From: Burkholderiaceae bacterium
GTDB lineage: Bacteria; Pseudomonadota; Gammaproteobacteria; Burkholderiales; Burkholderiaceae_C
Assembly: GCA_017856435.1 (NCBI GenBank)
Contig: JAFMFB010000002.1
Span: forward strand, 40,288-104,287
DNA: 64,000 nt
Direction of reading: 5' to 3'
The position numbers and the translations under genes were made by a program. This document shows positions 1-64,000 of this stretch, in pieces (position 1 is the stretch's first letter; every line of letters begins with the position of its first letter). Under the pieces are notes generated by a model, which was not told the origin of the DNA, searched no databases, and worked only from the letters and a program-made list of their open reading frames with translations.

Positions 1-2515
1 TTTCTACGTCTCGGGTCAGTTACTAACGGAGGACTACTATGTCTTTAATAAGTTGGTCAAAGGCCTAATAGGCACCAACAACATTGACACCAACTCGCGC
101 CTGTGCATGAGCAGCGCAGTGGCCGGCTACAAGCTCACGCTAGGCGCCGATGCGCCGCCGGCCAGTTACGAAGACCTGGGGCTGGCGCAGTGCCTGTTCA
201 TCGTCGGCAGTAACACGGCTTACGCTCACCCCATTCTGTTTCGCCGCATTGAGGACGCCAAGGCTGCGAACCCTGGGCTCAAGATTATTTTCTGCGACCC
301 GCGCCGTACCGACACCGCCGCAATCGCCGATCTCTACCTGCCCATCCAGCCCGGCACGGATGTGATGCTGTTCCACGGCATGTTGCACCTTATGCTTTGG
401 GAAGGTTGGACCCGGCCCGAATACATCGCCGCCCACACCTCGGGTTTCGATGCACTCAAGGCGCTAGTGCGTGAGGCCACACCCGACAGGGTGGCCCAGG
501 TTTGCGGCATCGACCCACAGGACTTGCTTACCGCCGCGCGCTGGTTCGCCAACGGAGCCAGTGACGATCCGCAGCGGCCTGCTTCTACCCTGAGCCTGTA
601 CTGCCAGGGATTGAACCAGTCCAGTAGCGGCACGGCCAAGAATGCCGCGCTGATTAACTTGCACCTGGCCACGGCGCAGATTGGCAAGCCAGGCGCCGGC
701 CCGTTTTCGCTGACCGGACAGCCCAATGCCATGGGCGGGCGTGAGGTTGGTGGCTTGGCCAATATGCTGAGCGCCCACCGTGACCTGGACAACCCTGCGC
801 ACCGCGCTGAAGTAGCTGCCTTGTGGGGTGTGCCCGATGTGCCAGCAACGCCTGGCAAGACTGCGGTGGAAATGTTCCAGGCCGCCGCCGATGGCGAAAT
901 CAAGGCCTTGTGGATCGCTTGCACCAATCCGGCGCAAAGCATGCCAGACCAGGTCACGGTGCGCCGCGCGCTGCAGCGCGCCGAGTTCGTTGTGGTGCAG
1001 GAAGCCTTCGCTACTGCCGCTACCTGCGAGTTCGCTGATTTGCTGTTGCCAGCCACCACCTGGGGCGAGAAAGAGGGCACGGTGACCAACAGTGAACGCC
1101 GCATCTCGCGCGTACGCGCCGCCGTCCCGCCGCCCGGGCTGCCCGGCGAGGGCCCGCGCCACGATTGGCGAATCGGGGTCGAGCTGGCGCAGCGCCTGGA
1201 GGATTTGTTGCGGCCGTGCCAGCCCACGCTGTTTCCATACGAGACACCCGAATCGATCTGGAACGAGCACCGTGCGTCTACGCGCGGACGCGATCTGGAC
1301 ATCACCGGCCTGAGCTATGCGCAGCTCGAAACGCAAGGTCCCCAGCAGTGGCCCTACCCCGAAGGTGCGGCCAGTGGTCTGAAGCGTCTCTATGAAGACG
1401 GCGTCTTTCCCACGCCCGACGGCCGCGCTCGTTTTATCGCTCAGGCCTACAGGCCGGTAGCCGAATCGCGCGAATCGCGCTACCCTTTTTCCTTGACCAC
1501 CGGACGCATGCGTGACCAGTGGCACGGCATGACGCGTACCGGCACCCTGGGCCGGCTATTCGGCCATGTGGCAGAACCGGTAATCCAGATGCACCCGCAA
1601 GACATGCTGCGTCGTAGCCTTCAGGATGGCGATCTGGTGCATGTGACCAGCAAACGAGGCTCGATCGTGGTGCCAGTGCAGGCTTCAAGAGAGCTAGGCC
1701 TGAGCCAGGCTTTCATGGCCATGCACTGGGGCGCGGAATTCCTCGGTGGCCTTAGCAGTAGTGGCGAACGTCTCGCTGGCGTCAACGCACTGACTACCTC
1801 GGCCTACTGCCCCAGCTCCAAGCAGCCCGAGCTCAAGCATGCCGCCGTCAAGATCCTCAAGGCCGAGTTGCCCTGGTCCTTACTGGCAGTGGCCTGGCTG
1901 TCACCGAAACAGGCTTTGGCCGCGCGTGCCGCACTTAAGCCTTTGATGGCGAAGTTCAACTTTGCCGCCTGTGTGCCCTTTTCCGATCAGGTACCGCTAG
2001 CCGACGCCGCACACTGCGAGCGCCATGGCGTCCTGCTGCGTGCAGCGGCTGACGAAGCACCATCCGATGACGTGTTGGTCCGGATCGAGGCCCTTCTGCA
2101 GCTGGACGGGGCCGATACCCTGCGCTATGCCGATCGCAAGCGCGGGCAGCGTCGCGCCGTGCGCCTGCGTCGCAGCGCCGACAACACGTTGCTTGAAGGT
2201 TTCGTGCTGGCTGGCGATACCAGCGCCGAGCCCTGGATCAAGGCCCTGCTGCAAGAGCAGCTGCCAACCCAGGCCTATGGTCGGCTGCTGCTGGCGCCGG
2301 GCTCCCAGGCGCCGGTGGCGATCCAGGCCCGTGGGCGTCAGGTCTGCAGCTGCTTTAACGTGACTGAGAATGAGATCATGCGCGTGTTGTCGGACTGCCA
2401 GGGCTCCAACAACGAACGCCTGCTCGCGCTACAAACCCGCCTGCAGTGCGGCACTAATTGTGGTTCCTGTGTGCCTGAATTGCGACGCCTGCTGCAACCC
2501 GCTCTACCAGCCTGA
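1..2515 (+). CDS. nasA: Assimilatory nitrate reductase catalytic subunit (molybdopterin), C-terminal BFD-like [2Fe-2S] domain; 5' end outside window
   Basis: Reading frame is open from position 2 (FYVSGQLLTEDYYVFNKLVKGLIGTNNIDTNSRLCMSSAVAGYK), upstream of the listed TTG start at 53. Molybdopterin oxidoreductase motifs; C-terminal CSCFNVTENEI...CGTNCGSCVPEL. Confidence 0.93.
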   Translation, partial: FYVSGQLLTEDYYVFNKLVKGLIGTNNIDTNSRLCMSSAVAGYKLTLGADAPPASYEDLGLAQCLFIVGSNTAYAHPILFRRIEDAKAANPGLKIIFCDPRRTDTAAIADLYLPIQPGTDVMLFHGMLHLMLWEGWTRPEYIAAHTSGFDALKALVREATPDRVAQVCGIDPQDLLTAARWFANGASDDPQRPASTLSLYCQGLNQSSSGTAKNAALINLHLATAQIGKPGAGPFSLTGQPNAMGGREVGGLANMLSAHRDLDNPAHRAEVAALWGVPDVPATPGKTAVEMFQAAADGEIKALWIACTNPAQSMPDQVTVRRALQRAEFVVVQEAFATAATCEFADLLLPATTWGEKEGTVTNSERRISRVRAAVPPPGLPGEGPRHDWRIGVELAQRLEDLLRPCQPTLFPYETPESIWNEHRASTRGRDLDITGLSYAQLETQGPQQWPYPEGAASGLKRLYEDGVFPTPDGRARFIAQAYRPVAESRESRYPFSLTTGRMRDQWHGMTRTGTLGRLFGHVAEPVIQMHPQDMLRRSLQDGDLVHVTSKRGSIVVPVQASRELGLSQAFMAMHWGAEFLGGLSSSGERLAGVNALTTSAYCPSSKQPELKHAAVKILKAELPWSLLAVAWLSPKQALAARAALKPLMAKFNFAACVPFSDQVPLADAAHCERHGVLLRAAADEAPSDDVLVRIEALLQLDGADTLRYADRKRGQRRAVRLRRSADNTLLEGFVLAGDTSAEPWIKALLQEQLPTQAYGRLLLAPGSQAPVAIQARGRQVCSCFNVTENEIMRVLSDCQGSNNERLLALQTRLQCGTNCGSCVPELRRLLQPALPA

Positions 2516-2754
2516 GGTTAGCAGTTCTATGGAGAAAATCTTGTACGCTGACGGCGTGGTGAACTCCAAACTAGCCGTCTGATCCCCTAGCTTGACGGAT
2601 ACGCTTGCTCTGACTGTTCATCGCTGTGTATTGCAGATGGAGTTGGTTAGCGCCAGAAAGGGAAAGCTGTTCATCTGGCCCAGTGCTCTGATCCGCTACA
2701 GTGGAGCCTGTTCAACACAAGAATTCCTAAGAGTCTTACCACAAACCTATAAGC

Positions 2755-3657
2755 ATGAGCATTGCACCTTACATCAAGGAAATTGGTCGCGGCAAACAGG
2801 GCGCGCGAAATCTCAGTCGTGAGCAAGCGGCCGATTTGTGGGGCCGGCTTTTAGAGGGCGGCGTGACCGATCTGGAAGTTGGTGCCTTCTGCATTGCCAT
2901 GCGCGTCAAGGGCGAGACGGATCAGGAGATGGCTGGCTTTCTTGATGCCACCCACGCGCGGATGCCTAAATTTGAGGCCGATGCGCCTGTTGTGGTGATA
3001 CCCAGTTACAACGGTGCACGCAAACTGCCGGTGTTGACGCCCTTGTTGGCAGCGTTGTTGGCGCGTGAGGGTCTGAGTGTCCTGGTTCATGGCATGGCCT
3101 CAGAAGATAGGCGGGTCTTTCCCCAAGAAATGTTTGCCATGCTTGGCATGGCTGTGCTGGAAAGTCCCAGACGGCTGATGGCTGGTGAGGCTGTATTTGT
3201 GCCAACCGTCGTTCTCAACCAGGGCCTACACCGATTGTTGGAGGTGCGCCGGGTGATCGGTTTGCGTAACCCAGCCCACGCCATGGTCAAGCTCATGAAT
3301 CCAGTCGTTGGGAAGAGCCTGCTTGTGACCAGCTACACCCATCCTGAATATCTCGAATCCATGGGTGCCACCTTTCAACTGCTCCATACCAATGCCTTGC
3401 TGCTTCGTGGCACCGAGGGTGAGGCGGTCGCTGACTTGCGTCGTCACCCACGCATGGATGCTTTTATTGATGGCAAGCATATTCTTGTCCAGGAGGCGCA
3501 ACCCGGATCACTGTCTGGTGTACCTGAGCTACCCCCCAGCATCGACGCGGCCACGACGGTCACCTATACCAAGCGAATGCTCTCTGGTGAACTGGCCGTG
3601 CCTGAATCGATTGCCCGGCAAGTGCGGCACATTCTGGACCTGTGCCGACAGCTTTAG
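2755..3657 (+). CDS. ybiB: DNA-binding protein YbiB (TrpD2, anthranilate phosphoribosyltransferase-like fold)
   Basis: MSIAPYIKEIGRGKQGARNLSREQAADLWGRLLEGGVTDLEVGAF... typical of the YbiB/TrpD2 family; position after nasA fits. Confidence 0.85.
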   Translation: MSIAPYIKEIGRGKQGARNLSREQAADLWGRLLEGGVTDLEVGAFCIAMRVKGETDQEMAGFLDATHARMPKFEADAPVVVIPSYNGARKLPVLTPLLAALLAREGLSVLVHGMASEDRRVFPQEMFAMLGMAVLESPRRLMAGEAVFVPTVVLNQGLHRLLEVRRVIGLRNPAHAMVKLMNPVVGKSLLVTSYTHPEYLESMGATFQLLHTNALLLRGTEGEAVADLRRHPRMDAFIDGKHILVQEAQPGSLSGVPELPPSIDAATTVTYTKRMLSGELAVPESIARQVRHILDLCRQL

Positions 3658-3685
3658 CCCTGGGGGCTTGTTAAAGAAGTTCGGA

Positions 3686-3691
3686 TATAAT
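3686..3691 (+). promoter_or_regulatory. Perfect -10 hexamer TATAAT upstream of rpsO
   Basis: TATAAT at 3686-3691, about 122 nt upstream of rpsO ATG; -35 not clear. Confidence 0.4.
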
Positions 3692-3813
3692 TTGCGGGCT
3701 CGTTTTTTTTGAGCGCACGCCGGCAGCAGTTCCAGCCACCGGCGCAAGTTGTAACCCGGGACAAGAGCCGGCCAAACCTTGGCGGCGAATGTCATCTCGC
3801 ACAAGGAAAATTC

Positions 3814-4080
3814 ATGATCGCATCCAGCATCAAGGCCGAAGTTGTCAAGGCCAATGCCCGCGCTGCCAATGACACTGGCAGCCCTGAAGTTCAGGTGGCT
3901 CTTCTGACCGCCCGAATCAATGAACTGACTCCCCACTTCAAACAGCACGCCAAGGACCACCACGGCCGTCGCGGCTTGTTGCGCATGGTGAGTCGTCGTC
4001 GCAAACTGTTGGACTATCTGAAGTCCAAGGATGCTGACCGCTACATGGCCTTGATCCAGAAACTGGGTCTGCGCAAGTAA
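3814..4080 (+). CDS. rpsO: 30S ribosomal protein S15
   Basis: [70 protein letters not shown]; internal ATG of ORF 3709..4080 is the S15 start. Confidence 0.97.
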
Positions 4081-4100
4081 TAGGGACGCATATCGAACGC

Positions 4101-4138
4101 AAGCGCCTGAGTTGGTCAGCAAGCTAGCTCAGGCGCTT
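4101..4138 (+). terminator. Stem-loop after rpsO (11-bp perfect stem, short T-tract); probable attenuating/partial terminator
   Basis: AAGCGCCTGAG (4101-4111) pairs with CTCAGGCGCTT (4128-4138), followed by TTTG. Confidence 0.65.
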
Positions 4139-4307
4139 TGTACTTCGGAGACGGCAAAAACAGAGCGAAGCTGTGTCATTCCATAGGAAATTGGTTCCCG
4201 GCGGGAATATGTTCCGATCTTCTCTGGAATGGCATCGTGTTCTGTGATGTTGACTCCGGCCTTTTGGAGGGCGGCTTAGCCCACCATATCTGTACTGGAG
4301 AACTCGT

Positions 4308-6443
4308 ATGAGTATGTTCAACAAAGTAAGTAAAACCTTTCAGTGGGGCCAGCACACGGTCACCATGGAAACTGGTGAAATTGCCCGCCAAGCGGGCGGC
4401 GCGGTGATGGTCAATATCGAAGACACCGTGGTGCTCGCCACCGTGGTGGCATCCAAATCCGCCAAGCCGGGCCAGGATTTCTTTCCGCTGACCGTGGACT
4501 ATCTGGAGAAGAGCTATGCAGCGGGGAAAATCCCGGGCAGCTTTTTCAAGCGTGAAGGTCGACCCAGCGAATTTGAAACGCTGACCAGTCGACTGATTGA
4601 CCGTCCGATTCGCCCACTGTTTCCTGAGGGGTTTTTCAATGAAGTGCAGGTGGTGGTTCATACCCTGTCGCTGAACCCGGAAGTGGATGCAGACATTGCT
4701 GCCATGATTGCGACCAGCGCGGCCTTGTCGGTTAGCGGCATTCCCTTCAATGGGCCGATTGGTGCCGCACGCGTTGGCTATATCAATGGCCAGTATGTTT
4801 TGAACCCCGGTCAGACCCAACGCAAAGACAGCCAGATGGATCTGGTGGTGGCTGGCACCGAAGCCGCTGTTCTGATGGTCGAATCCGAAGCCCAGCAGCT
4901 CAGTGAAGAAGTCATGCTCGGGGCTGTGGTGTTTGGCCATGAGCAAGGCAATATTGCCATCAACGCCATTCATGAGTTGGTGCGTGATGCAGGCAAGCCG
5001 GTATGGGACTGGTCGGCACCTGCCAAGGATGAAAGTCTGATTGCCAAGGTGGGTGAATTGGCCGATGACAAATTGCGTGCTGCTTATCAAATTCGCAACA
5101 AGCAGGCACGGACCCAGGCCTGCCGCGAAGCCTATGCGCAGGTCATGGAAGGCCTGAAGGCCGCGGGCATTGAATTTGACAGCGTCAAGGTCGAAGGCAT
5201 GTTGTTCGACATCGAAGCCCGAATCGTGCGCGGCCAGATCCTGGCTGGCGAGCCCCGCATTGATGGCCGTGACACGCGCACCGTGCGCCCGATTGAAATC
5301 CGAAACAGTGTCTTGCCACGCACCCACGGCTCGGCCCTGTTCACCCGTGGAGAAACCCAGGCTCTGGTGATCACAACCCTGGGTACTGAGCGCGATGCCC
5401 AGCGCATTGATGCCTTGTCGGGTGATTTCGAAGACCGCTTCATGCTGCACTACAACATGCCGCCCTTTGCCACGGGTGAAACTGGCCGCGTGGGTAGTCC
5501 CAAACGCCGTGAAATTGGTCACGGGCGTCTGGCCAAACGTGCCCTGGTGGCGTGTTTGCCCAGCAAGGAGGATTTTCCCTACACCCTGCGGGTGGTTTCT
5601 GAAATCACCGAATCCAACGGTTCATCGTCCATGGCCTCGGTCTGTGGCGGTTGCCTGTCCCTGATGGATGCCGGTGTGCCCATGAAGGCTCATGTGGCAG
5701 GTATTGCCATGGGCCTGATCAAGGAAGGAAACCGTTTTGCGGTGCTGACTGACATCCTGGGCGATGAAGATCACCTGGGCGACATGGACTTCAAGGTCGC
5801 TGGTACCACCAACGGAATCACGGCCCTGCAAATGGATATCAAGATCCAGGGCATCACCAAGGAAATCATGCAGGTTGCCCTGGCCCAGGCCAAGGAAGCC
5901 CGCATGCACATTCTGGGCAAGATGCAGGATGCCATGGGTGCCGCCAAAACCGAGGTCAGTAACTTCGCGCCTCGCCTCTACACCATGAAGATCAATCCTG
6001 AGAAGATCCGCGATGTGATCGGCAAGGGTGGCGCGGTGATTCGTGCGCTGACAGAAGAGACTGGTACCCAGATCGACATTGCTGAGGATGGCACGATCAC
6101 CATTGCCTCAACCGATGCCGCTAAGGCTGATGAGGCCAAGCGTCGTATCACCGAAATCACAGCTGAGGTCGAAGTGGGTAAGGTCTATGAAGGACCGATC
6201 ACCAAAATTCTTGACTTCGGGGCGCTGGTCAATCTGTTGCCTGGCAAGGATGGCTTGTTGCACATCAGCCAGATTGCACACGAGCGGGTCGAAAAGGTCA
6301 CCGATTACTTGTCCGAAGGACAGATTGTCAAGGTCAAGGTGCTGGAGACCGACGAAAAGGGTCGTATCAAGTTGTCCATGAAGGCCTTGCTGGATCGTCC
6401 CGAGCCAGCCCAAGCGCCAGCGGGCGAGGCACCGGTTGCCTGA
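4308..6443 (+). CDS. pnp: Polynucleotide phosphorylase
   Basis: 711 aa with RNase PH, KH and S1 domains ([54 protein letters not shown]). Confidence 0.98.
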
Positions 6444-6482
6444 ACCCGGGGGCCCAAGAGACCGTTTGCCAGGAAACAACCC

Positions 6483-7505
6483 ATGAAAGCAGTTGAAATC
6501 AGCAGCTTCGGCGGACCCGAGGTTCTGCGTCTAGGACACAGGCCCGATCCCAAGCCGGGACGCGGGGAGCTGTTGATTCATGTGGCGGCCAGTGGCATCA
6601 ACCGGCCTGATGTGTTTCAGCGTACCGGCAATTACCCGGTACCGCCAGGTGCATCGGATATTCCTGGCCTTGAAGTGGCTGGGGAGATCATTGGCGGTGA
6701 TCCGGCTGAGCTGGCCCAGGCTGGCCTTGGTCTGGGCGACAAAGTGTGCGCCCTGGTGGCTGGCGGTGGTTATGCCGAACTCTGCACCGCGCCGATAGCG
6801 CAATGCCTGCCTTATCCCAAGGGCTTGAGTGATGTGGAAGCGGCGTCACTGCCGGAGACATTCTTCACAGTCTGGAGTAATGTTTTCGACCGCTGCCATT
6901 TGCAGGCTGGTGAAACCATTCTGATCCAGGGCGGTTCCAGCGGCATTGGCGTCACAGCCATTCAGCTGAGCAAGGCCATGGGGGCCAAGGTGATCGTCAC
7001 CGCGGGCAATGATGAAAAATGTGCGGCCTGCCTACAGTTGGGGGCGGACCATGCCATCAACTACAAAACCCAGGATTTCAAGGAAGAGGCACGCCGTCTG
7101 ACTGATGGCAAGGGCGTGGACGTCATTCTGGATATGGTGGGCGGCAGCTATGTGGCGCGTGAGGTGGAGTGCCTGGCCGAAGATGGGCGCATTGTCATCA
7201 TTGCTGTTCAGGGCGGCACCAAGAGTGAATTTAATGCGGGTCTGGTCCTGCGCAAGCGACTCACCATCACGGGTTCGACATTGCGCCCGCGCCCGATAGC
7301 CTTCAAGCAGGCCATTGCTCAAGCCTGTCTCAGGCATGTCTGGCCTTTGATTGAAGCAGGCCAGATCAAGCCAGTGATTCACAGCACATTCCCCGCGGTC
7401 GATGATCAGGACCCATCCGGCAGTGGTGCGGCCCGAGCCCATGCCCTGATGGAATCCAACCAGCATATCGGCAAGATCGTATTGACCTGGAGGGCTGAAA
7501 AATGA
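6483..7505 (+). CDS. NAD(P)H quinone oxidoreductase (zinc-independent MDR family)
   Basis: [54 protein letters not shown]...; [22 protein letters not shown]. Confidence 0.92.
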
Positions 7506-8248
7506 CGGGCAGAAAGCTGATTGCAGGCAACTGGAAGATGAACGGAAGCCTGAACGCAAACCTGGCTTTGCTCAAGGGCATACAGTCAGGACTGCAAGCC
7601 CCTGCCTGCGATGTTGCCGTCTGTGTGCCTGCCAGCTATCTGGCGCAATGCCAGGCTCTGTTGGCCAGCAGTCCGATCGAGCTGGGCGCCCAGGATGTCT
7701 CCCAGCATGAAGCGGGTGCCTACACCGGTGAAATCTCTGCGGTGATGCTCAAGGATTTCGGTGTCCGTTATGTCATCGTCGGTCATTCCGAGCGCCGTCA
7801 ATACCATGCTGAATCCGACAATCAGGTGGCGGCCAAGGCGCAGCGTGCTTTGGCCAATGGCATTACTCCGATTGTCTGTGTCGGCGAGTCGCTGTCTGAG
7901 CGTGAGTCGGGTCTGACCGAAGAGGTGGTCAAGCGCCAGTTGGCCGCTGTGATTCACCTCAATGGGCACTGCATCAGCGAAATAGTTGTTGCCTATGAGC
8001 CCGTCTGGGCCATCGGCACCGGGAAGACGGCCTCTCCAGAGATGGCCCAGCAAGTCCACGCCGTCCTTCGGGCTCAGCTCAAGGCGGCCACGCCCCATTC
8101 GGACCGTGTTCGTATTCTCTACGGTGGCAGCATGAACGCCGGCAATGCTGCTGAACTGCTGGCCCAGCAAGATATTGACGGGGGCCTGATTGGCGGTGCC
8201 TCGCTCAAGCCGCAAGACTTTTTAACCATCATTGCAGCGGCCCATTGA
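7502..8248 (+). CDS. tpiA: Triosephosphate isomerase
   Basis: [44 protein letters not shown] motifs; ATGA overlap with previous gene. Confidence 0.98.
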
Positions 8249-8279
8249 GGGGCACCTGTTACCTCATCTAGGAGTTCAC

Positions 8280-8663
8280 ATGAGTTTTACGATGACGCTG
8301 ATCCTGACTGTCCAGCTGCTGTCGGCCTTGGGCATGGTCGGTTTGATCCTGATCCAGCACGGCAAGGGCGCTGATATGGGGGCGGCATTTGGCAGCGGTG
8401 CGTCGGGCAGCCTTTTTGGTGCCACGGGCAGCGCCAATTTTCTGTCCCGCACGACGGCTGTGCTGGCCACGATCTTTTTTGTCTGTACCCTGGCGCTGGC
8501 TTATCTTGGGGGCGCCAAAAAGCCGTCCGAAAAACCGGGTAGTGTGCTCGAGGGAACGGCCGCCACCATCCCGGCGGTACAAACACCTGCTGATACTGCC
8601 GTGGCACCAGCGCCTCAGACCAGCCCTGCAGCCAAAGGCGCTGAACAAATTCCCTCCAAGTGA
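8280..8663 (+). CDS. secG: Preprotein translocase subunit SecG
   Basis: MSFTMTLILTVQLLSALGMVGLILIQHGKGADMGAAFGSGASGSLFGATGSANFLSRTTA; start trimmed from the 8232 ORF. Confidence 0.95.
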   Translation: MSFTMTLILTVQLLSALGMVGLILIQHGKGADMGAAFGSGASGSLFGATGSANFLSRTTAVLATIFFVCTLALAYLGGAKKPSEKPGSVLEGTAATIPAVQTPADTAVAPAPQTSPAAKGAEQIPSK

Positions 8664-8783
8664 GACCAGCTTTGTCAGGCCATTGATCGACTGAAACGCA
8701 GGCTAATCGCTCGGTTTTTCAGAGTAGAATCATCGGCTGGTCCGGTGCGTACCTTCCTCAAGCAGAGCGGACTTTTTTAACAT

Positions 8784-8868
8784 GCCGTCGTGGTGAAATT
8801 GGTAGACACGCTATCTTGAGGGGGTAGTGGCGAAAGCTGTGCGAGTTCGAGTCTCGCCGACGGCACCA
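8784..8868 (+). tRNA. tRNA-Leu (anticodon GAG), CCA encoded
   Basis: Acceptor GCCGTCG/CGACGGC + ACCA; D-arm TGGTGAAATTGGTAGACACG; anticodon stem CTATC-TTGAGGG-GGTAG; long variable arm; T-arm GCGAG-TTCGAGT-CTCGC. Confidence 0.96.
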
Positions 8869-8928
8869 ATATAAATAGTTGTCATCAGGGCATCTTTTAT
8901 CCAGAAGCCAACGTGATTGTTTAGCAAG

Positions 8929-9288
8929 ATGAACCTTGACCAGTACCTTCCCGTTCTTCTGTTCATCCTGGTCGGTATCGTTGTGGGTATTCTCCCCCAG
9001 GCGTTGGGTTACATCCTTGGACCCAACCGACCCGACCCAGCTAAAAATTCCCCCTATGAGTGCGGCTTTGAGGCCTTTGAAGACGCCCGCATGAAGTTTG
9101 ATGTGCGCTATTACCTTGTCGCCATCCTGTTCATTCTCTTCGACCTTGAAATAGCTTTCCTGTTCCCCTGGGCGGTGGTGCTCAAGGACGTTGGCGCTAT
9201 CGGCTTCTGGGCTGCCATGGTGTTTCTGACCATTCTGGTTGTTGGCTTCATCTACGAATGGAAAAAAGGTGCCCTGGATTGGGAGTAG
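8929..9288 (+). CDS. nuoA: NADH-quinone oxidoreductase subunit A
   Basis: [82 protein letters not shown]. Confidence 0.97.
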
Positions 9289-9345
9289 CCATGGTCACAG
9301 CATTACTTTCTTGGACGATGTCTTACCAAAACAAGGGCGCATTTC

Positions 9346-9825
9346 ATGATTGAGGGTGTGTTTAAGGAAGGCTTTGTCACCACCAGCTATGACGCAGTGG
9401 TGAATTGGGCAAAAACCGGGTCACTCTGGCCGATGACTTTTGGCCTGGCTTGTTGTGCGGTCGAGATGATGCATGCGGCCACTGCCCGCTATGACCTTGC
9501 CCGCTTCGGTGCCGAAGTGTTTCGTGCCAGCCCTCGGCAGTCTGACCTGATGATCGTTGCGGGAACGCTTTGCAACAAGATGGCGCCCGCCCTGCGCAAG
9601 GTGTACGACCAGATGAGCGAGCCCCGCTATGTAATTTCGATGGGCTCCTGTGCCAATGGGGGCGGCTACTACCACTACAGCTATTCGGTGGTTCGCGGCT
9701 GCGACCGCATTGTTCCGGTGGATGTCTATGTGCCGGGATGCCCGCCGACGGCCGAGGCCCTGATCTACGGCATCATGCAGTTGCAGCAAAAGATCCGGCG
9801 CACTCAAACCATTGCGCGAGTCTGA
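9346..9825 (+). CDS. nuoB: NADH-quinone oxidoreductase subunit B
   Basis: [30 protein letters not shown]...[40 protein letters not shown]. Confidence 0.98.
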
Positions 9826-9834
9826 GGAGCAGCC

Positions 9835-10449
9835 ATGACTTCTTTTGCTCGATCCCCGCAAGACATCAAGGACGCCGTGCTGGCTATTTTGGGCGAGCGA
9901 GTCAAGCATGCAGAAATACAGCTGGGTGAATTGACGGTTCAGGTCGCTGCCGGGGACTATCTCGCAGCTGCCAAGTTGCTCCGCGATTCACCTGCTTGCT
10001 GTTTTGAATTGCTGGTCGATCTCTGTGGGGTCGACTATTCTGCCTACGGGGATGGCGCTTGGGAGGGTCCCCGCTATGGCGTGGTCCTGCACCTGCTTTC
10101 CGTGAGCTTGAATCAGCGACTCAGGCTGAAAGTCGCCGCTCCTGACGATGATTTTCCCCAGCTTGACTCGGTCACAGGTGTGTGGGCCTCGGCCAACTGG
10201 TATGAGCGTGAAGCCTTTGACCTGTTTGGCATCGTGTTTGAGGGGCATTCCGACCTGCGTCGAATCCTCACGGATTACGGTTTTATTGGTCACCCTTTCC
10301 GCAAGGACTTTCCCTTGTCTGGCCATGTCGAGATGCGTTACGACGCCGAGCAGCGGCGGGTCATTTACCAGCCGGTAAGCATTGAGCCGCGAGAAATCAC
10401 CCCCCGCATCATCCGCGAGGATAACTACGGGGGTCTGAGCCATGGCTGA
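9835..10449 (+). CDS. nuoC: NADH-quinone oxidoreductase subunit C
   Basis: [51 protein letters not shown]. Confidence 0.97.
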
Positions 10450-11695
10450 AATCAAAAACTACACCCTCAACTTTGGCCCCCAGCATCCAGCGGCGCACGG
10501 CGTGCTGCGTCTGGTGCTGGAGCTTGACGGCGAGGTGGTGCAGCGTGCTGACCCGCATATTGGGTTGCTGCATCGTGCCACCGAAAAGCTCGCTGAAAGC
10601 AAGACCTATATCCAGTCCTTGCCCTATATGGACCGACTGGACTATGTCTCCATGATGTGCAATGAACAGGCTTACTGCCTGGCCATAGAAAAGCTGCTGG
10701 GTATCGAAGTTCCTCTTCGTGCCCAATACATCCGAACCATGTTTGGCGAGATCACCCGCTTGCTGAACCATCTGATGTGGCTTGGATCGCACGGCAATGA
10801 CTGCGGCAGCTCGACAATCTTGATCTACGCGTTCCGTGAACGTGAAGATCTGTTTGACATGTATGAGGCCGTCTCCGGTGCGCGTATGCATGCTGCCTAT
10901 TTCCGGCCTGGCGGCGTGTATCGGGATTTGCCGAGCTCGATGCCGCAGCACCAGGCCAGCAAGGTGCGCAATGCCAGGGCGGTGGCTGAACTCAATAGCA
11001 ACCGCCAAGGGTCCCTGTTGGACTTCATTGATGACTTTACCCGGCGCTTTCCGACCTACTTGGACGAGTATCACACCCTGCTGACCGACAATCGCATCTG
11101 GAAGCAGCGTACTGTTGGGATTGGGGTGGTCAGTGCCGAGCGTGCCATGAATCTTGGCATGACCGGCCCCATGTTGCGCGGTTCTGGCGTCGCCTGGGAT
11201 CTGCGTAAACAGCAGCCCTACGACGCCTATGGGCTGGTTGATTTCGACATCCCTGTCGGAAAGACGGGTGACAGCTACGACCGTTACCTGGTTCGCATGG
11301 AAGAGATGCGTCAGTCCAACCGAATCATCAAGCAATGTGTTGACTGGCTGCGTGCCAATCCCGGACCGGTTATCACGGAAAACCACAAGGTAGCGCCGCC
11401 AACGCGGGAGGCCATGAAGTCCAACATGGAAGAGCTGATCCACCACTTCAAGCTCTTTACCGAAGGCTTCCGGGTGCCAAAGGGAGAGGCCTATGCGGCG
11501 GTCGAACATCCCAAGGGAGAGTTCGGAATCTACCTGATTAGCGACGGCGCCAACAAGCCCTACCGCCTGAAAATTCGGGCCCCTGGCTTTGCCCACCTGG
11601 CCACTCTGGACGAGTTGACCCGTGGCCACATGTTGGCCGATGCTGTGGCCATCATCGGCACCCTGGACATCGTGTTTGGAGAGATTGACCGATGA
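10442..11695 (+). CDS. nuoD: NADH-quinone oxidoreductase subunit D
   Basis: [52 protein letters not shown]... Confidence 0.98.
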
Positions 11696-11832
11696 GCTGC
11701 CGGGTCGTCTCACCAAATCCCTTTGACAATCTTTGTGCTGGGTGCTCGGCCAGGTGCGTTGAGCCGGATTGGCTGGCTTCAGGTTTTATTGATGATTCAT
11801 TGTCTGCGGCGCAGGCCGCTGAAGCGATATGA
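11692..11832 (+). CDS. Putative 46-aa cysteine-rich micro-protein between nuoD and nuoE (not in supplied ORF track)
   Basis: ATG overlaps nuoD stop (ATGA 11692-11695), SD-like GGAGAG at 11678-11683, stop TGA overlaps nuoE start (ATGA 11829-11832). Translation [46 protein letters not shown]. Confidence 0.6.
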
Positions 11833-12323
11833 GTTTGAGCGAACAAATGCGAGCACGCTTCGCAACCGAAGTGGCCAAATACCCCGCTGATCAACGCCAG
11901 TCAGCTGTCATGGCTTGCCTGTCGATCGTCCAGCAGGAGTTGGGCCATGTCAGCCCGGACAGCGAGCGTGAAGTGGCAGACTATCTGGGCATGCCGGCAA
12001 TGGCGGTCCATGAAGTCACCACCTTCTACAACATGTACAACCAGCAACCGGTGGGCAAGTACAAGCTCAATGTCTGTACCAACCTGCCGTGCCAACTGCG
12101 CGATGGCGCCAAAGCGCTCCAATATCTCGAGAAAAAGCTTGGCGTCAGCGTCGGGCAGACCACCGCTGATGGACTGTTCACCTTGCAGCAGTCTGAGTGC
12201 CTGGGGGCGTGTGCCGATTCTCCGGTGATGCTGGTCAATGACAGAACCATGTGCAGCTTCATGAGCAATGACAAACTTGACCTGTTGGTCCAAAGCCTTC
12301 AGGCAAGCAAGGAGCAGGCATGA
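11829..12323 (+). CDS. nuoE: NADH-quinone oxidoreductase subunit E
   Basis: NuoE thioredoxin-like [2Fe-2S] pattern: [14 protein letters not shown]...[17 protein letters not shown]. Confidence 0.97.
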
Positions 12324-13672
12324 GTCTTGATCAGATGCTTGCTCAGTTTGCCGCCAGCGGCTCTGAAACCTGTTTTCATGACAGGCATATTGAGCCGCAG
12401 ATTTATGCCGGTCTGACTGGCAAGAACTGGCGACTGCAAGACTACCAGGCCCGTGGCGGATACCAGGCCTTGCGAAAGATATTGGGCCGTGATGGCAGCG
12501 AAGGCATGACTCAGGATCAGGTCATTGCCACGGTCAAGGAATCAGCCTTGCGCGGCCGCGGGGGCGCTGGTTTCCCAACTGGGCTGAAGTGGAGCTTCAT
12601 GCCTCGTCAGTTCACGGGACAGAAATACCTGGTTTGCAACTCTGATGAGGGCGAGCCCGGTACTTGCAAGGACCGCGACATTCTCATGTTCAACCCCCAT
12701 ATCGTGATCGAGGGCATGGCCATTGCTGCCTACGCTATGGGCATCACGGTCGGCTACAACTACATTCACGGGGAAATCTTCCAGGTGTACGAACGCTTCG
12801 AGGAAGCGCTGGAAGAGGCCAGGGCGGCCGGTTTGCTGGGCGACAACATACTGGGCAGTCATTTCAGTTTTCAGCTGTATGGTCACCACGGATTTGGTGC
12901 CTATATCTGTGGCGAAGAAACCGCCCTGCTCGAGTCACTGGAGGGCAAGAAAGGCCAGCCACGCTTCAAGCCCCCGTTCCCGGCCAGTTTTGGCCTGTAC
13001 GGCAAGCCCACCACCATCAACAACACCGAAACCTTTGCGGCCGTTCCCTGGATCATCCGCCATGGGGGTCAGGCCTACCTGGCCTGCGGCAAACCCAACA
13101 ACGGCGGCACCAAGATCTTTTCTGTCAGCGGCGATGTCGAGCGGCCTGGAAATTATGAAATTCCCATGGGCACACCCTTTGCCAAATTGCTCGAACTGGC
13201 GGGTGGGGTACGTGCCGGTCGGCAACTCAAGGCGGTGATTCCCGGCGGCTCCTCTGCCCCGGTGCTGCCTGCCCACATCATCATGGACTGCACCATGGAC
13301 TATGACTCGATCGCCAAGGCGGGCTCCATGCTAGGTTCGGGCGCGGTCATTGTGTTGGATGACTCACGCTGCATGGTCAAGTCTCTGCAACGGTTGTCCT
13401 ACTTCTATGCCCATGAATCCTGTGGTCAGTGCACCCCTTGCCGGGAAGGCACCGGCTGGCTGTCACGCGTGGTCGACCGAATTGAGAACGGTACCGGGCG
13501 CCCTGAGGACATGGACCTGCTGGACAACGTGGCGGAAAACATTCAGGGTCGCACCATCTGTGCCCTGGGTGATGCGGCGGCCATGCCGGTGCGGGCCATG
13601 ATCAAGCACTTCCGACCGGAATTCGAGCACCACATCGCAAACAAGACCTGCGTGGTCACGTCCTACGTCTGA
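12320..13672 (+). CDS. nuoF: NADH-quinone oxidoreductase subunit F
   Basis: [47 protein letters not shown]. Confidence 0.98.
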
Positions 13673-13691
13673 GCTGAACACCGAAAAAACC

Positions 13692-15800
13692 ATGGTTGAA
13701 ATCGAACTCGACGGCAAGAAGGTGCAGGCTCAGGAAGGCAGCATGGTGATGCATGCGGCCGAAAAAGCCGGCATCTTCATTCCGCACTTTTGCTACCACA
13801 AGAAACTCAGCATCGCTGCCAATTGCCGGATGTGCCTGGTCGATGTTGAGAAGGCTCCCAAACCCATGCCAGCCTGTGCAACCCCGGTGACGCAGGGTAT
13901 GGTGGTGCGTACCCAATCGGACAAGGCGGTGCAGGCCCAGAAATCGGTCATGGAGTTCCTGCTCATCAACCACCCCTTGGATTGCCCAATCTGTGATCAG
14001 GGGGGGGAGTGCCAGCTGCAGGATCTGGCGGTGGGCTATGGTGGCAGCAGTTCCCGCTACCAGGAAGAAAAAAGGGTTGTCTTCCACAAGGATGTGGGGC
14101 CGCTGATTTCGATGGAAGAAATGAGCCGCTGCATTCATTGCACACGCTGTGTCCGCTTTGGCCAGGAGATTGCCGGTGTGATGGAACTGGGCATGAGCCA
14201 CCGTGGCGAACATTCCGAGATCGAGACCTTTCTGGGGCAGTCGGTGGACTCCGAACTCTCCGGCAATATGATTGACCTTTGCCCGGTGGGTGCCTTGACC
14301 AGCAAGCCGTTCAGGTACAGCGCGCGTACCTGGGAACTGAGCCGGCGCAAATCCATCAGCCCGCATGACTCTGCTGGCGCAAACCTGGTGGTGCAGGTCA
14401 AGAACAATCAGGTCATGCGCGTTGTGCCGCTTGAAAATGACGCCGTCAACGAATGCTGGATTGCTGACCGTGACCGCTATTCCTACGAAGCTTTGAACTC
14501 GGCTGAGCGCTTGTCCCAACCGATGCTCAAGCAGGGCGGACAGTGGCAGGAAGTGGACTGGCAGACTGCACTTGAGTATGTGGCCCGTGGGCTGAAGGAT
14601 ATTTCCGCGCAACATGGACCAGCCAGCCTGGGCGCACTGGTCAGCCCCCACAGCACGCTGGAGGAAATTCACCTCGCAGCCAAGCTGATTCGTGGACTTG
14701 GCAGCGACAACATTGACCATCGACTCCGGCAGGCTGATCCCAGGCCTGCTTCTGGCGTGCGCTGGCTGGGCACCAGTATTGCCTCACTCAGCCAAATGCA
14801 ACAAGTGCTTGTGGTGGGCACCAACCTGCGCAAGGACCACCCACTGTTTGCCCTGCGCATTCGTCAGGCAGTACGCCAGGGTGCACAGGTGCATGCAATG
14901 ACTTCGAGTCAGTTGCTGCGAAATCCCGATGCCTGGGCCATGCCCCTGGCCAGTACCCAGATTGCCCCGGCCGCGCAATGGGCCCAATTGCTGGCAGACC
15001 TGGCAGCTGCCATTGCCGCGCAAAAAGGTGTCACATCACCTGCCCGGGGTGAACCCAGCCAAACAGCTCAAGCCCTTGCCCAATCCCTCTTGAGTGGTGA
15101 ACGCAAGGCGATCCTGCTTGGCAATGCAGCAGCCCATGCGGGCAACGCTAGCGAATTGTTGGGGCTGGCCAACTGGATTGGCGAGCAGACGGGGGCCAGC
15201 GTGGGTTACCTCACCGAGGCAGCCAACACCGTTGGCGCCCAGTGGGCAGGAGCTCAACCCAGAGGGGAGGGGCTTGATGCCCAGAAGATGCTGCAAGCAG
15301 GCCTGCGGGCAGCCCTGTTGGTCAATGTCGAGCCCCAGGACATGGCAGACCCCAAGGTCGCGGTTGCAGCCCTGAAACAGGCCGATATGGTGGTGACGCT
15401 GAGTCCGTTTCGCACCAATCTCGAATTCAGCGATGTCCTGTTGCCGATTGCCCCGTTTTCCGAAACCTCGGGCAGCTTTGTCAATGCGGAAGGACGCTTG
15501 CAAAGCTTCCATGCCGTCGTCAAACCCTTGGCGCAAGCTCGACCTGCCTGGAAAGTACTGCGCGTGCTTGGCAACCTGCTGGGCCTGTCAGGATTCGAGT
15601 TTGAGTCATCGCAGGAAGTTTTGGCTGAAGCCAGCGCCACTGCACCCAATCTGTCTAATGCCTGTGCCTTTGACGGAACTATCAGCACCAGCATCCAGGA
15701 GCCGGTGGTGGCATCAATTTACCAGCTCGATGGTCTGGTCCGGCGCGCGCCGTCCCTGCAGTTGACCGCAGATGCGCGGGCAGATGAGGTGATCTCATGA
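13692..15800 (+). CDS. nuoG: NADH-quinone oxidoreductase subunit G
   Basis: [69 protein letters not shown]. Confidence 0.97.
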
Positions 15801-16879
15801 TCGATGCCCTGTATTTCTCAGGTCAGAACCTGATTGCCGCGTCCTGGTGGGCCGCCCTGGCCTGGCCGGTCATCTGGAACCTGGTAAAGATCGTTTGTGT
15901 GCTGGCGCCCCTGCTTGGGGCGGTGGCCTATCTGACCTTGTGGGAGCGCCGCCTGCTCGGATTCATGCAGGTGCGGCTGGGGCCCAACCGTGTGGGTCCG
16001 TTCGGGCTGTTGCAGCCAATCGCTGATGCCCTGAAGTTGCTGACCAAGGAAATCATCAACCCGACGGCCGCCAATAAAGGTTTGTTCCGACTGGGCCCCA
16101 TCATGGCCATCATGCCAGCCCTGGCTGCCTGGGTGGCCATTCCGTTTGCGCCCGATGTGGCCTTGGCCAATGTAAATGCGGGCCTGTTGCTCATCATGGC
16201 GATCACTTCGATCGAGGTGTACGGCGTGATCATTGCCGGCTGGGCCTCCAATTCCAAATACGCTTTCCTGGGTGCGCTCAGGGCCTCGGCTCAGATGGTG
16301 AGCTATGAAATCGCCATGGGATTTTGCTTCCTGGTGGTGGTTATGGTCTCAGGCAGTTTGAACCTGACCGAGATTGTGATGGGGCAAGGGGAGGGTTATT
16401 TTGCCGACAAGGGCCTGAATTTTCTGTCCTGGAACTGGTTGCCCTTGCTGCCAATCTTCATGGTCTATCTGATCTCTGGCGTCGCAGAAACCAACCGTCA
16501 TCCCTTTGATGTGGTCGAAGGGGAGGCAGAAATTGTTGCTGGCCATATGGTCGAGTACTCCGGCATGGGCTTTGCCATCTTCTTCCTGGCTGAATATGCC
16601 AGTATGTGGCTTGTCTCAATACTGGCCGTCGTGATGTTCATGGGCGGCTGGATCCCTCCCATTGACAGTCAACTGTTCAACTGGATCCCGGGCTGGATCT
16701 GGTTGGGGCTCAAAACCTTTGTGGTGGTTTCCATGTTCATCTGGATTCGCGCAACTTTCCCGCGCTTTCGGTATGACCAGATCATGCGTCTGGGCTGGAA
16801 GATCTTCATCCCGGTCACCCTGGTGTGGCTGATCATTGTGGGTGTCTGGATGCAGACGCCCTGGAACATCTGGAACTGA
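15797..16879 (+). CDS. nuoH: NADH-quinone oxidoreductase subunit H
   Basis: [61 protein letters not shown]. Confidence 0.98.
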
Positions 16880-16892
16880 GCAGGGCCCGATC

Positions 16893-17402
16893 ATGAACGC
16901 CGTTGCCGAATCAAACTTTTCCATCAAGGATTTCCTCAAGAGTTTCATGCTGGTGGAACTCTTCAAGGGCATGGCTTTGACCGGTCGCTATGCCTTGCGG
17001 CGCAAGGTGACCTTGCAGTACCCGGAGGAAAAAACGCCTCTGTCGCCACGTTTTCGGGGCCTGCATGCCCAGCGACGCTATGAAAACGGTGAAGAGCGCT
17101 GCATTGCCTGCAAACTCTGTGAGGCGGTCTGCCCGGCCATGGCCATCACCATCGAATCCGAGCAGCGTGATGACGGCAGCCGTCGAACCACCCGTTATGA
17201 CATCGATTTGACGAAATGTATTTTTTGTGGTTTTTGCGAAGAGGCCTGTCCGGTCGACGCCATCGTCGAAACCCATATTCTGGAATACCACGGCGAAAAA
17301 CGTGGAGACCTGTACTTCACCAAAGACATGCTGCTGGCAGTGGGCGACCGCTACGAGAAGCAAATCGCGGCGGCCAAGTCGGCTGACGCGCCATACCGCT
17401 GA
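16893..17402 (+). CDS. nuoI: NADH-quinone oxidoreductase subunit I
   Basis: [16 protein letters not shown] and [16 protein letters not shown]; start trimmed to ATG 16893. Confidence 0.97.
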
Positions 17403-17425
17403 TTTGTCGCTGAAAGCTCCTCGCC

Positions 17426-18067
17426 ATGGATGTTAAGACTGCTTTCTTCTACCTGTTTTCTCTGGTCCTCGTTTACGCGGCGTTGCGCGTGGTGACCGCG
17501 CGCAACCCGGTGCATGCGGTGCTGCACCTGATGCTCGCGTTTTCGCAGGCAGCAGCGATCTGGCTGCTATTGGAGGCTGAATTTCTGGCTATTACCTTGG
17601 TGCTGGTCTACCTGGGCGCGGTGATGGTGCTGTTTCTTTTTGTGGTCATGATGCTGGACATCAAGATCGACCAGTTGCGTCAAAGTTTCTGGCGGCATTT
17701 CCCGCTGGCCGCCATGTTGGGAGCGGTGGTTGTGCTTGAAATGGCGGCAGTGTTGCTGGCGGGTTTTCGCGTCAGTGAGGCTCCCCTGGTGGCGCAGCAA
17801 ATCGGGGTCGAGGTTGAAGTATCGAATACCCAGTCCCTGGGCCTCTTGCTCTACACCCAGTATGTTTATCCCATTCAGGTGGCCGCTGTCATCTTGCTGG
17901 TTGCCATGGTGGCAGCGATTGCCTTGACCCTACGTCAGCGCAAGGACAGCAAGGCCATTGATCCTGGCTTGCAAGTGCGGGTGAAAGCTTCGGAGCGTCT
18001 GCAGGTGGTTCAGGTGGCTGCAACGCAAGTTGCCGAAAGACCCGCATCGCAGGAGAACCCCACATGA
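17426..18067 (+). CDS. nuoJ: NADH-quinone oxidoreductase subunit J
   Basis: [53 protein letters not shown]. Confidence 0.96.
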
Positions 18068-18372
18068 CCCTGACCCTTGGACATTACCTGACACTGGGTG
18101 CAATGTTGTTTGCCATCGCAGTCATGGGCATTTTTCTCAACCGCAAGAATCTGATTGTGCTGTTGATGGCCATCGAACTGATGCTGCTGGCAGTCAACCT
18201 CAACTTTGTCGCCTTCTCGTATTTCCTGGGCGACATGCATGGACAGGTTTTCGTGTTTTTCATACTCACGGTGGCTGCCGCCGAGTCGGCTATTGGCCTT
18301 GCGATCCTGGTCATTCTGTTTCGCAACCGTTCCAACATCAATGTCGATCAGCTCGACACGCTGAAGGGCTAA
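18064..18372 (+). CDS. nuoK: NADH-quinone oxidoreductase subunit K
   Basis: [52 protein letters not shown]. Confidence 0.97.
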
Positions 18373-18387
18373 ACAGCTTACCCCACT

Positions 18388-20424
18388 ATGAGCCAAACCT
18401 TGAACGCATCAACCTTGCTTGTGGTGCCCTTGGCGCCTTTGCTTGGTTCAGTCCTGGCCGGTATTTTTGGCACCAAGTTCGGTGGCAACTGGATCGGGCG
18501 CCGCCTCTCCCACAGCCTGACCATTCTCGGTGTCTTGGTTTCTTTCATTCTCTCTGCCGTCACGCTCAAGAGTGTTGCAATGGACGGTGCCCATTTCAAT
18601 GAAACCATCTACCAGTGGATGGTGATTGGTGGGCTGAAGATGGAAATTGGCTTCCTGGTTGATGGCCTCACCGCCATGATGATGTGTGTGGTCACCTTCG
18701 TGTCCTTGATGGTTCATATCTACACCATCGGCTACATGGAGGAGGATGACGGCTACAACCGGTTTTTTGCCTATATCTCCCTGTTTACCTTCTCGATGCT
18801 GATGCTTGTGATGAGCAACAACCTGCTGCAGCTTTTCTTTGGTTGGGAGGCGGTGGGGCTGGTGTCCTACCTGCTGATCGGCTTCTGGTTCAACAAGCCC
18901 AGCGCCATCTTTGCCAACATGAAGGCATTTCTGGTGAACCGGGTCGGTGATTTCGGCTTCATTCTTGGCATCGGCCTGCTGGCGGCTTACGCTGGTTCGC
19001 TGAATTACCAGGAAGTTTTTGCCAAGTCTGGCGAGTTGGGCCAACTGATCTTTCCTGGTACCGACTGGCTGTTAATTACCGTCATTTGTATCTGTCTCTT
19101 CATCGGTGCGATGGGTAAAAGCGCGCAGTTTCCATTGCATGTCTGGCTTCCCGATTCTATGGAGGGCCCTACCCCGATTTCAGCGCTGATTCACGCAGCG
19201 ACTATGGTGACTGCCGGAATCTTCATGGTTGCCCGCATGTCACCGCTGTTTGAGTTGAGTGACACAGCCCTGAGTTTTATCCTGGTGGTGGGGGCGATTA
19301 CGGCCCTCTTCATGGGTTTCCTGGGCATCATCCAGAACGACATCAAAAGGGTGGTGGCTTACTCCACCTTGTCCCAGCTGGGGTATATGACGGTGGCCCT
19401 GGGAGCATCGGCTTACTCGGTGGCGGTGTTTCACCTGATGACCCATGCGTTTTTCAAAGCCCTCCTGTTTCTGGCCGCAGGGTCGGTGATTATCGGCATG
19501 CACCACAACCAGGACATCCGATGGATGGGTGGGGTGCGCAAGTACATGCCGATCACCTGGATCACCTCCTTGCTGGGTTCCCTGGCCTTGATCGGAACCC
19601 CTTTGTTCGCAGGGTTCTATTCAAAGGACAGCATCATCGAGGCGGTTCATTTCAGTAGCCTGCCGGGAGCTGGGTTTGCACATCTGGCCGTTCTGGCGGG
19701 TGTTTTTGTCACGGCCTTCTATTCCTTCCGCATGTACTTTCTGGTTTTTCACGGCAAGGAACGCTATGACCAGAATCCTGATGCCCACCATGACCATCAC
19801 GACGACCACAGTCATGATCATGGGCCTCATGAGTCCCCCTGGGTGGTCACGGTGCCTTTGGTCTTGCTGGCAATCCCCTCGGTGCTGATTGGCTACCTGA
19901 CGATTCAGCCCATGCTTTTTGGTGAGTTTTTCAATGGGGCGATTGTGGTGGATACCGTCCGCCATGGCGCCATGGCAGAGCTAAAAGAAGTCTTTCACGG
20001 GCCGCTGGCCATGGCGGTCCATGCATTGAGTACCCTGCCTTTCTGGTTGGCACTGTCAGGTGTTCTCTGCGCCTTCTACATGTACCGGGTCAATCCGGCG
20101 CTGCCAACAGCCATCAAGGCGCGCTTGCAACTGGTCAACAAAATTCTGGAAAACAAGTACTACATGGACTGGATCAACGAGCAGGTGCTCGCCCGGGGTG
20201 CCCGGGCGCTGGGCCTGGGACTTTGGAAAGGTGGTGACCAGGCAGTGATAGATGGTGCCGTGGTCAATGGCTCCTGGCGGCTGGTCGGCCGTTTGGCCGA
20301 GTTGGCGCGTCGACTGCAGACGGGTTACCTCTACCACTACGCGCTGGCCATGATTGTCGGCGTTTTGATTCTGATGACCTGGTTCGTCACTCGACCTGCC
20401 TTGTTCGAATGGCTCAGCAAATAA
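18388..20424 (+). CDS. nuoL: NADH-quinone oxidoreductase subunit L
   Basis: 678 aa; LFFGWEAVGLVSYLLIGFWF, PTPISALIHAATMVTAGIFMVARMSP; His-rich cytoplasmic loop HHDHHDDHSHDHGPH. Confidence 0.97.
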   Translation: MSQTLNASTLLVVPLAPLLGSVLAGIFGTKFGGNWIGRRLSHSLTILGVLVSFILSAVTLKSVAMDGAHFNETIYQWMVIGGLKMEIGFLVDGLTAMMMCVVTFVSLMVHIYTIGYMEEDDGYNRFFAYISLFTFSMLMLVMSNNLLQLFFGWEAVGLVSYLLIGFWFNKPSAIFANMKAFLVNRVGDFGFILGIGLLAAYAGSLNYQEVFAKSGELGQLIFPGTDWLLITVICICLFIGAMGKSAQFPLHVWLPDSMEGPTPISALIHAATMVTAGIFMVARMSPLFELSDTALSFILVVGAITALFMGFLGIIQNDIKRVVAYSTLSQLGYMTVALGASAYSVAVFHLMTHAFFKALLFLAAGSVIIGMHHNQDIRWMGGVRKYMPITWITSLLGSLALIGTPLFAGFYSKDSIIEAVHFSSLPGAGFAHLAVLAGVFVTAFYSFRMYFLVFHGKERYDQNPDAHHDHHDDHSHDHGPHESPWVVTVPLVLLAIPSVLIGYLTIQPMLFGEFFNGAIVVDTVRHGAMAELKEVFHGPLAMAVHALSTLPFWLALSGVLCAFYMYRVNPALPTAIKARLQLVNKILENKYYMDWINEQVLARGARALGLGLWKGGDQAVIDGAVVNGSWRLVGRLAELARRLQTGYLYHYALAMIVGVLILMTWFVTRPALFEWLSK

Positions 20425-20437
20425 GGAGAAAAATAAG

Positions 20438-21913
20438 ATGGGTTTGTTGAGCCTGGCAATCTGGTTACCAATCGTGTTTGGTGTTCTGTTGCTCGCCCTG
20501 GGGCGGGATGATCAGGTCCAAACAGTCCGCTGGCTCGCCCTGGTTGGTGCAATTGCCAGCTTTGTGGTCACATTGCCTTTGTATGCGGGCTTTGACCCGG
20601 GAACTGCTGCGATGCAGTTTGTTGAAAAAATGCCATGGATAGAGCGCTTCAATGTGCACTACCACTTGGGGATTGATGGCATCTCTTTCTGGTTTGTCCT
20701 GCTTACGGCTTTTATCAACGTCATTGTGGTGATTGCCGGCTGGGAGGCCATCACCAGTCGGGTCAACCAGTACATGGGCGCCTTCCTGATTCTGAGCGGC
20801 CTGATGATTGGTGTCTTTTCTGCGCTTGATGGCATCCTGTTCTACGTATTTTTTGAGGCCACTTTGATTCCCATGTACCTCATCATCGGAATCTGGGGCG
20901 GGCCTAACAAGATTTACGCTGCTTTCAAGTTCTTTCTCTACACCCTGCTGGGCTCGCTCTTGACGCTGATTGCCCTGATTTATCTCTACCTGGCCTCCGG
21001 GGGTAGTTTTGAAATCACCAACTGGCACCAGCTCCCCCTGAGTTCCACCGCCCAGACACTGCTCTTCATCGCCTTTTTCACTGCATTTGCGGTCAAGGTG
21101 CCGATGTGGCCAGTCCATACCTGGTTGCCAGATGTGCACGTGGAAGCGCCCACGGGAGGGTCAGCCGTGCTGGCGGCCATCATGCTCAAGCTTGGCGCTT
21201 ACGGTTTTCTGAGGTTTTCCATGCCAATCGCTCCCGATGCTGCCAGAGACCTCGCCTGGATCATGATTGGCTTGTCCTTGGTGGCTGTCGTCTATGTTGG
21301 TCTGGTGGCCATGGTGCAGCAGGACATGAAAAAGCTGGTTGCCTACTCGTCGGTTGCCCATATGGGGTTTGTAACCTTGGGCTTCTTTATCTTCAACGAG
21401 CTGGGTGTTTCTGGTGGATTGGTCCAGATGATTGCCCATGGCTTTGTCTCGGCTGCCATGTTCTTGTGCATTGGCGTGCTCTACGACCGGGTCCATTCCC
21501 GTGAAATTGCCTCCTATGGTGGCGTCATCAACACCATGCCAAAGTTCACTGCGTTTGCCCTGCTGTTTGCCATGGCCAATTGCGGTCTGCCAGGCACGGC
21601 GGGTTTCGTTGGGGAGTGGATGGTTATCCTGGGGGCTGTGAAGGCAAACTTCTGGATCGGGCTGGCTGCCGCCAGCGCCCTGATCTTCGGCGCTGCCTAC
21701 ACGCTCTGGATGTTCAAGCGGGTTTACCTCGGACCCGTGGCCAATGAGGAGGTCAAGGCCTTGCAGGACATCGGGCAACGGGAGTTTCTCATGCTCGCCC
21801 TGTTGGCTGTGGCGGTGCTTTGGATGGGTGTTCATCCAAAACCAATGACGGATGTGATGGATGTGTCGGTGGCTGAATTGCTCAAGCATGTTGCCCAATC
21901 CAAACTCAACTGA
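20438..21913 (+). CDS. nuoM: NADH-quinone oxidoreductase subunit M
   Basis: LPDVHVEAPTGGSAVLAAIMLKLGAYGFLRFSMP; FEATLIPMYLIIGIWGG. Confidence 0.97.
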   Translation: MGLLSLAIWLPIVFGVLLLALGRDDQVQTVRWLALVGAIASFVVTLPLYAGFDPGTAAMQFVEKMPWIERFNVHYHLGIDGISFWFVLLTAFINVIVVIAGWEAITSRVNQYMGAFLILSGLMIGVFSALDGILFYVFFEATLIPMYLIIGIWGGPNKIYAAFKFFLYTLLGSLLTLIALIYLYLASGGSFEITNWHQLPLSSTAQTLLFIAFFTAFAVKVPMWPVHTWLPDVHVEAPTGGSAVLAAIMLKLGAYGFLRFSMPIAPDAARDLAWIMIGLSLVAVVYVGLVAMVQQDMKKLVAYSSVAHMGFVTLGFFIFNELGVSGGLVQMIAHGFVSAAMFLCIGVLYDRVHSREIASYGGVINTMPKFTAFALLFAMANCGLPGTAGFVGEWMVILGAVKANFWIGLAAASALIFGAAYTLWMFKRVYLGPVANEEVKALQDIGQREFLMLALLAVAVLWMGVHPKPMTDVMDVSVAELLKHVAQSKLN

Positions 21914-21937
21914 CCAGACTGAATTGAAAGACCAAAG

Positions 21938-23425
21938 ATGAGCGACTCACTCAGCTGGATTGCGGTTTTGCCCGAGATCATCCTGCTCGTGATGGCCTGT
22001 GCCATCATCCTGCTTGACCTGGGCGTCAAGAGCCGGCTGCGTTCAGCCACTCACATTGCCACTTTGCTGACCCTGGCTGCGGTGGCCGTACTTCAATACC
22101 TGTACGCCAGCAGTGAGGGAACGCTCTATGCCCTGGACAATATGGTGGTGAGTGACCCCATGGGCAACTGGCTCAAGATGTTTGCCACCCTGGCGGTCAT
22201 GGTGACGCTGGTCTATGCACGGCCTTACGCCGCTGAGCGCGACATGTTGCGTGGGGGCGAACTTTACTTCCTCAGCATGTTCTCGCTGCTTGGCATGTTC
22301 ATCATGATCTCGGGCAACAATTTCCTGATGATCTATCTGGGGCTGGAGTTGTTGACCCTGTCCAGTTATGTGTTGGTGGCCTTGCGACGCGACCATGTGC
22401 TAGCAACTGAAGCGGCCATGAAGTACTTCGTACTGGGCGCCATGGCCTCTGGTTTCCTTTTGTATGGACTGTCCATGGTCTATGGTGCCACTGGCTCCCT
22501 GGACATCTCCACCGTGCTGCGTGTCTGCATGAGCGGGCAGGTCAATTCACAGGTCCTGACGTTCGGCCTGGTGTTTGTGGTGGCTGGACTGGCCTTCAAG
22601 TTGGGAGTGGTGCCTTTTCACATGTGGGTCCCCGATGTTTACCAGGGGGCGCCCACTGCCGTCACCCTGATGCTGGGAGGGGCACCTAAGTTGGCGGCCT
22701 TTGCCATCTCCATACGGCTGCTGGTTGAGGCCTTGCTGCCGCTGGCATTTGACTGGCAGCAGATGCTGATGCTGCTCGCGATTGGTTCCCTGCTGGTGGG
22801 CAATCTCGCGGCCATCATGCAGGTCAACCTGAAAAGGATGCTGGCCTTTTCCACCATCGCGCAGATGGGCTTTGTCCTGCTCGGCCTGATGTCGGGTGTG
22901 GTGGGCGGCAACATCTTGTCAGCCGCCAATGCCTACAGCTCGGCCATGTTCTATGTTGTGACCTATGTGCTGACAACTCTGGCCACCTTCGGCGTTATCT
23001 TGCTCCTGGCAAGAGAAGGCTTTGAGAGTGAGGAAATTGCCGACTTTGCCGGGCTGAACCAGCGCAGTCCGCTATATGCAGCCATCATGGCGATCTGTCT
23101 ATTTTCTCTGGCTGGCATTCCACCCATGGTCGGCTTCTATGCCAAGCTGTCGGTTCTGCAGGCTCTGGTGACAACTGGCCACGCCTTGCATATTGGCCTG
23201 GCTGTCTATGCCGTGATCATGTCCCTGATCGGCGCCTTCTATTACCTGCGGGTGATCAAGGTCATGTATTTTGACCCGCCCATCACTGCCAGTGACATCG
23301 TCGCACCGACCGAGGTGCGGGTTGTGTTGTCAGTTAACGGCTTGCTGGTGCTGGTACTGGGCCTCTTGCCGGGTGGCTTGATGACGCTTTGTGCCAATGC
23401 GATTGTGCGCATGCTGGGGATCTGA
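21938..23425 (+). CDS. nuoN: NADH-quinone oxidoreductase subunit N
   Basis: LELLTLSSYVLVALRRDHVLATEAAMKYFVLGAMASGFLLYG; VPDVYQGAPTAVTLMLGGAPKLAAFA. Confidence 0.97.
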   Translation: MSDSLSWIAVLPEIILLVMACAIILLDLGVKSRLRSATHIATLLTLAAVAVLQYLYASSEGTLYALDNMVVSDPMGNWLKMFATLAVMVTLVYARPYAAERDMLRGGELYFLSMFSLLGMFIMISGNNFLMIYLGLELLTLSSYVLVALRRDHVLATEAAMKYFVLGAMASGFLLYGLSMVYGATGSLDISTVLRVCMSGQVNSQVLTFGLVFVVAGLAFKLGVVPFHMWVPDVYQGAPTAVTLMLGGAPKLAAFAISIRLLVEALLPLAFDWQQMLMLLAIGSLLVGNLAAIMQVNLKRMLAFSTIAQMGFVLLGLMSGVVGGNILSAANAYSSAMFYVVTYVLTTLATFGVILLLAREGFESEEIADFAGLNQRSPLYAAIMAICLFSLAGIPPMVGFYAKLSVLQALVTTGHALHIGLAVYAVIMSLIGAFYYLRVIKVMYFDPPITASDIVAPTEVRVVLSVNGLLVLVLGLLPGGLMTLCANAIVRMLGI

Positions 23426-23733
23426 TGAATGGCTCCATGGGCGCCTCCGCCTGGCTGGTCATCCTGCTGGCATTGATTGCTGCCAACCTGCCTTTTCTGA
23501 CGACCCGATTATTTGCCGTATGGCCACTCAGGTTTGAAAAAAATCTGGCCATGCGACTCGGTGAACTGGTTGTCGCCTACTTTCTGGTGGGAGCCATTGC
23601 CTTGTTGCTGGAAAAGCAGGCTGGCCAAATTGCACCGCAGGGCTGGGAGTTTTATGCCATCACTGCAGCCTTGTTCATAACCCTTGCCTTCCCTGGGTTT
23701 GTCTGGCGCTATCTGTACCGGCGCCATGGCTGA
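23425..23733 (+). CDS. DUF2818 family membrane protein at end of nuo operon
   Basis: MNGSMGASAWLVILLALIAANLPFLTTRLFAVWPLRFEKNLAMRLGELVVAYFLVGAIALLLEKQAGQIAPQGWEFY; start overlaps nuoN stop. Confidence 0.88.
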   Translation: MNGSMGASAWLVILLALIAANLPFLTTRLFAVWPLRFEKNLAMRLGELVVAYFLVGAIALLLEKQAGQIAPQGWEFYAITAALFITLAFPGFVWRYLYRRHG

Positions 23734-24322
23734 AGCCAATCACCATCTGGTTGAAACCCGATTGAGCAGCACGGAATTGCTGCATGGCCATTTTCTGCAT
23801 GCCTTTCGCGACGCCGTGCGCCTGCCTGACGGGACCCACGCCATCCGCGAATTCATTCGTCATCCAGGCGCCGCCATGATCATCCCCCTGATGGCGGATG
23901 AGAAAGGGCAATTGAGGGTGGTTCTCGAAAAGCAATTCCGTTATCCGGTTGGCCAGGTGATGATTGAATTCCCGGCCGGCAAGCTGGATGCGGGTGAAGA
24001 CGTTCTGAAGTGTGCTCGGCGTGAGCTCCTGGAGGAGACAGGCTATCAGGCCAAGGAGTGGGCCCGGGCGGGTGTGTTGCACCCGGTGATTTCCTATTCC
24101 ACCGAATACATTGAAGTCTGGTTTGCCAGAGGACTGGTTGGTGGGCAGCAGAAACTTGATGCCGGCGAATTTCTGGAAGTCTTCAGCGCGACCCCTGATG
24201 AAGTCATGGCTTGGTGCTTTGATGGAACCATTACCGATGCCAAGACACTGACCGGGGCCTTGTGGCTGCAAAATGTCCTGGCTGGCAAGTGGTTACTTGA
24301 CTGGCAGATAATCGAGCCATGA
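23726..24322 (+). CDS. NUDIX hydrolase, ADP-ribose pyrophosphatase type
   Basis: Nudix box GKLDAGEDVLKCARRELLEETGY; start trimmed to ATG 23726. Confidence 0.92.
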   Translation: MAEANHHLVETRLSSTELLHGHFLHAFRDAVRLPDGTHAIREFIRHPGAAMIIPLMADEKGQLRVVLEKQFRYPVGQVMIEFPAGKLDAGEDVLKCARRELLEETGYQAKEWARAGVLHPVISYSTEYIEVWFARGLVGGQQKLDAGEFLEVFSATPDEVMAWCFDGTITDAKTLTGALWLQNVLAGKWLLDWQIIEP

Positions 24323-24783
24323 AAGTGCTCAATTTGCAATGCCCGGATGCCCACCAGTTTGAGGGCTGGTTTGCCTCTGAGCTGGATTACGAAGAGCAAT
24401 TGCAGCAGGGCTTGCTTGAGTGCCCGATGTGCGGGGCGCACAAGGTGCACAAATTACCCAGTGCACCACGCCTCAACCTGGGAGCCGTCAGCACGCCCCC
24501 CCCTGATGCAAAGCAAACAACGGAACCCTCGACCGTGGTGAATAAGGAAACCGAGCAAGCCCTGCAGGCAGCCTGGTTGCAGGTGACCCGCCAAATTCTG
24601 GCGCAGACCGAAGATGTCGGAGCCCGTTTTGCAGATGAGGCGCGTCGGATGCACTATGGGGAAACAGAGGAACGAGGAATCCGTGGGCAGGCCTCTCGTG
24701 AAGAGACAGATGCCTTGCGTGAAGAAGGCATCAAAGTCATGCCGCTCGTGTTGCCCGATGCCCTCAAAGGGCCTTTGCACTGA
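24319..24783 (+). CDS. DUF1178 family protein
   Basis: MKVLNLQCPDAHQFEGWFASELDYEEQLQQGLLECPMCGAHKVHKLPSAPRLN. Confidence 0.9.
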   Translation: MKVLNLQCPDAHQFEGWFASELDYEEQLQQGLLECPMCGAHKVHKLPSAPRLNLGAVSTPPPDAKQTTEPSTVVNKETEQALQAAWLQVTRQILAQTEDVGARFADEARRMHYGETEERGIRGQASREETDALREEGIKVMPLVLPDALKGPLH

Positions 24784-24822
24784 CATTGGCCTGAAACGCC
24801 CTAACTTTGCTCGAGGTCTGTC

Positions 24823-25791
24823 GTGATGGTTGACTTGCCCACTTTTTCTGACGTTGAGGCAGCAGCTGAGCGTCTTCGGGGTGTGGCTCATATCACCCCC
24901 GTAATGCGTTCTCAGACCCTGGATCATCGTCTGGGTGCCAAAGTTGTTTTCAAGTGCGAGAACCTTCAGCGCATGGGGGCCTTCAAATTCCGGGGTGCCT
25001 ACAACGCCTTGTCGCGCTTTGATGCCACGCAGCGCAAGGCGGGCGTGATTACTTTTTCCTCTGGCAACCACGCACAGGCCATCGCGCTGTCGGCCAAACT
25101 TTTGGACATGCCTGCAGTAATTGTGATGCCCGAGGACGCACCTCAGGCTAAATTGGCGGCGACCCGGGCTTATGGCGCCGAGGTCGTGATGTATGACCGT
25201 TACAAGCAGGACCGCGAAGCCTTAACCCGGGATTTGGCACAACTGCGGGGCTTGACCCTGATCCCTCCTTATGATCACCCGGATGTCATTGCGGGTCAGG
25301 GAACCGCTGCGCTTGAACTGATCCAGCAGGCCGGTGAGCTTGATGTGCTGCTGGTCCCGCTGGGCGGTGGTGGTCTGTTGTCGGGATCGGCACTTGCAGC
25401 CCGTGCGACTTCTCCCCAGTGCAAGATCTATGGGGTTGAGCCCGAAGCGGGCAATGATGGACAGCAGTCCTTGCGTGCTGGACAGATCGTTCACATTCAG
25501 ACGCCGCAGACCATTGCCGATGGAGCGCAAACCCAGCATCTTGGGCAATATACCTTTGGAGTGATACAGCGCGATGTGACCGACATCCTGACAGCTTCCG
25601 ACCAGCAACTCATTGAAGCCATGCAATTTTTTGCAGAGCGCATGAAGATCGTGGTCGAACCTACCGGATGTCTGGGGCTGGCTGCAGCCTGTCACGCCCA
25701 GCAGAGCTTGTCAGGCTTGCGCGTCGGGGTGATCATCAGCGGCGGCAATGTCGACATGCGCCGCTTTGGCCAATGGCTGACGCAGGCCTGA
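24823..25791 (+). CDS. Threonine/serine dehydratase (PLP, threonine ammonia-lyase-like)
   Basis: FKCENLQRMGAFKFRGAYNAL, SSGNHAQAIALSAKLL, PLGGGGLLSG. GTG 24823 or ATG 24826 start. Confidence 0.93.
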   Translation: MMVDLPTFSDVEAAAERLRGVAHITPVMRSQTLDHRLGAKVVFKCENLQRMGAFKFRGAYNALSRFDATQRKAGVITFSSGNHAQAIALSAKLLDMPAVIVMPEDAPQAKLAATRAYGAEVVMYDRYKQDREALTRDLAQLRGLTLIPPYDHPDVIAGQGTAALELIQQAGELDVLLVPLGGGGLLSGSALAARATSPQCKIYGVEPEAGNDGQQSLRAGQIVHIQTPQTIADGAQTQHLGQYTFGVIQRDVTDILTASDQQLIEAMQFFAERMKIVVEPTGCLGLAAACHAQQSLSGLRVGVIISGGNVDMRRFGQWLTQA

Positions 25792-25933
25792 ACAGCGCAA
25801 GATGGCGGCCTGACGCACAGGTTTGATGCCCAGGCTTATTGCATTTCCAGCGCAGGGCGTCCCCATTACTGATGGCAAGCTTGTGATGGGTTCCCCGTCA
25901 GCTTGATACAGGTCAAACCGCCTTTTTTTGTGA

Positions 25934-25962
25934 CTTGAAAACCTGCTCTGTGTCCGCATCAT
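25934..25962 (+). promoter_or_regulatory. Sigma32 (heat-shock)-like promoter upstream of hsp20
   Basis: CTTGAA (25934-25939), 14-nt spacer, CCGCATCAT (25954-25962), compared with the sigma32 consensus CTTGAA-N13-15-CCCCATNT. Confidence 0.65.
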
Positions 25963-26033
25963 GTTGACCTCCCGGTGACGAATGGCCATGGGGGTCATGG
26001 TCAGGTACCCGGGTTGATTCAAAGGAGGTTGAA

Positions 26034-26462
26034 ATGAGCTCACTGATCCGTCGTGGTGGTTTGTTCGATGATTTTTTTCGTGATTTTTCCCCTGGTTTTT
26101 ATGTCCGGCCTTTACATGGCGAGCCGCTGCCTGAGCCAGACAAGATCAAAGTGGATGTAAGCGAGAACGGAAATAGCTTTACGGTGCTGGCTGAAATTCC
26201 TGGTGTCAAAAAAGATGACATTCAGGTTTCAATCGACGGCAACATGGTCACCGTGAGTGCTGAAGTTAAGCAACAGGACACGCAAACTGGCGATGACAAA
26301 GTGTTGCGAAATGAACGCTACTACGGTTCGGTCTCGCGCTCCTTTTCATTGCCGCAGGACGTAGATGCTGCGCACGCCAAGGCAAAGTGTGACAACGGGG
26401 TGCTCACATTGACCCTGCCTAAAAAAGGCAACGGTGCGGCACAACGACTGAGGATTGACTAA
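26034..26462 (+). CDS. Hsp20/alpha-crystallin family small heat-shock protein
   Basis: VDVSENGNSFTVLAEIPGVKKDDIQVSIDGNMVTVSAEVK...SFSLPQDVDAAHAKAKCDNGVLTLTLPKK. Confidence 0.96.
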   Translation: MSSLIRRGGLFDDFFRDFSPGFYVRPLHGEPLPEPDKIKVDVSENGNSFTVLAEIPGVKKDDIQVSIDGNMVTVSAEVKQQDTQTGDDKVLRNERYYGSVSRSFSLPQDVDAAHAKAKCDNGVLTLTLPKKGNGAAQRLRID

Positions 26463-26466
26463 GCCG

Positions 26467-27429
26467 TCAACTGGAACTTGCTGCGCGCGCCAGAGCCAAT
26501 ACCCTGGGGATGGCGTCAGACTGGTCACAGTCAACCCTGAGCCGTTCTGGCATTGAGCGTAGCCAGGTGATCTGGCGCTTGGCCAGCTGTCGGGTGGCAA
26601 AGACGCCACGATCACGCAGTTCGCTTATGGGAATTTTTCCTTCGAGCGCCTCCCAGGCCTGGCGATAACCCACACAGCGCATGGCGGGCATGTCAGCTGA
26701 CAAGTCTGGGCGGGCCTTGAGTGCCCGCACCTCATCCAGAAAACCCATGGCCAGCATGGCATCAAAGCGTTCAGCAATTCTGTCGTGCAGCCAGGGGCGG
26801 TTCTGGGGCTCCAGCGAGATGAGTGTGATGGCGGTGTCAGAGCCTGATTGCGTTGCACGTTGACCGTGCAGCTTGGACAACGGCTGACCAGTCACCCGAT
26901 AGACCTCCAGTGCGCGCTGGATTCTCTGGGAATCCGCAGGCGCAAGCCGCTCTGCAGTAGTTGGATCGATCCGTGACAACTCTGCGTACAGGTATGCCCA
27001 GCCATGCTCGCGCGCCTGCATCTCAATTTCGGCCCTGACCTGGGGATTGGCTGGGGGCATCTCGTCCAGCCCAACCAGCAGGGATTTCAGATAAAGCATG
27101 GTTCCTCCGACCAGCAGGGGCAAGCGGTCGCGGCCTTGGATTTCGCCGATCAGACGACCTGCATCGCGCACAAAGCTGGCGGCACTGTAGGCTTGGGCGG
27201 GATCGAGGATGTCGATCAGGTGATGGGGCACGCTGGCACGTTCTGAAAGGCTTGGCTTGGCGGTTCCAATGTCCATGCCGCGATAAACCAGGGCTGAGTC
27301 AACGCTGATGATTTCCACCGGCATTGCCTGGGCAATGGCCAGTGCAGCCGCTGTTTTGCCACAAGCCGTTGGCCCGGTCAGCGCGATCACGGGTTTGCCC
27401 CATGCGCTAGGACTGGTCAATGTGTCCAT
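26467..27429 (-). CDS. miaA: tRNA dimethylallyltransferase
   Basis: [51 protein letters not shown]. Confidence 0.97.
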
Positions 27430-28597
27430 ACCGTTGCATGAGGGTCCAGGCGGTCAGGGCAGTTAGAAACCCCCAGAACCAGATGCCATAAGCCAGATGC
27501 TTCACTTCAATTTGTCCCTGGGCGCCAAGCCAGGCCCCCATGGCAAAAGCCACCAGCATCATGAAAAAACCATTAAGCGCGGTGGCCGTGCCAGCGGCCT
27601 GTGGAAAGGGGGCTATGGATCCCATTTGCGAACATGGCTGGTGAACACCGTGGGCAATCATGAAAAGATAGACAGGTACCATGATGGCCCATCCTTCATG
27701 TAGATCGACCATGGCGCTGACACCCAGCATCGTGCCACCGGCCAGGGAGATTGCGCCAGCAAACGCCACACTGCGTCGCAGGCCAAACCTTGGGAGAAGC
27801 ATGCGACAGACCACGGTACCCAGAATATAGGACAGGGGCATGGTGAACATCACCATGCCATATTCGGTGCGGCTCAGGCCCAGCGTCTGAATGAATACAA
27901 AGGAGGAGGTGGCCAGGAAAGTAAACAGCCCGCCAAAGGTGGTTGCCGAAAGAATCGTACAGGACCAGAAAGTTGGGTGCCTCAGGATCTGGCGCCAGCT
28001 TGACCACAGGCCAGATACCTTGAGGGCATCAAGCTTGGGGTGAACCAGACTTTCCTTCAGGCGAAAAAACAACAGCCCGTAAGTGACGGCACCAAATACA
28101 GCCAAAGCCAGCAGGGCGGCCCGCCAACTGATGGTTTCGCTCAGCATGCCTCCTACAGGTGCGCAAAGACAGGCCAGGATGCCCAGCCCTGTCAGCCCTT
28201 TGGACATGACGCGGGTTCCATCGGTCACTGAATAGAGGTCGCGCACAATTGCACGCGCGCCCATCACGGCCGCGCCCAGGGCCGCCCCCTGAACCATCCG
28301 TGCGATCAGCAAGATCCCGATAGTGGGGGCCAAGGCGCTGGCCAGGGCTGCAAGCACGTAGCTTCCCATGCCCCACAACAGAATGGGGCGGCGGCCGTAG
28401 CGGTCTGAAAGTGGCCCCCATGCCATCTGCGAAACCCCGAATGACAGCAACAAGGCGGTCAGCGTCAACTGGGTCTGCGACATCGAGGACGACAAGTCGC
28501 GGGAAAGGTCGGGCAGGGCCGGCAGATAGAGGTCCGTTGTGACGGGCTGCAGGCCTAGCAGCAGGGAAATCACAAGAACGACCAGGGAGGAGGGCAT
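27407..28597 (-). CDS. MFS transporter, Bcr/CflA drug-resistance family
   Basis: [74 protein letters not shown]; start trimmed to 28597. Confidence 0.92.
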
Positions 28598-29484
28598 CAG
28601 TGCTCCTCGGCAGGTGTGTCGGGGATGGCGCGTTCTCGCAGGACCGTGGCGCCCACACCGCTGGCGATGATCAAAGCCATACCCATCCAACTGATCAGGG
28701 GGATGTTGTCGTCAAACAGGATCAGACTGAAGAAAGCCCCAAAAACAATACCACTGTATTGCAGACTGGCCACGACCAGCGTATGCCCTCGGCTGTAAGC
28801 TCGCGTCATGCACCATTGCCCCAGTGATGCCAGCAATCCAATCGGCACGATCCAGATGGCTGCCTGCCACGAGATTGCCTCCAGCGGGGTAAAGCCAGTG
28901 AATGCCACGCCGATCAGGCCGACAAGCGCGGTGCCGATGGAAAAGTAAAAAACAGTTCGTTCCACCGGTTCGCCGATCCTGGCCAGGGCCGTGACTTGCA
29001 CATAAGCCAGTGCAGCGCTGACACCGGAGAGCATGCCAATCAGACCCGCAAAAAGCTGGTTTTGATCGATTGTGGGACGCAGGGTCAACACTACGCCGAC
29101 AAATCCGAGCAAGACCGTCGTCAACAGGGGGCCCTGCCTTTCAAGCCTGCCGTAGAGCAGTGTCCCGCCCACAATGAAGGCTGCGACCCAGATCCCGCTC
29201 ATGTAGTTCATGGTCAAAGCGGTGGCCAACGGGAGATGCGCAATGGCATAGAACCAGGTTGCCAGCGCAGTACCTCCGGCCACGCTTCGCCAGGCATGCA
29301 TGGCGGGCACCGGGGTTTTGAGCGCCGTGCCGCGCAGACGCAGTGCCCAGCCCACAAGAACAACACTGACTAGCCCCCGGTACAGAACCAGTTCCATGGG
29401 GTCAAAGTCTGCTGAAGCGAACTTGACGCCCACACCCATGGTGGCGAAGAAAAAGGCACCAATAACCATCCAGAGGGCTTGCAT
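28597..29484 (-). CDS. DMT (EamA) family transporter
   Basis: 10-TM EamA repeat protein, MQALWMVIGAFFFATMGVGVKFASADFDPMELVLYRGLVSVV. Confidence 0.92.
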   Translation of the reverse strand: MQALWMVIGAFFFATMGVGVKFASADFDPMELVLYRGLVSVVLVGWALRLRGTALKTPVPAMHAWRSVAGGTALATWFYAIAHLPLATALTMNYMSGIWVAAFIVGGTLLYGRLERQGPLLTTVLLGFVGVVLTLRPTIDQNQLFAGLIGMLSGVSAALAYVQVTALARIGEPVERTVFYFSIGTALVGLIGVAFTGFTPLEAISWQAAIWIVPIGLLASLGQWCMTRAYSRGHTLVVASLQYSGIVFGAFFSLILFDDNIPLISWMGMALIIASGVGATVLRERAIPDTPAEEH

Positions 29485-29574
29485 AGGTTGCTATCCCGAT
29501 GAATTCCATCGGGCCGGGTATTTAATGGGTTGGAATAGCCCGGTTGGGGCCTTATGGTGATTGTTGTTCCGGGC

Positions 29575-30696
29575 TCATAGCCCCATCTGGCGTCGGTACC
29601 ATTCATGAAAGTGCTGCATGCCATCTTCCATTGGGCTCTGGTAGGGACCGACTTCATTATCCCCGCGTAGAAGGAGGGCCTTGCGCCCGGCATCCATTCG
29701 CTCGGCAATTTCGTCGTCTTCGGTGCAGGTCTCCATGTAGGCCGCTTGTTGCGCCTGAACAAAATCACGCTCAAAAGCGCTTATCTCCTCGGGGTAGTAG
29801 AACTCCACGAGGTTCAGGGTCTTTTGCGGCCCCATGGGATGCAGGGTAGAGACCGTCAGAACGTGGGGATACCACTCAACCATGATATGGGGATAGTAGG
29901 TCAGCCAGATGGCGCCCCGTTCGGGCAATTTGCCGTCACGGTATTTCAGCAAGGCCTCATGCCAGCGCTGATAGGTGGCCGATCCTGGCTGACCGAATGC
30001 GCGCGAGACCCCAACGCTTTGAACTGAATAGTTGTCCTTGAATTCCCACTGCAGGTCTTCGCAGGTGACAAAGTTTCCCAGGCCAGGATGGAATGGGGCC
30101 ACATGGTAGTCCTCCAGGTAAACCTCGATGAAGGTTTTCCAGTTGTAGTTGCATTCATGCATTTCTACCTTGTCCAGGGTAAAACCTGAAAAATCAAGCT
30201 CCGGAAGCGGCCCCATGCCCTCCAGATCGCCCAGAATGTCGCGTCCGTTGTCCTCGAAGAGCAGACCATTCCACTCTCGAAGAGGGTAATTGTTCAAGTT
30301 CAGGCAGGGATCATTGGCAAAGTGGGGGGCGCCCAATAGCTGACCCTGGGCGGAGTAAGTCCAGCGGTGCAACGGGCAGACGATATGTCCGCCGGAGCTT
30401 CCAGCTTGGGTGTCATGGAGTGAGCCCCTGCCTTGCAACATGACCGCCTGGCGGTGCCGGCAAATGTTCGAAATCAGCGCAACACCCTGCTCGGTGCGGA
30501 CCAGGGCGCGCCCCTGCTGTTCCTGGGGTAGGACGTAATAGTCACCAGGGTTGGGCACACTGAGCGCATGACCGACATAGCGTGGCCCGCGCTGAAAAAT
30601 TAGCGCCATCTCGCGCTCGTAAAGCGCCTGGTCAAAATAGCTCGAGACGGGTAGTTGGCTATGCGCCTGCTGCAGTTGAAGACTTAAATCAGACAT
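29575..30696 (-). CDS. Aromatic ring-hydroxylating dioxygenase alpha subunit (Rieske + mononuclear Fe)
   Basis: Rieske CRHRQAVMLQGRG...CPLHRWTYSAQGQLLG; Fe site NWKTFIEVYLEDYHVAPFHPGL. Confidence 0.93.
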   Translation of the reverse strand: MSDLSLQLQQAHSQLPVSSYFDQALYEREMALIFQRGPRYVGHALSVPNPGDYYVLPQEQQGRALVRTEQGVALISNICRHRQAVMLQGRGSLHDTQAGSSGGHIVCPLHRWTYSAQGQLLGAPHFANDPCLNLNNYPLREWNGLLFEDNGRDILGDLEGMGPLPELDFSGFTLDKVEMHECNYNWKTFIEVYLEDYHVAPFHPGLGNFVTCEDLQWEFKDNYSVQSVGVSRAFGQPGSATYQRWHEALLKYRDGKLPERGAIWLTYYPHIMVEWYPHVLTVSTLHPMGPQKTLNLVEFYYPEEISAFERDFVQAQQAAYMETCTEDDEIAERMDAGRKALLLRGDNEVGPYQSPMEDGMQHFHEWYRRQMGL

Positions 30697-30856
30697 ATCC
30701 TCTGACCTAAAGACCCCCCACAGGGAGATGCTGGAAAAACCCCATCAGACTGGTTCATGACAAAACGCTGACCCAGGTACTGAATGGGAATACATACGTT
30801 GGAAGGAAGGATTGTACCCGGGGCGGCTAAAATTACCGGCTCAACGAGCCATTTTT

Positions 30857-31099
30857 ATGCCCAGATCCACTCCTGCCCAAACGCCATCCGTCCAGCCAGC
30901 CAGTTATGAAGAGGCCTTGGCTGAACTTGAGCAGTTGGTCGGTCGGCTGGAATCTGGCGATATGCCCCTGGAGCAGCTGCTTAGCGGCTATCAACGGGGT
31001 GCTGAATTACTCAAGTATTGCCAGCAAAAACTCGAAGCTGTCGAGTCTCAGATCAAGGTGCTTGATCAGGGCTTGCTCAAATCATGGACACCCGAGTGA
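30857..31099 (+). CDS. xseB: Exodeoxyribonuclease VII small subunit
   Basis: [55 protein letters not shown]. Confidence 0.95.
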
Positions 31100-31995
31100 A
31101 GGTTGAATCCTTGTTCGATCTAGACCTTTGGAGTGCTCAGAAGCTGAGCCTGGTCGAGCAGGCGCTCGACCGTTGGGTGGGCCAGTCTGCCCCTGCAAGT
31201 CTGACCCAGCCCATGCGCTACGCTGTTTTGGATGGTGGCAAACGCCTGCGCCCCATGCTGGTTCTGGCAAGCAGCGAAGCCATTGGCGGCAATCCCAGGG
31301 CTGCCTTGCGGGCTGCCTGTGCCACCGAACTGATCCATGCCTATTCCCTGGTGCACGACGACATGCCTTGCATGGACAATGATGTCCTGCGGCGTGGAAA
31401 GCCCACAGTGCATGTGAAATTTGGTCAGGCCTCTGCGCTGCTGGCTGGCGATGCCCTGCAGGCATTGGCTTTTGAGTTGTTGACCCCCGCAGACGATGAC
31501 CTGCCTGAATCCATGCAGGCGACGTTATGCCGACTGCTGGCGCGGGCTGCGGGTGCCCAGGGCATGGCCGGTGGCCAGGCCATTGATCTGCAGAGCGTTG
31601 GGGTCAGACTTGAAGAGCCGCAATTGCGTCATATGCACCAGCTCAAAACAGGCGCCTTGTTGCAGGCCTCGGTACTGATGGGTGCTGCAACCGGGCATGC
31701 GGAGCCGTCAGCCTATCGGGCTCTGGGTGACTATGGCGCGGCCATCGGGCTGGCCTTTCAGGTGGTGGATGACATTCTGGACGTTACCGCTGACTCGATC
31801 ACGCTAGGCAAAACTGCTGGCAAGGACGCAGAACAGGACAAGCCGACCTATGTGTCTATCCTGGGGCTGGAACGTTCTCGTGGCTACGCCAAGTCCCTGC
31901 ATGCGCAGTCAGTGTCTGCCCTCAAGGAATCAGGTCTGGGCAATTGCGATGCCTTGTATGCCCTTGCCGATATGATCATCGAGCGTGCCTACTGA
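31084..31995 (+). CDS. ispA: Polyprenyl (farnesyl/geranyl) diphosphate synthase
   Basis: First Asp-rich motif [10 protein letters not shown], second VVDDILD; xseB-ispA-dxs order. Confidence 0.95.
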
Positions 31996-32029
31996 ACCGG
32001 GTGCATTCGAATCCGGTACATTCTTCCCT

Positions 32030-33931
32030 ATGACGCCCGGCGCCTACCCTCTGCTGCAAAGGATCAATGATCCGGCCGATCTGCGTCTGTTGCCGCGTTC
32101 GCAGCTGCGGGCATTGGCCGATGAGCTGCGGGCCTTTGTCCTGGAGAGTGTGTCCAGAACCGGCGGCCATCTAAGCTCCAACCTGGGCACGGTGGAACTC
32201 ACCGTGGCCCTGCACTATGTCTTCAAAACCCCTGATGACCGGCTAGTCTGGGACGTCGGGCATCAGACCTATCCCCACAAGATCCTGACGGGCCGTCGCG
32301 ACCGGATGGACAGCCTTCGTCAACTCAACGGCATCAGCGGCTTTCCAGTTCGCAGCGAAAGCCCCTATGACGCTTTCGGCACTGCGCATTCCAGTACCTC
32401 GATTTCAGCGGCCCTAGGCATGGCCCTGGCCGCCCGACAGAAAAATGAGGACCGGCACGCCATCGCGGTCATCGGCGATGGCGCCATGACGGCTGGTATG
32501 GTGTTTGAGGCGCTCAATCATGGTGGCGTTGAAGACTGCAAGCTGCTGGTCATCCTCAACGACAACGATATGTCGATCAGCCCACCTGTTGGCGCCCTGA
32601 ACCGATACTTGGCGCAGTTGATGAGTGGACGTTTCTATGCTGCTGCCAAGAATATGGGCAAGCAGGTGTTGCAGGTGGCGCCACCCCTTTTTGAACTTGC
32701 CAAGCGAATTGAGGAGCACGCCAAGGGCATGGTGGTGCCGGCCACCCTGTTCGAAAAATTCGGCTTCAACTACATAGGGCCGATCGATGGTCATGACCTG
32801 GACTCGTTGATTCCTACCCTGGAAAACCTCAAGCATCTGAATGGCCCCCAATTCCTTCATGTGGTGACCAAAAAGGGTCAGGGTTACAAGCTGGCTGAGG
32901 CCGATCCCGTGGCCTACCATGGTCCTGGCAAATTTGATCCCTCGGTGGGTCTGGTCAAGCCGGCCACCCCCCCCAAGCAGACCTTCACCCAGGTGTTTGG
33001 CCAGTGGCTCTGCGATATGGCTGAGCAGGACCCACGTCTGGTTGGCATTACGCCGGCCATGCGTGAGGGCTCAGGCATGGTCGAATTTCATCGCAGATTC
33101 CCTGACCGTTACTACGATGTGGGAATCGCCGAGCAACATGCGGTGACCTTTGCTGCCGGTTTGGCGTGTGAAGGACTCAAGCCCGTGGTGGCCATTTATT
33201 CAACTTTTCTGCAGCGTGCCTACGACCAGTTGATTCATGATGTGGCGCTGCAAAACCTGCCAGTGGTCTTTGCCCTCGATCGTGCTGGCCTGGTAGGTGC
33301 CGATGGGGCAACCCATGCGGGGGCTTATGACATTGCCTACCTGCGCTGCATTCCCAATCTCAGTGTGGCTTGTCCTGCCGACGAACGTGAATGTCGCCAA
33401 TTGCTCAGCACCGCCTTCGAGCAGAACCACCCGGTAGCGGTCAGGTACCCGCGCGGCGCTGGCGTGGGCGTTGCGCCTGAGCCCGGATTGGCCGGTTTGC
33501 CCATAGGCCGTGGAGAGCTGCGACGTGCAGGCAAATCGATTGCCATTCTGGCTTTTGGAACATTGCTGTATCCCGCCTTGCAGGCGGGCGAGCAACTGGA
33601 TGCAACGGTGGTGAACATGCGCTGGGCCAAGCCCATCGACCAGACGCTGCTGATGCAAGTGGCTGCCGAGCATGAGGCGCTGGTTACCCTGGAAGAGGGC
33701 TGTATTGCCGGTGGTGCCGGGAGTGCAGTTGCTCAAGCCTTGTTGGCTGCAGGCATATCCCGGCCGATTCTGCAACTGGGACTGCCGGATGTCTTTATCG
33801 AGCATGGGGACCCCGCCAAGTTGTTGGCCTTGCAGGGCTTGGATGCCAGTGGCATTGTTGCATCGATCAAGGAACGCTTTGCTGACGTCCTTAACCAGTC
33901 TCGTTCCAAAGCCTTGAAAGTGGTGGCTTGA
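32030..33931 (+). CDS. dxs: 1-deoxy-D-xylulose-5-phosphate synthase
   Basis: [54 protein letters not shown]; start trimmed to ATG 32030. Confidence 0.97.
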
Positions 33932-36343
33932 GTGGCAATGTCCCCCCCGGCCTCCTCGACTGAACCTTCTCTGCTCTCACTACTCAATCCGGAGCAAGGT
34001 GCGGCGGTTGCCTTGCCGGCAGAACACGCCCTGATTCTGGCGGGTGCAGGCTCGGGTAAAACCCGCGTGCTCACCACCCGGATTGCGTGGCTGCTGCAAA
34101 CCGGGCAAGTGTCGCCCGGGGGGCTTCTGGCCGTGACCTTTACCAACAAGGCCGCCCGCGAAATGATGACTCGCCTGACCAGCATGCTCCCGGTCAATGT
34201 GCGGGGCATGTGGATCGGTACCTTCCATGGTCTGTGCAATCGTTTGCTCAGAGCACACCACAAGGCGGTTGGATTGCCGCAGACATTTCAGATTCTGGAT
34301 ACGCAGGATCAGCTCAGCGCCATCAAGCGCTTGTGCAAGTTGCATCGAATTGATGAGGAGCGTTTTCCGCCCAAGCAACTTCAGTGGTTCATAGCCGGGT
34401 GCAAGGAGGAGGGCCTGCGGCCTGCCGATGTGCCAGTGAGGGATGAAGATACCCGCAGAAAAGTCGAGCTCTACCAGTTGTACGAGGAACAGTGCCAACG
34501 TGAAGGTGTGGTGGACTTTGGTGAACTGCTGCTCAGATCCTATGAATTGCTGCGCGATAACGACCCGGTACGCCAGCATTACCAGCGGCGCTTTCGCCAT
34601 ATCCTGATTGATGAGTTTCAGGACACCAATCGTCTGCAGTACCACTGGATCAAGCTATTGGCGGGCTTTGATGCCAATGGGCAAGCGGCAGGACCTGTTC
34701 AGGGGGGGGCGGTGTTTGCTGTGGGTGATGACGACCAGAGCATTTACGCCTTTCGCGGTGCCCGGGTGGGCAATATGGCTGACTTTGTGCGCGAATTCGA
34801 AGTCAAGCACCAGATCAAGCTGGAGCAAAACTACCGCAGCCATAGCAATATTCTTGATACTGCCAACGCCCTGATCAGTCATAACAAGCAACGCTTGGGG
34901 AAAAATTTGCGCACCGATCATGGTGCCGGCGAACCCGTACGAATTTACGAAGCTGCCAGTGACTTCGCCGAGGCCCAATGGTTGGTGGATGAAATCAGGC
35001 AACTGATTCGTGAGGGCATGAGCCAGCGCGAGATTGCGGTGCTTTACCGCTCCAATGCCCAGAGCCGGGTGCTGGAGACGGCACTGTTCAATGCGGGCTT
35101 GCCTTACCGGGTTTATGGCGGCTTGCGATTTTTCGAGCGCGCGGAAATCAAACATGCGTTGGCTTATCTGCGATTGCTGGAAAACCCAAACGACGACACC
35201 AGTTTTTTGCGGGTGGTCAATTTCCCGCCTCGGGGCATAGGTGCGCGAAGCCTGGAGCAACTGCAGGATAGTGCCAGGCAGAGCGGCCGATCCCTGCACG
35301 ATTCGGTGCCTGCGGTGGTGGGTAAAGCCGGCACCAATCTGGGCGCCTTTGTTGCCAAGATCGATGTGCTGCGTGAGCAGTCCGAAGGGCTGACGCTGCG
35401 TGAAATCATAGAACTGGTGCTTCAGCACAGCGGCCTGATCGAGCATTACCAGAGCGAGCGCGAGGGGGCAGACCGGATCGAAAATCTTGAGGAACTGGTC
35501 AACGCGGCCGAAAGCTTTGTCTCCATTGAGGGATTTGGCCGTGAGGCCGAGGCATTGCACCCTGGCCCCCAAGCCACTTCAGATCTTCCTGCCGCGGGCA
35601 ATGAGAAGGGCTCCGCCTTTCTTATGGAGGAGGAGTTGGGGTGGGTTGAGAGCACTTCAGCTGGATCGCCCGATATCGAGACTGGGGAAGTCATGTCTCC
35701 CCTGGCTGCTTTCCTGACCCATGCCGCGCTGGAAGCCGGTGACAACCAGGCTCAGGAAGGTCAGGATGCGATTCAGCTCATGACCGTTCATGCCAGCAAG
35801 GGACTGGAGTTCGACGGTGTTTTCATCACCGGGCTGGAAGAGGGGCTGTTTCCCCATGAAAATTCGCTCAGTGATTTTGATGGTCTGGAAGAGGAGCGTC
35901 GCCTGATGTATGTGGCGATCACCCGAGCCCGACAACGCCTCTATCTGAGCCATTCCCAGACCCGGATGTTGCATGGTCAGACGCGCTACCACATCAGAAG
36001 CCGTTTTTTCGATGAGTTGCCGCAGCAGACCCTCAAATGGCTGACGCCCAAACAACCGGGCTTTGGATCAGGATTGAATCCGCCAGCCTTTTGGGGCGGG
36101 GTCGCGCCGTCCAGGTCTGTCGAGGCGGGGTCGTATGAGCGCGTGCGTCAGGTTCAGCCAAGCGCCAGTCCGGTTGTGGGGCAGCTGCACAGTGGTATGA
36201 GGGTGTTTCACACCAAATTTGGCGAAGGAAAAATCTTGACTCTCGAGGGAGCGGGTGAAGATGCCCGAGCCCAGGTCAATTTTTCACGGCATGGCATCAA
36301 ATGGCTGGCCCTCAGCGTTGCCAAACTCACGCCGGTCGAGTGA
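33932..36343 (+). CDS. uvrD: UvrD/PcrA-type SF1 DNA helicase
   Basis: LAGAGSGKTRVLTTRIAWLL, FQDTNRLQYHWIKLLAG, VGDDDQSIYAFRGA, LMTVHASKGLEFDGVFITGLEEGLFPHE, LMYVAITRAR. Confidence 0.95.
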   Translation: MAMSPPASSTEPSLLSLLNPEQGAAVALPAEHALILAGAGSGKTRVLTTRIAWLLQTGQVSPGGLLAVTFTNKAAREMMTRLTSMLPVNVRGMWIGTFHGLCNRLLRAHHKAVGLPQTFQILDTQDQLSAIKRLCKLHRIDEERFPPKQLQWFIAGCKEEGLRPADVPVRDEDTRRKVELYQLYEEQCQREGVVDFGELLLRSYELLRDNDPVRQHYQRRFRHILIDEFQDTNRLQYHWIKLLAGFDANGQAAGPVQGGAVFAVGDDDQSIYAFRGARVGNMADFVREFEVKHQIKLEQNYRSHSNILDTANALISHNKQRLGKNLRTDHGAGEPVRIYEAASDFAEAQWLVDEIRQLIREGMSQREIAVLYRSNAQSRVLETALFNAGLPYRVYGGLRFFERAEIKHALAYLRLLENPNDDTSFLRVVNFPPRGIGARSLEQLQDSARQSGRSLHDSVPAVVGKAGTNLGAFVAKIDVLREQSEGLTLREIIELVLQHSGLIEHYQSEREGADRIENLEELVNAAESFVSIEGFGREAEALHPGPQATSDLPAAGNEKGSAFLMEEELGWVESTSAGSPDIETGEVMSPLAAFLTHAALEAGDNQAQEGQDAIQLMTVHASKGLEFDGVFITGLEEGLFPHENSLSDFDGLEEERRLMYVAITRARQRLYLSHSQTRMLHGQTRYHIRSRFFDELPQQTLKWLTPKQPGFGSGLNPPAFWGGVAPSRSVEAGSYERVRQVQPSASPVVGQLHSGMRVFHTKFGEGKILTLEGAGEDARAQVNFSRHGIKWLALSVAKLTPVE

Positions 36344-36436
36344 GTTTGGGGTTGCACTGGTCTTGTACTTGAGTCTTTGAATTTCGCCTGTTGACGCCAG
36401 GGCCTTATTCAGCAGGTCCGCTGCGTCAAGGTCAGT

Positions 36437-37225
36437 TCAGGCATTCCCGGGGTCCGGGCTGTCTTGCACCTCAAAGCAGTCCTGGAAGGTGAACCAGATC
36501 GAACAGAAAAAAACCGCCGCCAGCAACAGCAGCGTGGGCAACATGAGTGTGCCGATCAATCCTGGCTGACCAATCAGCACGGACAGCAAGGTCAGGGCAA
36601 TGCCAACGCCGGTGAAAATGCCCATCCAGGCCAGAGCAAACACCAGCATGGCGCTGAAGTTCCTAAAGCAGGCCACAACACTGAAAAAAAGACTTTTTAC
36701 CGGCGGGACCTCGTACCAATGCACCAGCGCTGGTGCATGCCAGAACAACAGTGACAGAGGGAGGTACAGACCCATGGCCAGCCAGGCGGCCTGCTGGAAG
36801 GCGGGGGACTCCACGATTTCTCGAGTGACAGCGCCGCCCATCAGGTAAAAGCGAGCAAACGTACCGCCGTCAAGCAGGGCGGTCGCGCCCAGAACCAACA
36901 AAAAGGAAACGGCGTAGATCAGTCCGAGTAGTGCCATGGCGCGGGCCCGTTGGCGACCTGCCCGAAAAGCACTGATCAGGATGGAGGGCATTGGAAAGTG
37001 GCCCCGGTCCGCTTCCCGGGTGGCCGCCATCAAACCCAGCGTGGCGGCCGGCAACAATGCCAAGGCCAGCACGTTGCCGACCAGCGGTATCAGGCTGGCC
37101 AGTGAGATTGTGGTGATATACATGAAAAACAGGCCTGCCAAGGCCAGTGGTTGGCGCCGGAAAGTGCTCAAGCCCTGGCGGACCCAACGCCACCCCTGGC
37201 TGGCCGGAACCAGCTTGAGTTTCAT
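36437..37225 (-). CDS. BPSS1780-like family membrane protein
   Basis: MKLKLVPASQGWRWVRQGLSTFRRQPLALAGLFFMYITTISLASLIPLVGNVLALALLPAATLG. Confidence 0.8.
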   Translation of the reverse strand: MKLKLVPASQGWRWVRQGLSTFRRQPLALAGLFFMYITTISLASLIPLVGNVLALALLPAATLGLMAATREADRGHFPMPSILISAFRAGRQRARAMALLGLIYAVSFLLVLGATALLDGGTFARFYLMGGAVTREIVESPAFQQAAWLAMGLYLPLSLLFWHAPALVHWYEVPPVKSLFFSVVACFRNFSAMLVFALAWMGIFTGVGIALTLLSVLIGQPGLIGTLMLPTLLLLAAVFFCSIWFTFQDCFEVQDSPDPGNA

Positions 37226-38217
37226 GCGGGCACTGCCTCCAGCAACCGGGCGCAATTCAGCGGGTGCATTACTCGGTTAAGCAGAACCCGTTCGAAATGT
37301 TGCGGGTCATGGGCCTGTAATACGGCGGCGTCACGCGGCAGATAAAAATCCCAAAGTCGCGAGATCCAGAAGCGCAGTGCCCCGGCGCGCAGCATGGCCG
37401 CAAACAATTGTTGTTCTGCAGCTTGCAAAGGCCGGACCTGCTGGTAGGCGCGCAACAAGGCGCTAGAACGCGTCAGATCCGCTGCGCCACTGGCCAGGTC
37501 GATGCACCAATCATTGAGGCAGACCGCCAAGTCAAACAGCCAGCTGTCAACGCCGGCAAAGTAAAAGTCAAAAAAGCCGGTCAGGACGGGCGATCCATCC
37601 TCAGGTGCCGGATCGAACATGACATTGTCACGAAACAGATCGGCATGAATGGGTCCCCTGGGCAAGCCCTCAAAGGCGGCCTCTTGCGCCACATGGTTCT
37701 GAAAGGCCAGTTCGCTGCGCAGCAACTCGGCCTGATGCGCCTGAATGTGAGGTAGAACCAGGGGCACAGTTTCGTTCCACCAGGACAGGCCTCTTAGATT
37801 GGGTTGGTGGCGCGGGTAGTCCCGGCCCGCCAAGTGCATGCGCGCCAGCATGGCACCCACCGCTTCGCAGTGGGCTGGGCTGGGGTCGAGTTCGCATCGG
37901 CCGCGAAGCCGGTTGACAACCGCAGCAGGCTTGCCCAGGACCTGATGCAGGATCTCGCCATTGCGGTCAGTGGCAGGGTCGGGGACCGGAATGCCTTTGA
38001 AGGCCAGATGTTTCATCAGGTGCAGATAGAACGGCAACTGCTCAAAACTCAGGCGCTCAAACAGCGTCAGGACATAAGCGCCACGATCCGTCGTTGCAAA
38101 GTAATTGGTGTTTTCGATACCGCCAACACAACCCTGCAGGTCTTGCAACTCACCCAGGTCCAGCTTTGCCAGAAGTGCACTGGCCTCGTCGAAAGAGACC
38201 TCAGTGAACACAGCCAT
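37222..38217 (-). CDS. thrB: Homoserine kinase (ThrB2/choline-kinase-like type)
   Basis: MAVFTEVSFDEASALLAKLDLGELQDLQGCVGGIENTNYFATTDRGAYVLTLFE...GPIHADLFRDNVMF. Confidence 0.94.
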   Translation of the reverse strand: MAVFTEVSFDEASALLAKLDLGELQDLQGCVGGIENTNYFATTDRGAYVLTLFERLSFEQLPFYLHLMKHLAFKGIPVPDPATDRNGEILHQVLGKPAAVVNRLRGRCELDPSPAHCEAVGAMLARMHLAGRDYPRHQPNLRGLSWWNETVPLVLPHIQAHQAELLRSELAFQNHVAQEAAFEGLPRGPIHADLFRDNVMFDPAPEDGSPVLTGFFDFYFAGVDSWLFDLAVCLNDWCIDLASGAADLTRSSALLRAYQQVRPLQAAEQQLFAAMLRAGALRFWISRLWDFYLPRDAAVLQAHDPQHFERVLLNRVMHPLNCARLLEAVPA

Positions 38218-38220
38218 GGC

Positions 38221-38556
38221 TTAGAAGCTTTTTATTTTCCAGCCACCCGATCCGCTTGAGTTGCGGTCGCGGTCGGCAGCGGCCGGGTTGCGGTTACTGC
38301 CCTCCGGGGTGATTTCGTAGGCGGGGGCATCCCCCTTGGGCTTGACAGTGATTTGTCGGGTCTCGCCGCCGATCCGCAGTTCATCAATGCGGGAGCCGGC
38401 ATCCTCGTGTCGAATCTGTTCTGTTCTTTGCTCAAATCGGCCCTGACCCGACTCAAGGGGCTTAGCAGGGGGAGCTTGAGCATATGCAAGGCCAGCACCC
38501 AGTGTCGCCTGGGCAGCCAGATGGAGCAGGTTGGGGAACAGGTTGGAGGTACGCAT
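38221..38556 (-). CDS. DUF2782-like small secreted protein
   Basis: Signal peptide then EQIRHEDAGSRIDELRIGGETRQITVKPKGDAPAYEITPE; sits between thrB and polA. Confidence 0.75.
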   Translation of the reverse strand: MRTSNLFPNLLHLAAQATLGAGLAYAQAPPAKPLESGQGRFEQRTEQIRHEDAGSRIDELRIGGETRQITVKPKGDAPAYEITPEGSNRNPAAADRDRNSSGSGGWKIKSF

Positions 38557-38608
38557 GATCCCATTGTAAGACCTCCCAGCCAGGCAAAGCAGAAGGCACA
38601 ATGTATGG

Positions 38609-41386
38609 ATGCGTGAACCCAAAGAAACTGACAAAACATTGCTTCTGGTCGATGGCTCGAGTTACCTGTACCGGGCCTTTCATGCCATGCCGGATTTGCG
38701 GGCTGTGCCTGGCGACCCTGCCAGTGCACCGACCGGTGCCATTCGAGGCATGATCAATATGCTGCAGAGTTTGCGCAAGGAGGTCCATGCCGACTACGCC
38801 GCTTGTGTGTTTGATGCCAAGGGGCCGACTTTTCGCGATGAAATTTATCCCCAATACAAAGCCCAGCGCGCGCCCATGCCCGATGATTTGCGGCGACAGA
38901 TTGAACCGATCCATGAGGTGGTGCGTTTGATGGGCTGGAAGGTGCTGGATGTTCCTGGCGTCGAGGCTGACGATGTGATTGGTACCCTGGCCAGAGCTGC
39001 ATCTGATCAAAAAATCGAGGTGATCATCAGCAGTGGTGACAAGGATCTGGCGCAACTGGTGACCGAGCACATCACCATAGTGGACACCATGAATGGCAAG
39101 CGGCGCGATCTGGCTGGGGTGCAAGCCGAGTTTGGTGTCCCCCCTGCGTTGATGGTGGACTTTCAGACCCTGGTCGGAGATGCGGTGGACAATGTGCCCG
39201 GGGTCGAAAAAGTAGGCCCCAAGACAGCTGCCAAATGGTTGCAGGAATATGGCTCACTGGATGCGCTGGTGGCCCAGGCTGATGCCATCAAGGGGGTGGC
39301 CGGTGAAAATCTGCGGCGTGCCCTGGGCTGGCTGCCGACCGGACGCCAGCTGTTGACCATCAAGACCGATTGTGATCTCGATGGCTGGGTGCCGAGCCTG
39401 CCTGCGCTTGACGCAGTTTTGGTCAGTGCGCCGGATGAGGTTGGGCTGCGTGCGTTTTACGAGCAGTATGGCTTCAAGTCCCTGGCCCGCGCCCTCGGGG
39501 GCACTCCAGCAAGTCAAGAGCCTGCCGGGCAGTACCCGTCCAATGACCTGTTTGATCAGCCAGCGGCCAGCAGCGCCCCCGCCCAGGTGGCTTACCAGAC
39601 TCTTCTTGAATGGGCTGATCTGGAGCATTGGCTGACGAGGCTGGAGCAGGCTGACCTGGTGGCGCTGGACACGGAAACCACCTCGCTGGACGAGATGATG
39701 GCTGAGATCGTCGGTATCTCCTTCAGTGTCCAGCCTGGCGAGGCCGCCTACATCCCCCTGACCCATGACTATCCAGGTGCGCCGCCACAACTCTCCCGCA
39801 GCGAGGTGCTGGCCCGCATGAAGCCCTGGCTGGAAAATCCTCAAGCCAGAAAACTAGGTCAGCATGTGAAATATGACCGTCATGTGTTTGCCAACCACGG
39901 CATCGAGGTACAGGGCTATGTGCATGACACCATGCTGCAAAGCTATGTGCTGGAAGCCCACCGACCCCATGGACTGGCCAGCCTGGCCGAGCGGCATCTG
40001 GGCCGACATGGCATCAACTACGAAGACCTGTGCGGCAAGGGCGCCAAGCAGATTCCCTTCAGCCAGGTAGATATTGCCAGGGCCGCTGAGTATTCCTGTG
40101 AAGACTCTGACCAGACGCTGGATGTGCATCAGGCCCTGTGGCCGAGAATTGAGGCCGATGACAAGTTACGGTTCATCTACCAGCTTGAAATTGCCAGTTC
40201 CGAGACCTTGTACCGGGTTGAGCGTAACGGCGTCTTGATTGATGCGCAGGTACTTGCCCAGCAGAGTCATGAACTGGGTCAGCGGATCTTGCAACTTGAG
40301 CAGGAAGCCTTCGAGTTGGCAGGGCAACCCTTCAACCTGGGTTCGCCCAAGCAGATCGGGGAAATATTTTTTGGCAAGCTGGGCTTGCCGGTGGTCAAGA
40401 AGACAGCCACGGGTGCGCCCAGCACCGACGAAGAGGTACTGGAAAAGCTGGCCGAGGACTATCCTTTACCAGCCAAGATCCTGGAACATCGGGGTCTGTC
40501 AAAGCTCAAGGGCACCTATACCGACAAACTGGCGCAGATGGCTCATCCCCGAACCGGCAGGGTACACACCCACTATGCCCAGGCGGTGGCAGTCACCGGG
40601 CGGCTGTCGAGCAATGACCCCAACCTGCAGAACATACCAATCCGAACGCCGGAAGGGCGCCGGGTTCGCGAGGCGTTTATTGCACCTGCGGGCTGGCAGA
40701 TTGCCAGCGCCGATTACTCGCAAATCGAGTTGCGCATCATGGCCCATCTGAGTGGTGATGGGGCCCTGATGCTGGCCTTCCACGACGGCATGGACGTTCA
40801 TCGTGCCACTGCAGCCGAAGTGTTTGGCGTGCCCACCAGTTCCGTGACCAGCGAGCAGCGACGCTATGCCAAGGTGATCAACTTCGGACTGATTTACGGT
40901 ATGAGTGCCTATGGCTTGGCCAAAAGCCTGGATATCGACAACACGGCTGCCAAAAACTATATCGAACGCTACTTCGAGCGCTTTGCCGGGGTTCGCCATT
41001 ACATGGACGCCACCCGTGCCAAAGCCAAGGCCCAGGGCTTTGTCGAGACGGTCTTTGGTCGACGCCTGTACCTGCCCGAGATCAACTCACCCAACGGCCC
41101 GCGCCGAAGCGGTGCCGAGCGTGCGGCCATCAACGCGCCCATGCAGGGCACTGCAGCCGACTTGATCAAGCTCAGCATGAACGAGGTGCAGCGGGTACTC
41201 GATGCTGAACACTGCCGGACAAAAATGATCATGCAGGTGCATGACGAGCTGGTGTTCGAGGTGCCCGATGATGAGGTGGCCTGGGTACGTCATGAAGTTC
41301 CCAGAATCATGGCCTCGGTGGCCAAGCTCAAAGTGCCGCTACTGGCGGAGATTGGGGTGGGTCCCAACTGGGAGCAGGCGCATTAA
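38609..41386 (+). CDS. polA: DNA polymerase I
   Basis: 925 aa with 5'-3' exo, 3'-5' exo (ALDTETTSLD, YSCEDSD) and polymerase (ASADYSQIELRIMAHLS, VHDELVFEV) motifs. Confidence 0.98.
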   Translation: MREPKETDKTLLLVDGSSYLYRAFHAMPDLRAVPGDPASAPTGAIRGMINMLQSLRKEVHADYAACVFDAKGPTFRDEIYPQYKAQRAPMPDDLRRQIEPIHEVVRLMGWKVLDVPGVEADDVIGTLARAASDQKIEVIISSGDKDLAQLVTEHITIVDTMNGKRRDLAGVQAEFGVPPALMVDFQTLVGDAVDNVPGVEKVGPKTAAKWLQEYGSLDALVAQADAIKGVAGENLRRALGWLPTGRQLLTIKTDCDLDGWVPSLPALDAVLVSAPDEVGLRAFYEQYGFKSLARALGGTPASQEPAGQYPSNDLFDQPAASSAPAQVAYQTLLEWADLEHWLTRLEQADLVALDTETTSLDEMMAEIVGISFSVQPGEAAYIPLTHDYPGAPPQLSRSEVLARMKPWLENPQARKLGQHVKYDRHVFANHGIEVQGYVHDTMLQSYVLEAHRPHGLASLAERHLGRHGINYEDLCGKGAKQIPFSQVDIARAAEYSCEDSDQTLDVHQALWPRIEADDKLRFIYQLEIASSETLYRVERNGVLIDAQVLAQQSHELGQRILQLEQEAFELAGQPFNLGSPKQIGEIFFGKLGLPVVKKTATGAPSTDEEVLEKLAEDYPLPAKILEHRGLSKLKGTYTDKLAQMAHPRTGRVHTHYAQAVAVTGRLSSNDPNLQNIPIRTPEGRRVREAFIAPAGWQIASADYSQIELRIMAHLSGDGALMLAFHDGMDVHRATAAEVFGVPTSSVTSEQRRYAKVINFGLIYGMSAYGLAKSLDIDNTAAKNYIERYFERFAGVRHYMDATRAKAKAQGFVETVFGRRLYLPEINSPNGPRRSGAERAAINAPMQGTAADLIKLSMNEVQRVLDAEHCRTKMIMQVHDELVFEVPDDEVAWVRHEVPRIMASVAKLKVPLLAEIGVGPNWEQAH

Positions 41387-41400
41387 CCTCGGGTTAGCAA

Positions 41401-42084
41401 TCAGCGGACGGTGGTGGCTAAGCCCAGTGCCAATGCTTCGGCAGGGTTCAGGTATTCAGTGTTGTTGCAGGTGGCAGTAGCCAGCTTCTTCATCACCGTG
41501 TTGGCTACGGGCAAAGGCAGCATGGCGCGCAGATAACGCGTCAGGGTCTGGGCTTGGGCCGCATTGAGTTCGGTCTCACAGATGCCCCGGCCAAAATCAG
41601 CGTCTGGCGGTATTTGCGAAAAGCCCAGACGGGTTGGAGGGACTGATGGCAGCATGATGCGTTCACGCCCGGCGACAAACACCAGCAGGCAGGGTGTTAG
41701 ACAGCTGGTACCAGCCTGAACCTGGGTGTCAAAAGCGCGGTTTTTGATGATGGCACCGACCGTCAGGGCACTGCCCACCTGCCCACCTTGAAGGGCAATC
41801 ACCACCCGCTTGCTTCGGCAGTCCTGACTGGCTAGCTCATTCATGGTCTGGCGCAGGCTGCGAGCGGTGTATTCATCCAGCTGACCGGTCAACTGGACAT
41901 GGCATTGACCAGCCTGACGGTTGACCTGAATTTCTACCCGTTCGTAGCGGGTCGTCGCTGGAGTGCTGCGGGGTGTGGGGCTAGTCTGGGTCTCGGGTGG
42001 GGTGGGGGTGGCGCAACCAAGCAGAGCCAGCAGGAGGGTACTGGCCAAATAGCGTGTACAAACTGTAGGGATTTTTCGGGACAT
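41401..42084 (-). CDS. Putative lipoprotein with ClpP-like/COG3904-like domain
   Basis: Lipobox LLALLGC; VVIALQGGQVGSALTVGAIIKNRAFDTQVQAGTSCLTPCLLVFVAGRERIMLPSVPPTRLGFSQ. Confidence 0.6.
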   Translation of the reverse strand: MSRKIPTVCTRYLASTLLLALLGCATPTPPETQTSPTPRSTPATTRYERVEIQVNRQAGQCHVQLTGQLDEYTARSLRQTMNELASQDCRSKRVVIALQGGQVGSALTVGAIIKNRAFDTQVQAGTSCLTPCLLVFVAGRERIMLPSVPPTRLGFSQIPPDADFGRGICETELNAAQAQTLTRYLRAMLPLPVANTVMKKLATATCNNTEYLNPAEALALGLATTVR

Positions 42085-42178
42085 CAAATTTTTTCAGAGA
42101 GGTGTATCTATGATGACCGGGCTGGAAAAGACTGGCAACTGATATCCCTGCGCTTCTTACTGTTGAAAGGAAATTCTT

Positions 42179-43072
42179 GTGTTGAATCAAGACCAAATGG
42201 GTGACTCCCTTGCTCTCCTGGACCGTCGCTCGATGTTGCCAAATCGCCGTCATGCCCTCAAGGCCACCCTGGGAATGGGCTACGCGGCTTCGGTCTTGCC
42301 CATCATGGCTCAGACCGCAATCAAGACGCCCACCGATGGCCTGACAGCAGGCGAAGTCACCATTGATGTCAAAGGTTTTTCAATGCCGGCGTTTCGCGCC
42401 ATGCCTGCGGGCAAGAAGAATCTGCCGGTGGTGCTGGTTCTGTCAGAAATTTTTGGGGTTCATGAGTACATAGCTGATGTGGCTGTGCGCTTTGCCCGTC
42501 AGGGTTATCTGGCCATTGCGCCCGAGCTTTTCGTACGTCAGGGAGATGCGCAAGGTTATGGCGAAGTTGCCAAACTGGTTGCTGAAGTGATTTCCAAGGT
42601 GCCCGATGCCCAGGTGGCCGGTGACCTGGATGCTGCAGTGGCTTGGGCCAGTGAAAATGGCGGGGACCTGTCACGTTTGGGCGTGACCGGATTCTGCTGG
42701 GGTGGTCGACAAACCTGGCTGTATGCAGCGCACAATCCACGCATCAAGGCCGCGGTTGCCTGGTACGGTCGGGTGGTCGGTAGTCAGTCTGCCCTGACAC
42801 CCAAAAACCCGGTCGATATCACAGGGCAACTCCATGCGCCGGTGCTTGGACTGTATGGTGAGGACGATACCGGTATTCCACTTACGGCGGTACAAACCAT
42901 GAAGGATGCGCTGGCTCGCGGCAATGCCAACGCCAAAGCCGCCCAATTTGTTCTGTACAAGGCAGCCCCACACGCCTTTCATGCCGATTACAGGCCCAGC
43001 TACCGTAAAGAGGCAGCCGATGACGGCTGGAAGCGTTGTTTGGATTGGTTCAAGGCACACGGCGTCGCTTGA
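42179..43072 (+). CDS. Dienelactone hydrolase family protein (Tat/Sec-exported-like N-terminus)
   Basis: LPVVLVLSEIFGVHEYIADVAVRFARQGYLAIAPELF; GVTGFCWGGRQTWLYAAHNP. GTG start at 42179. Confidence 0.92.
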   Translation: MLNQDQMGDSLALLDRRSMLPNRRHALKATLGMGYAASVLPIMAQTAIKTPTDGLTAGEVTIDVKGFSMPAFRAMPAGKKNLPVVLVLSEIFGVHEYIADVAVRFARQGYLAIAPELFVRQGDAQGYGEVAKLVAEVISKVPDAQVAGDLDAAVAWASENGGDLSRLGVTGFCWGGRQTWLYAAHNPRIKAAVAWYGRVVGSQSALTPKNPVDITGQLHAPVLGLYGEDDTGIPLTAVQTMKDALARGNANAKAAQFVLYKAAPHAFHADYRPSYRKEAADDGWKRCLDWFKAHGVA

Positions 43073-43090
43073 TCAACAAATTCTTGCTTG

Positions 43091-43123
43091 AAACCGCCAG
43101 AAAAAAATCTGGCGGTTTTTTTT
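43091..43123 (+). terminator. Rho-independent terminator after dienelactone hydrolase gene
   Basis: AAACCGCCAGA - AAAAAA - TCTGGCGGTTT followed by TTTTT. Confidence 0.93.
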
Positions 43124-43151
43124 GAACCAGCGCTCTGCGAAAATCAGCGGC

Positions 43152-43970
43152 ATGACACTTATCGCAATCCTGATTGGGACGCTGGGGGCTGGTATCGGCA
43201 GCGTATGGTTGGCGGCGGCACTGAGCTTTGGCGCCCTCTCACGCTACACCCAACACATGTTGAGCCTGGCGGCCGGGGCCTTGATGGCCACGGCCATGTT
43301 GCATTTGCTGCCCGAGGCCTTCATGGGCGACGTTGGTGCTCAGAAACTTTTTCTGGCGCTATTGATCAGCTTGGTCTTCTTTTTTTTGCTGGACAAGGCT
43401 GAGTTGTGGCACCACGGCCATGAACATCACCATGGCCATGGACCTCACGACAGCGAGGCGCAGGTTGGGGGGCACCTCTCGCAGCATGGTCATCACCACG
43501 CGCATGATCATCATTCCCCCTACCGGTCAGGTAGCTGGTCCGTACTGGCGGGTGACAGTGTGCACTGCTTTGGCGATGGCATCCTGATCGCTTCGGCTTT
43601 TGTGGCAGACCTGCGACTGGGGGCCATGGCTGCACTGGCCGTATTGGTTCATGAGGTACCTCACCATATGGGGGATCTGATGGTGTTGCGACAAAACACC
43701 GATTCGCGCAAAGCGGCGCTTCTGAAGGTTACTCTGGCGGGTGCTCTAACGGCCATGGGCGGCTTGACCGGGTTTTGGCTGGTGGACAGCTTGCGCGACT
43801 ATTTGCCTTTTTTCCTGGTGGTCGCTTCCAGCAGTTTTATCTATGTGGCTTTGGCTGATCTGATACCCCAGCTTCAAAAACGGCTTAGCATGAAGCAGAC
43901 CCTGGCCCAGGTGGGATGGTTGCTGATTGGCATGGGTCTGGTTGCCGCAGTTGGACTGTTGGCGCACTAG
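43152..43970 (+). CDS. ZIP family divalent metal transporter
   Basis: 8-TM ZIP with His-rich loop HGHEHHHGHGPHDSE...HGHHHAHDHH; TM4 VHCFGDGILIASAF, TM5 HEVPHHMGD. Confidence 0.9.
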   Translation: MTLIAILIGTLGAGIGSVWLAAALSFGALSRYTQHMLSLAAGALMATAMLHLLPEAFMGDVGAQKLFLALLISLVFFFLLDKAELWHHGHEHHHGHGPHDSEAQVGGHLSQHGHHHAHDHHSPYRSGSWSVLAGDSVHCFGDGILIASAFVADLRLGAMAALAVLVHEVPHHMGDLMVLRQNTDSRKAALLKVTLAGALTAMGGLTGFWLVDSLRDYLPFFLVVASSSFIYVALADLIPQLQKRLSMKQTLAQVGWLLIGMGLVAAVGLLAH

Positions 43971-43987
43971 AAGCCAGGGGCGGTGTC

Positions 43988-44551
43988 ATGAAGTTCAAGA
44001 TGTCTGACAGATCGCTTTTTGCGATTCTGCTGCGCTCGCCATGGTGGGTGAGTCTTCTCATCGTGCTGGTGTTTTCCCTGGCAGCCCGGGCCCTGTTGCC
44101 GCCAGACTATGCCTTGATGGGGGCGCTGGGCACCTTTCCCTTTGTTGTGATTGCTGGCATCTCGGCATGGCGCCAATGGCAGTCCCCAAGTCAGACCCGG
44201 ATCGATGCACTGTTGAGGTCTGCTGCAACCATGTCCTGGCGTGAATTCTCAGCAGCGCTTGAAGCCGGACTACGCCGTCAGGGCTATCAGTTCACGCATC
44301 ACGCAGGCTCGGCGGCCGACTACATATTGGAGCGTCGCGGACAGGTGATCCTGTTGAGTTGTCGACGCTGGAAGGCCGCCAACCATGGAGTGGACGCGTT
44401 GCGTGTGCTGCAGACAGCATGTCAGGCTGCCGGTGCTGACCAGGGTCTGTATGCGAGTCTGGCGCAAGTTTCAGAGCCGGCCAGGCAATTTGCCGAAGTG
44501 GCTGGTATCAGATTGGTTCATGGTCAGGAACTTGCTCAATGGCTGATGTAA
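43988..44551 (+). CDS. Membrane-anchored restriction-endonuclease-like (Mrr/DUF2034) protein
   Basis: Two N-terminal TM segments then MSWREFSAALEAGLRRQGYQFTHHAGSAADYILERRGQVILLSCRRWKAANHGVDALRVL. Confidence 0.75.
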   Translation: MKFKMSDRSLFAILLRSPWWVSLLIVLVFSLAARALLPPDYALMGALGTFPFVVIAGISAWRQWQSPSQTRIDALLRSAATMSWREFSAALEAGLRRQGYQFTHHAGSAADYILERRGQVILLSCRRWKAANHGVDALRVLQTACQAAGADQGLYASLAQVSEPARQFAEVAGIRLVHGQELAQWLM

Positions 44552-44853
44552 GCTCCTTTTTCCGGGACGTCTTTAGGTGGTTGATACGACTCGCCCTGAT
44601 GTTCATGGGGTTGGTATTCCTGCTAAGCCTGATGCTTGCTGCCATGATGTGGCTGATGCTCTGGAGCTTGCGCGCACTTTGGGCGCGGCTCACCGGACGG
44701 ACCGTACAACCCTTTGTTTTTTCCTTATTGCGGGATGCACAGTGGCAGCGTTTTTACCGTTCTTCTCGACGACAAACTGTGGAAGAAGGTGAGGTGATTG
44801 ATGTGCAGGCCCGCACCGTGGTGGAGGATGCCAAAAACGCCCGGCGCAACTAG
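44539..44853 (+). CDS. Small membrane protein of unknown function
   Basis: MADVSSFFRDVFRWLIRLALMFMGLVFLLSLMLAAMMWLMLWSLRALWARLTGRTVQPFVFSLLRDAQWQRFYRSS; overlaps preceding gene. Confidence 0.7.
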   Translation: MADVSSFFRDVFRWLIRLALMFMGLVFLLSLMLAAMMWLMLWSLRALWARLTGRTVQPFVFSLLRDAQWQRFYRSSRRQTVEEGEVIDVQARTVVEDAKNARRN

Positions 44854-44911
44854 TCTTGGCGGAACTATTTCCAGTAACTGGCGGCTGTCGGTTCCTGAAT
44901 CTGAAAGTTCC

Positions 44912-46264
44912 TTAGCCGCTGACCATGCTGCTTGCCAAAACCATGGCCAGCATCAGCGGTATGACGTAGCGGACCAGAAAAAGCCATAGCTGGCCCAGGC
45001 GGCCGGTGTGCAGGTCGCAGGCCTGTAGGGCTTCCTTGCCCGGCCAGACCCAGCCCAGCAGCAGAGCCAATAACAGCCCATTGAGTGGCAGCATCAATTC
45101 CACCGCCAGCAAGTCCATCAGGTCCAGAATTCCTCGGCCGCCTGTTGAAGCAACTTCAGACCACACGCCAAATCCGAGCGAGGCGGGTACGCCCAGCACA
45201 AAGGCCAGTCCACCCAGCACCAGCGCGGCACGTTGGCGGCTCCAGCCCAGCTTTTTCATGGCGAATGCAGTCTGAACCTCCAACAAGGACACCATCGAGG
45301 TCATCGCGGCTATGGCCAATAGCAAAAAGAAGGCCGATCCAACGATGGCCCCGCCGGTCATATTGGCAAAGACCTCAGGCAACACCACAAACGCCAGGCC
45401 GGGTCCCTGAGCCGGATCCAGACCAAAACTGAAAACTGCGGCAAATACCACCAGTCCCGCCAGAATAGCAAATAGTGCATCGCCCAGTGCGACAGAGAGG
45501 GCTGCGCCAGGCAGGCGTTGATTACTTGGCAGGTAGCTGCCGTAGGCGACCATTACGCCCATGGCCAGGCCAATCGAAAAGAAGGCCTGACCCAACGCCG
45601 CCAGGTAAACCTCGGGCCGAGTGAGCACCCTCCAGTCAGGCTGAAACAGGAAATGGATGCCCTGCATAAATCCTGGCTGGCTGACACTATGAATAGCCAG
45701 TCCCAAGAGTAACAAGCCAAGCGTTGGCATCAAAACCAGATTAATTCTTTCAATGCCTTTTTCAACACCACGCGTAATCACGGCAACGGCCAGCAGGATC
45801 GCCATCAGTTGCCAGATCAGGGGTTCCACAGGCTGTGCGATATGGGCCTCAAATGCTGTGGCAAAGCCAGGGTCTGACAATCGGTGTGTGGAGCTGAAGA
45901 GGTAGAGTGCCAGGTACTTCAGCACCCAACCGGCGATGACTGCATAGTACGCCAAGACCATGACCGAGGACAGTACCCCCAGCAAACCCAGATGCCGCCA
46001 GCGAACTGGAAGCAACTTTGCGATGGCGGTTGAACTTTCCGCCTGGGTGCTGCGCCCCAATGCAAATTCGCCTAGCAACAAGGGAACCCCTACCAACAGC
46101 ACCATTAGCAGATAGACCAACAGAAAGGCGCCGCCCCCGTTTTCGCCTGCTACATACGAGAAACGCCAGACATTACCCAGGCCAACCGCGGACCCCAGAG
46201 CGGCCAGCATGAAGCCAGTCCGAGAGCGCCATTGGTCTTGTTGCCTGGGGCTTGTTATTGACAT
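44912..46264 (-). CDS. Sodium-dependent transporter (NSS/SNF family)
   Basis: WRSRTGFMLAALGSAVGLGNVWRFSYVAGENGGGAFLLVYLLMVLLVGVPLLLGEFALGR. Confidence 0.95.
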   Translation of the reverse strand: MSITSPRQQDQWRSRTGFMLAALGSAVGLGNVWRFSYVAGENGGGAFLLVYLLMVLLVGVPLLLGEFALGRSTQAESSTAIAKLLPVRWRHLGLLGVLSSVMVLAYYAVIAGWVLKYLALYLFSSTHRLSDPGFATAFEAHIAQPVEPLIWQLMAILLAVAVITRGVEKGIERINLVLMPTLGLLLLGLAIHSVSQPGFMQGIHFLFQPDWRVLTRPEVYLAALGQAFFSIGLAMGVMVAYGSYLPSNQRLPGAALSVALGDALFAILAGLVVFAAVFSFGLDPAQGPGLAFVVLPEVFANMTGGAIVGSAFFLLLAIAAMTSMVSLLEVQTAFAMKKLGWSRQRAALVLGGLAFVLGVPASLGFGVWSEVASTGGRGILDLMDLLAVELMLPLNGLLLALLLGWVWPGKEALQACDLHTGRLGQLWLFLVRYVIPLMLAMVLASSMVSG

Positions 46265-46283
46265 TCGTGGAGGTCAATACCGG

Positions 46284-47141
46284 TCAGCCCTTGGCCACCG
46301 GTCGCGCTGGATCACTGCACCACTCACTCCAACTGCCAGCGTAGAGTGAGGCGCGTCCCAGTCCAGCCAGCTCCATGGCCAGCAGGTTCGGAATGGCACT
46401 CACACCACTGCCACAGGAGTGCACCACACTGGCTGGGTCACGGCCAGCCAGTAATTCGGAGAATTCGGCCTTCAACTGTTCGGGCGCTTTGAACTTTCCC
46501 TCAGATGTCAGATTGAGGTTGAAGGGCCGATTGAGTGACCCGGGAATGTGACCGGCCACTGGGTCCAGTGGCTCAACTTCACCGCGAAAGCGCGGGTTGG
46601 CGCGAGCATCAACCAGTGTCTGACTAGGCCTTCCAAGCTGTTGCTCTACCTGTTGCGTCACAACCAGTCTGGCACAGGCTGGTGAAAATTTGAAGTCCGT
46701 AGGTTCAGATGGAAGGGGTGTTCCCGATTCAACATCGCCGCCGGCAGCGAGCCAGGTGGGCAGGCCGCCATCCAGAACCGCGACTGCTTCATGACCCACC
46801 CATTTCAGCATCCACCATAACCGGCAGCAATGACTTGAGTTTTGACGGTCATAAACCACCGCTTGCATATCGGAAGTAAAGCCGAGTTCACCAAGCCAGG
46901 CAGAAAAATGTTCTCGGGTCGGGAGGGGGTGTCTGCCGCCGCTGGCTGCTGATGCACCTTTTTGGGCGCTCAGGTGGCGACTCAAGTCGGCTCGCCTTGC
47001 GCCGGCAATATGGGTTTTCAGATACTGTTCATCACCCTCAGAAGGTTTCATCAACTCATAGCTGCAATCAAAGACCATGAGAGGTTTATCTTTTTGGCGT
47101 AAAGCCATCAGTTGTTCAGGACTTATCAATGTGGTGTACAT
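46284..47141 (-). CDS. sseA: Sulfurtransferase (tandem rhodanese, SseA type)
   Basis: VVYDRQNSSHCCRLWWMLKWVGHEAVAVLDGG; active site HSCGSGVSAIPNLLA. Confidence 0.92.
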   Translation of the reverse strand: MYTTLISPEQLMALRQKDKPLMVFDCSYELMKPSEGDEQYLKTHIAGARRADLSRHLSAQKGASAASGGRHPLPTREHFSAWLGELGFTSDMQAVVYDRQNSSHCCRLWWMLKWVGHEAVAVLDGGLPTWLAAGGDVESGTPLPSEPTDFKFSPACARLVVTQQVEQQLGRPSQTLVDARANPRFRGEVEPLDPVAGHIPGSLNRPFNLNLTSEGKFKAPEQLKAEFSELLAGRDPASVVHSCGSGVSAIPNLLAMELAGLGRASLYAGSWSEWCSDPARPVAKG

Positions 47142-47213
47142 GGTGGGTTTGCCCTTAGGGGTAGGTCGATTGAAGCTAGATTAGCATGCCCTGGGCTACT
47201 TGCGCCAAACGTT

Positions 47214-47244
47214 AAAAAAGGCGGTCTGGCCAGATCGGGCCAGA
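47214..47244 (-). terminator. Probable rho-independent terminator downstream of mutL (minus strand)
   Basis: On minus strand TCTGGCC-CGATCT-GGCCAGA followed by CCGCC then TTTTTT. Confidence 0.5.
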
Positions 47245-47302
47245 ATTCAGGCGGTCTGTCGTGGACGGCAACGACTGGTCCTGGAACGCGATTTCTAAAG
47301 TT

Positions 47303-49198
47303 CTAACGACCGCGCAAAAACAGCGCGTCAAGTTCCTTCAGGCTGACCTGACGCCAGGTTGGCCGTCCGTGATTGCATTGATCAGAACGCTCGGTGCGCT
47401 CCATGTCGCGCAGCAGGGCGTTCATTTCCTCGAGGGTCAGACGGCGATTGGCTCGTACCGCCCCATGACAGGCCATGGTGGCCAGCAATTGGTTCTGGGA
47501 CTGTTGCAGAACATGGCTGGCCTCATGCTGGGCAAGTTCATGCAGGACACTTCGCGTCAACTCGACCGGATCGCCCTGGGCAAGAGTGGCCGGAACCGCG
47601 CGAATTGCCAAGGTCTTAGGCGATAAGGGGGAAAGCTCCAGTCCCAGGGCATCGAGCGTGTCAGCATGGGTTTGCGTGGTGGCTACCTCCTGCGGCGTTG
47701 CAGCAAAAGTCGCCGGGATCAAAAGCGCCTGACTGGTGATGCTTCTGGCATCCAGCTGCAGCTTGAGTCGCTCATACACAATGCGCTCATGGGCGGCATG
47801 CATGTCCACAATGATCAGTCCCTGGTCATTCTCCGCCAGGATATAGATGCCTTGCAGTTGGGCCAGGGCACGTCCCAGGGGCCAAATCGATGCCGAAACA
47901 TCAGAAGGTTCATTGGGTGGGGTGGTCGCTGTTGGGCTCGATGCAGCTCGCAGGGACTGCACTGGGACTTCATTTCCGGTGCCAGACGAGGCTGTTGGAT
48001 TCCAGAGCGCCGACAAATCACTGACGCGATACCCGGAATTTGAATTGAGGTTGATCGACGCTTGATTCCAGTTTCTCGTCGAAGACTCTGTCACGTCTGT
48101 TGCTGGCGTAAGACCAGGCTTTGAACCCTGGCCCTGCGCTTCTATCAGCGACGAGCGTGGAATGGCCAAGGCATTTTCGATGGCGTGTCGAACAGCCTGA
48201 TGAACTTCACGGCTATCTCTGAAGCGCACCTCGATCTTGGTGGGGTGAACATTCACATCCACCCTGGTGGGTTCAATATCGACATAAAGTGCATAGACCG
48301 GTTGCCTGTGGCCATGCAGGATATCCTGATAGGCACTGCGCGCAGCGTGCGACAGCACCTTGTCTCGGACAAAACGGCCGTTCACATAGGCATATTGGTG
48401 ATCGGCTCGAGAGCGTGCAGCATCGGGTACACCTGCCCGACCCCACACGCGCAGACTCGGTGCTTTGCCAGAGAATTGAGGCGAGACAACAAAGTCAACA
48501 GCGACTGAGTTGCCAATGAACTCTTCGCCCAATAGATCGGCCAGTCTTTTTTCAAGTGCGTTGGGGCCATGGCAGGCGCGCCATTGTTCAACCAGCTTGC
48601 CTTCATGCCATATTGAAAAACTCACGTCGGGTCTGGCCAGGGCATGACGACGCACCGATTCGATGCAATGCGCCAGCTCGGTGGCGTCGGACTTGAGAAA
48701 TTTTCTGCGGGCCGGGGTACTGTAAAAAAGCTCCCTGACTTCGACGGTAGTTCCGGCACTCCGCGCCACCGCCTTGAGTTCGCCGCTTCGACCATCAAGC
48801 TGCCAGGCATTGTCCTGGCCGGCAGGCCTAGAAAGAATTGCACAGTCGGAAATTGCGTTGATCGCGGCCAAGGCTTCACCGCGAAAACCCATGGTGGCTA
48901 CCGATTCAAGTTCGCGCAGGTCACGGATCTTGCTGGTGGCATGTCGTCTGAGGGCAAGCGGTAGCTCTTCACGGGCGATACCCCAGCCATCATCCTCCAC
49001 AACAATTAGGCGTACGCCACCGGACAGCAATCTCAGTGTGATTTGCTGGGCACCCGCATCCAAGGCATTGTCAACCAACTCGCGTACCACCGAGGCGGGC
49101 CGCTCCACCACTTCACCGGCAGCGATCTGGCTGATCAGAGAATCTGGCAGCTCTTGGATCGAGCGTGGTTGTTGGGGTAGGGGAGACAAGGGAATCAC
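47303..49198 (-). CDS. mutL: DNA mismatch repair endonuclease MutL
   Basis: IQELPDSLISQIAAGEVVERPASVVRELVDNALDAGAQ; DMHAAHERIVYE endonuclease-type motif. Confidence 0.97.
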   Translation of the reverse strand: MIPLSPLPQQPRSIQELPDSLISQIAAGEVVERPASVVRELVDNALDAGAQQITLRLLSGGVRLIVVEDDGWGIAREELPLALRRHATSKIRDLRELESVATMGFRGEALAAINAISDCAILSRPAGQDNAWQLDGRSGELKAVARSAGTTVEVRELFYSTPARRKFLKSDATELAHCIESVRRHALARPDVSFSIWHEGKLVEQWRACHGPNALEKRLADLLGEEFIGNSVAVDFVVSPQFSGKAPSLRVWGRAGVPDAARSRADHQYAYVNGRFVRDKVLSHAARSAYQDILHGHRQPVYALYVDIEPTRVDVNVHPTKIEVRFRDSREVHQAVRHAIENALAIPRSSLIEAQGQGSKPGLTPATDVTESSTRNWNQASINLNSNSGYRVSDLSALWNPTASSGTGNEVPVQSLRAASSPTATTPPNEPSDVSASIWPLGRALAQLQGIYILAENDQGLIIVDMHAAHERIVYERLKLQLDARSITSQALLIPATFAATPQEVATTQTHADTLDALGLELSPLSPKTLAIRAVPATLAQGDPVELTRSVLHELAQHEASHVLQQSQNQLLATMACHGAVRANRRLTLEEMNALLRDMERTERSDQCNHGRPTWRQVSLKELDALFLRGR

Positions 49199-49256
49199 AT
49201 GAATATTTTAGGCGGCTTGGCTGGAATGCCCAGACGCACCGGGATAATCACAGCCC

Positions 49257-49898
49257 ATGGAAACCATCACATTCTTGATCGACTTCATCCTGCATGTAGA
49301 TCGGCATCTTGAGTTATTTGTGCAGAACTATGGAGCCTGGGTCTATGCCCTGCTCTTTCTGATACTTTTTGTCGAAACTGGTGTTGTGATCATGCCCTTT
49401 TTGCCGGGGGATTCTCTGCTGTTTGTGGTGGGGGCCATGGCCGGTGCCGGCCTGCTGGATTATTCCCTTGTGGTCCCCTTGCTCCTGTGCGCTGCTGTTT
49501 TGGGAGATCAGTGCAACTACTCGATCGGACGATATTTTGGCCCTCGTGTCTTTCAGTGGGAGGATTCAAGACTGTTCAATAAGGCCGCCTTCGACAGAGC
49601 GCATGAATTTTATGAAACCTATGGTGGCATCACCATCGTGTTGGCGCGTTTTATGCCGTTTTTACGCACCTTTGTACCCTTTGTCGGAGGTGTGGCGGCC
49701 ATGAGCCGTGCCAAATTCACCACCTACAACATCGTCGGGGCCCTCATCTGGGTTTTGGGTATTTGTACCGCCGGCTATTTTTTGGGCAGCCTTCCTTGGG
49801 TCAAGGACAACCTTGAAAAAATCATTTGGGGTTTGATTCTTGTACCCGGCATGATCGTGATCTACGGAGCTTGGAAGGCCAGACAAAAAAACAATTAG
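49257..49898 (+). CDS. DedA family membrane protein
   Basis: FVETGVVIMPFLPGDSLLFVVGAMAGAG...ITIVLARFMPFLRTFVPFVGGVAAMSRAKFTTYNIVGALIWV. Confidence 0.95.
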   Translation: METITFLIDFILHVDRHLELFVQNYGAWVYALLFLILFVETGVVIMPFLPGDSLLFVVGAMAGAGLLDYSLVVPLLLCAAVLGDQCNYSIGRYFGPRVFQWEDSRLFNKAAFDRAHEFYETYGGITIVLARFMPFLRTFVPFVGGVAAMSRAKFTTYNIVGALIWVLGICTAGYFLGSLPWVKDNLEKIIWGLILVPGMIVIYGAWKARQKNN

Positions 49899-50003
49899 TA
49901 AACCAATTACCTTGGGCAAGCTGTTCAAAACTTGATATGGCTCAAGCCTGGCGTTGTCAGACGGCCTGATGCTAAGTACCCTGGTCGGAAGAAGGTGCTT
50001 GAG

Positions 50004-50330
50004 ATGACTCCTAAAAAAATCTCCACAAAGCCTGGGCCAAAAACTGCCAGCATGAAGGCGATTCCTGAAGCCGAAGGTGAGATGCTGGGGCTGGTGGTCC
50101 AACGTCCGGATGGCTATTACTGGCGCGGGCTTGAGAACCTGCAGGAAGTTGGCCCATTCAAAAGCGTTGAGGAAGCTGAGGCCGATATGCTGTCCTCTGC
50201 CGGTGAAACGCCTGAGCCCGGTGAAACCTTGCAAGAAGCCGAGAGTGAGCTGGGCATCTCCGAATGGATTGACCCGGATACTGGCGAACCTGCCGAGGGT
50301 TGGTCCAATCCCCGCGTCGATGGAGGCTGA
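50004..50330 (+). CDS. Small acidic hypothetical protein upstream of ftsH paralog
   Basis: MTPKKISTKPGPKTASMKAIPEAEGEMLGLVVQRPDGYYWRGLENLQEVGPFKSVEEAEADML...EPGETLQEAESELGISEWIDPDTGEPAEGW; stop 3 nt before ftsH GTG. Confidence 0.8.
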   Translation: MTPKKISTKPGPKTASMKAIPEAEGEMLGLVVQRPDGYYWRGLENLQEVGPFKSVEEAEADMLSSAGETPEPGETLQEAESELGISEWIDPDTGEPAEGWSNPRVDGG

Positions 50331-50333
50331 CCG

Positions 50334-52193
50334 GTGCAAAAAAGCACCCAATGGAATGTCTGGTATGTCATTCTGGCCTTAGTGGGGGTCTTGGTTCTGC
50401 GCGACTATGTGCAGCAGTGGCAACAGGTTCAACCACTGAGCTACAGCGAGTTCATGGCCGAGCTTGATCGGAAAAACATCAAGGAAATTTCTGTTTTCCC
50501 CAACCATCTGGAAGGCGAGTTGCACCAGCCCCTGCCAGATGGACGTTCACGCTTCTCAACCACTCGCGTTGAGCTGGATTTGGCGCACGATCTTGCTCAA
50601 TCGGGTGTGCGTTTTACGGGTGTCATTCAGAGTACTTTTTTGCGTGACGTGTTTTCCTGGCTGGCGCCAGCGCTGATTTTCTTTTTTGTCTGGATGTTTG
50701 CAATCCGCAAAATGGCAGAGCGGGGTGGCTTGGGAGGTGGCCTGGGTGAGGGGCTGTTGTCGATTGGCAAAAGTAAAGCAAAGGTCTTTGTTGAAAGTGA
50801 CACCAAGGTGACTTTTGACGATGTGGCCGGCGTTGACGAAGCTAAGGCTGAGCTGGAGGAAGTGGTCGATTTTCTGAAGGACCCCAACGAACACAGTCGG
50901 CTTGGTGCACGTATGCCCAAAGGTATTTTGCTGGTTGGGCCGCCCGGCACAGGCAAGACCTTGTTGGCGCGCGCGGTAGCGGGTCAGGCCGCTGTCCCCT
51001 TTTTCTCGATCAACGGCTCAGAGTTTGTTGAGATGTTTGTCGGTGTGGGGGCCGCCCGGGTCCGTGATCTCTTTGATCAGGCGCGTCAACATGCGCCTGC
51101 CATCATTTTCATTGATGAGCTTGATGCCTTGGGTCGAGCGCGCGGGGCCTGGAGCCTGGGCGGTCATGACGAGAAGGAGCAAACACTCAATCAACTACTG
51201 GCTGAGTTGGATGGTTTTGACCCCCGGACCGGGCTGGTATTGCTTGCGGCCACTAATCGGCCCGAAATTCTGGACCCGGCCCTGTTGCGGGCGGGTAGGT
51301 TCGATCGACAGGTTCTGGTCGATCGACCGGACAAGGTGGGGCGTCTGCAGATCTTGCAGGTCCATAGTCGTCGTATCAAGCTGGCACCCAACACAGACCT
51401 AGAACAGATAGCAGCCCTGACCCCAGGCTTTACCGGGGCTGATTTGGCCAATTTGGTGAATGAGGCTGCCCTGGCGGCAACGCGTCGCAAGGCCAATGAT
51501 GTGAGCCTGTCAGACTTTACCCAGGCCGTGGAACGGATCGTGGCGGGTCTGGAAAGACGAAACCGCATCCTCAACCCGGAAGAACGACGCATCATCGCGG
51601 TCCATGAAATGGGGCATGCGCTGGTGGCGATGGCTTTGCCCGGCATGGATAAGGTTCACAAGGTATCCATCATCCCACGCGGTATCGGCGCTCTGGGCTA
51701 CACCCTGCAGCGACCGACAGAGGACCGCTTCTTGATGACCCGCCAGGAGCTTGAGAACAAGATGACGGTATTGTTGGCTGGACGGGCGGCCGAAATGCTT
51801 GTGATCGGAAAGGTTTCAACCGGTGCGGCCGATGACCTGGTCAAAGCCACCGATATTGCGCGCAGCATGGTGATGCGATTTGGCATGGATGAGACGCTGG
51901 GTCAGGTAGCCTACGAAGACCCACCCTCGCCATTTCTTGGCGCATTGCCTGAGGGCATCGGGGTGAGGGAGAGACGCTTTTCGCCGCAGACGAGCCGTGA
52001 GATTGACTGCTCGGTGCGCAATTTGACCGAGGCCGCGATGCGCCAGGCCACCCAGTTGCTGAGCCCTCGACGTCTGCTCTTGGAGCAAGGTAGCGCAGAT
52101 TTGTTGTCACGCGAAACGCTGAGCGAGGAAGAGGTCAGAGCCTTTTCTCATATGCCGCTTGGTTCGGGCCAGGGGTCCAACCAATCGGTTTGA
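50334..52193 (+). CDS. ftsH: ATP-dependent zinc metalloprotease FtsH (divergent paralog)
   Basis: [53 protein letters not shown], zinc site HEMGHALV. Confidence 0.95.
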
Positions 52194-52264
52194 CTTCCAC
52201 CCTGGTCTCGCTCGAAGCGCTTGGGCCATTTCGCGTAGGGATTGAATGGGAGTCAGGTGTCCAG

Positions 52265-53569
52265 CTAGACCTTGTTACTTCGCGCAAGCGGGGGATTTTT
52301 GGCAAAGTAGGCCTTGATCCCTTTGAGCAGCGCATCAGCCAGTTGCTCCTTGTAGGCCTCATTGTTGAGCTTGGCTTCCTCATCCGGGTTGCTGATGAAA
52401 CCGGCCTCTACCAGAACGCTGGGTATATCCGGGGCTTTCAAAACTGCAAACCCGGCTTGTTCCACCCGAGGTTTGTGCAGTTTGCCAACCTTGCCAATCT
52501 CTCCCAATAAGGAGCCACCAAGCTTCAGGCTGTCCTTAATCTGAGCGGTCGTGCTCATGTCAAGCAGTGCATGCATCACCTGCTTGTCCTTGGACTGAAT
52601 GTTGATGCCGCCGATCAGGTCGGCCTTGTTCTCTTTTGCAGCAATCCAGCGAGCTGCGCTGCTGGAGGCACCACCATGGCTCAGGGCAAAAACACTGGCG
52701 CCCTGAGGGCGGGCGGTGTAGAAGGCATCGGCGTGGATGCTGACGAACAGATCAGCCTGAACTTGCCTGGCCTTTTGCACGCGCACATGTAGAGGAACAA
52801 AATAATCTGCATCCCGGATCAGGTAAGCGCGCATCACATGCCCCTGAGTGCTGCTGGCATTGATTTGCTCGCGCAGACGGCGAGCCAGCGCCAGCACCAC
52901 ATCTTTTTCCTTAGTCCCGCCAGGGCCGATGGCGCCTGGATCCTCACCACCGTGGCCAGGGTCAATTGCAACAATGATCAGCCGCTCGGTTGTACTGGGC
53001 CGGGCTGCTGGAGCCGGTGAATTGGACTTCGCCTCGGGTTGCATCGGTCGCTGGGCCTGCTGTTGCATCAGATCACCCAGAGGATCAGCTTGTTTGCCCG
53101 ATGCAGGGGCCGGACTGTCCAGCCGATTGCGAATCAGGGATTCCAGCGGGTCGATAGCCTGGGCCGGGTAGAGATCAAGCACCAGGCGATGTTGGTAGGC
53201 CGCAATCGGTGGCAGGGTGAATACCTGCGGTGAAATGGCCAGCTTAAGGTCCAGCACAATTCGAACCACCGACGGCGCATTTTGGCCGACCCGCACGCCG
53301 GCAATATTGGGATCGTCAGACCGAACTTTGGCCACAATGTCCCGTAGGGTAGGGTTCAGCTCGATGCCTTCAATATCTACAGCAAGTCGGGGCGGATTGG
53401 GCACAAACAGCTGACGGGTGCTGAGGGCAGCATCAGATTCGATGGTCACGCGCGTGTAGTCTGCGGCCGGCCATACCCTAACAGCCAGAATGGTTGCCCC
53501 GCGGGCGATCTGAGCACTACCTAGAAGCAGCACCAGGCTGCCTTGCTGCAACAGCTTCCTGCGCTTCAA
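52265..53569 (-). CDS. amiC: N-acetylmuramoyl-L-alanine amidase with AMIN domain
   Basis: AMIN domain plus IVAIDPGHGGEDPGAIGPGGTKEKDVVLALARRL...SIHADAFYTARPQGASVFALS...VLVEAGFISNPDEE. Confidence 0.94.
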   Translation of the reverse strand: MKRRKLLQQGSLVLLLGSAQIARGATILAVRVWPAADYTRVTIESDAALSTRQLFVPNPPRLAVDIEGIELNPTLRDIVAKVRSDDPNIAGVRVGQNAPSVVRIVLDLKLAISPQVFTLPPIAAYQHRLVLDLYPAQAIDPLESLIRNRLDSPAPASGKQADPLGDLMQQQAQRPMQPEAKSNSPAPAARPSTTERLIIVAIDPGHGGEDPGAIGPGGTKEKDVVLALARRLREQINASSTQGHVMRAYLIRDADYFVPLHVRVQKARQVQADLFVSIHADAFYTARPQGASVFALSHGGASSSAARWIAAKENKADLIGGINIQSKDKQVMHALLDMSTTAQIKDSLKLGGSLLGEIGKVGKLHKPRVEQAGFAVLKAPDIPSVLVEAGFISNPDEEAKLNNEAYKEQLADALLKGIKAYFAKNPPLARSNKV

Positions 53570-54030
53570 GCAGCACCCCGGCCGTCAATATCGCTGATCA
53601 GTGAGCTGCCACTGGACGTGTTGGCCTTTAGCAGGACACGCCGGGTCTGGTCAGGCTCGACTTGCAGATCAACTTCCAGGTCAGCCTGCGGCAGGTAGCC
53701 CAGGGCTTTTTCTGGCCACTCCACCAGCTTTAATCCCGGGCTGGCAAAAATGTCCCTAAAACCAGCCTCTTCCCATTCCCTGGGGTCGTTGAAGCGGTAG
53801 AAATCAAAGTGCCAGATGTTCAGGTTGGGCAATTCATAGGGTTCAACCACCGCGTAGGTCGGACTTTTGATGCGGCCGGTGATTCCCAGCGCGCGCAGAA
53901 GGTAACGCACCAGGGTGGTTTTTCCAGCGCCCAGGTCACCATGGATTTTCACCAGGGCGTTCTTTAGCGCTGGCTGAGCGGCCAGTTGGGTGGCGAACCT
54001 CTGGGTGTCTTTTTCGTCAAGAAAAGACAA
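53566..54030 (-). CDS. tsaE: tRNA threonylcarbamoyladenosine biosynthesis ATPase TsaE
   Basis: IHGDLGAGKTTLVRYLLRALGITGRIKSPTYAVVEPYE...FDFYRFNDPREWEEAG; likely TTG start at 54030. Confidence 0.9.
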   Translation of the reverse strand: MSFLDEKDTQRFATQLAAQPALKNALVKIHGDLGAGKTTLVRYLLRALGITGRIKSPTYAVVEPYELPNLNIWHFDFYRFNDPREWEEAGFRDIFASPGLKLVEWPEKALGYLPQADLEVDLQVEPDQTRRVLLKANTSSGSSLISDIDGRGAA

Positions 54031-54051
54031 GGTTTTTACAATGCCTTGGTG

Positions 54052-55134
54052 ATGAACAACAGAACTCAATTCGTCTCTCAAATTCAGGACTGGGCCCGCG
54101 AACTTGGATTTTCCCAAATTGGCGTTGCCGGTGTCGACCTGAGCGAGGCCGAGCCCGGACTGCAGGACTGGCTTGCCCAGGGATTTCACGGCAGCATGGC
54201 CTATATGGCCGCACATGGTCTGAAGCGGGCCCGCCCAGCCGAACTCGTTCCTGGAACTGTCAGTGTGATCACGCTTTGCATGGATTATCTGCCCGTATCG
54301 ACCCCCCCAGACTGGCAGGCCTTGGAGTTGTCCCGCCTACAACAGCCAGAACGGGGTGTGATTTCTCTTTATGCACGTGGCAGGGATTATCACAAGGTAT
54401 TGCGCTCCCGGTTGCAGCAACTTGCCCAGCGGATCGCGCAACACCTGGGGCCGCTTGGCTATCGGGTCTTTACAGACTCGGCTCCGGTACTTGAGGCGGA
54501 GCTGGCAAGGCGCAGCGGTTTGGGTTGGCGCGGCAAGCACACCCTGGTGCTTAACCGCGAGGCCGGGTCCATGTTCTTTCTGGGTGAGATCTTCGTGGAC
54601 ATTTCCCTGCCAGAAACCCCGGCTGTGAGTGCGCATTGTGGTTCATGTGACGCCTGCATGAGCGTTTGCCCCACCCGCGCAATTGTGCAGCCCAATAAAC
54701 TGGACGCCAGGCGCTGTATTTCCTACCTGACGATTGAACATGCGGGTCCGATTCCCCTTGAGTTGCGGCCTCTGATTGGCAATCGGATCTACGGGTGTGA
54801 TGACTGTCAGCTGGTGTGCCCCTGGAACAAATATGCGCGGCGCCATGCGCTGCCAGATTTTGATGTGCGGGACGGCATGGTTGGTGCCACCCTTCTCAGC
54901 CTGTTTGGATGGTCTGAGGCTGAGTTCATGCAGCGAACCGAGGGCAGCCCGATTCGCAGAATTGGCTATTCGCGCTGGTTGCGCAATCTTGCAGTGGCCA
55001 TTGGCAACGCACTGAGGACGAACCCTGATCCAGACTTGATCGCAGCGCTGCAGCGCCGGGCCCAGGGATGTGACGCGCTGGTGCTGGAGCATGTTCATTG
55101 GGCCCTGGCGCAGGCTGACAGCGCACCCCATTAA
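54052..55134 (+). CDS. queG: Epoxyqueuosine reductase
   Basis: CGSCDACMSVCPTRAIVQPNKLDARRCISYLTIEHAGPIPLELRPLIGNRIYGCDDCQLVCPWNKYA; start trimmed to ATG 54052. Confidence 0.96.
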   Translation: MNNRTQFVSQIQDWARELGFSQIGVAGVDLSEAEPGLQDWLAQGFHGSMAYMAAHGLKRARPAELVPGTVSVITLCMDYLPVSTPPDWQALELSRLQQPERGVISLYARGRDYHKVLRSRLQQLAQRIAQHLGPLGYRVFTDSAPVLEAELARRSGLGWRGKHTLVLNREAGSMFFLGEIFVDISLPETPAVSAHCGSCDACMSVCPTRAIVQPNKLDARRCISYLTIEHAGPIPLELRPLIGNRIYGCDDCQLVCPWNKYARRHALPDFDVRDGMVGATLLSLFGWSEAEFMQRTEGSPIRRIGYSRWLRNLAVAIGNALRTNPDPDLIAALQRRAQGCDALVLEHVHWALAQADSAPH

Positions 55135-55200
55135 CGCTAATGCCTACAGGGCAAATCGGCGGCCTGCCATGTCCACAGAAGGCCGGCGGAGCGGATGGGC

Positions 55201-56124
55201 TCAGAAGCGGGAAAGCAGGGGTAACAACACACCCAGCGCAAACGGCAAGCTCAGCATGCCAAGCAGGGTGGAGAGGGTGACCAGGCCGGCTACGAAAGCC
55301 CCGTCATAGCCCATCTTGGTCGCCAACACATAGCTGCTGGAGGCGGTGGGCAAAGCTGAAAAACATAACAAGATGGTCGACTGAATTGCGTTGAGCTCAA
55401 AGCCCAGAGACAGTCCCAAAGCAACCAATGGCAGCAACAGGTGCCGGATGATGAGCAGCCCTGCGCTGAGCCCGCTCGCGGTGGTCAGAGTGCCTAGCCG
55501 CAAACCTGCACCGGCTGACATAAGCCCCAGCGCCACGGCAGCAGCACCAAGTCTGGTCGCTGTGGGTGCAAGCCAGATTGGCATCTGAAAATTCATCAGA
55601 TTGGCACTGACCCCCAGAAATGTGGCAATGATCAATGGATTGCGAGCCAACTCGCGCCATAAATTTCGCTGCGCATGCCGGGCCATCGGCCAGACTGCTC
55701 CAACATTCACCAGGGGAATGCAAAAGCCGATCAGGATGGCAATCATCAAAACGCCCTGTGTTCCGGCCAGCCGATCGGCCAGGGCCAGGGCAATATAGGA
55801 ATTGAACCGAAAAGAAACCTGCGCCCCCGCCGCATGCAACAGGGCGTCAACTGAATGACCCTGCCAGGAAAAAAATGGCAGGCTATAAGCTAGGGCAATT
55901 CCAGCCAGGCTCAGGATCAGGCCGGCCCCAATCAGGCTGGTAGCGACCGAGAGATCGAGCGGGCTGCGTACGATACTGTGAAAAAGCAGTACGGGAAACA
56001 GAAAATAGTAAACCAGTGTTTCGACCTGCTCCCAGACGGTCCGGTTAAGTGCTGTGTGCCGACAGACCAGATAGCCGCACAGAATGAGAAAAAAATCTGG
56101 AAACAGAAGCTGTGCGTAGTTCAC
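55201..56124 (-). CDS. AEC family transporter (auxin efflux carrier)
   Basis: 10-TM AEC protein; probable GTG start at 56124 (VNYAQLLFPDFFLILCGYLVCRH). Confidence 0.88.
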   Translation of the reverse strand: MNYAQLLFPDFFLILCGYLVCRHTALNRTVWEQVETLVYYFLFPVLLFHSIVRSPLDLSVATSLIGAGLILSLAGIALAYSLPFFSWQGHSVDALLHAAGAQVSFRFNSYIALALADRLAGTQGVLMIAILIGFCIPLVNVGAVWPMARHAQRNLWRELARNPLIIATFLGVSANLMNFQMPIWLAPTATRLGAAAVALGLMSAGAGLRLGTLTTASGLSAGLLIIRHLLLPLVALGLSLGFELNAIQSTILLCFSALPTASSSYVLATKMGYDGAFVAGLVTLSTLLGMLSLPFALGVLLPLLSRF

Positions 56125-56143
56125 TATGGCAAGGATATCAGCT

Positions 56144-56893
56144 TCAGCTCGTAGACCAGCTTCGCAAGACCAGGTTGATGCCGCTGGCAAGCAGTAACAG
56201 CCAGATGATTCGCTTGGCCAATGACAACTCGATGCGTGTGTGCAGCCTGGCCCCTAAAAAATAGCCCGCCAATGCACAGGGAAGCAGAATGAAGGCCAGA
56301 GCCAGCAAACCTTGTTGGGCATAAAACCCGCTGCCTGCAAACATTAGCAAACGTGCCAGAGCAGTCCCGAAAATCAACAAGCCCAAAGTGGCGCGTAAAA
56401 CATGCACCAATTCAATCCGTCGTGCCAGATAGATGGCGTAGATGGGCCCACCTGTACCGTAAAGTGCGGTGAAGGCACCACCGACCAGACCAGTCAGTCC
56501 AACCCACCGAGGTGAAATTTGCACAGGATTGGGCTGACTCAGAAGGCTCCAGCTGGCGTAGCCCAGCACAAAAAGTCCGAGGCCGAGAATCAGCCAGCGT
56601 TCCGGAGCAAAAGCCAGCAAGGGAACCCCAATGGCCATGCCCAGCAAAAGAAAGGGCAACAGACGTTTGATTTCACTCCAGTCGGCCTGATGACGATACT
56701 TCAGGCCCAACAACAGGCCGGTGCAGACATCAAACACCAGCATCATGGGTACCGCAAAACGCAGGGAAAAAAAATGAGCCAGAAGGGGCAGGCCGACTAT
56801 CACCGCGCCAAATCCCGTCAAGCCATACACGGCATAGGCCAGCGTGACAATCATTGCCGGTCCCAGCATCGCGCCCCAGGAAAGCTCAAGCAT
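56144..56893 (-). CDS. TauE/SafE (TSUP) family permease
   Basis: YGLTGFGAVIVGLPLLAHFFSLRFAVPMMLVFDV...GLTGLVGGAFTALYGTGGPIYAIYL. Confidence 0.9.
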   Translation of the reverse strand: MLELSWGAMLGPAMIVTLAYAVYGLTGFGAVIVGLPLLAHFFSLRFAVPMMLVFDVCTGLLLGLKYRHQADWSEIKRLLPFLLLGMAIGVPLLAFAPERWLILGLGLFVLGYASWSLLSQPNPVQISPRWVGLTGLVGGAFTALYGTGGPIYAIYLARRIELVHVLRATLGLLIFGTALARLLMFAGSGFYAQQGLLALAFILLPCALAGYFLGARLHTRIELSLAKRIIWLLLLASGINLVLRSWSTS

Positions 56894-56909
56894 TGGTTGA
56901 TTTAAGAAA

Positions 56910-58544
56910 TCAATACCTGATCTGGGGCGCAGGCAAACCTTCGATCATCACATTCAGCAGAGCAGGCAAGCCACTGGAGCGAGCCTGTTCAAGGGCTGAA
57001 TTCATTTGCGTGGCCTGGGTAATACGTTCGCCGTGGCCACCAAAGGCACGGGCTACTGCACCGTAGTCTGTGGCCTGTAATTCACAGCCAATCAGGCGGT
57101 CGGGGCCATAGTCTCGCATTTGGATTTGATACTCAGCATTCCAGCGGGCATCGTTGCCAATCACGGCAAGCAGCGGCAGGCCATAGCGAACTGCGGTGTC
57201 AAATTCACTGATGTGAAAACCAACCGTACCGTCGCCCATCACCGCAACGACAGGTACATCGGGTAAAGCGCAGCGTGCCCCCAGTCCCAGCGACAAGGCC
57301 GATCCAATTGAACCGGCGACACCATTGACGATCCGGTTGGGCGCATTCAGGCAGGCCATCGCCCACTGACCGATTTCTCCCCCATCGATCACCAGGACAG
57401 CATCCGGATGACTGTCCAGCACCCGTTGCAGTGGTCGCAGCATCTCTACCGGGTGGAGCCGCTCGGGTACGCCCGAGGTGGCCTCATTCCAGGCGGGAGG
57501 TCGCCAAGCCAGGGCTGCTCGAACTTCAGCAAGCCATTCTTTGTTGTGATGTGGACGCGCTGCCTGCCGCAGTGAACCGATGGCCGAGAAGGGGTCGGCT
57601 TCGTGACTGCCAAGCAATCGATCGCCCAGGGCTTTGCGTGAACGTTCGATCTCGCTCACGTCAGGATCGATTTGATACACCCTGGCATCGGCCATGATGG
57701 CCGGCGATTGTCCAAACTTGAGGGTGAAGTCCAGACGCTTGTTTAAAAGCAGGAGGCAATCCGAACGCATCAAGACCTGCGCATAAGCCCCAAGACTGGG
57801 GTCAGCGATACCGCGGGGGCTTTCCATGCCAATGACGGGAATTTCGCAGGCCGCTTCAAGCCTTGCCAGTTCCAAACGCCCTGTCCTTGAAAGACAGGCC
57901 GGACCTGCCAGGATCAAGGGCCGCTGCGCGCGTGCGAGCACCTGGATTAGATCTGTAGCGGTATCGGGTTTCAGGGGCTGCACCAATGGATTGAAGTCGG
58001 CCGGGATAGCCGGCTGAGCCGAAGTCAGTGCATCCAGCACATCGTTTGGCAAATTCAAATTGACAGGCCCGGGGCGACCCGACAAGGCGATTCGAATGGC
58101 TTTGGCAAGATCTGCAGCCAGGTTGTCGGCGCTATTACAGGTCCAGGCGGCCTTGCAGACTGGCGCGGCCATGGCGGCTTGAGCCATCTCCTGAAAGGCG
58201 CCCATGCCAAGCTGGTTGATCGGGGCATGGCCTGACAGCAGAATCACCGGCGATTCGGCCATCTGGGCGGTGTAAAGAGCGGACACCGCATTGGCATGGC
58301 CGGGCCCTCCAGTGACCAGAGCGATCCCTGGCCCCCCGGTCAGTCGTGCCCAGGCATCGGCCATGTGTACAGCTGCAGCCTCATGGCGGGTATGAATTAG
58401 CTCGATGTCCCTGCCCAGGGTGGCATCAAACACCGGCATGATGTGATTGCCTGAGAGGGTAAAAATTCGTGTCACTCCGGCAGATTGAAGCGACTTAACC
58501 AGCAGGTCACTGCCACGCATGGAAGTTGAAGTCATGTCAGGCAA
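56910..58544 (-). CDS. Thiamine pyrophosphate-binding enzyme (acetolactate synthase-like)
   Basis: IFTLSGNHIMPVFDATLGRDIELIHTRHEAAAVHMADAWARLTG; GDGTVGFHISEFDTAVRYGLPLLAVIGNDARWN. Confidence 0.92.
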   Translation of the reverse strand: MPDMTSTSMRGSDLLVKSLQSAGVTRIFTLSGNHIMPVFDATLGRDIELIHTRHEAAAVHMADAWARLTGGPGIALVTGGPGHANAVSALYTAQMAESPVILLSGHAPINQLGMGAFQEMAQAAMAAPVCKAAWTCNSADNLAADLAKAIRIALSGRPGPVNLNLPNDVLDALTSAQPAIPADFNPLVQPLKPDTATDLIQVLARAQRPLILAGPACLSRTGRLELARLEAACEIPVIGMESPRGIADPSLGAYAQVLMRSDCLLLLNKRLDFTLKFGQSPAIMADARVYQIDPDVSEIERSRKALGDRLLGSHEADPFSAIGSLRQAARPHHNKEWLAEVRAALAWRPPAWNEATSGVPERLHPVEMLRPLQRVLDSHPDAVLVIDGGEIGQWAMACLNAPNRIVNGVAGSIGSALSLGLGARCALPDVPVVAVMGDGTVGFHISEFDTAVRYGLPLLAVIGNDARWNAEYQIQMRDYGPDRLIGCELQATDYGAVARAFGGHGERITQATQMNSALEQARSSGLPALLNVMIEGLPAPQIRY

Positions 58545-60268
58545 GCTGTTTCTCCACTTAATAGGGTTTGGCCCGGTGCAACCCGGGTAAAACGAACGGG
58601 CTCACGGTGCATGGCCAAGCCCTTGCTGTGTTGGGTCACCACGATGTAGCTCGAACTTGGCAGGTCACCCGCCGCTGGAAAATCTTCTCGGTAATGTGCG
58701 CCCCGGGAATCTTCACGCGCCAGGGCGGCAGTGGCAATCACCCGGCTGACAGCAATCAGGTTTCGCAGGTTCAGCCAGTCATGCCAGCTCAGGTTGAAGG
58801 CCCGGTCGCCATCACTGACACCGCAATTTGCCAGTTGAGCGTCCAATTCATCCAGCGTGTTGAGGGCACGCTGCAAACCGGCAGCATCACGCAGAATTCC
58901 GACGTCCTGCCACATGCACTCATACAGGGCTTCCCGAACGGCATTTTGATCACCTGCCGTCTTGCTAAAAGGGGCCAGATGACACTGGATACTGGCGGAG
59001 ATGGCATTTTCGTCAGGTGACCGTAAGCTACCGTGTTGCCGCACCCAGGCTGCCATGGCGTCACCGGCAATGCCGCCAAACACCGTCGAATTGGCCACAC
59101 CATTGCCACCCAGCCGGTTGGCGCCATGGACGCCGCCGGTGTCTTCACCGGCAGCAAACAACCCGTTGAGGGCGGTGCTGCAGTCCACATTGAAGACCAC
59201 GCCGCCCATCATGTAGTGTGCGGTTGGAACAACTTCGACCAGTCCTGCGGCCAGATCGAATCCGCAATCGGCGCAACGTTCGACCATGCCCTTGAATTCC
59301 TTGCGAACCCGCTGCGGTCCGAGGTGAGACATTTGTATGTAAACGCCCCCATTGGGTGTGGTGCGACCGGCCCGCATTTCAGAAAAGATCGAGCGGGAAA
59401 CAATGTCGCGGGTGGCCCGCTCCAGCCGAGGATCGTAGCGGTCCATGAAGCGCTGCCGATCACCGTTGAGAAGATAGCCGCCAGAGCCGCGCAGGCCTTC
59501 TTCCAGCACGGTGCCGGTCATGCGGGTACCAGTACCGGCCAACAGGCCGGTCGGGTGGAATTGAACCATCTCCATATCGCGCAGGGCCAGGCCAGCGCGC
59601 AGGGCCATGGCCAAACCATCGCAGCTCTTATCGCCCGAGGGGGTGTGGAATTTGTACATGGTGGGACCACCACCAGTGGCCAGCAAGACAGCCTTGGCTT
59701 GAACAAATACAAATTCGCCTTCCCGCATGTCAATCATCAGCACCCCCGCCAAGGCGGTGCCATCTTGCGTCTTGATCAACTCGACGGCACGATGCTCCTC
59801 GAGCCGATCTATGCCTCGGGCCCAGACTTGTTCGGCCAGTCGGTTAATGATTTCGATACCGGTCAGGTCTCCCTTGTGGACGGTGCGGTCAAAGGTCTGG
59901 CCTGCGAAAGCCTTCTGGTGGACAGTACCGTCCGGGTTGCGGTCAAAGAAACAGCCCAGCTCGTTTTCCAGTTCATGGATTCTTTCAACGGCGCCGGTCA
60001 CCAGTGTCCAGGCCAGATCCTGGTCAGACAGCCACTTGCTCCCTTCGATCGTGTCCATGAAATGCCGCTCGACCGAGTCTGCTTCGGACAGAGCTACGTT
60101 GTAGCCGCCTTGCACCATGCGGGTACAGCCGCACTTGCCCAGCAGACCCTTGACGGCTACCGTGATTTGTAATTCAGGCGCCGCCTGATGGGCGTGCAGT
60201 GCAGCAAATAGACCGGCACCGCCGGAACCCAGGATGAGAATATCAGTCTGCAGGCGTCGGATGGTCAT
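58532..60268 (-). CDS. Fumarate reductase/succinate dehydrogenase-type flavoprotein
   Basis: GSGGAGLFAALHA, MVQGGYNVAL, MVQFHPTGLL, PTAHYMMGGV, GANRLGGNGVANSTVFG. Confidence 0.92.
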   Translation of the reverse strand: MTIRRLQTDILILGSGGAGLFAALHAHQAAPELQITVAVKGLLGKCGCTRMVQGGYNVALSEADSVERHFMDTIEGSKWLSDQDLAWTLVTGAVERIHELENELGCFFDRNPDGTVHQKAFAGQTFDRTVHKGDLTGIEIINRLAEQVWARGIDRLEEHRAVELIKTQDGTALAGVLMIDMREGEFVFVQAKAVLLATGGGPTMYKFHTPSGDKSCDGLAMALRAGLALRDMEMVQFHPTGLLAGTGTRMTGTVLEEGLRGSGGYLLNGDRQRFMDRYDPRLERATRDIVSRSIFSEMRAGRTTPNGGVYIQMSHLGPQRVRKEFKGMVERCADCGFDLAAGLVEVVPTAHYMMGGVVFNVDCSTALNGLFAAGEDTGGVHGANRLGGNGVANSTVFGGIAGDAMAAWVRQHGSLRSPDENAISASIQCHLAPFSKTAGDQNAVREALYECMWQDVGILRDAAGLQRALNTLDELDAQLANCGVSDGDRAFNLSWHDWLNLRNLIAVSRVIATAALAREDSRGAHYREDFPAAGDLPSSSYIVVTQHSKGLAMHREPVRFTRVAPGQTLLSGETACLT

Positions 60269-60879
60269 GCGTTGTGGACTCCCAGGCTGGCCAGTACTTC
60301 GGCTCGCTTGTCGGCCTGATTTTTCTTGAGGTTGGCATACAGACTTTGTCCATGACTGTCCATAGCGACCAGCAGCGGTCCAAAGTCACGAATTCGAAAG
60401 CGCCAGAGAGATTCCGGATTGAGATCATCCAGATCGACATCCTCGATTTGTTCAATCCAGGTTGTCTCCAGGGCGGCTGTACCACCCACAATGGCCAGAT
60501 AGACGCCGCCAAGTTCCTCAAATGCCTTGAGTGAGCCTTCGCGCAGTCCACCTTTGCCGATGATGGCGCGCACGCCGTAGTCCTGCATGAGCGGACGGGT
60601 GAAACGTTCCATACGGTCAGAGGTCGTGGTGCCAATGCAGACCGGTTGGTAGCCTACGGGGTTGTCTGCCGAGGGTTCGACCTTGCGGACATTGGGTGCC
60701 GTATGGATGACTGCATGGCCGCGCAGATCAAAGTGCGTCTTGCGGCCACGGTCAAACATATGAATCTGGGTGGCATCGCGTATGCCGAAGAGGGTGTCCT
60801 GCAGTGTTACCGTGTCATTGATACGCAGTTGACGCGCCTGTTGTTCGGTGATGGGCATCGACAATTCGTAGTGAGCCAT
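60265..60879 (-). CDS. Class I fumarase/tartrate dehydratase beta subunit
   Basis: LRINDTVTLQDTLFGIRDATQIHMFDRG...PVCIGTTTSDRMERF...AIIGKGGL; ATGA overlap with FrdA-like gene. Confidence 0.93.
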   Translation of the reverse strand: MAHYELSMPITEQQARQLRINDTVTLQDTLFGIRDATQIHMFDRGRKTHFDLRGHAVIHTAPNVRKVEPSADNPVGYQPVCIGTTTSDRMERFTRPLMQDYGVRAIIGKGGLREGSLKAFEELGGVYLAIVGGTAALETTWIEQIEDVDLDDLNPESLWRFRIRDFGPLLVAMDSHGQSLYANLKKNQADKRAEVLASLGVHNA

Positions 60880-60888
60880 GGGCTTGCC

Positions 60889-61764
60889 TTAAAAACCGTA
60901 ACTGATGCCGGCAGGGTTGAAGGTGGCCCGGGCGCGTCGCGCCGAATGGCATTGCATATTGACCGCGACTGGATTCATGGTGATGTGCGTGGCAGCCAGT
61001 TCAATTTGCACCGCAAAAGCAGTGGCATCACCCCCCAACCCTTGGGGCCCGACGCCCAGGCGGTTGACCGCTGCAGAGAGGTCAGTCTCAAGCTGCTGAC
61101 CCAGTGGGTCATTGCAGCGAGACCCCAGGGGCCGGGTGGCGGCCCGCTTGGCCAGTGCGACACAAAGATCAGAAGTCCCGCCAATGCCAACGCCCACGAT
61201 GGTCGGTGGGCAGGTTTTACCACCAGCAGCCAGTACACAATCGATCACAAAAGTCTTGATGGCGTCGATGCCTTCAGCGGGAATCGCCATCTTGAGGAAG
61301 GAGTTATTTTCTGACCCGCTTCCCTTTGGGATCATTTCTATTTCCAGGGTCTTGGGGGTGTCGATAAAGTCGATATGGATCACCGGCACTTCAATGCCAC
61401 AGGAACTATGTTCGTTGATGCGTGAAAGCGGATGCACGACTGAAGAACGAAGAGGATGCTCACGCGTGGCCCGCTCACATCCGCGACGAATTGCCATCTT
61501 GAGTGAGTGCCCGTCCACTTCAACACCCGGCCCAATCGACAGGTTGTAGATGGGAATCCCGGTGTCCTGACATAGCAGGTTGTCTCCGCTTTCAGCCACC
61601 TGGATATTTTTGACCATGGTCGCCAGCACGCGTTTGGCGGTGGAGTCGGTTTCCACTTGGTCCAGTCGGGACAGCCCCTCCTTGATGTCCGGCGGCAGAT
61701 GCTTCAGTGAACGGACATATAACTCCTTGGCAGCTTCTTCAACTGCCATCAGGTCTATCTTCAT
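60889..61764 (-). CDS. Class I fumarase/tartrate dehydratase alpha subunit
   Basis: LLCQDTGIPIYNLSIGPGVEVDG...AAGGKTCPPTIVGVGIGGTSDLCVALAKRAATRPLG. Confidence 0.93.
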   Translation of the reverse strand: MKIDLMAVEEAAKELYVRSLKHLPPDIKEGLSRLDQVETDSTAKRVLATMVKNIQVAESGDNLLCQDTGIPIYNLSIGPGVEVDGHSLKMAIRRGCERATREHPLRSSVVHPLSRINEHSSCGIEVPVIHIDFIDTPKTLEIEMIPKGSGSENNSFLKMAIPAEGIDAIKTFVIDCVLAAGGKTCPPTIVGVGIGGTSDLCVALAKRAATRPLGSRCNDPLGQQLETDLSAAVNRLGVGPQGLGGDATAFAVQIELAATHITMNPVAVNMQCHSARRARATFNPAGISYGF

Positions 61765-61789
61765 ACAAGCGCTTTAAGGCTAGGTTGGC

Positions 61790-62779
61790 TTAGTTGGTTC
61801 TGATGTTGCGGTTCTTGACCACGGTGGCCCAGCGCTGCATTTCCGAATCGATGGTGGCGGCAAACTCTGCTGAAGAGTTGGCGATTGGCGTCATGCCTTG
61901 CACATATAAACGGGCTTTGGTCTCGGTCTCTGCCATGACGGCCGCGGTATCTTTTTGGACCTTGGCAAGCACGTGGGCCGGTGTACCCGCCGGTGCAAAC
62001 AGTCCAAACCACCCGGTATTTTCAAAGCCGGGTAAACCGCTTTCAGCGACCGTTGGCACATCGGGCAACTGCACGGTGCGGTCTTTGCTGGTCACTGCCA
62101 GGGCGCGCAGACGTCCTGGGCCTAACAGGGCGGATGCAGCAGCAAAATTGCCAACCATCAGATCAATTTGCTTGGCCATAAGATCGTTGTAGGCAACGGC
62201 TTCACCCTTGTAGGGGACGTGGGTAATTTCAACCCCAGTCGCATTGGCAAAATTCTCGCCAGCCAGATGGACCTGGCTTCCCACGCCGGCAGACCCGAAG
62301 TTGAGCTTGCCCGGTTGGGCCTTGGCCAATGCGATGAGTTCTTTCAGATTTTTGGCAGGGGAGCTGTCAGGAACGACCACCAGCATCGGGCCACCAGCGA
62401 CATTGGTGATTGGAACCAGGTCTTTCTTGGTGTCAAAGGGCATCTTCTTGTAGATGCTTGGATTGATGGCGATGCTTCCTGAGGCCATTAACAGGGTATA
62501 TCCGTCCGGTGCTGATTTGGCCGCCAGATCCGCGCCCACATTGCCCCCGGCACCCCCCTTGTTTTCAATGACAACGGCCTGATTCCAGCGGGCAGCCAGT
62601 TTCTGGCCGACCAGACGGGCAAGAACGTCTGTCGATCCGCCGGCAGAAAATGGAACGATGATGCGTACAGGTTTGTTTGGCCATTGATCCTGAGCTGCTG
62701 CCGGGACTGCCCCAAGCAGTGACAGGGTCAGAACGGAAGGTAGGGCAGCAGCCAGAATAGAACGTCTGTTTTGGTTCAT
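61790..62779 (-). CDS. Tripartite tricarboxylate transporter substrate-binding protein (Bug family)
   Basis: WPNKPVRIIVPFSAGGSTDVLARLVGQKLAARWNQAVVIENKGGAGGNVGADLAAKSAPDGYTLLMAS. Confidence 0.95.
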   Translation of the reverse strand: MNQNRRSILAAALPSVLTLSLLGAVPAAAQDQWPNKPVRIIVPFSAGGSTDVLARLVGQKLAARWNQAVVIENKGGAGGNVGADLAAKSAPDGYTLLMASGSIAINPSIYKKMPFDTKKDLVPITNVAGGPMLVVVPDSSPAKNLKELIALAKAQPGKLNFGSAGVGSQVHLAGENFANATGVEITHVPYKGEAVAYNDLMAKQIDLMVGNFAAASALLGPGRLRALAVTSKDRTVQLPDVPTVAESGLPGFENTGWFGLFAPAGTPAHVLAKVQKDTAAVMAETETKARLYVQGMTPIANSSAEFAATIDSEMQRWATVVKNRNIRTN

Positions 62780-62802
62780 TTGGTAGTCTCCTCGGTTAAA
62801 AA

Positions 62803-63159
62803 TTATTGCAGTAGTGAAAGTCCAAAGGCCAGCCCGGCAACGGTGGCAAATCCTGCGGCAATCGCAATCCAGTCCTTGCGAAGCCCACCCGTATCACCGA
62901 ATTCGATCAGGAGCAGGCGCACGCCACCAGCCAGATGGAGTGACAAGAGTATCGCAAGTCCCCACTCGGCAGTTTTGAAGAGGGGATGATCGGTCAGTTG
63001 CAAAAAGCGATCAAGCCCGGCAGCGCCATGCAGGGCCTGGCCGAGCGCCCAGAAATGAAAGGGTAGAAACAGGGCCAAGGCCAGTCCGGACAGCCGATGG
63101 GTCAGAAACGCCCAGTAAACAGCATGGGCGCGGGCGCGCTGATCATTTCGTCTTTTCAT
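62803..63159 (-). CDS. Fumarate reductase/succinate dehydrogenase membrane anchor subunit (SdhC-like)
   Basis: MKRRNDQRARAHAVYWAFLTHRLSGLALALFLPFHFWALGQALHG...LAILLSLHLAGGVRLLLIEFGD; 118 aa after trimming. Confidence 0.8.
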   Translation of the reverse strand: MKRRNDQRARAHAVYWAFLTHRLSGLALALFLPFHFWALGQALHGAAGLDRFLQLTDHPLFKTAEWGLAILLSLHLAGGVRLLLIEFGDTGGLRKDWIAIAAGFATVAGLAFGLSLLQ

Positions 63160-63515
63160 GGGGCCACAACCGCAAAGACGGCGCGCAGGCCGAAAAACAG
63201 CAGAAACAGTCCAAACAGCCGTGATAGCCTGAGAGAGGTTTGCTCGCTCAGCGCGGTCCATTCGGTCAGCACATTGTGAAGACCAATCGGCACATGGATG
63301 GCACATGCCAGCACAAACAGTGCATAGAACGATGCAAAGCCCCAATTTCCCTGGGTGCGCCCCAGAATTTCTGCCGCGCTGAGCCCGCCCCGCACCGCCC
63401 AGATCATGCCAGCCAGATGAATCAGGGCACAGATCGCCAGCACCATGGCGCTGATCCGTTGCCAGTACCATCGTCTGGCTTGAGCGATAGCCAGAGAGAG
63501 TGTCGACTCGGTCAT
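63156..63515 (-). CDS. Fumarate reductase/succinate dehydrogenase membrane anchor subunit, second
   Basis: MTESTLSLAIAQARRWYWQRISAMVLAICALIHLAGMIW...VLACAIHVPIGLHNVLTEW; ATGA overlaps both sides. Confidence 0.75.
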   Translation of the reverse strand: MTESTLSLAIAQARRWYWQRISAMVLAICALIHLAGMIWAVRGGLSAAEILGRTQGNWGFASFYALFVLACAIHVPIGLHNVLTEWTALSEQTSLRLSRLFGLFLLFFGLRAVFAVVAP

Positions 63516-64000
63516 AGCTTGCCCCTCACTGCAGCCCGGGCGGTCACTCGTTTAAGACCGGCGATGGCGGCAGTAGGCGAAATGTGCTTTGGGCAGCGCT
63601 CAGTGCAGGATCCGGTGGTATGGCAGCTGTGGCAACCGGCATCGCCTGCCACGGCGCGCATTCTGTCTTGCTGCTGGGTATCGCGTACATCATTGATCAA
63701 TGTCCAGGACCGGTTGAGCGCCGCGGGTCCCAGATAGTCCGGTCGCCATGACACTACGTCGCAGGAGGCGTAGCAAACGCCACAGCCAATGCATTCGATC
63801 CCGGCATTGGCAGCCCGTCGCTCGGCAGAATCAGGCTTTACCGCGGCAAATTCATCATGGCGAGAGCGACTGCCCTGGAAGTAGCCCTGGGCCCGATGCC
63901 ACTTGTCAAAAAATTCCCGCATATCGGTGACTAGATCCTTGATGACGGGCAGGTGCGATAACGGGGCAATCTCCAACTGGTCGTTGCTGGCAACCTTGGC
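63512..64000 (-). CDS. Fumarate reductase-type iron-sulfur subunit, N-terminus outside window
   Basis: CIGCGVCYASCDVV...GCHSCHTTGSCTERCPKHISPTAAIAGLKR (FrdB-like); frame stays open to the window edge beyond the listed ORF start. Confidence 0.9.
   Translation of the reverse strand, partial: AKVASNDQLEIAPLSHLPVIKDLVTDMREFFDKWHRAQGYFQGSRSRHDEFAAVKPDSAERRAANAGIECIGCGVCYASCDVVSWRPDYLGPAALNRSWTLINDVRDTQQQDRMRAVAGDAGCHSCHTTGSCTERCPKHISPTAAIAGLKRVTARAAVRGKL

Follow-up and report, generated by a model that had tools for sequence, protein, structure and literature searches.

The small heat-shock gene hsp20, located in a 64,000-nt stretch of DNA that was analyzed as a whole (here called the window), appears to be regulated mainly at the level of transcription. 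We regard it as probable, with some reservation, that the gene combines a heat-shock-type promoter receiving low-oxygen input from Fnr with a protective stem-loop at the 5′ end and a Shine-Dalgarno (SD) sequence that stays open. In this model, σ32 holoenzyme would transcribe hsp20 upon heat shock, activation at low oxygen would come from Fnr bound in class I geometry about 60 bp ahead of the transcription start, the stem-loop would slow 5′-end-dependent mRNA decay, and ribosomes would load on the open SD within the linker. The SD-sequestering RNA thermometer proposed in a preliminary description of this DNA was tempting but unsupported, and is removed from the interpretation of the locus, which is mostly ordinary.

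The window is part of a 2.57-Mb draft genome whose nearest named relatives are Burkholderiales, e.g. Polaromonas. The hsp20 gene (26034-26462, plus strand) encodes a small heat-shock protein of 142 aa with an alpha-crystallin domain (Pfam PF00011, 79.9 bits). Its upstream neighbour (24823-25791) was scored as threo-3-hydroxyaspartate ammonia-lyase, miaA faces it from the opposite strand, and a search for a terminator at the locus found none. Orthologs of hsp20 were gathered from the genus and the family, so that the counts given below refer to non-independent events, related by descent. A second, divergent hsp20-family gene (L002, G000:C37:31978-32211) lies in the same contig; CTTGAAATCTGTAGGTCCGGGGTC closely precedes the region in which its start is predicted.

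The σ32-like promoter noted earlier in front of hsp20 was confirmed letter by letter on the plus strand. It consists of a −35 element, CTTGAA (25934-25939), and a −10 element, CCGCATCAT (25954-25962), separated by 14 nt. The 64 kb contain a single match to CTTGAA-N12-15-CCNCATNA, against 0.04 expected, which places the promoter beyond chance. At the equivalent position, many orthologs have CTTGA[AG]-N14/15-CCYTATAT or a closely similar sequence, and a σ32-like hsp20 promoter conserved in a large part of the relatives is therefore supported at the sequence level. The elements match the consensus of σ32-dependent promoters, CTTGAA-N13-18-CNCCATAT (as in PMC3669281), RpoH dependence being a reading of the sequence. 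The heat-shock reading of the hsp20 promoter is supported by htpG in this genus, whose leaders show a similar arrangement, CTTGAAA-N13/14-CCCATAAT. The window promoter also contains an alternative, weak σ70 pair (TTGAAA-N16-CATCAT), and the assignment to σ32 is unproven because the ortholog promoters fit σ70 as well (TTGA and, at a distance of about 17-18 nt, a −10 resembling TATATT).

The geometry of the promoter points to a transcription start at about 25967-25971: σ70-like counting gives 25969, while placing the FNR-type box described below at the class I position of −61.5 gives 25971. Upstream regions of groES in the genus (L102-L122) mostly contain a CIRCE-like repeat, TTAGCACTC-N9-GAGTGCTAA, which suggests that this gene may be under HrcA control rather than that of a clear σ32 promoter.

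The proposed thermometer involved TTGACCTCC (25964-25972, plus strand), which was thought to pair with the SD (AGGAGG, 26023-26028, plus strand) at low temperature and to melt on heat shock. The match itself is as described: TTGACCTCC is complementary to GGAGGTTGA (26024-26032) over 9 nt, with 7 Watson-Crick and 2 GU pairs, except that a single nt, rather than two, separates the helix from the ATG at 26034. The last two bases of TTGACCTCC are also part of the base of the stem-loop described below. For an RNA starting at or before 25964, an SD helix of at least 9 bp was reached by 0.9% of shuffled leaders (P = 0.009), which favours a thermometer. A start at 25967 leaves 6 bp, a length attained by 20% of the shuffles. 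Since later starts leave a match at chance level, the helix is notable only if transcription begins just 3 nt past the −10 octamer; the caveat attached to the original proposal, that the start may trim the 5′ side of the helix, proved decisive. Most of the anti-SD sequence probably lies upstream of the transcript, and would be an incidental or vestigial complement largely outside it. As this case illustrates, an SD complement needs to be weighed with both the transcript start and the orthologs in view.

Fold ensembles were computed for eight starts at four temperatures, each for the leader by itself and for the leader extended by 27 nt of coding sequence past the ATG. Occlusion of the SD was predicted only for starts 25964-25966. 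The leader-only fold from 25964 gives an SD pairing of about 70-74% at 20-37 °C, as a thermometer would have it, but this predicted occlusion is hardly thermosensitive: the unpaired fraction rises from 0.26 at 20 °C to just 0.33 at 42 °C. From 25967 on, the SD is predicted to be open at all temperatures: between 20 and 42 °C, starts at about 25967-25970 leave it 71-88% unpaired. In leader-only folds the unpaired fraction is 0.84 at 20 °C and 0.71 at 42 °C for start 25967, and 0.82-0.88 for starts 25968 to 25970; folds that include coding sequence give 0.80-0.83 at every temperature for starts 25967-25970. Folding across temperatures, the check suggested together with the thermometer, thus predicted no marked heat-dependent opening of the window SD between 20 and 42 °C. 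The fold originally envisaged, an outer helix around an inner hairpin, is missing the CCCGG/CCGGG extension of that hairpin and is for this reason less stable than the 37 °C minimum by several kcal/mol (e.g. −20.0 versus −25.1 kcal/mol in the leader-only fold from 25964). A thermometer would require a start no more than 3-5 nt past the −10 octamer, which is implausibly early.

Orthologous leaders were examined in a set of 42 with a good promoter, in which SD accessibility was compared with that of dinucleotide shuffles. No occlusion of the SD beyond the shuffles was found in these leaders at four starts in two contexts (one-sided p 0.82-0.98); in an example setting, mean accessibility was 0.43 in the leaders versus 0.40 in the shuffles (n = 42). 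The longest SD complement was no better than chance in any of the orthologs either. This shuffle test is weak for a single leader, as shown by E. coli ibpA, whose SD accessibility at 20 °C, though low (0.00-0.16 over the leader lengths examined), ranked anywhere from the lowest twentieth to the middle of its own shuffles.

The remark that the helix is unlike textbook ROSE or fourU elements agreed with motif and Rfam searches. The ROSE motif U(U/C)GCU opposite the SD was present in none of the 42 leaders, including that of the window (2.95 expected by chance), and no TTTT characteristic of fourU lies between 25963 and the SD, nor was there an Rfam match to it. No Rfam thermometer matched the window or any of 20 orthologous loci. 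The E. coli ibpA leader, a positive control, was recognized as ROSE_2 (RF01832) at 100.4 bits. The hsp20 leader shares with it a σ32-type promoter and a 5′ hairpin ahead of a small heat-shock gene, but neither the window nor the 20 loci matched this family. Genome-wide, no accepted match to RF01832 or RF00435 was found, the positive control covering RF01832 only; a weak RF01832 match at L171 (27.7 bits, below the cut-off) was discarded, as it overlaps a long open reading frame.

The nearest relative, L004 (83% protein identity), has a different 7-nt helix in an equal layout, UUUCUCU/GGAGGAA. With a start directly after the −10 octamer, its SD is predicted to open from 0.11 unpaired at 20 °C to 0.46 at 42 °C, in line with a thermometer, but moving the start another 3 nt downstream abolishes the helix. 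At the earliest possible start, the window and L004 can both close the stem-loop with different SD-pairing helices, and in these models the two helices are the sole remaining hint of SD control. Given the window ensembles and the ortholog tests, by which an SD-sequestering thermometer was rejected, modelling does not support a thermometer reading of the hsp20 leader, and we consider it improbable.

The leader contains a 5′-proximal stem-loop of 15 bp (25971-26013, plus strand), composed of CCCGG/CCGGG, AC/GU and TGGCCATG/CATGGTCA with the loop GGGGT, as predicted in the leader-only fold. The hairpin GGCCATG-GGGGT-CATGGTC at 25984-26002 had been described exactly, and extends to this larger structure. 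With the predicted start at 25967-25971, the stem-loop would stand at the 5′ end or within about 4 nt of it. Comparable stem-loops are conserved among the orthologs; in the median they begin 6 nt past the −10 octamer, comprise 10.5 pairs capped by a 5-nt loop, and end 16 nt ahead of the SD. The leaders could be placed in only poor structural registers by multiple alignment, because stem lengths differ, and claims on structure therefore rest on z-scores and controls. Mean fold-stability z was −1.54 in the 42 leaders versus −0.20 in the sequence preceding the promoter, and −1.42 for hsp20 leaders versus −0.41 in 43 control genes (p = 1.8e-4). The window leader alone (z −0.86) has no significant structure relative to its own shuffles. 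When coding sequence was added, its inner hairpin was outcompeted by a leader-coding fold (probability about 0.07-0.28 at 37 °C, starts 25967-25970), although the SD stays open. In a few leaders a loop-linker pseudoknot could be drawn by eye, but this was not general.

Leaders of htpG (z −1.27) and groES (z −1.76) also fold above chance, so the stem-loop is not specific to hsp20, and stable folding looks like a trait of heat-shock leaders. This agrees with an unlikely, though not negligible, alternative in which the stem-loop has another role (a ribosome standby site, or a target of an sRNA or protein) or is a functionless by-product of GC-rich heat-shock leaders: stem sequences showed no conservation among the leaders, structure alone being common. 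Stability exceeding that of dinucleotide-keeping shuffles and the conserved place beside the predicted start argue against it.

Conserved leader structure before a small heat-shock gene could also mean that Hsp20 binds the stem-loop and represses its own translation, for which there is a gamma-proteobacterial precedent in E. coli IbpA acting on its own 5′ UTR (PMC10474464). However, in an ungapped register (LYQGIAERNFERKFQL / LRNERYYGSVSRSFSL) read manually, the essential Arg93 is replaced by Gly and the basic Lys98 by Ser; automatic pairwise alignment took another register. With a key residue apparently missing and stem sequences varying among leaders, IbpA-style autoregulation was set aside as very improbable.

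A protective role of the stem-loop would be in keeping with established examples. Stem-loops at the 5′ terminus stabilize mRNAs of the E. coli ompA type. The hsp20 leader resembles this type in having a stable stem-loop at or beside the 5′ end and a linker with the SD, the stabilizing role being putative here. Stabilizing 5′-terminal stem-loops are mentioned in general terms in PMC3669281, where hairpin I of Pseudomonas ibpA, a GC-rich 5′ structure that does not melt, was proposed to protect the mRNA (Krajewski et al., PMC3669281). The short ROSE-like ibpA leaders of Pseudomonas (PMC3669281) likewise combine a σ32-type promoter, a leader of about 60-70 nt and a GC-rich, non-melting 5′ hairpin with a small heat-shock gene. 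Unlike them, the hsp20 leader lacks the UYGCU motif and the SD-pairing hairpin II, and its SD is predicted to be open. The hsp20 leaders resemble a hairpin I that lacks the thermosensing hairpin II.

Upstream of the promoter lies an FNR/Anr-type box, TTGATACAGGTCAA (TTGAT-ACAG-GTCAA; 25903-25916, plus strand), which agrees with the consensus at 9/10 positions. Its centre (25909.5) is located at about −58 to −61.5 from the predicted start. Scores of at least 9/10 were obtained in 29/55 ortholog upstream regions, and the gap between the box and CTTGA is exactly 17 nt in 23 of the 35 orthologs scoring at least 8. A box scoring at least 9 was found in none of the 24 htpG and none of the 21 groES upstream regions. 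The genome encodes Fnr (NF008365, 234.5 bits; cut-off 228), with an N-terminal C-x2-C-x5-C motif and an E-T-V-S-R recognition helix. Genome-wide, the box gave 25 strand-matches versus 5 for a reversed-pattern control, a five-fold difference. Conservation of the box at constant spacing to the −35 element suggests low-oxygen control of hsp20, and Fnr input to the promoter is probable.

An FNR-type box (TTGA-N6-TCAA) is also found upstream of a small heat-shock protein gene in Rhizobium leguminosarum, rlv_1399 (PMC11784457). That box has its centre at −87.5 relative to the start codon and is accompanied by a second, imperfect box upstream, whereas hsp20 has a single box; the text of that paper makes no mention of sigma or RpoH, and here the box stands at a fixed distance from a σ32-like promoter. 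Low oxygen induces the small heat-shock protein in Rhizobium in an FnrN-dependent manner (PMC11784457), and two such proteins rise in micro-oxic B. cenocepacia (PMC3759415), which is consistent with Fnr input at hsp20. These features raise the question of an oxygen-sensing activator acting on a heat-shock sigma promoter and coupling low oxygen to chaperone supply. That one promoter integrates heat and oxygen across the family, with Fnr at about −61.5 in class I position on a σ32-type hsp20 promoter, together with a 5′ stem-loop common to heat-shock mRNAs, is a tentative proposal that we find possible but doubtful. A perfect FNR palindrome, TTGATGTAAATCAA, was observed on the minus strand of L168 (box at 1500), 70 nt upstream of an ORF that starts with MYQKILVATDGSSLSKKAV and reads like a universal stress protein.
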